NCBI GenBank assembly: GCA_022446945.1
Contig: JAKVBW010000001.1
Span: 58,338-92,011 of the forward strand
DNA length: 33,674 nucleotides
Direction: 5' to 3'
Source of the DNA: Phycisphaerales bacterium
Lineage (GTDB): Bacteria > Planctomycetota > Phycisphaerae > Phycisphaerales > SM1A02
Positions 1 through 33,674 of this stretch are shown one piece after another. Under the pieces are notes generated by a model that had not been told where the DNA came from, ran no database searches, and was given only the letters and a program-made list of their open reading frames with translations. Position numbers and translations under genes: made by a program. The first letter of the stretch is position 1, and each line of letters opens with the position of its first letter.

Positions 1-2
1 AT

Positions 3-731
3 CCAGCGATCCCTGCGCCGGTACTCGACCCCCAGGCAGAAGCGGCTTTGGCTTCAATCGAGAAGGCAGCCACCTCGCATTCGGCTTTTTCCGCATCGGT
101 CGCTTATGAATCCAAAGACAACTTGCTTGGTGAAGGGTCACTTCGAACCGGCAGCCTTGTCTATGAAAAATCGACGTGTAAGCCCATGAAACTCGCAGTG
201 TTGTTCCAGTTCCGTAGGGAATTGGTAGGTGATTCCGAAGATGCTTTCGAGTATTTCGACCAAGAGGCCTACATCATTGACGGATCGCGATTCATTGAGC
301 GTGATGATGATGAGAAACTGATCATTACACGTACGCTTGATGGCCCAGCGGACATGCAACTTGGCGGGCGATTTCCGTTGCCCATCGGTCAGAAGCAGGA
401 CGATGTCAACGCACGTTTCATCGTCAGCATGCTGGATGCGCCCCAAACAGACAGTTCATCCAAGGCACATTCCAGAAAGCCCGTCGGTTTGCGTCTCGTA
501 CCAAAGCCAGGGACGCCTGAGGCGGAAGACTGGTCTTCATTTGAACTGTGGTACGACACATCGAACTGGTTGCCGTTCGACGTCAAGGCCATAAAGGCGA
601 ATGGAGATGAGCGACGGATTCGTCTGACGGATCTCAAGACCTATAAATCGCTCCCGGAAAAGCATCTTGCCGTTTTCTCATTGGACCCGCCCGGAGATGG
701 CTGGGTCGTGAAGGATGGCACGACTCAGTGA
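3..731 (+). CDS. LolA-like / outer-membrane lipoprotein carrier-like protein, 5'-truncated by the window edge
   Basis: Frame is open from base 3 (PAIPAPVLDPQAEAALASIEKA...) to the TGA at 729-731. Beta-rich pattern 'GSLVYEKS..MKLAVLFQF' and 'FELWYDTSNWLPFDVKAIKANGDERRIRLTDLKTYKSLPEKHLAVFSLDPP' resembles LolA-fold proteins. Family call is by eye only. Confidence 0.6.
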   Translation, partial: PAIPAPVLDPQAEAALASIEKAATSHSAFSASVAYESKDNLLGEGSLRTGSLVYEKSTCKPMKLAVLFQFRRELVGDSEDAFEYFDQEAYIIDGSRFIERDDDEKLIITRTLDGPADMQLGGRFPLPIGQKQDDVNARFIVSMLDAPQTDSSSKAHSRKPVGLRLVPKPGTPEAEDWSSFELWYDTSNWLPFDVKAIKANGDERRIRLTDLKTYKSLPEKHLAVFSLDPPGDGWVVKDGTTQ

Positions 732-1582
732 GCGTTTCTGCTGGCGTCCTCGCCTTGGATCCGGGACGGTTCCAGCATGCGCCGCATCTCTCGGTCCATC
801 AGCTTGGGGAAGATGTTGCGTAGTGCCGCTGTCATGCGCACAAGATTGCTCGTCCAGACTTCGGGAACAGGCTTGCGAAGGCATTTGACGATGGCGCGGG
901 CAACCTTCTCGGGGGGTTGTCGAAACATCTTCGGCGTATGGTCAAGACCACTGCGGGTGCCTGGTTGACCACTGACGTCTGCAGACACATCAAAGAAGTC
1001 GGTTGTCGTTGTAATGGGGTGCACCGTTGAAACATGGATTCCAGCGGGCGCCAACTCCAGACGCATCGATTGGCAGTAGAGATCTTGAGCCGCCTTCGTT
1101 GCTGCATACGCCGCGTGGTAAGGCGGAGAAAACTTGGAAACACACGAAGCGCACATCATGAGGTGGCCACCGGAATTCTCGCGGATCATGTGCGTTGCTG
1201 CTTCTGACAGGAGATGATGCGCAGCGAAGAAATTGACTTCGAATATGTCGCGCAGTTCCTGACTGGTTGTGAGGTGAGCCGCTCGATCGAGTCCGCGTCC
1301 TGCATTTGCAAAGACGGCCCAAGGTTGGCCGTATGCCTGATGACAATGCTGAATCAAATGAGCCGCATGATCCGCTTCAGTGACATCCCCTGGGCAAGCA
1401 GAGGCTTCCCCTCCCGATTCCTGAATACGGCTGACAACGGCGTGGAGCATGTCGGCTCGACGCCCCGCGACGACAACAGGCATGCCAACGCCTGCGCATG
1501 CGATTGCAGTCGCTTCCCCAATGCCGCTCCCACCACCAGTGATGATGATCGGGCGGCCTGCGAGTTCAATGCGTGCTGCCAT
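725..1582 (-). CDS. Short-chain dehydrogenase/reductase (SDR)
   Basis: IIITGGGSGIGEA (TGxxxGxG), FANAGRG (NAG-like) and YHAAYAATKAA (YxxxK). ATG at 1580-1582 (MAARIELAGRP...) fits better than the longer ORF start. 1-nt gap after the upstream carboxylase gene. Confidence 0.92.
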   Translation of the reverse strand: MAARIELAGRPIIITGGGSGIGEATAIACAGVGMPVVVAGRRADMLHAVVSRIQESGGEASACPGDVTEADHAAHLIQHCHQAYGQPWAVFANAGRGLDRAAHLTTSQELRDIFEVNFFAAHHLLSEAATHMIRENSGGHLMMCASCVSKFSPPYHAAYAATKAAQDLYCQSMRLELAPAGIHVSTVHPITTTTDFFDVSADVSGQPGTRSGLDHTPKMFRQPPEKVARAIVKCLRKPVPEVWTSNLVRMTAALRNIFPKLMDREMRRMLEPSRIQGEDASRNAH

Positions 1583-1583
1583 T

Positions 1584-3221
1584 TCAGGTCTGGAGAACAC
1601 CGGTCTTGAAGTTCCCCTCCACAGGGAACGTCGATGCGATCTGCAGCGCAGCTGCGAGTTCACTTCTAGTCTCATGAGGCTCGATGATTCTGTCTATCCA
1701 GCCCCGCGCAGCGCCGTAACGGATGTCCTGTTGTTCGTTGTAGGAGTCGGTGATGGCATCCAGAAGATTTTGCCGTTCTGCGTCATCGATTTCTTCTCCT
1801 CGTCGCTTCCTTGCAGCAAGATCGATTTGAAGAAGAGTATTGGCCGCACTCTGTGCACTCATGACGGCGCAACGACTGCCAGGCCACGCCAACGTCAGGA
1901 AGGGATCGAATGCGCGTCCGCACATGGCGTAGTTTCCCGCACCGTAAGAACCACCAGTGATGAGGCTGATCTTGGGAACAATGCAGTTGCTCATGGCATT
2001 GACCATCTTCGCGCCGCTTCGAATGATTCCCGATTGTTCGCTGTCCCGTCCGACCATGAATCCGGTTGTGTCATGCATGAAAATGATCGGCAGGTGCATC
2101 TGATTGCAATCCATGATGAAACGGGCGGCTTTGTCGGCACTTTCGACATAGATGACCGATGGCATGTTCGTCGAATGCGTGGGTCCATCCTTGTCACCGG
2201 GCATCACGCGATCGGTCAGTTTGCGTTGATTGGCGACGATTCCACATGGCCGCCCATCAATGCGTGCATAACCGCAAACGAGCGAGCCTCCAAATTCTGC
2301 GCGGTACTCGCTCCAAGAGTCCGCATCAACGATGCACTCGATCAGATTGACAACGTCGTATTGGGTGCGTGGATCACTTGAGTAGATGTCGTATACCCGG
2401 TCAGGCTCCGCGATCGGTGGGGCAGATTCAATCGCAGCGTCCTGCATCGGAGGCGTTTTCATGTCACCCATCATGAGATTTCGAAGCCGTTTCAGACAAG
2501 CCTCGTCATCCGGTTCCCGGAAGTCAACCGTTCCAGAGATGGAGGCGTGCATTTCTGCGCCTCCAAGATCTTCGCTGTCGACGACTTGACCGATGGCCGC
2601 TTTCACGAGTGCTGGTCCAGCGAGATAGAGTCCGCTTCCCTCCGTCATTAGAAGGGTGTCGCACAAGACAGGCAGATAGCCGCCACCCGCAACGCAGTTG
2701 CCCATGATGGCCGCGACTTGCGGAATGCCTGCCGCAGAAATCACGGCGTTGTTGCGGAAGATCCTTCCAAAATCATCAGTGTCCGGGAAGACATCCTCCT
2801 GCAGCGGGAGAAAGACACCTGCGGAATCGACGAGATAGATCAATGGGAGTCTGGCGCGTTCGGCGATCGTCTGCGCGCGAATGATCTTCTTGCAGGTCAT
2901 GGGGAAGAATGCACCAGCCTTCACGGTGGCATCATTCGCAATGATCATGCTGAGGCGTCCACCTACAGGCGCAATGGTCGTTACGACCGATGCGCCCGGC
3001 GCGCCTCCGTACTCCTGATACATGTCCCAAGCGGCGAAGAGTCCGCATTCGAATGAATGACCACCAGGATCAATCAGTTTCTCGATGCGCTCTCGAGCAG
3101 TCAGACGTCCATGTCGGTGCTGTCGCTCGATGCCTTTGTCGCCACCACCAAGACGAATTGTGGCAGCCGTTTCGACGAAGTCGGTGGTTGCGGTTCGTAG
3201 ATCGGGTGATGGCGTACTCAT
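1584..3221 (-). CDS. Acyl-CoA carboxylase carboxyltransferase (beta) subunit, methylcrotonyl/propionyl-CoA carboxylase type
   Basis: 545 aa; 'RLTARERIEKLIDPG', 'DSAGVFLPLQEDVFPD', 'GNCVAGGGYLPVLCD', 'FMVGRDSEQSGIIRSGAKMVNA', 'TGGSYGAGNYAMCGRAFDP' are typical of the carboxyl transferase family. Confidence 0.93.
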   Translation of the reverse strand: MSTPSPDLRTATTDFVETAATIRLGGGDKGIERQHRHGRLTARERIEKLIDPGGHSFECGLFAAWDMYQEYGGAPGASVVTTIAPVGGRLSMIIANDATVKAGAFFPMTCKKIIRAQTIAERARLPLIYLVDSAGVFLPLQEDVFPDTDDFGRIFRNNAVISAAGIPQVAAIMGNCVAGGGYLPVLCDTLLMTEGSGLYLAGPALVKAAIGQVVDSEDLGGAEMHASISGTVDFREPDDEACLKRLRNLMMGDMKTPPMQDAAIESAPPIAEPDRVYDIYSSDPRTQYDVVNLIECIVDADSWSEYRAEFGGSLVCGYARIDGRPCGIVANQRKLTDRVMPGDKDGPTHSTNMPSVIYVESADKAARFIMDCNQMHLPIIFMHDTTGFMVGRDSEQSGIIRSGAKMVNAMSNCIVPKISLITGGSYGAGNYAMCGRAFDPFLTLAWPGSRCAVMSAQSAANTLLQIDLAARKRRGEEIDDAERQNLLDAITDSYNEQQDIRYGAARGWIDRIIEPHETRSELAAALQIASTFPVEGNFKTGVLQT

Positions 3222-3248
3222 GCCGGTTCAGGATAACAGGGGCGGCTT

Positions 3249-4514
3249 CTACTTCCGCCGGATCTGCAACCGGGTGATGTGTGTGGGCTCAGCGGCAAGC
3301 ACCGTGAACTCAAGAGAGTCCTCTTCCAGAACTTCGCCTGATTCTGGGACGCGGCCAGCACGTGCGGTGAACCATCCAGCGACAGTGTCGTATTCATCAT
3401 CTTCAGGAAGTGTGGCTTCCAGCATCTCATTGAAATCGTCGATGTGAAATCGACCATCGACTTCCCATGTGTCATCTGAGATCAAGATCAGTTCCGGCTC
3501 ATCATCTTCGTCGTCGGATTCATGTTCGTCGTAGATTTCTCCGACGATCTCCTCGAGCACATCTTCGATCGTTGCCAGTCCTGCTGTTCCACCGTATTCA
3601 TCGACAACGATCGCCATGTGTACTTCGGCTCTCTGGAAGTCACCCAGAAGATCCGCTACCGGTTTCGTGTCGGGGACAACAATGGGACGTCGCAAAAGCG
3701 GTCTAAGTTCGAAATGTGATGCGTCTTCGCCCAGGAACGGGATCAAATCCTTGACATAAAGAATGCCGGCAATGTGATCCAGATCATCTTCAAATACGGG
3801 TATGCGTGAATGCCCCGCTTCGAGAATGAACGTTCGGATTTCAGAGAGATTGTTCGTCAGTTCGATGCCTTCGATTTCAGTGCGAGGTGTCATGACTTCA
3901 CCCACGTCAGTGGTTGTAAAGTCGACGACATTTTCAAGCAGCGTTGCGGCACGTTCGGCTAACTCACCTTCTCTCTGTTTGGCTTCGATGCTGCGCAGCA
4001 ATTCCGCTTCGGCTTCTCCAGTGCGGCCGTTCTTATGAAGGTGTGCGCCACTGAGTCTGCGGACGATTTCCGCGAGGATGCGTGAGGGCAGATGCACCAG
4101 TGGCGATAAGGCAGCGGAAAGTCGTACGACGGGAAGCGAGGCATGTAGAAGTGGCTCACCAGACCATTTGGCGATTGCGGGGGCAAGGATGGTGCCCGAA
4201 ATCCAGACCAGTCCGACTGCAGCGATGCCTGCGCCGATCATGCGACCAGACCAATGACTAACAGCCGACGGGTCCCAGCCTGCTGTAGCACCGAACCAGA
4301 TCCCCAGAAAGACCATGATCAACGTGATGCGAATCAGGGCTAGCAGATCGGCAGCCGATTCCAGTCGAGGTTCCAGCCGTGAGCGGAGTGTGTGCCGTTC
4401 CTGTCGTTCGAGGGAGGCAATCAGTGCTGCCTTCGCACCATTACGCAAGGAGAGCTCGATCGCGCCGATCCATATGCTGAACGCCAGGACGATGAGTGAG
4501 GCAGCCGTAATCAT
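3249..4514 (-). CDS. CNNM/CorC-HlyC-like membrane protein (N-terminal TM region, CBS pair, CorC_HlyC domain)
   Basis: 'VGEVMTPRTEIEGIE...GHSRIPVFEDDLDHIAGILYVKDLIPFL', 'MAIVVDEYGGTAGLATIEDVLEEIVGEIYDE' and C-terminal '..DDWEVDGRFHIDDFNEML'-type domain. ATGA overlap with upstream ybeY at 4511-4514. Confidence 0.93.
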   Translation of the reverse strand: MITAASLIVLAFSIWIGAIELSLRNGAKAALIASLERQERHTLRSRLEPRLESAADLLALIRITLIMVFLGIWFGATAGWDPSAVSHWSGRMIGAGIAAVGLVWISGTILAPAIAKWSGEPLLHASLPVVRLSAALSPLVHLPSRILAEIVRRLSGAHLHKNGRTGEAEAELLRSIEAKQREGELAERAATLLENVVDFTTTDVGEVMTPRTEIEGIELTNNLSEIRTFILEAGHSRIPVFEDDLDHIAGILYVKDLIPFLGEDASHFELRPLLRRPIVVPDTKPVADLLGDFQRAEVHMAIVVDEYGGTAGLATIEDVLEEIVGEIYDEHESDDEDDEPELILISDDTWEVDGRFHIDDFNEMLEATLPEDDEYDTVAGWFTARAGRVPESGEVLEEDSLEFTVLAAEPTHITRLQIRRK

Positions 4515-5074
4515 GATGCGGCTTCCTCGGATCCAAACACAGCGGGATGGCCCATTGCAGCAAGCAGCCTGTCCTCTTCGTGATGCATGGCAAGCGATTC
4601 TTCTTCAGTGCTGTCGTTGAATCCGCAACAATGAAGCAGCCCGTGAAGGATGTAGAGAAGTAACTCAGCTTGCGCATCATGCTTGCGTGTGGATGCTGCT
4701 CGGGCGGCTTCGTCGACGCAGACCGCAAGATCGACTTCCAGTGGACCATCGACGGCATGCTCGAAAGTGATGACATCGGTTGTCGAATTGATGCCGTGCC
4801 ATTGGGCATGGAGTTCGATCATTTCAGCATCGTGAACAAACCGGACACTCACGCGAGCGACAGATCTCGGGAGCAATGGCAGCACATTCTGAGTCGCTGT
4901 CTGCAATGCGGACAACCACGGCCCAGCGGCGACACCGTTTCCAGGGACAAGTTCAATCGTATGGGGGGCGGGGCGATCGGCCGGTTCAGGGGGGCCGTCG
5001 CCCTCGGCCGATGAGCCGGGCTCTTCCCGTTCGCCACAGTCATGGGTGGACCGCGGCATACAGTCAGTGTTCAT
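4511..5074 (-). CDS. ybeY: Endoribonuclease YbeY / rRNA maturation factor
   Basis: 'NSTTDVITFEHA' and metal-binding 'LLYILHGLLHCCGFNDSTEEESLAMHHEEDRLL'. Confidence 0.88.
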   Translation of the reverse strand: MNTDCMPRSTHDCGEREEPGSSAEGDGPPEPADRPAPHTIELVPGNGVAAGPWLSALQTATQNVLPLLPRSVARVSVRFVHDAEMIELHAQWHGINSTTDVITFEHAVDGPLEVDLAVCVDEAARAASTRKHDAQAELLLYILHGLLHCCGFNDSTEEESLAMHHEEDRLLAAMGHPAVFGSEEAAS

Positions 5075-5162
5075 GGTCGTCTTGATGACCCCTTCCAGGG
5101 GTCGATCCTCCTCAAATCACGCTCCAGCGTAGCGAACTCACAGCGAGGCGGCCAGAACTCAC

Positions 5163-6506
5163 CTAGGAGACGGCTGCAACACTGGGAGAAGCGGCGATTC
5201 GAGCCTCAAATTCGGCTCTGAACTTCTTGACGATGGTGCTCACAGCCCAGTTGGTGCCATCTGCGAGCCCGCAGATCGTCGTCCCAGGCATCGAGCCCAT
5301 GGCACCGGCGACTTCAGTCAAGAGCTCGAGATCGGACGCTCTTCCATAACCCTGTTCGATCTTCACAAGCAGTTTGTAGACCCACTGGGAGCCTTCTCTG
5401 CAGGGGGTGCACTGCCCACAAGACTCATTCTTGAAGAAGCGGGCAATGTTGCGGGCCACCATCACCATGTCGGTGCCATCGTCGAACATGGTTGGGCACG
5501 CCGTTCCCAGGCCCATGATGGCGTACTTCTGGCCGATATCAAAATCGAGTTCAGCGCCGTACTCGTTCTGATCCAAGATGCCCATGCTGACGCCGCCAGG
5601 TATGCAGCCTTTGTAGGCGCGACCGCCTTTGATCCCGCCGCAGTAGTTCTCGTCCTCGATCAGATCCCGAAGTGGCACACCGAGCCCCACTTCATAGACG
5701 CCAGGCCGCACGACATGGCCCGAGACTCCCACAAGTTTGGTGCCATAGGAGGGCGCTTGGCCGATGGTTGATTCGCAGCCCATGCCCTTCCACCATTCCG
5801 CACCCCGCTCGACGATGTGCGGCACTGCAGCAAGCGTTTCGACGTTGTTCACAATGGTGGGTCGGCCAAACAGACCCTCAACTGCCGGGAAAGGCGGTTT
5901 CAGGCGTGGCCACCCACGCTTGCCTTCAACAGCTTCCAGAAGTGCTGTTTCTTCACCACAGATGTATGCGCCTGCTCCACGGTGGAGATGACATTCCACC
6001 GCAAAGTTTGTCGCACCTTTCATCAACCCTTGTGAACCGAAGATGCCCATTTCGTAGGCTTCCCGGATGGCCTGTTCCATGACACGTGCTTGATGTCGAT
6101 ACTCACCACGAATGAAGAAATACGCGGTGTCCAGCCTGCATGCCCAGCACGCGATCGCAATGCCTTCAAGCACCTGATGGGGGTCATAATCCACAAGCAA
6201 TCGATCTTTGAATGTGCCCGGTTCTGCTTCATCGCAATTGATCGCGAGATAACGCCTGCCTCCATCCGGTTCAGGAAGGAATCCCCATTTGACGCCGCAG
6301 GGGAAGCCAGCGCCACCGCGACCTCGCAGTTCTGCATTCTTGATCAATTCGACAAGATCACTCGGATCCATCTCGATGGCACGGCGCAAGGCTTCGTAGC
6401 CACCGGTTTGAAGATATTCCTCACCAGTAATGACAGTCCTTCCCGCGGGGTCCGACCAAGGCCAGGTCGGTATGCGTTGGGTCATGACAGGTTCGGTCAG
6501 AAACAT
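5163..6506 (-). CDS. nuoF: NADH-quinone oxidoreductase subunit F
   Basis: 'LRGRGGAGFPCGVKWGFLP' (FMN/NADH site), 'YICGEETALLEAVEGKRGWPRLKPPFPA' and 4Fe-4S 'ESCGQCTPCREGSQW'. Confidence 0.97.
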   Translation of the reverse strand: MFLTEPVMTQRIPTWPWSDPAGRTVITGEEYLQTGGYEALRRAIEMDPSDLVELIKNAELRGRGGAGFPCGVKWGFLPEPDGGRRYLAINCDEAEPGTFKDRLLVDYDPHQVLEGIAIACWACRLDTAYFFIRGEYRHQARVMEQAIREAYEMGIFGSQGLMKGATNFAVECHLHRGAGAYICGEETALLEAVEGKRGWPRLKPPFPAVEGLFGRPTIVNNVETLAAVPHIVERGAEWWKGMGCESTIGQAPSYGTKLVGVSGHVVRPGVYEVGLGVPLRDLIEDENYCGGIKGGRAYKGCIPGGVSMGILDQNEYGAELDFDIGQKYAIMGLGTACPTMFDDGTDMVMVARNIARFFKNESCGQCTPCREGSQWVYKLLVKIEQGYGRASDLELLTEVAGAMGSMPGTTICGLADGTNWAVSTIVKKFRAEFEARIAASPSVAAVS

Positions 6507-6508
6507 GA

Positions 6509-6712
6509 TCAGGCGTCCTCAGTCTTGTTATGTGAGGGGATTTCGATTTCATCGACGACCGTTCTTCGCAAGGTAATGCCGTCTTCAGTCTTCTCTTCAA
6601 CTTGTCTGCCGATCTCTTGTCGGGACGGATCCACAGGGGTCTTGATCCCTCGGACGATATGGCCGGCGAACTCACCAAGGCAACGCATCAATGACTTCCG
6701 TTCCTCGGCCAT
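6509..6712 (-). CDS. Small (67 aa) conserved-looking protein of unknown function, translationally coupled between nuoE and nuoF
   Basis: MAEERKSLMRCLGEFAGHIVRGIKTPVDPSRQEIGRQVEEKTEDGITLRRTVVDEIEIPSHNKTEDA. Start ATG (6710-6712) overlaps the nuoE stop as ATGA; stop lies just upstream of the nuoF start. Confidence 0.75.
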   Translation of the reverse strand: MAEERKSLMRCLGEFAGHIVRGIKTPVDPSRQEIGRQVEEKTEDGITLRRTVVDEIEIPSHNKTEDA

Positions 6713-7239
6713 CAGCGGCTCAGCCGATCAATGATCTTGTCGATGGCGGTAATGGTGAGGTCATCATGCCGATCGTCGTCTACCAGCGCGCACGGCGCGG
6801 TGTCACAGGAACCAAGGCATTCCAGCGCGAGAAGAGTGAATCGCCCATCTTTCGTGGTCTCGTGGGGTTCAATGTCTAGGCGATTTCGAACATGATCAAT
6901 GATCGCTTGGTGCCCACAAGCCTCGCAAGCAATCGATTGGCAAATCGCGATCACATGCTCACCGATCGGACGCGTGTGAAACTCTTCGTAGAAGGTTGCA
7001 GTGTCCATCACCTGTGAAGCGTCAATATCTAGGAAATCTGCGACTTCCTCCATTGCCTGCGGCGGTATCCAGCCATACGTATGTTGGACATCGTGAAGGA
7101 TCGGCATGAGCGCTGCCAGCCGCGTTTCGTATCGGGGAAGAATCTCAGCGCGATAGCGCTCGATTGTCTGACTGCACAAGTAGGGCTCTTCCCTGCGAGG
7201 GATCTGCATGGTCGCGGATGGTTTGACGGTCCAGGCCAT
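6712..7239 (-). CDS. nuoE: NADH-quinone oxidoreductase subunit E (24 kDa, 2Fe-2S)
   Basis: 'PILHDVQHTYGWIPPQAMEEVADFLDI', 'ATFYEEFHTRPIGEHVIAICQSIACEACG', 'LECLGSCDTAPCALVDDD' (2Fe-2S cysteines). ATG at 7237-7239, 11 nt after the nuoD stop. Confidence 0.95.
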   Translation of the reverse strand: MAWTVKPSATMQIPRREEPYLCSQTIERYRAEILPRYETRLAALMPILHDVQHTYGWIPPQAMEEVADFLDIDASQVMDTATFYEEFHTRPIGEHVIAICQSIACEACGHQAIIDHVRNRLDIEPHETTKDGRFTLLALECLGSCDTAPCALVDDDRHDDLTITAIDKIIDRLSR

Positions 7240-7250
7240 CTTGGCGGCTC

Positions 7251-8540
7251 CTACCGGTCCAGTTCCGCGGCGATCACATTGATCGATCCGAGGATCGCAA
7301 CAAAATCGGCGAGTTGATGCCCTTCCAATTGTCGGGCAAAACTCTGATAGTTGATGAAGGATGGGGCGCGAACCCCGACTCTCCAAGGGGTGGGTCCACC
7401 ATCGGCGACGATAAAGAAACCGTATTCCCCATTTGGCGCTTCCATCGCAGCGTAGATTTCTCCCACCGGCGCTTCAAATCCCCGGTTGTCCATGATGAGT
7501 TCGAAGTGTTGAATGGTGGATTCGATCGATCCATAGACATCACCCTTCGGTGGCAGAACCGCCTTCCCCTCTGGATCGGCATTGATGGGTCCGTCAGGGA
7601 TGCGATCAATCAGTTGGTTGATGATCCTCGCCGACTGTTTGATTTCCTCGAGTCGCACCAGATATCTGCAGAGGCAGTCACCATCCTGAGCAATCGGGAC
7701 GTCGAACTCGACGGCGGAAGCGCCATTGCCGTCCCAGTTGTCGGCGTAGCAGAGATTCGGATCATCTTTCCGCAGATCTCGGGCGACACCGGATGCGCGG
7801 GCAAGTGGTCCAGTCAGGGACCAGGCGGTCACTTCTTCGGCGCTCATGACACCGATGCCTTTGACGCGGTCAATGAAGATCCGATTACGGTTGAGAAGCG
7901 TCTCGATATCGGTGATGGCCTTGGGCAAGCGCACATCGAGAAAGTTGTGGATCATCTTGCGAAAGATGTCCATGTCTGGGATGTCATGAGCGACACCACC
8001 AACACGGGTGTAGTCGGGATGGAACCGCTGCCCCGTGAGGAAATCCATGATGTCGTAAATGAATTCTCGTTCGTTGAATCCATAGAGAAATCCAGTGAAT
8101 GCACCAAGGTCCAGCGCAGCTGCACCCACACAGAGCAAGTGGCCTTGAATCCGGCCCAGTTCCATCAGGATGGTGCGGAGAACCTTGCATCTGGGCGTGA
8201 GTTCGATATCGAAGAGTTTTTCGACGGCGTTATGCCAGATGATGTCGTTACAGATGGGACCCACATAGTCCATGCGACTCGCGGTGCACACGAATTGGTT
8301 GTAGGTGTGGTGCTCGCCGAGTTTTTCAAAGCCGCTATGGAGATAGCCAACATGCGGTGTTGCCCTGACAACACGCTCGCCGTCAAGTTCGAGCACGACC
8401 CGTAGGGTGGTATGCGTTGCGGGGTGCTGAGGGCCGAAATTCAGCACCCACCGATCACCGGCGTCGGGCCGATCTGCGAGATATTCGACGTCATCGACAT
8501 CGACATCCCAGGGCTCTGCGGGTGTGAGTGTGTAGGGCAT
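7251..8540 (-). CDS. nuoD: NADH-quinone oxidoreductase subunit D (49 kDa)
   Basis: 'LNFGPQHPATHTTLRVVLELDGERVVRATPHVGYLHSGFEKLGEHHTYNQ', 'DRMDYVGP'-type segment (SRMDYVGPICND) and C-terminal 'ILGSINVIAAELDR'. Confidence 0.97.
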   Translation of the reverse strand: MPYTLTPAEPWDVDVDDVEYLADRPDAGDRWVLNFGPQHPATHTTLRVVLELDGERVVRATPHVGYLHSGFEKLGEHHTYNQFVCTASRMDYVGPICNDIIWHNAVEKLFDIELTPRCKVLRTILMELGRIQGHLLCVGAAALDLGAFTGFLYGFNEREFIYDIMDFLTGQRFHPDYTRVGGVAHDIPDMDIFRKMIHNFLDVRLPKAITDIETLLNRNRIFIDRVKGIGVMSAEEVTAWSLTGPLARASGVARDLRKDDPNLCYADNWDGNGASAVEFDVPIAQDGDCLCRYLVRLEEIKQSARIINQLIDRIPDGPINADPEGKAVLPPKGDVYGSIESTIQHFELIMDNRGFEAPVGEIYAAMEAPNGEYGFFIVADGGPTPWRVGVRAPSFINYQSFARQLEGHQLADFVAILGSINVIAAELDR

Positions 8541-8572
8541 GGGGCTCGAATGCTCCAGTTTCAGAGCCGAGC

Positions 8573-8578
8573 AGTATA
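8573..8578 (-). promoter_or_regulatory. Possible -10 element (TATACT on minus strand) upstream of nuoD
   Basis: Minus strand reads CGGCTTTATACTGCTCGG in the 63-bp gap upstream of nuoD. No convincing -35 at 16-18 bp. Confidence 0.2.
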
Positions 8579-8603
8579 AAGCCGGGACCTGGTGCTGATG
8601 GCC

Positions 8604-9179
8604 TTAATTCATGGCAGGGCGAGGATCCGCCTGGGCCGGTTGGATGGGCAGATAGATCTGCCGGCACTTCCTCAGTCGCCAGAAATTGCCTGAGAAATCG
8701 ATGCAGTCGACGCCGTTCATTCCGCACGAGCCCTTCCCGCAGGGCAAGACCACATCATCCAGACCGCAGATGCACTCGCAGGCACAGCGGTGGGTGAATC
8801 GCAGTGTTGCGGGGTCTCCTACCCAGAGCGTGTCTCCGCCTGAAATGACAAGGACCTCACCAGCCGTCGTCAGGATGAAGATTTCAGTCTGCCCTTCATT
8901 CTTCAGTGCGCCGCGCACGATGCGATCCCCGGTGCCGATCCGGCCAGATTCAAGGATCTGGTCTCCGTTCCAGACTGCAGACACGCTTCTGAGAGGGGGC
9001 GAAAGTGCTGACTTGCGGGTCGGCGATGCATGCCACGCCAAGACGATGTCGATGGGATCTTCGTGGATGTGATGAATGATGATGGGCGGCGCGGAAATGG
9101 AGGCCCGTTCGGGCGTCTCACCCATCGGGACAGATGATTCGATCAGCACACATGCAACAAACAAGACGCACGTCAACAT
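8604..9179 (-). CDS. Exported protein with a C-terminal cysteine cluster, function unknown
   Basis: ATG at 9177-9179 with upstream AAAGGAA. Signal-peptide-like MLTCVLFVACVLIESSVPMG. Cys cluster 'RCACECICGLDDVVLPCGKGSCGMNGVDC'. Confidence 0.65.
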   Translation of the reverse strand: MLTCVLFVACVLIESSVPMGETPERASISAPPIIIHHIHEDPIDIVLAWHASPTRKSALSPPLRSVSAVWNGDQILESGRIGTGDRIVRGALKNEGQTEIFILTTAGEVLVISGGDTLWVGDPATLRFTHRCACECICGLDDVVLPCGKGSCGMNGVDCIDFSGNFWRLRKCRQIYLPIQPAQADPRPAMN

Positions 9180-9277
9180 GGGCGTTCCTTTCACATTGGT
9201 ACGGGGGTATCACCGCAAGGTGTGACGGTAGTGGACGCACAAGATGTGATTCAGCAGCACTGCCAAAAGGCCGCCGG

Positions 9278-11014
9278 TTAGACGCGGAAGATAGCGCCCA
9301 TTTTTCGGCCCATCAGCACGGATGCCCCAACAAGTGTGACAGCAAGGAGCACCATCGCCCACACACCCATCGCGCTGGCAATGCCCGGCCCGTCCCCGAG
9401 TCGTTCAAACAGAACGTAGATGGCCTTTGTGATCGGATAATCAGACTCGCGCTGCGCAAGAATCAACGAGTCGCTGACTTCGAGCATGGCGAATGAAAAA
9501 GCAAGCAGGGCACCGGCAACAAGATTGGCAGTGATCAGGGGGATGACAACGGTGCGAATCGCGCGCACGCGTGATGCCCCGAGATTCAGTGCCGCTTCTT
9601 CAAGCTCGCCACTTGTCTGTTCAAGACCCGCAACGGTGCTGCGGACGACGTAGGGCAGTCGACGGACTGCGTAAGCGATCACAAGCAGTAGTACTGGATT
9701 GGGGTCTGCGCCCACCACGGAGATCACCCCCTCGAGCGGGTCATCTTTGCCAAATGGCCAGCGAAGTGTCATGGCCACGTAGCCGAAAGCCATGACTAGG
9801 CCCGGTACGGCAAGAGGGAGCATTGCCAGCGCATCCAGAAGTCCTCGCCCCTTGATCTTGACGCGGACAATCAGATAACCGATCGCCAGACCGACAATGA
9901 GGTCGATGCCAACCGCGAGCGAGGCATACAAGAGACTGTTGCGGATCGATCCGCTCGCCAATGGGTGAGACAGTGCGGTGTCGTAATTGTGAACCGTCCA
10001 AGCAGTGGGCAGAACACTGTCGTACCAAGCGCCTTCAACAGACAGGGAAGCGGCCACCACACTCAGATGGGGGAGGATCGCGGCGCCTGTCACCATCACG
10101 AACAGGGACAGCGCCAGGAAGCCTCCCATCGGCCCCAACTTTTTGGGGACCGATCGAATCGACGCTTTCGCATACATCGTTGAGGCGCGACCACCCAACA
10201 GCACTTTCCCGATCATGTACGAGCCTGCCGCGACGATCAAGAGTACTGCCGTCAAGGCATAGGGCTGAGTGGACCCTTCCATTTCCTTGATGCCATTGAA
10301 GATCTGTACGGGCGTCACCTGTTGATAATCAAACATCAGCGGCGTGCCGAGTTCTGTGAACGACCAGATGAAGACGATCGTGCCACCTGCGAATAGCCCC
10401 GGTCGGATCAGCGGCAGAACGATTTGTCGCAATCGTCTCCACGCTGATGCGCCAAGACCGGAAGCCGCCTCTTCCAAAGCAGGATCAAGATTTGCCAGTG
10501 CCGCAGCTGCGTTGAGATAGATGATGGGATACAAGTGCAACGCTTCAATCAGCACAATGGCCCAGAAGCCACCTTGGCCAATGAAGTCGACACCCTGGTC
10601 GATGAAGCCCATTTGAATCAGCAGTTCGCTGATGGCACCATGTCTGCCCAGAAGATGATGCAGGCCGATCGCGCCCACGAAGGGTGGCAGAATCAACGGC
10701 ACCAGAATTAAGGCATTGAATGCGGTTTTGCCCGGGAAGTCACACTTGACCGAGATCAGTGCCAGAGGGATCGAAATGATTAACGACAGAATGGTCGTGA
10801 AGACCGCGATGCCACCCGCATTCAGAAGACCGGTGCGGGTCGCCGGATCGCGAAGCACTTCCAGAACATGATGAAATGTGAATCCACCGGTTTTTGATTC
10901 AAAGCCAACGGCGACCGTCAGCCAGATGGGATACAGGAGAAAGACAGCGAACCCGGCAAGGACCAGCGCTAACAGCAGGTAGGAGCCAAAGCGGGCGCGT
11001 CGCATGGCGGGCAT
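9278..11014 (-). CDS. ABC transporter permease with two fused BPD_transp_1-type domains, Fe(III)-transport (FbpB/SfuB) type
   Basis: 578 aa, many TM segments, two EAA loops: 'EEAASGLGASAWRRLRQIVLPLIRPG' and 'EEAALNLGASRVRAIRTVVIPLITAN'. Confidence 0.92.
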   Translation of the reverse strand: MPAMRRARFGSYLLLALVLAGFAVFLLYPIWLTVAVGFESKTGGFTFHHVLEVLRDPATRTGLLNAGGIAVFTTILSLIISIPLALISVKCDFPGKTAFNALILVPLILPPFVGAIGLHHLLGRHGAISELLIQMGFIDQGVDFIGQGGFWAIVLIEALHLYPIIYLNAAAALANLDPALEEAASGLGASAWRRLRQIVLPLIRPGLFAGGTIVFIWSFTELGTPLMFDYQQVTPVQIFNGIKEMEGSTQPYALTAVLLIVAAGSYMIGKVLLGGRASTMYAKASIRSVPKKLGPMGGFLALSLFVMVTGAAILPHLSVVAASLSVEGAWYDSVLPTAWTVHNYDTALSHPLASGSIRNSLLYASLAVGIDLIVGLAIGYLIVRVKIKGRGLLDALAMLPLAVPGLVMAFGYVAMTLRWPFGKDDPLEGVISVVGADPNPVLLLVIAYAVRRLPYVVRSTVAGLEQTSGELEEAALNLGASRVRAIRTVVIPLITANLVAGALLAFSFAMLEVSDSLILAQRESDYPITKAIYVLFERLGDGPGIASAMGVWAMVLLAVTLVGASVLMGRKMGAIFRV

Positions 11015-11064
11015 GGTACGCAGTGGCTCTTCACGCCGGGGGGCATCACTGATGCCGATGCGTT

Positions 11065-12618
11065 CTAGCTTCCCCAGCGTTCCAGAAGCAGCATGAGATC
11101 ACTTTCGTCTGCGGCACCACTTCCATCCAGATCCGCTTCGCAATCGCTGCAACCCCAATCCATGAGGAGCAACAGCAGATCGAGCACATCGACCAGTCCA
11201 CTGTCGTTCAAATCGCCACTGATCACCGGCGTCGAAGCGAACCAGGCGATGCCGACATCTACAGAATCAGATCCCGCATCGTTTCTTGTGAGCCGCAGCA
11301 CATAGTGGCCTGCTTCCAAATTGGAGATGTAGAGGTGCTCTAGATTGTCAACACTGCTGTTGGATCGCACATTGCCACTTTCGAAAATCTCAATACCTGC
11401 GTCACCGGTGAGATCGATAAGCTCCCCACCTTCCGCGCGGTGCAGTTCCAGGTCTAAATCTGCGAGAGTCCAACTGGCAAAGTTGGAGGACACTTGGCGG
11501 TTCCATGTCGCCAGGATCGATAGTTCATCAGTCTCACTCAAAGATCGGAATTGCCAAGCGCGAGTTTGTCCTGCAGACATTGATTCAAGTGACCAACCGT
11601 GTTCGATTGCATCAGCCGGTGTCTCGATGGCATGGCTGCCCGCTTGGCGATTGCCGCTCATGATGGCATGCGCGCGATCGACATTCAGATGACCCGCTCC
11701 GACGATGGCGTCGAGTGGAGTTGTGGTGAATCCTCGATCAACACCGCTGGCAGGCGCATCATTGCTCCATGATTCCCCATCACCTGACGTTCCCGTGTGC
11801 GAAGCGGACGCCAGAAGTGTCGCTCTGAGCACCTCAGATGATTCTCCGCCGGCATCAATGCCGAGTCCGCCATCTCTGATCAACTCCACAAGCATGGCGG
11901 CAGCGCCGCTGACGATTCCTGTGCATTCACTGGTGGTGTCAAGTGGGGCTGAGATGTCGGGTCGTCGCCTTCCCTCACCGTCATATCCCGAAGGAACGGT
12001 GGTGGCGGCATGATCGCCATCATGTCGACCGACTGCGAGCACATTGAATGCGTAGGCAAGCAGCGGTTGAGACGACTGCCCGTTGTTGACCCCGACCGAC
12101 ACGAGCGAGTCGTCCCGTTCGATCGTCCAATCGACGCGTCGAAGCGCATCGTTGTCCAAGGTGGGATTGTTGAAACTGCCTACCCATGAGTGGTTCCAGA
12201 TCTTCTGTGCGCCGAGAATTGGTTCAGGTTGAACCGATGCGCCACTGCCGACATTGAGGAAGCCGCTTTGGAGCCAGTTGTTGACTTCGTAACAGTTGAT
12301 GAACCAGATCCCCGGCGCAATGCTGGAGTTCAGCCCGTAGAAACGCTTCCCAACCATGGTGGCATGTGAACTCGCACCTGCAGCACCGCCGGATCGGCGA
12401 ATGAGGTACTTGTCATCGAATTCGGCATTGTTCCCGTCTGGCGCGTAATTGCCATTGCCATCTGGAACTTCGACTTGCCCAACGATGACATCTGCGCCGG
12501 TCGGAATCTCATCAATCCCGAGACGATCGACCAACGATGTCCAGCCAGACCAGACTCGGTAGTCGGCATCCGCGACGCTTGTGCACAGGGCCAACGCGAT
12601 TGTGACGCACCATCGCAC
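11065..12618 (-). CDS. Secreted subtilase-like (S8-like, possibly degenerate) protein with C-terminal dockerin-like doublet
   Basis: GTG start with purine-rich RBS. 'SSHATMVGKRFYG' (cf. HGTHVAG), 'VSVGVNNG' (cf. AAGNxG), 'RPDISAPLDTTSECTGIVSGAAAML' (cf. P.I.APG..GTSMAAPHVAGAAALL). C-terminus 'GDLNDSGLVDVLDLLLLLMDWG...ADLDGSGAADESDLMLLLERWGS'. Confidence 0.75.
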   Translation of the reverse strand: MRWCVTIALALCTSVADADYRVWSGWTSLVDRLGIDEIPTGADVIVGQVEVPDGNGNYAPDGNNAEFDDKYLIRRSGGAAGASSHATMVGKRFYGLNSSIAPGIWFINCYEVNNWLQSGFLNVGSGASVQPEPILGAQKIWNHSWVGSFNNPTLDNDALRRVDWTIERDDSLVSVGVNNGQSSQPLLAYAFNVLAVGRHDGDHAATTVPSGYDGEGRRRPDISAPLDTTSECTGIVSGAAAMLVELIRDGGLGIDAGGESSEVLRATLLASASHTGTSGDGESWSNDAPASGVDRGFTTTPLDAIVGAGHLNVDRAHAIMSGNRQAGSHAIETPADAIEHGWSLESMSAGQTRAWQFRSLSETDELSILATWNRQVSSNFASWTLADLDLELHRAEGGELIDLTGDAGIEIFESGNVRSNSSVDNLEHLYISNLEAGHYVLRLTRNDAGSDSVDVGIAWFASTPVISGDLNDSGLVDVLDLLLLLMDWGCSDCEADLDGSGAADESDLMLLLERWGS

Positions 12619-12711
12619 CTGCTCGCTCTCCTCTCCTCAAACAACTCAGATGGCGACCACTCAGCCTACCACCAACGCATGGCTGGGCAAGGAGAGACTT
12701 ACATGGAGAAC

Positions 12712-13380
12712 TCAACCCTGTGGTGGGGATTGGAGGGCTTGAACGGGTTGGTTTGTCTGCATGGCCGCTTCAATTTCATGCAAGATGGACCGTTCTGCGG
12801 TCCGATCTCGACTTGTCGGCACCCAGACGACACCCTTGGGCGGTGATTCCCATGATGCATCGTGGCCTGTACGCCTTGGTGCAGCCTGAAGATTGGGCAT
12901 CCAAGTGCTGCGCATCACATTGGGGCGGTACCCGTGCTCGACATAGACCCAAGCACGCAGATCCAGCGGAATGGCTGCAGACGTCAGATCAGGACCCTCA
13001 TCACCCGCGAGATAGTCTGGTGGCGCGATATCAGCCTGCCCGGATCGCGCCAGTCGCGTGCGATGGGCAGGGCGGAACTCGATTCTCACCCGTGTACGTG
13101 TTTTTGCCAGCGAGCTTTCGACAATCGTTGGAAGATCCGTGGTCGTTAAGTGCCAAGGCTCAAAAAGAGAGCCCGATTGGGTCGCGCCAGATTCGATCAC
13201 ACCGCTTCTGGGATCCATGATTTCAGGCTCCCAGCCATGATCTCGCACAACAGCGACCGCAGTGGAATAGGCCTGCCGATACTGCGTAGGCTCGATTCTG
13301 ACCACTTCTGGGCCATTTGAAGCGGCACAACCACCCGCAAGAACAATGGATCCGAAGATCATGATGTATCGAAGGGTCAT
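12712..13380 (-). CDS. Putative lipoprotein, function unknown
   Basis: Lipobox 'MTLRYIMIFGSIVLAGGCAAS'; 222 aa; no recognised domain. Confidence 0.75.
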   Translation of the reverse strand: MTLRYIMIFGSIVLAGGCAASNGPEVVRIEPTQYRQAYSTAVAVVRDHGWEPEIMDPRSGVIESGATQSGSLFEPWHLTTTDLPTIVESSLAKTRTRVRIEFRPAHRTRLARSGQADIAPPDYLAGDEGPDLTSAAIPLDLRAWVYVEHGYRPNVMRSTWMPNLQAAPRRTGHDASWESPPKGVVWVPTSRDRTAERSILHEIEAAMQTNQPVQALQSPPQG

Positions 13381-13538
13381 TTGAGCCGAGTGTACTGACT
13401 TCTGCGCACTCCTTTGGGGCCGATCAGTGAGTCCAGTATTGACCCCACAGGAACAGGGAGTACGGTTGATTGTTGGCTCGGATCGGGCCTAGGAACAGCC
13501 TCTATGGCTGCTGAAAGGACTTTTGGAGACAGGTTGTC

Positions 13539-15434
13539 GTGAGATTGCAACACAATCTGGCATTGTTATCCGCCCTCCTCATCGGGGGCCTGATGACATG
13601 GGATGTCCAGGGAGATCAAGTTCAGATCCAGACGACGGCGGAGGATTTCTTCCAACCAGGCACGCAACCCGTTCCAGAGAACTTTCAGGTCTTCACGGAG
13701 AGTTGGAACTGCGCCCAATGTCACAACTTCACCGATGACGACAACCCCTCCGCGATTACCTCTCCAAGTATCAACTGGTCCGCGAGCATGATGGCGCAAT
13801 CGGCACGTGATCCTGTCTGGCAGGCCGCAGTGGTCATTGCCAATCAGGATGCCGCTGGTTCAGGGGAATATTGCATTCGGTGTCACGCGCCGAAGGGCTG
13901 GGGGGCAGGACACAGCACCGATGGCAATCTGGATGCTTTGTGGGATCCGGATGACATGGATGGGATCACCTGCAGTTTTTGTCACCGCCTGGTGGACCCC
14001 ATTGCTTCACCGGACAACCCCGCTCAAGATGCTGACATTCTTCAGGCTTTGATTGATGCGGGCACTTACCCAGATCCTGCGCATCCTGGGAATGGCCGCT
14101 TCATCTTCGACCCGATTGATGATCGTCGCGGCCCTCTCGATGATGTTGGCATCAACATGCATGGTGGTTCTTTGGTCGTGTATTCGCCACATCACTCGGA
14201 ATCGAGTGTGTGCGCGAGTTGCCACGATCTTGGCAATCCCGTGTTTTCATGGAATGAATCGACGGAGTCATGGGAGCTCAACCCACTGGATGAAGCCCAT
14301 CCGACGCAGAACACGTATCACATGTTCCCTGAGCAGCGAACCTACAGCGAGTGGCTGAACAGTGAGTTTGCCAATGATGGTGTTGCATTCCCTGATGGTC
14401 GCTTTGGTGGAGATGGGCATCCCGATGGTGTCATGAGATCCTGCCAAGATTGTCACATGCCCAAGACTTACGGCGCCAACTGCAGTTTCTGGTACCTCCC
14501 AGACATCGGCACCAGAGATGACATCGATATCCACAGCTTTGCCGGCGGGAACACATGGGTCATCGGCGCGGTCCACGATCTGTGGGATCCGACTTGGACT
14601 GGCCTGACTGACGAAATGGTGGAAATGTCGATGCAGCGCACCGCAGATCTTCTTGCAGCGGCGAGTGATATGGATGTCAGTCAGGACGGCGATGCGCTCG
14701 ACGTTCGTGTCACGAATTGGTCAGGCCACAAGCTGCCTACCGGGATGCCCGAAGGACGGCGCATGTGGCTTAACGTGCAGTTTCTAGATGCGGATGGGGC
14801 ACTGGTCGAGGAACACGGCGATTACAACTGGATCACAGCATCACTGGATACATCCAGTACGACAGTGTGGGAAGCCAAGCTCGGTGTCAGTGAAACGATG
14901 TCTGCCTTGACAGGTGTTGATGCAGGCGAGTCATTCCATCTGGTTCTCTGCGATGAGATTCTTAAGGACAACCGCATCCCACCGGTCGGTTTCACAAATG
15001 CCGCATTCGAAGCGATTCATGCCGAACCCGTCGGTGAGACCTATGCGGACGGCCAGCATTGGTCAGATACCACATTCGAGGTTCCTGTGAATGCTGCCGA
15101 AGCGGTGGTGACCCTCTATTTCCAGACGACCACACGGGAGATGATGGAGTTTCTGCGGGATGAGAATGTCACGGATGATCGTGGACAGATTGCTTGGGAT
15201 GCATATGTCGCGCGCGGCATGTCTCCGCCCGTCGTCATGGATGCCACGACTCTCGATCTGACTCCTGTCGCTGTCGAGGGCGATGTCAATGGAGATGGTG
15301 TCGTTGACGTCAACGACATTCTGGAGATGTTGGGACAGTGGGGACCATGTCCGTCCGGGTGCTCGGGCGATCTCAACAGTGATGGCCTCGTCAATGTCGA
15401 TGATCTGCTTGCTTTACTTTCATATTTCGGCTGA
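13539..15434 (+). CDS. Secreted multiheme (five CXXCH) c-type cytochrome with C-terminal dockerin-like doublet
   Basis: CAQCH, CIRCH, CSFCH, CASCH, CQDCH. N-terminal signal-like segment. C-terminus 'GDVNGDGVVDVNDILEMLGQWGPC..GDLNSDGLVNVDDLLALLSYFG'. GTG start at 13539 assumed. Confidence 0.9.
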   Translation: MRLQHNLALLSALLIGGLMTWDVQGDQVQIQTTAEDFFQPGTQPVPENFQVFTESWNCAQCHNFTDDDNPSAITSPSINWSASMMAQSARDPVWQAAVVIANQDAAGSGEYCIRCHAPKGWGAGHSTDGNLDALWDPDDMDGITCSFCHRLVDPIASPDNPAQDADILQALIDAGTYPDPAHPGNGRFIFDPIDDRRGPLDDVGINMHGGSLVVYSPHHSESSVCASCHDLGNPVFSWNESTESWELNPLDEAHPTQNTYHMFPEQRTYSEWLNSEFANDGVAFPDGRFGGDGHPDGVMRSCQDCHMPKTYGANCSFWYLPDIGTRDDIDIHSFAGGNTWVIGAVHDLWDPTWTGLTDEMVEMSMQRTADLLAAASDMDVSQDGDALDVRVTNWSGHKLPTGMPEGRRMWLNVQFLDADGALVEEHGDYNWITASLDTSSTTVWEAKLGVSETMSALTGVDAGESFHLVLCDEILKDNRIPPVGFTNAAFEAIHAEPVGETYADGQHWSDTTFEVPVNAAEAVVTLYFQTTTREMMEFLRDENVTDDRGQIAWDAYVARGMSPPVVMDATTLDLTPVAVEGDVNGDGVVDVNDILEMLGQWGPCPSGCSGDLNSDGLVNVDDLLALLSYFG

Positions 15435-15458
15435 CCCACATTCACACCGCTCTCTAAC

Positions 15459-16436
15459 ATGTCAGGCATGCGCAGAGTGGAACTTGCCACGTTGACCGCT
15501 TGTCTGATCGCTGGCTGCGATGCTCCGAATGGCCAGAATGTCCGTCAGAACGTCGGTATCCAAATGCAGGCTGCCAATGCAGCAATGCAGGATGCCGAGT
15601 ACAGCGAGGCGCTGCAGCGATTTCAGGAAATTCTTTCGGCCGATTCCAACAACGTGCCTGCTTGGCTGGGCACTGGTCAGGCGTATTCGGAACTCGGTGA
15701 GTGGCAGCAGGCAGAGCCTGCATTTGCAGAGGCATGTCGATTGTCGCCAGCGTCATACGAGGCGCAGTATGGCCATGGGACATCGCTTCAGCAGCTCAAT
15801 CGTCCAGCAGAGGCAGTGGGCGCTTATCACCGTGCGATGACGATCGATCCACTGAGCAGTGATGCGAGTTTGGGCGTGGGGATCTCCTACCTACAGATGG
15901 ACGAACCGCAACACGCCAAACCGTTTGTGGAACGTGCTGTGGAACTCTCGCCGGCTGATGGCAGAACGTGGGTTGCGTTGGGCGCATTGCTGGAAAGAGA
16001 AGGGGATGATCCGGCCGCGCTGGATGCGTATCTTGCGGCCTCCGAGCGATTGGAGTCCTCGCCTGAACTCAAACGCAATCTTCTGTACGCCTATGCGCGT
16101 GCCGGCCGCTATCACGAAGTCGTTGGCACTGCACGCAGCATTCTGTCTGATGGACCGAGTGCTGACGCAGCGGAACGGATGGCTTGGGCGTGGTTTCGTC
16201 TGGGACGCTATGAACGGTCTGCGGAAGCGTATATCCAGGCTATTCAGTTTGATCCCAACATGTGGCAGGCATGGAATGGCCTTGGCGTCAACGCGGTCAA
16301 CCGCTGGTTGCTCAGTGGGAAGACTGATGCAGATTCGCGTGCAGAAGCTGTGACGGCCTTCAAGGCTTCGTTGCAACTCAACACCTCGCAACCGAAGGTC
16401 GTTCAACTTGTCAGCGAGTACGGGCTGAGCTTCTGA
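15459..16436 (+). CDS. TPR-repeat lipoprotein
   Basis: Lipobox 'TLTACLIAGCDAPNG'; repeated TPR signatures (AEYSEALQRFQEILSADSNNVPAWLGTGQAYSELGEWQQAEPAFAEACRLSP...). Confidence 0.9.
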   Translation: MSGMRRVELATLTACLIAGCDAPNGQNVRQNVGIQMQAANAAMQDAEYSEALQRFQEILSADSNNVPAWLGTGQAYSELGEWQQAEPAFAEACRLSPASYEAQYGHGTSLQQLNRPAEAVGAYHRAMTIDPLSSDASLGVGISYLQMDEPQHAKPFVERAVELSPADGRTWVALGALLEREGDDPAALDAYLAASERLESSPELKRNLLYAYARAGRYHEVVGTARSILSDGPSADAAERMAWAWFRLGRYERSAEAYIQAIQFDPNMWQAWNGLGVNAVNRWLLSGKTDADSRAEAVTAFKASLQLNTSQPKVVQLVSEYGLSF

Positions 16437-16469
16437 CTGACAGGATCAGCAGATGTCTGCGAACGTGGC

Positions 16470-18452
16470 TTACTTGGCCACCATCGGCGGATTTTTCCGA
16501 ACGGTGATTCCGAGCATGGCCGCGACGCGTGAAACGATGTTCTTATGGTCCAGTCCGCACTGCTCAAGAATGTCATCAGCAGACCGAGCCGATTTCGGAA
16601 TTCTCGTGACATGCATCGGTTCGACGGTAAAGGCATCGCCTCCTCGAACGCATGCCTCTGCAACCGCAGAGAAGAGTCCGCCGCCATAGTTGTCCTCAAC
16701 AACGACGACATTGCCGCCATTTTCGTTTGCCAGGTCCAGCAGGCGTTCCTCATCGAAAGGAAGCGAATAGCAGTCGACGAGACTCGCGTCGATCCCGAGT
16801 TTGTCAAGGCCATCAAGTGCGAGATTGCACTCATGGACCATGTATCCGGCCGAGACGATCAGGACATCGCGTCCTTCAAGAAGAACCTCCATCCCGCCAA
16901 AGGTGAATTCAGTGTTCTCGTTGTAGAGGAACTCGACTTCCGGCCGGTGTACGCGCATGTAGCACATGCCATCATGTTCGGCCATCAGCTGGGTGAGTCG
17001 AAATGCCGACCACGCATCCGAGGGATGCAGCGTCCAGCAGGCCGGACCGCCACTGTGTCCAACCGCACTGCCGAGCGAACGGAACCACGCCACATCCGGC
17101 AAGGACATTTGACTCGGGCCATCTGCAGCCAGAGAAATGCCGCTATGGGAGCCAACAATCTTCAGATTGGCGCCTGAGTTCATGGCCATTTCAATCTGGT
17201 CGTAGGCGCGCGTCACGAACTTGGAGAAGGTCGAGCAGTAGGGGACTTTCCCGGCTGCAGCGAGGCCTGCCGCAACACTGATCATGTTCTGTTCGGCGAT
17301 GCGGCATTCCGCGAATCGCGAAGAAAGGTCCGCGTCATTGGCGAACCATTCTGCAAATGTCGAGTTTTGCACATCCGCATCCAAAGACCAGACCCGGTTG
17401 TCGGTGTGCCCCAAGGCGCGCATCGCCAAACCAAAAGCCTTGCGCGTCGACAACTTGCTGGTTTGGATGAGCGTGCCCATGTCCCATTGATTCGCAGCTT
17501 CCTTCAGTCCCATCGCAGTTTGGACGACGGGTTCGGGCCGAGTGGCGGTGGTGGGGGGATTGATGGTGAGGTTCGATGCCGTCATCGTTCCGGTCAGGGT
17601 CACACCTGTTGCGGAAAGTTCTTTGAGTGCCGCGTCAAGTTTGTCCCCCTGTGCCGGTTTGCCGTGCCAGCCGGCACCCTGCATGGAAGGCACACCCCAA
17701 CCCTTGACAGTCCGGGCCACAATGGCCATCGGTTGGCTCGGCCCTGCGGCGAAGGCATCAAGCGCATCTTGGATTGCCTTTGGATCATGGCCGTCGATGG
17801 TGTGGACTTGCAGTCCACAGGCTTCCAGTTTCGCAGCAATTCTTTCGGGAGATTGCTGTTCACTCACACCGCCCGCCTGGCCCAGTCCATTGCAGTTGAA
17901 GATGGGCAGGACGTTCGACAGTGCATGGTCGATGATGAAGTCGATCGCTTCCCAGATTTGTCCTTCTCTGGATTCGCCATCCCCGATCACGCAGAAAATG
18001 CGTTGGTCCAGTTCATCGCCTCTGGCGGCGAGTCCGAGCCCTGCAGCAACAGACAGCCCCTGTCCGAGTGAGCCAGTCGCTGCATCAAAGAAGGTGAATC
18101 CTTCGCGGGGGTTCGGGTGGCCATCTAGAGGAGAGTCACTTTCCCGGAAGTGCTCCAGATCTTCGACTGTGCAGGGCCTGAGATCATCCGGAGGCCCGAT
18201 CATGGCACCAAGATCTGCGAAGGCCGCATAGATGATTGGTACCGCATGTCCTTCGGAAAGAACCAAACGGTCTGCTGTGGCCAGACCCGGATCCTCTGGG
18301 ACCCATCGCATGGCGTGGTACATCAGGCAGGTTGTGAGGTGCCCCAAACTCAGGGCAGTCGTGGGATGCCCGCTTCCAGCATGACCACACATGGTCAGCG
18401 CGAGGGTATCGAGGCGAATGGCCTTGGCATGTACAGCGGCTTCAAATGACAT
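16470..18452 (-). CDS. tkt: Transketolase
   Basis: 'CGHAGSGHPTTALSLGHL', TPP motif 'GDGESREGQIWEAIDFIIDHALSNVLPIFNCNGLGQ', C-terminal transketolase 'EDNYGGGLFSAVAEA'. ATG at 18450-18452 preferred over the TTG at 18467. Confidence 0.93.
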   Translation of the reverse strand: MSFEAAVHAKAIRLDTLALTMCGHAGSGHPTTALSLGHLTTCLMYHAMRWVPEDPGLATADRLVLSEGHAVPIIYAAFADLGAMIGPPDDLRPCTVEDLEHFRESDSPLDGHPNPREGFTFFDAATGSLGQGLSVAAGLGLAARGDELDQRIFCVIGDGESREGQIWEAIDFIIDHALSNVLPIFNCNGLGQAGGVSEQQSPERIAAKLEACGLQVHTIDGHDPKAIQDALDAFAAGPSQPMAIVARTVKGWGVPSMQGAGWHGKPAQGDKLDAALKELSATGVTLTGTMTASNLTINPPTTATRPEPVVQTAMGLKEAANQWDMGTLIQTSKLSTRKAFGLAMRALGHTDNRVWSLDADVQNSTFAEWFANDADLSSRFAECRIAEQNMISVAAGLAAAGKVPYCSTFSKFVTRAYDQIEMAMNSGANLKIVGSHSGISLAADGPSQMSLPDVAWFRSLGSAVGHSGGPACWTLHPSDAWSAFRLTQLMAEHDGMCYMRVHRPEVEFLYNENTEFTFGGMEVLLEGRDVLIVSAGYMVHECNLALDGLDKLGIDASLVDCYSLPFDEERLLDLANENGGNVVVVEDNYGGGLFSAVAEACVRGGDAFTVEPMHVTRIPKSARSADDILEQCGLDHKNIVSRVAAMLGITVRKNPPMVAK

Positions 18453-18608
18453 GGGGCGCTCCGTCAATGGCCTTCAACGGCCGGTAAAAGCGGGTGAGAT
18501 GGCGAATGGCGCGGACAGTTGAGTATCGCACCGGTTGCCCTCAGATACAAGGGCGATCGGGGCCGGATGCTACACTCCGTGTGCTTTCGCTTCGAACGGA
18601 GAAGAACC

Positions 18609-19724
18609 ATGACGATGAAGGTGACTTGCGACCAGACGGCACTCGCCGACGCCCTCAACACGGTGTCCGCTGTGGTGGCCTCCCGGACGCCGACGCCTGT
18701 GCTCACCTGCATCAAACTGACAGCGGCGGATGGTCGACTTCAGTTGGCCGCCACGGACGGTGAGATTTCTCTTCAATTGGCCATTGATCGGGTTGAGGTT
18801 GATGGTGATGGGGAAGCACTGGTACCTGCGGACAAACTGACACAGATCGTCCGGGAGTGTGCTGATCCCACGGTGTCACTTGAGGCCGAGGGACACGCGC
18901 TGCACATCAACGCGGGGGATTCGCACTTCAAGGTCTATGGCTTCGATCCCTCCGAGGCGCCTGAACTGGAATCTTTCGACGCCTCGACAATCGATTGCAC
19001 ATTGGGGAGCGGGGCGCTGGCGAGCATGGTTTCGCGAAGCCTCTTCGCTGCGGCGGTCGAGCACACGCGTTATGCGATCAATGGCGTCCTCTACGATCGC
19101 GAAGGCAAGCGGCTACGACTTGTTGCCACGGACGGCCGTCGGTTGGCCATGGCTTCTGGTGATTGTGCCAGCGAAGAAGGCACACGCCAGTGCATCATCC
19201 CCGGCAAGGCGCTCTCATTGGTGCGAAGACTTGTGGGTAATGCAGAGACGCCGGTTCGCATCTCGATCAGTGATTCGAGAATCATGCTGGAGTTTGACGA
19301 CCCGGATGCCCCGGCAACGCTGGGCAGTTCTCTGGTCGAAGGGCGATTTCCTCCATTCGAGGATGTCATCCCACGTGACCAGGACAAGAAAGTCATCTTC
19401 GATCGTGAAACACTCCGAAGCGCGATTCGCCGCGCCAGCCTGCTGACTAACGAGGAGTCTCGCAGTGTTCGGATGCGTTTCGAGCCCAGCAAACTCACGC
19501 TGACCAGCCATGCTCCGGAAATGGGAGAGGCAGTCGTTCATCTGGAATTGAAGGATTATGGCGGCGAGGAGCTAGAGATCGGTTTCAATCCAACCTACAT
19601 CGCAGATGCGTTGAAGGTCATTGATGACACCGAAATCACTTTCGAGTTGAAGGCCGCGAACAAACCCGGGCTCATCCGTGCCGGGAGCGACTTCACCTAC
19701 GTTCTGATGCCAGTGAACGTTTGA
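18609..19724 (+). CDS. dnaN: DNA polymerase III subunit beta (sliding clamp)
   Basis: MTMKVTCDQTALADALNTVSAVVASRTPTPVLTCIKLTA...; 'TDGRRLAMASG'; 'SLVEGRFPPFEDVIP'; C-terminal 'SDFTYVLMPVNV'. RBS GGAGAAG upstream. Confidence 0.96.
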   Translation: MTMKVTCDQTALADALNTVSAVVASRTPTPVLTCIKLTAADGRLQLAATDGEISLQLAIDRVEVDGDGEALVPADKLTQIVRECADPTVSLEAEGHALHINAGDSHFKVYGFDPSEAPELESFDASTIDCTLGSGALASMVSRSLFAAAVEHTRYAINGVLYDREGKRLRLVATDGRRLAMASGDCASEEGTRQCIIPGKALSLVRRLVGNAETPVRISISDSRIMLEFDDPDAPATLGSSLVEGRFPPFEDVIPRDQDKKVIFDRETLRSAIRRASLLTNEESRSVRMRFEPSKLTLTSHAPEMGEAVVHLELKDYGGEELEIGFNPTYIADALKVIDDTEITFELKAANKPGLIRAGSDFTYVLMPVNV

Positions 19725-19743
19725 ATAAATCACAGACCCTATG

Positions 19744-19774
19744 AAAGAGGCCCGCCTCGAAGGCGGGCCTCTTT
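19744..19774. terminator. Intrinsic (probably bidirectional) terminator between convergent dnaN and redoxin genes
   Basis: Perfect 14-bp stem AAAGAGGCCCGCCT / AGGCGGGCCTCTTT with CGA loop; A/T-rich ends on both sides. Confidence 0.9.
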
Positions 19775-19794
19775 GTCATGTGTTGTTTATTGAC

Positions 19795-20457
19795 TCACTG
19801 GGCAGCGGCGTACTTCACACCGCATCCCCATGGGCGCTTCTTGTTTGGCGCCACTTTCTCGCCGGCTTTGATCTGTTTGACAGCGTTGAGCACGTAGTTC
19901 GTCGTTTTGCTGCTGTCAGTGTTCCGGTGGGTCTTGTCGTCGTCAAACGCGCCCTCGTATCTCAGGATTCCATCTGCGTCAATGACGAACATGTGAGGCG
20001 TTTTCTGCGCTTCATAAGCATGCCCCACGTCTCCGTCATAGTCGATCAGAATGGGAGCGCTGATCTTCCAATCTGCCTTGGCCTTCTTCGCGATGTCGGT
20101 GAGTTGTTTTTCCGTCTTGCCTCGGGCAGTCGAGTCAATGAGCAAGTAGGTAATCGAGGGATCGATTTTGCGAAGTTCACTTTGAAGGTTCTTCGCTTTT
20201 GCTGTTGCGTAGATCCCCATCTTGGAATCAGCGCCACTGTACGGGCAGTTGGCGTTGAACCACTCAAGCACGACAATGCGACCAGACAAATCCTTCAGAC
20301 GGTGGACTTTGCCGTCCGTATCTGAAAGGGAGAAGTCCGGCGCCTTCTCGCCGATGGCGGCTTTCACAGGCTTGGCTGTTTCTTCTGCTTGCAGCGATCC
20401 AGTGGCAAGGCTGAGTGCGGCAGCGATAGTGAGAATGTGAATGGGAAATCGAATCAT
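19795..20457 (-). CDS. Redoxin / thioredoxin-fold (AhpC-TSA-like) exported protein
   Basis: MIRFPIHILTIAAALSLATGSLQAEE signal; 'IGEKAPDFSLSDTDGKVHRLKDLSGRIVVLEWFNANCPYS'; 'TPHMFVIDADGILRYEGAFDDD'; C-terminal 'GCGVKY'. ATG at 20455-20457 gives an ATGA overlap with the upstream gene; the 364-aa ORF start is upstream read-through. Confidence 0.9.
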   Translation of the reverse strand: MIRFPIHILTIAAALSLATGSLQAEETAKPVKAAIGEKAPDFSLSDTDGKVHRLKDLSGRIVVLEWFNANCPYSGADSKMGIYATAKAKNLQSELRKIDPSITYLLIDSTARGKTEKQLTDIAKKAKADWKISAPILIDYDGDVGHAYEAQKTPHMFVIDADGILRYEGAFDDDKTHRNTDSSKTTNYVLNAVKQIKAGEKVAPNKKRPWGCGVKYAAAQ

Positions 20458-21293
20458 GGTGTGTTCTCCGAAGTTGTCTGCCCGAGTTCGATGTCGACCG
20501 GGCGGTCCAGTACCCAAGATGGATCGCGTGGCGATCTTCCGAGTGTCAGAAGGCCTCGAAGCCGAGGGGGGCGTCCAAGGCCATTTGTGGGATCGTAGGC
20601 GAAAGGGATGTACAGGGAAAAGCTCTGTGCGGTCTTTGACATGCGGGGACTTCCCCAAGTCACACCTGGCCAGGCTGCAGGCAGAAATCCGGCTTGTGTG
20701 TTGGGATCCGCCGCACCTTCGATGATGACGGCAGTGCGGGTGATCTCGACACGTGTGTTCGGTCGCTTGGCCAGAGAAGCAGGCAGGCTTGCAGCTGCTG
20801 TTCCCGCTGCGGTCAGGCGTCCGGGGGAAGCGGTAACGGGGAGCGTCAGGGTTTGGGCCGCGTGTACTGGGAAACATGCTTTTTGGCACACCAGCCAGAC
20901 GATGTCGACAGGGAATGACACGCTTTCTGCATGCAGGATCCGTGGAGGCCGGATCTCAAGTGCAATGGTCACCTTCCCATCCAGCGCGTTGACAGTGCCA
21001 GAGGGCTCCTTGAGCGTATGCGGTCGGGGGTACCGTACTGGCCCCACCTTGAAGCCTGTGGGGGCATCGATCACGATGTCTGCCTCTGTTCCACTCGCGC
21101 CGGGATCCATCCAGTAGGTGTGCCATCCAGGCGGCATCTCAAGGGTGCAGACGATGTCAAACGGAACGCCAGCAGCAATGCTGCTGTGGGAGGCGGAGAT
21201 GTCGGTGGTCGTCTTGGGCGCAGTGTCCGCCATCACGCCGATAGTGGCCAAAGATGCTGCAAGCAGTGCGGTCAGCGAGGTCCAGGGTGACAT
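20454..21293 (-). CDS. Stand-alone DsbD N-terminal-domain-like protein (no TM core or C-terminal thioredoxin domain)
   Basis: 'VPFDIVCTLEMPPGWHTYWMDPGASGTEADIVIDAPTGFKVGPVRYPRPHTL' and 'VDIVWLVCQKACFPVHAAQTLTLPV' (CxxxC). Confidence 0.85.
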   Translation of the reverse strand: MSPWTSLTALLAASLATIGVMADTAPKTTTDISASHSSIAAGVPFDIVCTLEMPPGWHTYWMDPGASGTEADIVIDAPTGFKVGPVRYPRPHTLKEPSGTVNALDGKVTIALEIRPPRILHAESVSFPVDIVWLVCQKACFPVHAAQTLTLPVTASPGRLTAAGTAAASLPASLAKRPNTRVEITRTAVIIEGAADPNTQAGFLPAAWPGVTWGSPRMSKTAQSFSLYIPFAYDPTNGLGRPPRLRGLLTLGRSPRDPSWVLDRPVDIELGQTTSENTP

Positions 21294-21376
21294 TCTCCCA
21301 GCCTAGGGACTTATGAGCCGGGATGCGATCCGTGACAGTGGTATCGTGCGAGAACACAGCCGCAGGATCCTCACAC

Positions 21377-21874
21377 ATGCATCGTTTGACTTTCCACTTC
21401 TTGCTTCTGGGTCTCTTTCTCGTGCTGCTGGGTGGCTGCACGAAGACTTACAGCGATCAGGATGTTCACTGGCTTTCCGTGAAGAATGCAGAAGCCGCGA
21501 TTCAGGAGCAGGAGGGGTCGTGGTTTTCCCAGCCTCGTCCCAACGCCTGGATCGATGCCCGTGATGAAGTGTTCTACAAAGTGGGGCACATTCCTGGCGC
21601 GCTCAATATTCAGTTGTCGGATCCCGACGCTTTCACGAGGCTCACAGGCTACGGCACCTTGGTGGTGTATGGCGAAGGTTATGAAGCACCGATCGCTGAC
21701 GCGATGATCAAGGCATTGCTGAAGGGCGGCATGGAATCGGTGAAGGGATTGCAGGGCGGTTATGAAGCCTGGATCGAAGCGGGCCAGAAGGTTGTCAAAG
21801 GCCCAGATCCGAGCCGCCGACCCGGCGCAATTGCGGGAGATCGTTGGCAGCGTCAGCCCGTTGACGATGACTGA
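21377..21874 (+). CDS. Rhodanese-like domain lipoprotein
   Basis: ATG at 21377; lipobox 'FLVLLGGCTKT'; 'AWIDARDEVFYKVGHIPGALNIQL' and 'GLQGGYEAWIEAG' are rhodanese signatures. The usual active-site Cys position reads 'LVVYGEGYEAP'. Confidence 0.88.
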   Translation: MHRLTFHFLLLGLFLVLLGGCTKTYSDQDVHWLSVKNAEAAIQEQEGSWFSQPRPNAWIDARDEVFYKVGHIPGALNIQLSDPDAFTRLTGYGTLVVYGEGYEAPIADAMIKALLKGGMESVKGLQGGYEAWIEAGQKVVKGPDPSRRPGAIAGDRWQRQPVDDD

Positions 21875-22766
21875 TCCTCGTTCGATACATTCCATTGATC
21901 TGATGCATCAGAATGTTCCTGGGGCGATTGCAGCTTGGGCAGTGGAAGGACCGGAAGGATGGCTCTTGGTCGAATCAGGGCCAGCGAGTACCGGTGATGC
22001 GCTGGATGAGGGTTTGACACGATTGGGCGTGACGCCTGACGCGCTGGTGGGCGTGCTGTTGACACACATTCATCTCGACCACGCTGGTGGGGCTTGGCGC
22101 TATGCGCAGCAAGGCGTACCGATTCATGTTCATCATGTGGGCCGCCCACATCTGGTTGATCCTGCCAGACTCGAGCGTAGCGCGCGTCGCATCTATGGCG
22201 ATCGCTACGATAGTTTGTGGGGGCCGATGCAGCCCTGCGAGGCGTCATTGGTTCAGGCCGTGTCGGATGGTGAACAGATTCAAGTTGCCGGACTGAACTT
22301 CGAAGCGATCGAGACACTCGGTCATGCGCGACACCATCATGCATGGCATCTTCTGGGGACAGATGTCCTTTTCAGTGGTGATGCTGCGGCGATGCGTGTG
22401 CCGGACACCGATTGGCTGACGATTCCCATGCCACCTCCGGAGTTTGATCATGCAGCATGGCAGCGCAGCATGGACCGCCTCGCCTCGGGGCCCTGGGAGT
22501 CCCTCTATCTGACGCACGGGGGCATCGCGAGGGATATCGCGGGTCACCTCACGCAACTTCGCGCATCGATGACGGAACAGATCGCCTGGATCACTGCCTC
22601 GGCGGGCGCGCCGGATCGTCTGCACCAGTATCGGGACATGCTCCGGTCACAAGCGGAGGCAGCCGGGGTGCCTGATCACCTCTTTCAGGCACATGTCACA
22701 GAGGGTCTGCTGGCGATGAACCTCACAGGGGTCGATCGCTGGGCGACGGATGCCTCAACGCATTAA
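21867..22766 (+). CDS. MBL-fold metallo-hydrolase
   Basis: 'LLTHIHLDHAGGAWRYAQ' (HxHxDH), 'ETLGHARHHHAWHLLGTDVLFSGDAA', 'LYLTHGG'. ATG at 21867 overlaps the rhodanese gene end by 8 nt. Confidence 0.92.
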   Translation: MTDPRSIHSIDLMHQNVPGAIAAWAVEGPEGWLLVESGPASTGDALDEGLTRLGVTPDALVGVLLTHIHLDHAGGAWRYAQQGVPIHVHHVGRPHLVDPARLERSARRIYGDRYDSLWGPMQPCEASLVQAVSDGEQIQVAGLNFEAIETLGHARHHHAWHLLGTDVLFSGDAAAMRVPDTDWLTIPMPPPEFDHAAWQRSMDRLASGPWESLYLTHGGIARDIAGHLTQLRASMTEQIAWITASAGAPDRLHQYRDMLRSQAEAAGVPDHLFQAHVTEGLLAMNLTGVDRWATDASTH

Positions 22767-22807
22767 AAAGCCTGTTTGGCCCATTTGGAGGGGCTCAAGA
22801 GCGGGCA

Positions 22808-22828
22808 TTCAGGCTTGAATAGCCTGAA
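22808..22828. other. Intergenic hairpin TTCAGGCT-TGAAT-AGCCTGAA
   Basis: 8-bp perfect stem in the 122-bp gap upstream of the metalloprotease gene; no T-tract. Confidence 0.4.
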
Positions 22829-22888
22829 ATGTGAGTCGGGCCACACAGAGCCGGGTTGTCCCCATAGGTGGTTCTGAGAGGACTCACG

Positions 22889-24283
22889 ATGACTCAATCA
22901 ACAGCCCACATCGCCACAACCGCTGCTCTCCTCACTCTGTGCTCCATGGCGCTGGCCGGGAAACCTTCCCAGTCAGTGGGCGAACTCCAAGGCCTGGGAT
23001 CTTGGCAGGGCGTTCGCTCGCTTCGCCTTGGTAAGCACGCCACAGTGACGCCGGAAGTGCCGCTTCGGCTGGAACTGTCCGCAGGTGGTCATGTCAAAGC
23101 GGGCATTGTCGACGATCCATCGGGTGATATCACTCTTCAGCAGTACAAGGGACATGTGCGGGGGGTCGTTCGTTCGAAGAAGCATGGCACCTACCTCATC
23201 CAGCAAGCGCCCGGCGGTGAGCCGATCGTGACGGCACTCGATCCAACCACCTTGACCGGTTGCGGTGCCGAATCACTTCCCGTCGTTGGACTGGATGGAG
23301 ATGGTGATGGCCCTCATGGTCCGCTCTCGCCTCCAGTCGAAGGGGACGGTCCGGATGGGGATAGCGGCGGCGTTGTCGATGTGTTTGTCGCCTATACATC
23401 GCTCGCGCGTGCGAATGCTGGAAGCATTGACGCGATGAATACCGCCATCCGTGGCTGGGTGAATCAGACCAATGATGTTTATCGAGACAGTGATATGGCA
23501 GTCCGTATCCGACTCGTTGGCACCGATGAAGTCGATTACAACGAGTCCGGTAGTTACAACAATCATGTGGAACGATTGGCCGCAACCGACGATGGTGTGA
23601 TGGATGAAGTCCATACCTGGCGTGCTGATACGGGCGCAGACATTGTGGTACTTGCTGTGACAGACTCATCGAGTTGTGGCATCGGTTACACGATCAAGAA
23701 TGACGTCACGGGCTATCCGGACTATGCATTTGCAGTGGTTCGTGATTACTGCGCAGACGTGCAATACACATTTGCGCACGAGCTCGGCCATGTCATGGGA
23801 TGTTGTCACGATGCCGACCATCCTGGCTCGTGCGCGGGCGGGAACAGTCTCTATGCATACTCCTTTGGGAAACGGTTTGTTGGCGACAGCGGTGACTGGC
23901 GCACGGTGATGGCATATACCGATGGATCGGGTGATCCGTTGCCGTGGACCTATTACACGCGTATCGGGTACTTCTCGAATCCCGACATCGAATACGACGG
24001 CGAAACGACAGGATCACTCACCTGTGACAATGCCGCCTCTCAGGATTCGATGCGGGTCGTCACTGCGGGCTATGTCGCGTCACTGGCGCCGATTAGCTGC
24101 CCGGGTGATATTGGTGAGGACGCGGTGGTGAGCGTGGACGATCTTCTCGGCCTATTGCAGCGGTGGGGCGTGGTCGATGGCGATGATGCTGCCTCACTCG
24201 CGGCAGATCTCAATGGCGATGGCGAGATCGATACATCGGATCTGCTCGTCCTATTGGCCGAATTCGGTCCCTGCCCGGAATAA
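22889..24283 (+). CDS. Secreted metzincin (reprolysin/M12-like) zinc protease with C-terminal dockerin-like doublet
   Basis: 'FAHELGHVMGCCHD' (HExxHxxGxxHD) and Met-turn candidate 'WRTVMAY'. C-terminus 'GDIGEDAVVSVDDLLGLLQRWG...ADLNGDGEIDTSDLLVLLAEFGPCPE'. ATG at 22889 with GAGAGGA RBS. Confidence 0.88.
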   Translation: MTQSTAHIATTAALLTLCSMALAGKPSQSVGELQGLGSWQGVRSLRLGKHATVTPEVPLRLELSAGGHVKAGIVDDPSGDITLQQYKGHVRGVVRSKKHGTYLIQQAPGGEPIVTALDPTTLTGCGAESLPVVGLDGDGDGPHGPLSPPVEGDGPDGDSGGVVDVFVAYTSLARANAGSIDAMNTAIRGWVNQTNDVYRDSDMAVRIRLVGTDEVDYNESGSYNNHVERLAATDDGVMDEVHTWRADTGADIVVLAVTDSSSCGIGYTIKNDVTGYPDYAFAVVRDYCADVQYTFAHELGHVMGCCHDADHPGSCAGGNSLYAYSFGKRFVGDSGDWRTVMAYTDGSGDPLPWTYYTRIGYFSNPDIEYDGETTGSLTCDNAASQDSMRVVTAGYVASLAPISCPGDIGEDAVVSVDDLLGLLQRWGVVDGDDAASLAADLNGDGEIDTSDLLVLLAEFGPCPE

Positions 24284-24560
24284 GCCCGATATCGGGACTC
24301 CATTTCCTCAGGGGGAAGCCCCCGCCATGACCAGGGCTGATGAAGCCCCCCACAGGGTTCTGGGAGGGGTCGTAGGGGCCATGTTTTTCGCCTCCCTCCC
24401 GCATCTGGGGATCCGTTCTTGCAGAAGACTCGTAGTCAACGTAGGTTGAACCGCTTGGAAACGCGGTTTGACGCTATGGCTGCGCCAAGGGGGCTGGGCA
24501 GTCTGCATGCTTGGATACCGGCCTTGCCGCAGAGGCGCAGGGCTTTGAGAGGAGAGATTC

Positions 24561-26375
24561 ATGTTCCGCACTGTCGCTGCTTGCCTTGCTTGTGCCACAT
24601 TGGCTGCTTTCACGCTGCCTGCATCGGGCCAAGAACTCACCAGTCAACGCATCGTCACGGGTCTTGCCAGACCGGTTTACGTCTGCGCACCTCCCGGAGA
24701 TCACGACAGACTTTTCATCGTCGAGCAGCGTTCAGGCAGCACCGGGCGAATCAGGATTTTGGACCTAACGACGAACACGCTCCTCACGACGCCATTCCTC
24801 AGCATTTCCGTGAGCACTTCGAGTGAGCAAGGCCTGCTGGGCATGGCCTTCCACCCGGATTACGCGAACAATGGCTACTTCTTCGTCAACTACACGAACT
24901 CATCGGGAACCACTGTCGTGGCGCGCTACGAGGTTTATCCAAGCAATCCCAACCTTGCGAACAGTTCCTCAGCCACCTCGGTGATGACGATCAGTCAGCC
25001 ATACACCAATCACAATGGTGGGGGTATTGAATTCGGACCAGATGGTTACCTCTGGATCGGTACCGGGGATGGGGGCAGTGGCGGCGATCCAGGGAACCGA
25101 TCACAGGACATCACGAACCAACTATTGGGCAAGATGCTTCGGATTGACGTTGACTCACTTCCCTACAGCATTCCTGCTGACAATCCCTATGTCGGCGTGA
25201 GCGGTGACGACGAGATTTACTCCTACGGGTGGCGCAACCCCTGGCGATTCTCCTTCGACCGTCAGACTGGCGATCTGTATGTGGCGGATGTCGGCCAGAA
25301 TGCATGGGAAGAAGTGCAGGTCGTTCCTTACGGCGGCGGTTCCGGCGGCAACTTCGGATGGCGTTGCTATGAGGGGAACGCGGCATACAACACAAGCGGA
25401 TGCCCCTCATCGAGCACGATGATTTTCCCACAGCACGTCTACAGTCATGGCGGCTCTCCCTATCGGTGTTCCATCACCGGTGGCTATGTCTACCGCGGGG
25501 ATGAAATCCCGAGCCTCCAGGGCACCTATTTCTTCGGCGACTACTGCTCGAACCAGATTTGGACATTCCAGTGGGATGGCGCAGACGGCATCAACAATTA
25601 CCAGGACCGCACGAGCGAGTTGGCACCGAATGCAGGCTCGATCGGGTCGATCTCGTCATTCGGCGAAGATGCAGCGGGCAACCTCTATGTTTGCGATCTC
25701 GGCGGCGAGATTTTCCGGATTCAGGCGGATGCCCCCGAGGGCGCGTGCTGTGTCGGGACACAGTGCATCACAATTCCCGAATCCAACTGTAATGCAGGTG
25801 GCGGCACCTATCTCGGCGATTTAGTCGAGTGCACAGACGACATCTGCTTCCCGCCACCGGATAACGATGATTGTGACAATGCAGCCGTCGCTGTGTCGGG
25901 GGTCAACACCTATACGACGGACTACTCCACAGACAGTGGCAATACGGACTGCTCGATCGGCAGTGATGTCTGGCTCAGTTACACCGCTGATTGCACAGGC
26001 ACCATGCTTGTAGCGGTGCAAGGCGACTTCTTCAACGATGTCAGTGCCCTGTACAGCGCATGCCCCTCTGGCGCTGGTGAAGCGATCGCATGTGGCGAGT
26101 CTTCCTATATCGTCCCGGTTACTGCAGGCGCGGAGTATCTCGTTCGTGTCGGTAGCGCAGATGGCACGACGGGAACGGGTGATGTCACAATCAATTGCAT
26201 TCCTGGCAATGAGCCGTGCGATGGTGATTGCAACGGCGACGGTGTCGTAAACGTCGATGATATTCTTGAGATGTTGGGCGACTACGGCAGCGAGAGTGAT
26301 TGCGATACCAATGGCGATGGCATCATTGGTGTCGACGATCTTCTGACGCAGATCTCCAATTGGGGTGACTGCTGA
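24561..26375 (+). CDS. Secreted PQQ-type sugar dehydrogenase (glucose/sorbosone dehydrogenase fold) with Cys-rich module and C-terminal dockerin-like doublet
   Basis: 'RPVYVCAPPGDHDRLFIVEQ', 'GLLGMAFHPDYANNGYFFVNYT', 'HNGGGIEFGPDGYLWIGTGDGGSGGDPGNRSQD', 'WRNPWRFSFDRQTGDLYVADVGQNAWEEV'. Cys module 'GACCVGTQCITIPESNCNAGGGTYLGD'. C-terminus 'GDCNGDGVVNVDDILEMLGDYG..CDTNGDGIIGVDDLLTQISNWGDC'. Confidence 0.9.
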   Translation: MFRTVAACLACATLAAFTLPASGQELTSQRIVTGLARPVYVCAPPGDHDRLFIVEQRSGSTGRIRILDLTTNTLLTTPFLSISVSTSSEQGLLGMAFHPDYANNGYFFVNYTNSSGTTVVARYEVYPSNPNLANSSSATSVMTISQPYTNHNGGGIEFGPDGYLWIGTGDGGSGGDPGNRSQDITNQLLGKMLRIDVDSLPYSIPADNPYVGVSGDDEIYSYGWRNPWRFSFDRQTGDLYVADVGQNAWEEVQVVPYGGGSGGNFGWRCYEGNAAYNTSGCPSSSTMIFPQHVYSHGGSPYRCSITGGYVYRGDEIPSLQGTYFFGDYCSNQIWTFQWDGADGINNYQDRTSELAPNAGSIGSISSFGEDAAGNLYVCDLGGEIFRIQADAPEGACCVGTQCITIPESNCNAGGGTYLGDLVECTDDICFPPPDNDDCDNAAVAVSGVNTYTTDYSTDSGNTDCSIGSDVWLSYTADCTGTMLVAVQGDFFNDVSALYSACPSGAGEAIACGESSYIVPVTAGAEYLVRVGSADGTTGTGDVTINCIPGNEPCDGDCNGDGVVNVDDILEMLGDYGSESDCDTNGDGIIGVDDLLTQISNWGDC

Positions 26376-26397
26376 TTCAAATCTTGAAGCCCTTAAT

Positions 26398-26438
26398 CGG
26401 GAGCGGAAGGCCACTCAGGGCCTTCCGCTCCCGCTTTT
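26398..26438 (+). terminator. Intrinsic terminator after the sugar dehydrogenase gene
   Basis: Perfect 15-bp stem CGGGAGCGGAAGGCC (26398-26412) / GGCCTTCCGCTCCCG (26419-26433), 6-nt loop, followed by CTTTT. Confidence 0.92.
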
Positions 26439-26559
26439 CATTTGTGCCGCATGCAATGAGAACAAACTGCTGCGTTTCCAGATGTGCTTTCAAGCTCACC
26501 ATGGGGCATTCATGCGGTGAATTGTCTGGTGGAAACTGCGCAGCCCTTAGAATGCAGCC

Positions 26560-27513
26560 ATGACAGTCGCTTCATCCACCCATCATCTTCTCGGTCTACG
26601 CGGGATGTCACACAATCGTCTCATTGGGCTACTGGAGTCCGCGGAGCAGCTTCTGCCGATCGTGCGGGGAGACGCCGAACCTCGGGACACGCTTGAGGGG
26701 CGAATCGTTGCCAATCTGTTTCTGGAGAACAGCACACGCACCCGCGTGTCCTTCACAGTCGCCGCACAGCGTCTTGGGGCGACGACTGTCGATCTTCTGG
26801 GATCGTCAAGCAGTGTGAGCAAGGGGGAATCACTGGCCGATACCGCGCGCAATGTGGCGGCGATGGGGGTCGATGCGATTGTCATCCGATGCAGCGCAAG
26901 TGGGGGCGCCCATCTGATCGCTCAAGAGGTCGATTGCCCTGTACTGAATGCTGGTGATGGCACGAGTGAGCATCCCACGCAAGGGCTGTTGGACATGTTG
27001 TCGCTCACGCAGGCTGTGGAAAAGACCGATCTTTCCGATCTGACGATCGGGATCACGGGAGACATTGTTCGAAGCCGTGTCGCACGTTCCGCTGCTTATG
27101 CCGCGACATGTCTTGGCGCGCATGTGGTCTTCATCGGACCGCCTGCCATGGCGCCGTCATCTCTTGAGGGGCTCCTGGAGGGAGTCGAGCAGAATCACGG
27201 CGGGAGCATCGCGGTCTGCCACAATCTGGATGAGGCAATTCCCCACCTTGATGCGGTGATGATGTTGCGCGTCCAGTTTGAGCGAGGCGCTGATGTCACG
27301 AGCGACTACGCCGCGATGTATGGACTGAATGCCGATCGCGCCTCTCGCCTGCGCAAGGAAGCGGTTGTGATGCATCCAGGTCCGATCAATCGCGGGCTTG
27401 AACTTGACGATGAAACAGCCGATGGCCCGCGCAGCCTGATTCTGGATCAGGTGAGTTGTGGTGTTGCTGTCCGGATGGCGGTGCTGCTCGAGCAGCTCGG
27501 CGCTCGCGCCTGA
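26560..27513 (+). CDS. pyrB: Aspartate carbamoyltransferase catalytic subunit
   Basis: 'NLFLENSTRTRVSFTVAAQRLGA', 'SSVSKGESLADTARN', 'GDGTSEHPTQGLLDMLSL', 'MHPGPINRGLEL'. Confidence 0.96.
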   Translation: MTVASSTHHLLGLRGMSHNRLIGLLESAEQLLPIVRGDAEPRDTLEGRIVANLFLENSTRTRVSFTVAAQRLGATTVDLLGSSSSVSKGESLADTARNVAAMGVDAIVIRCSASGGAHLIAQEVDCPVLNAGDGTSEHPTQGLLDMLSLTQAVEKTDLSDLTIGITGDIVRSRVARSAAYAATCLGAHVVFIGPPAMAPSSLEGLLEGVEQNHGGSIAVCHNLDEAIPHLDAVMMLRVQFERGADVTSDYAAMYGLNADRASRLRKEAVVMHPGPINRGLELDDETADGPRSLILDQVSCGVAVRMAVLLEQLGARA

Positions 27514-27540
27514 GGGTGATCCTTTGCCAAGTGATGTGCG

Positions 27541-27556
27541 TGTCGCCACGGCGACA
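27541..27556. other. Short inverted repeat TGTCGCCACGGCGACA between convergent genes; weak terminator candidate
   Basis: Inverted repeat TGTCGCC-AC-GGCGACA (effective stem about 6 bp); no T-tract. Confidence 0.3.
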
Positions 27557-27557
27557 G

Positions 27558-28235
27558 TCAGTTGCGGCGCCTTCGTGGTTGGATGGCCAGCAAACCGAAG
27601 ATGGCGACGGCACTCGGCGTGGGCACCCATGTCAACCCAAGCATTTGCCAGGCGTTGCCATTGGCATCGGTCCCTTGCAGGCTGACATTGATCTCAAGAT
27701 CGGACCAGGCATGGCCGTTGCCGTTGATGACGGTGAACTGTCCGATCAACACCGATCCATTCAGTTCCTGGCCTTGCGCGTCGTTCGGACCGATGAACCA
27801 AGATCCATTATCGACATCCAAATCACTCCCCGCTTCAAATGAAGCCCAACTGATGCCAATGTTCGTCAGGTTGTTGTCGGGGAAGGGCGATCCCAGAATA
27901 TTCAGGCTGCCGATGGTGACGAACGAGTCCCACTGCAGTGACGGGATTAGCGCGAAAAAGGCCGGGTTGATGGATTGCGATGTCGGGCCGCCGAGCGGGT
28001 TCTGATAGAAACTCCGCCCCCAGCGAGGTTTGATCGTCAGCGGGCTCTGTGAGTTGCCGAACACCGATTCGATTCTTGCGCCTGCCTCGAGGTCGACGAA
28101 GCATCGATAGGTGATCTCACCTTGGGTGAGATCATTCTCAACTGTCTCGAAGCGAAGACCCAGCACGGGCGAACCGTAGGCGAGAGTTGCGACAGATGTT
28201 GAGATGAGGGTTGGCACCAACCATTGAATGCTCAT
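27558..28235 (-). CDS. Exported protein with PEP-CTERM-like C-terminal sorting tail
   Basis: ATG at 28233-28235; signal MSIQWLVPTLISTSVATLAYGS; C-terminus 'WVPTPSAVAIFGLLAIQPRRRRN' (VPTP + hydrophobic + Arg cluster). The longer 332-aa ORF start runs into the divergent intergenic region. Confidence 0.85.
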   Translation of the reverse strand: MSIQWLVPTLISTSVATLAYGSPVLGLRFETVENDLTQGEITYRCFVDLEAGARIESVFGNSQSPLTIKPRWGRSFYQNPLGGPTSQSINPAFFALIPSLQWDSFVTIGSLNILGSPFPDNNLTNIGISWASFEAGSDLDVDNGSWFIGPNDAQGQELNGSVLIGQFTVINGNGHAWSDLEINVSLQGTDANGNAWQMLGLTWVPTPSAVAIFGLLAIQPRRRRN

Positions 28236-28354
28236 GTGGATCTCCCTCCGCCCCTGAGCGACTGTAATGGCTGGGAATTCTGTTTCGAAGGGTAAATCTG
28301 AAACGAATCTGCCGGTTTCTCGGGTTTGGCAGAAGTCATCTCCTCGCTGATCCG

Positions 28355-28828
28355 ATGCCGGGTTCCATGGCTGTCCCCCGCATCGCCCTTCTCCCGCTTG
28401 AATCGCCCTCCACCGCACATGCGGAGGCTCAGGCGGATCATCATGGCCGGAGAGGCTCGATCGGGCGGGCGGCCATATGTGGTTGGTACGTCGCCATCGG
28501 GCTTGCTGCATGGCTCGATGCTGTCGTGACGGGCCATCACGAGGCACTTCTTGCAAGCATCTTTGTCGCTGGTTCGACCGGGGCCCTGTTGTGGGCAGGT
28601 CAGATGAATCTGGAGCGCATGATGCTTCGCAGCCTCCTTGTGGGACTGATCGGTCTGGCCGCTGGCGTGATTGGGAGCGTCAGTGCGCCGGCCGGATCAG
28701 GCATTGCCGCCACGTGTCTTTGCTTCGGGGCCATGGCCATGCTCTTCGGGGTGCTGATGGCGCTGCCGCCAGCCTTGATGACAACCCTGCGTAGTTCGCA
28801 GGCCATCATGCATGTGGAGCGTGGGTGA
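28355..28828 (+). CDS. Small integral membrane protein, function unknown (start uncertain)
   Basis: Several hydrophobic helices (YVAIGLAAWLDAVV, ALLASIFVAGSTGALLWAG, SLLVGLIGLAAGVIGSV, CLCFGAMAMLFGVLMALPPAL). No family recognised. Confidence 0.5.
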   Translation: MPGSMAVPRIALLPLESPSTAHAEAQADHHGRRGSIGRAAICGWYVAIGLAAWLDAVVTGHHEALLASIFVAGSTGALLWAGQMNLERMMLRSLLVGLIGLAAGVIGSVSAPAGSGIAATCLCFGAMAMLFGVLMALPPALMTTLRSSQAIMHVERG

Positions 28829-28853
28829 ATAGCGGTTCGCGACCGTCGCCGCT

Positions 28854-30500
28854 CTAGAGAACAATCAGATGCATGTCGCTCTCTGCCTGAATGTCTTGGG
28901 CAGGGGGATGGTGGACGTCGCGCACCATCTCCGTGAGTCCGTTTTCAGACATGACTTTCCGCGTCTGGTCATCGCAGAATGCAGCAGCAGTTTCACCGCG
29001 CAGGCGTGCGAGCAAATCCATCGCAATCTGGGATTCGCCTTTACACCACCGTTTGGGTCTGACGGACTGTTGGAAGGATTGCAAACGGCCGGTTGCATTT
29101 TCGAACGTCCCCGCTTTCTCCATCCAAGTGGCGGCTGGGAGGAAGACATCCGCGCTGTCCACGAGCGCATTGGGCAGTGTGTCAATCAGCACAACACATC
29201 GACCTCCGTCGATGGCCTGTTGCAATGAGGGGGTCACCCATTCGCTGGGATAGTTGCCAGTGATCAGCACACCGGCGATCGAGGCATCATCCTGAAGTGC
29301 TTGTTCAAATCCTGAAGCATCGACGATGTTGCCGCCGAGGGCATCCAGTACACGCCGCACGCCACGGGCATTTGGCGCCTTCTCAGCGCGGATGACGAAA
29401 CCGTCCAGCATCGTCTGGTCTTGGCCATCGATGGGTACGGGCCCGACGCCCAGAACGGCGTGGGGATCGATGGCGCGCACCAGTTGGCCGAGATGCCATG
29501 CATCTTCGCATGACAGCATCGGACTGATCAGGGCGGCGATATGGCCTGCATCCTGCAATCCGTCCAAGGCCGCTGCTTCGGTGACTTCCCAAGCCTCATC
29601 CGCAGCATCATCTTCGAAGGGCTCACCATCCTTGAGCGTCGGCATGAGCAATCGGTCATCGTTCTTGATGAAGTGCCAGCCGTATCGGACTTCATCGGTG
29701 ATCCACCATCGGTTGACGTCCATGTTCTCGCGTGGCTTCAACCGGTAGACCTCGCCCTGATTGTGTTCGACCAGAAGGTTGTCGCCTGATGATGTCAAGC
29801 CGTCGATCGAAGGCGTTGACTTCAAGTACCAGACGCGCTGCGTGAAAAGGAAGTCCTTGTCGAGCAGTGCGCCGACAGGGCACAGGTCGATGACATTGGC
29901 GCTCAGGGGATTGTCGAGCGCTTTGCCAGGGAAGACGTCGATCGATTCGGTGGCGCCGCGGCCTTCGACCATCAACTCGCCTGTTCCCGTTACTTCCCGG
30001 GTAAAGCGCACGCACCGGGTACACATGATGCAGCGATCGCTGTAGAGCAGCACGTGAGGACCGATGTCCTTCTTAGGCTGCTTGATCTTGTCCTCCTCGA
30101 ATCGACTGGAGGCATTCCCATAGCGGTAGGCATAATCCTGGAGACCGCACTCGCCAGCCTGATCACAGACGGGACAGTCGACAGGGTGGTTGATGAGCAG
30201 GAGTTCCATGACCGAGTGCTGGCTTTCGACGGCCTTCTCGCTCTTGGTCGAGATGATCTGGCCTTCACCTGCGGGGGTCTGGCAAGCGGGGAGGAGTTTT
30301 GGAATGGTCTCAATCTTGCCGTCGTTGCGGGGGTTGGGTGCCGCGACTTCTGCAAGGCAGATGCGGCAGGAGGCCACGATCGACAGACCCGGATGCCAGC
30401 AGTAGTGCGGGATCTCAAGGTCATTGTCATGCGCCACTTCGAGGATGGTCTGGCCTTCCTCGAATTCGCAGACAACGTCGTTGATGGTGCAGGTGGGCAT
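28854..30500 (-). CDS. nuoG: NADH-quinone oxidoreductase subunit G-like (2Fe-2S/4Fe-4S + molybdopterin-oxidoreductase-like region), short form
   Basis: 'HYCWHPGLSIVASCRICLAEV', 'NHPVDCPVCDQAGECGLQDYAYRYG', 'YSDRCIMCTRCVRFTREVTGTGELMVEGRG', 'NVIDLCPVGALLDKDF'. Confidence 0.93.
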   Translation of the reverse strand: MPTCTINDVVCEFEEGQTILEVAHDNDLEIPHYCWHPGLSIVASCRICLAEVAAPNPRNDGKIETIPKLLPACQTPAGEGQIISTKSEKAVESQHSVMELLLINHPVDCPVCDQAGECGLQDYAYRYGNASSRFEEDKIKQPKKDIGPHVLLYSDRCIMCTRCVRFTREVTGTGELMVEGRGATESIDVFPGKALDNPLSANVIDLCPVGALLDKDFLFTQRVWYLKSTPSIDGLTSSGDNLLVEHNQGEVYRLKPRENMDVNRWWITDEVRYGWHFIKNDDRLLMPTLKDGEPFEDDAADEAWEVTEAAALDGLQDAGHIAALISPMLSCEDAWHLGQLVRAIDPHAVLGVGPVPIDGQDQTMLDGFVIRAEKAPNARGVRRVLDALGGNIVDASGFEQALQDDASIAGVLITGNYPSEWVTPSLQQAIDGGRCVVLIDTLPNALVDSADVFLPAATWMEKAGTFENATGRLQSFQQSVRPKRWCKGESQIAMDLLARLRGETAAAFCDDQTRKVMSENGLTEMVRDVHHPPAQDIQAESDMHLIVL

Positions 30501-30643
30501 GCTTACTCAGGGTTCCGGGGGTCCAACTACCGCTTCACAGGCCAGTTCTGTGCTGCGGAGTCAGGCATATTAGCGGGGAATAGGGGGGAGATATCAGCTT
30601 TGTTGGACACTGATTCTCTTCCATCAGCGAGGGGAGGATTCCT

Positions 30644-30671
30644 CAATATGAGGGGGATTGGCAATATGAGG
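30644..30671. repeat. Two direct copies of CAATATGAGG (30644-30653 and 30662-30671), 18-bp period
   Basis: Exact 10-bp repeats in the gap upstream of nuoG; the first lies in the hairpin CCTCA-ATA-TGAGG (30641-30653). Confidence 0.5.
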
Positions 30672-30695
30672 CTTCAAGCCAGGCCGACACATGTG

Positions 30696-31370
30696 TCAGT
30701 GATTGCGATCGGCGAATGTGCTCGCAGTCAACACGATGCCGCCGTCTTCGCAACTGATGTCCTGAAGTCTGACTTGGCGATGATCGACCAATGGGATCGT
30801 CGATGCGACAGGGTCACCGTTCGTCAGTTGGGCAAGAAATGTCAGTCGCTCGCTTCCCTCGGTCGCATCTTCGATCAATGGATGGACCATTGACAAGGGG
30901 ATCGGTAGTGGCAGGCGACCGATCCCCCCGGAAACATCGCATGACAACATGCCATTGTCGATGACTGGCCAGAGGGTGAGGGTGCCTGTGCGTCCACCAA
31001 GTTCAGAAGCTTGAATCGCAAAGGTCAGTCCCGAAGGACTGATGTGCACTTGAGGGACGCCGAGTTCCTTTGGCCATTCGGCACCTTGCCCCGAGAGCCA
31101 TGCCGGAAGCCGCGCTGCCAACCACGCGTTGATCGCATCTTCAGGAATACGCAGCCGCCAGACTTCCTCGGGAGGGCGGATCTTCTGAAACTCTTCGACA
31201 AGTCGATACTCGGCTTTTTCGCCCAGCGTGCGGACAGCATCGTCCGTTGCGTCCGGTGGGGCATACCAGCGGGGCATCAGACCCGCGAGCCACCAGCCGA
31301 CACAGGCCAGCACCACAAGCGCCATGGCAGCGCCCAATAGGGCATTCAGGATGCGTTGTTTCCGCGTCAC
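30696..31370 (-). CDS. Single-pass membrane-anchored protein, function unknown
   Basis: GTG at 31368-31370 (VTRKQRILNALLGAAMALVVLACVGWWLAGLMPRWY...), N-terminal TM then soluble domain. Divergent from corA. Confidence 0.7.
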   Translation of the reverse strand: MTRKQRILNALLGAAMALVVLACVGWWLAGLMPRWYAPPDATDDAVRTLGEKAEYRLVEEFQKIRPPEEVWRLRIPEDAINAWLAARLPAWLSGQGAEWPKELGVPQVHISPSGLTFAIQASELGGRTGTLTLWPVIDNGMLSCDVSGGIGRLPLPIPLSMVHPLIEDATEGSERLTFLAQLTNGDPVASTIPLVDHRQVRLQDISCEDGGIVLTASTFADRNH

Positions 31371-31396
31371 GTGAGCGTCATAGTACGATCCACCGC

Positions 31397-32581
31397 ATGG
31401 CTGATCCAAAGAGTCAAGGCGAAGGTTTCTTCAGTGAGCTGGATGGATTCGTCGAGCCATCTTCACCCGACGTCGATTCGATGGATCACGCGGGTCAATT
31501 GGAGTCTTACGAGGAGTCGACGGGCTACCCGGAGCATCCGGGAGGCATCGATCGGCCGACACCACCCGAGGAATCCCTGAGCCCGGCGATCGTGACGTGT
31601 GTGGACTACGGGCCGGATGGCATCGAGTCGACGCATGTCACCGATGTACGCGCCTTCTTCTCAAACCCCCGACCCGATTCGAGTGTCGTGCGATGGCTCA
31701 ATGTTGTTGGAGACCCACCGGCCTTCCTTCTTGAAATGATTGCCGCTCGGTATCACCTACATCCATTGGCGCTTGAGGATCTGCTCATGATCCCGCAGCG
31801 GCCGAAAGTCGATGAGTACGCCGAGTTTTCCGAACACCCTTACCTGTTTGTGATCACACGCGCGGTGGACGAAGAAGAGGGAAAGCTTCGAAGCCAGCAA
31901 GTGAGCATGTTTCTCGGCGAGCGGCAAGTGATTTCGTTTCATCAATACGATCCGGATCTGTGGCATCCCCTTTTGACGCGCCTTGAAGATGAGGGCAGTC
32001 GGTTGCGCCGCAGTGGCCCCGATTTTCTCTTCTACTGTCTGCTTGACCGCATTGTGGATGGGGTCTTTCCGTCGCTGCAGGACATCGGCGAGCGTCTGGA
32101 TGAGATCGATCGCAAAATCACGAGCGCAAGTAACGAGGAAGCAGCGGACGAAGTGCACGAAATCAAGCGCGCGCTGCTCGTGATGCGTCGGGAGCTGTGG
32201 CCCATGAGAGAGTTGCTGGGGACGCTGGTGGGGAACCAGTGGCCGATGATCTCAAAGGAGACACGGACCTACTTGCGCGATGTGCATGATCACAGCCGGC
32301 ATCTTGCGGACACTGTCGAGATCTATCGCGAGGCGACGAATGGAATGTTGGCCGTGTACCAACAGGAACTCAATCAGAAGATGAATGAAGTGATGAAGGT
32401 GCTCACCATCATCGCGACGATCTTCATCCCGCTTTCATTCCTGACGGGGCTCTTCGGCATGAACTTCAACAAATCATTGCCTGGGATGGATGACACGAAT
32501 TCATTCGCCTGGTTCATCGGCGGATGCGTGGCCGTGGTCGTCATCATGTTGAGCGTCTTCCGCTGGCGGAGGTGGATCTGA
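31397..32581 (+). CDS. corA: CorA-family Mg2+/Co2+ transporter
   Basis: MADPKSQGEGFFSELDGF...; 'HPLALEDLLMIPQRPKVDEYAEF', 'LTIIATIFIPLSFLTGLFGMNF' (GMN motif) with C-terminal TM and basic end 'FRWRRWI'. Confidence 0.94.
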   Translation: MADPKSQGEGFFSELDGFVEPSSPDVDSMDHAGQLESYEESTGYPEHPGGIDRPTPPEESLSPAIVTCVDYGPDGIESTHVTDVRAFFSNPRPDSSVVRWLNVVGDPPAFLLEMIAARYHLHPLALEDLLMIPQRPKVDEYAEFSEHPYLFVITRAVDEEEGKLRSQQVSMFLGERQVISFHQYDPDLWHPLLTRLEDEGSRLRRSGPDFLFYCLLDRIVDGVFPSLQDIGERLDEIDRKITSASNEEAADEVHEIKRALLVMRRELWPMRELLGTLVGNQWPMISKETRTYLRDVHDHSRHLADTVEIYREATNGMLAVYQQELNQKMNEVMKVLTIIATIFIPLSFLTGLFGMNFNKSLPGMDDTNSFAWFIGGCVAVVVIMLSVFRWRRWI

Positions 32582-32627
32582 AAATTTGACGAGCGAACTT
32601 GCTGAGGGAATTCAAGGAGGCATTTCC

Positions 32628-33674
32628 ATGCCGTTTCAACTTCACAGGTCCTGGGTGATTGTGGGATTGCTTGTGGCGAGCATCGCGGCTGTCGGGTTGG
32701 CCGATCGGCTTATTCTGAAGAATGGCGATGTCTACACAGGCGAAAATATTTCACTCAATTCGGGTGTTTACATCTTCAAGTATCGGAATGCTGCGGGGCT
32801 ACCGATTCCGAAGCAGTTCAAGCAAAGGGATGTCGCAGAATTTATCGAAGAAGAACTGCCGAAGGACTTTTGGTCTGCGCCAAAATCACCGGGGCGTGAA
32901 GGGGCAACATCTTCATCGGCGGACAATGCCGATTCGTCCACACCAACGGTGCCGACAAAGACCCTCGTCCGATTTCTCTGCTTGCCACTTCACGGAACGA
33001 TCGGACACGAAATCCAGGATGCCGACATTCAGAAGTCGATCGAGTGGGCAGAGAAGAGAAGAGTCAAGATTCTGGTGCTACACATCGATTCAAAGGCTGG
33101 ATTCTTCGATGAGGCGAAGAAGATCGCCGAAATCATTCGTCAGAGCGAGTTACGAGGATGGTCCACCGTGGCGGTCGTCCACCGTGCGGCCGGTCCGGCG
33201 AAATCGATTGCGATGGCCTGTAAGCACATCGTGCTGGAGTCAGGCGGGACACTTGGTGGGAAAACAAGTACGCCTGAGCCATGCGATGGGAGCGAAAACT
33301 TTGCGAACAAGGGCGCAGTCTCCGGCAACTCAAGCCGATGGCCAAAGTTGGCGGGCGTGGGGAACGCTGCGGTGACAGCTGCGACAGCCAGCGATTACGG
33401 TCTTCAATCTATTCCAACGCGAAGGGTCTTCAAGGGAGCACGTGCGCGTCCAACGACTGGGATTGAGCTCAAGGGGTGGAGAGACGCCTTAGCTGAGTCT
33501 ATTGATGGGGAAAGTGGCATGCGGAGCTGGCAGGAACTTTCTAGCGGTGGCAGCAACATGACAAATCGGAAGATGGATTGGAATGCTTGGTGCGCTTCTG
33601 CTTCGCAGAGGCGCCAGAAAATGAGTGAAATAGAACGCTTGCAGCAAACTGTTCGCGAAACGGAATTGAGAATG
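32628..33674 (+). CDS. Exported ClpP/crotonase-fold (NfeD/SppA-like) protein, 3'-truncated by the window edge; not in the ORF track
   Basis: ATG at 32628 with AAGGAGG RBS; open to the last base (349 codons). MPFQLHRSWVIVGLLVASIAAVGLADRLILKNGDVYTGENIS...LVRFLCLPLHGTIGHEIQDADIQKSIEWAEKRRVKILVLHIDSKAGFFDEAKKIAEIIRQSELRGWSTVAVVHRAAGPAKSIAMACKHIVLESGGTLGGKTS.... Confidence 0.75.
   Translation, partial: MPFQLHRSWVIVGLLVASIAAVGLADRLILKNGDVYTGENISLNSGVYIFKYRNAAGLPIPKQFKQRDVAEFIEEELPKDFWSAPKSPGREGATSSSADNADSSTPTVPTKTLVRFLCLPLHGTIGHEIQDADIQKSIEWAEKRRVKILVLHIDSKAGFFDEAKKIAEIIRQSELRGWSTVAVVHRAAGPAKSIAMACKHIVLESGGTLGGKTSTPEPCDGSENFANKGAVSGNSSRWPKLAGVGNAAVTAATASDYGLQSIPTRRVFKGARARPTTGIELKGWRDALAESIDGESGMRSWQELSSGGSNMTNRKMDWNAWCASASQRRQKMSEIERLQQTVRETELRM

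Follow-up and report, generated by a model that had tools for sequence, protein, structure and literature searches.

Small extra genes lie among the nuo genes of alphaproteobacterial nuo/nqo operons, where they are known as URFs (unidentified reading frames). Different bacteria stabilise the N-module of complex I through different extra parts: NDUFS4, NDUFS6, NDUFA12 and PIMT of Paracoccus denitrificans and Nqo15 and Nqo16 of Thermus thermophilus are supernumerary subunits, and the longer C-terminus of the Paracoccus NuoE homologue partly overlays NDUFV3 (PMC11522691). NDUFV3 itself, the 10-kDa protein of the mitochondrial flavoprotein module, is described as animal-specific (PMC11522691). It adjoins NDUFV1 and NDUFV2, and its conserved end lies most likely in the cleft between them (PMC5293009).

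The locus described here adds a small planctomycete gene, orf67, to this picture. In the window (the whole stretch of 33,674 nucleotides that we analysed) the genes stand in the order nuoD-nuoE-orf67-nuoF, with ybeY and a CorC-like gene coming next. The four genes are read from the minus strand: nuoD (49 kDa subunit, 7251-8540), which is the first nuo gene of the cluster, nuoE (24 kDa 2Fe-2S subunit, 6712-7224; 170 aa from the ATG at 7224), orf67 (6509-6712; 67 aa, about 7.5 kDa, ATG to TGA) and nuoF (51 kDa FMN/4Fe-4S subunit, 5163-6506; 447 aa). The identity of nuoE (PF01257, E 2e-49) and nuoF (PF01512, 5e-45; PF10589, 1e-27) follows from Pfam and also from similarity to the E. coli proteins. 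A 67-aa frame between nuoE and nuoF is what the original prediction, made from the DNA letters, had proposed, and the frame is there. Its junctions are slightly different from those proposed: the orf67 start does overlap the nuoE stop, not by the four nucleotides of ATGA but by one (the A at 6712) in the sequence TGATG (6710-6714, minus strand), and the orf67 stop (6509-6511) is next to nuoF without abutting it, since two nucleotides (TC) precede the nuoF ATG at 6506. Within the 3' end of orf67, 9 nt ahead of this ATG, we read the motif GAGGA (6516-6520, minus strand), which may act as a Shine-Dalgarno sequence. The E. coli nuoE and nuoF genes share a 4-nt overlap with nothing between them, so that orf67 occupies a place where, elsewhere, the two genes join directly. 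The TGATG junction is identical in 9/9 genomes of the genus examined. Of 80 distinct loci, 40 have an overlap between the nuoE stop and the orf67 start, which measures 1 nt at 24 of them and 4 nt at 13; the end of orf67 overlaps the nuoF start in 29 of 66.

The frame encodes a genuine conserved protein under purifying selection. A tblastn match to it was found in 55 of 61 related genomes, far above chance, and an HMM profile built from 17 divergent members detects it in 141 of the 151 Phycisphaerales genomes (at least 90% complete) that make up our distribution sample; E-values of these whole-genome searches are per genome. Most comparisons are saturated at synonymous sites, and dN/dS was therefore taken from close pairs only: in the two closest pairs within the genus it is 0.13 and 0.07 for orf67 and 0.08 and 0.03 for nuoE, in each case far below 1. 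Pooled pN/pS within the genus is 0.30 for orf67, 0.19 for nuoE and 0.16 for nuoF, so the protein is constrained yet faster-evolving than its neighbours. The two outcomes that the original prediction had named as refuting it did not occur: homologues stand between nuoE and nuoF throughout the order, and dN/dS is not near 1. We reject the notion of a spurious frame in the spacer, for which we found no point in favour and to which we give practically no credence: the conservation of the protein sequence, the low dN/dS and the conserved arrangement of start and stop all speak against it. Two other candidates were discarded. An apparent second copy at locus L057 (tblastn) is a chance match antisense to another gene, and an origin of orf67 as a duplicated piece of NuoE or NuoF is ruled out, as there is no similarity.

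Canonical nuoE (tblastn E below 1e-40) is present in 147 of the same 151 genomes. Both genes occur in 140 genomes, nuoE alone in seven, neither in three (G232, G154 and G581) and orf67 alone in one, G038, where the locus lies near a contig end; apart from this contig-end case, the three are all the genomes that lack canonical nuoE. The co-occurrence is significant by Fisher's test (p 8e-4, with the relatedness of the genomes ignored). Among the seven genomes with nuoE alone, the contig of G595 ends inside nuoE. In the other six (G041, G045, G580, G586, G588 and G589) nuoF follows nuoE and nuoD is intact, with no orf67 homologue between nuoE and nuoF. These absences fall in two families of the order and indicate that complex I can manage without orf67.

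Beyond the order, a second family within the class, f11, carries a divergent form, mostly placed between nuoE and nuoF; going by PMC11266412, our guess is that f11 corresponds to the order UBA1845. When 294 genomes of the phylum were scanned, only two weak matches fell outside Phycisphaerales, in frames of 718 and 359 aa, and no homologue was found in viral contigs. The spacers 3' of nuoE at nine further loci, read by eye, contain no homologue save that of G182, a divergent member inside the order. Judged by these sequence searches, orf67 appears confined to Phycisphaerales and a single other family of the class. The named records that carry it are nearly all Phycisphaerales, Phycisphaerae or unspecified Planctomycetota MAGs, and a few stand under implausible names such as Chitinophaga pinensis. 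Since outgroups (e.g. loci L242, L247 and L248) keep nuoD, nuoE and nuoF in this order without orf67, the simplest history would be that orf67 was inserted between nuoE and nuoF in an ancestor of the groups that carry it.

The physical linkage is strong and uneven. Of the 140 genomes with both genes, 103 have orf67 at most 500 bp 3' of nuoE on the same strand, nine have it further away and within 5 kb, and 28, nearly all of family f2, have it at a distance of over 5 kb from nuoE or on a different contig, a weakness for the argument from the operon. In family f4 orf67 follows nuoE while nuoF sits elsewhere, and at loci L037, L039, L044 and L045 it stands with nuoE and nuoF is outside the surroundings examined. 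Conversely, at L149 nuoF is downstream of orf67 with no nuoE nearby, and at L184 nuoF comes directly after orf67 with nuoE about 3 kb before. In genus g30 of family f2 (L042, L043, L046 and L051) the nuo genes are dispersed: nuoE, nuoF and orf67 are each in a separate place, and orf67 adjoins a carboxypeptidase gene; at two of the four loci its other neighbour is a sugar kinase gene. Despite this dispersal orf67 is still conserved in g30. The unlinked copies have no single common neighbourhood; where one is shared, it is shared by near relatives only. The pattern of linkage and the retention in g30 together indicate that orf67 tracks nuoE and nuoF, yet survives without the operon.

For the protein itself, AlphaFold2 (alignment of 65 sequences) predicts a helix at residues 8-24, strands at 31-43 and 46-57 and a low-confidence tail at 64-67. 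Mean pLDDT is 80 and pTM 0.38: the elements are confident and the tertiary packing is not, a pattern that would be in keeping with a protein that perhaps folds on a partner. The predicted helix and hairpin coincide with the conserved sequence blocks. The helix is strongly amphipathic, with a moment of 0.72 against 0.28 for shuffles (fraction reaching this value, 0.001), and is probably not hydrophobic enough to span a membrane. It comes in three flavours: KxLMRCLGEFxGHIxxGVKTDP in families f1, f2 and f4, MSWFxxLCRNxGLMIHNIxHP in f5 and f6, and KGLFGWLGRQVGHVKKAVKTD in f11. A variable linker, the beta-hairpin (EVxRxVEE, turn, VTLRRTTIDEIEI) and a variable tail follow; in orf67 the hairpin pattern reads EVxRxVEE-turn-VxLRRTTIDEIE. 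Besides the start Met, G17, R49, T51 and E55 are invariant. The single Cys pointed out in the original prediction is present in the window's frame and frequent in its own family, but not invariant; across the family members there is neither an invariant Cys nor a conserved metal- or FMN-binding motif. In f4 (L030, L031, L039, L044 and L045) the otherwise conserved LRRTTIDEIE strand is replaced by (I/L/V)RETRIRE(I/V)E, which looks like a swap of charges and could point to a compensating change in a partner.

Neither orf67 nor its relatives match anything in Pfam, NCBIfam or the PDB sequences; against Pfam, none of 17 family members matches any family at E<=1. A fold search of the PDB with the low-pTM model, which is a weak test, gave no match (best E 0.5), and no fusion with NuoE or NuoF occurs among 206 family ORFs. 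That orf67 is not a standard complex I subunit, as first suspected, agrees with the absence of any Nuo family match and with its absence from some genomes that carry nuoD, nuoE and nuoF. We found no mention of the family in the open-licence papers searched. The family thus appears new, while its kind, the lineage-specific accessory protein of complex I, is already known. NDUFV3 is the closest parallel: it is likewise small, lineage-specific, tied to the NuoE/NuoF (NDUFV2/NDUFV1) pair and added to a complete core subunit set (PMC5293009). orf67 plausibly works in a similar way, but the likeness is by analogy, as the searches above revealed no sequence homology. The supernumeraries of Paracoccus and Thermus sit on the hydrophilic arm as extra proteins and lend stability to the N-module in particular lineages (PMC11522691), as proposed here for orf67, but orf67 resembles none of them in the Pfam and PDB sequence searches or in the fold search with the low-pTM model. 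With the alphaproteobacterial URFs it shares the character of a small extra gene amid nuo genes; unlike them, it turned up in no searched set outside Phycisphaerae.

An accessory protein of the NADH-oxidising module is supported by the restriction of orf67 to a lineage, by its co-occurrence with nuoE and by its linkage to nuoE or nuoF. Our preferred reading, which we rate at about an even chance, is a small lineage-specific accessory subunit of the NuoE-NuoF module of complex I; we infer binding to NuoE/NuoF, permanent membership and a stabilising role. Precedents exist in the varied lineage-specific stabilisers of this module (PMC11522691) and in the small subunit adjoining NDUFV1 and NDUFV2 (PMC5293009). 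Such a subunit would most likely be synthesised along with NuoE and NuoF through translational coupling and dock on the flavoprotein module they form; the conserved amphipathic helix would occupy a groove where NuoE and NuoF meet, with the beta-hairpin packed alongside. In this position, which would be like that of NDUFV3 in animals, it would help the NADH-oxidising tip to assemble or to remain stable. More tentatively, orf67 might be the third member of a bacterial flavoprotein module (NuoE-NuoF-orf67), evolved independently in Phycisphaerae and sitting at or near the NDUFV3 site. The same genomic evidence, that is, the coupling to nuoE and nuoF and the co-occurrence with nuoE, would be expected of an assembly factor or chaperone that binds NuoE and/or NuoF only during folding, FMN or iron-sulfur loading or joining of the complex and is no part of the mature enzyme. 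Nothing that we computed separates this alternative from a subunit, and the loss of orf67 from some genomes with intact nuoE and nuoF fits a helper equally well; that the family has no invariant Cys and no conserved metal- or FMN-binding motif counts against it, and we consider it possible, if rather doubtful.

A function outside complex I is harder to reconcile with the data. As a small regulator or nucleic-acid binder, for example, orf67 could reside in the nuo cluster merely through shared expression, and the 28 genomes in which it stands far from nuoE, between unrelated genes, would then be readily explained. A further observation of this sort comes from G597 (record UBA854), where an unrelated 320-aa membrane protein, encoded on contig C21 (L190:5188-6147) with an ABC-transporter ATPase gene downstream, has at its end a stretch closely resembling the orf67 hairpin, EEVSRTVEEHAEGNVTLRRTTIDEIEIHP; this genome also has an ordinary orf67 beside nuoE, and the hairpin-like end is possibly a domain capture or an assembly chimera. 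However, a mere passenger would hardly be linked to nuoE in some genomes and to nuoF in others, be missing from the three genomes without nuoE, and lack a common neighbourhood among its unlinked copies beyond that of near relatives, and we judge this explanation unlikely. Least probable of the roles considered, and by our estimate very improbable, is that of a pure regulator that tunes complex I activity (e.g. by controlling how NADH reaches the flavin site or how much ROS arises there) and has no structural part: it would agree with dispensability in some lineages and with a gene encoded alongside the NADH-oxidising subunits, but the Pfam and NCBIfam searches found no regulatory motif or domain.

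Whichever role applies, orf67 defines a protein family for which neither Pfam nor NCBIfam has a model, nearly universal in one planctomycete order and associated with an enzyme central to respiration. Should it be a subunit, it would be one more independent way of keeping the NADH-oxidising tip together. Natural comparisons for the roles of small accessory proteins are offered by the outgroups that lack orf67 and by the six genomes that keep nuoE and nuoF without it, and the gene is a practical marker for these nuo clusters.

The original prediction had cast orf67 as an accessory, assembly or regulatory factor of NuoEFG; the lineage-restricted association with nuoE and nuoF holds, while the link to nuoG does not. 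The nuoG gene of the window (28854-30500, minus strand) lies about 20 kb from the cluster, unlinked to orf67, and the association is thus with nuoE and nuoF and not with NuoEFG as a whole. Most of the molybdopterin domain is missing from the 548-aa product of this nuoG. A comparably short NuoG, with open frames of mostly about 540-640 aa, is encoded in most of the planctomycete genomes checked, the 933-aa protein of G061 being an exception. The idea that orf67 compensates for a short NuoG is unsupported: a short NuoG occurs whether or not orf67 is present, and other classes of the phylum have it too. According to a class-wide survey, most Phycisphaerales would lack NADH dehydrogenase, a prediction based on missing annotations of nuoF and nuoG (PMC11266412). 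In contrast, the window does contain both genes; its NuoG scores under the cut-off of TIGR01973, which may be part of the reason for the missing annotations.

Some f11 loci carry additional small genes between nuoE and orf67. At L205 and L210 one of these resembles the tyrosine-phosphatase type, and at L207, L208 and L210 a gene for a 90-94-aa protein (YRLDDxGGFVxDTWHGSREDA) occupies this position.
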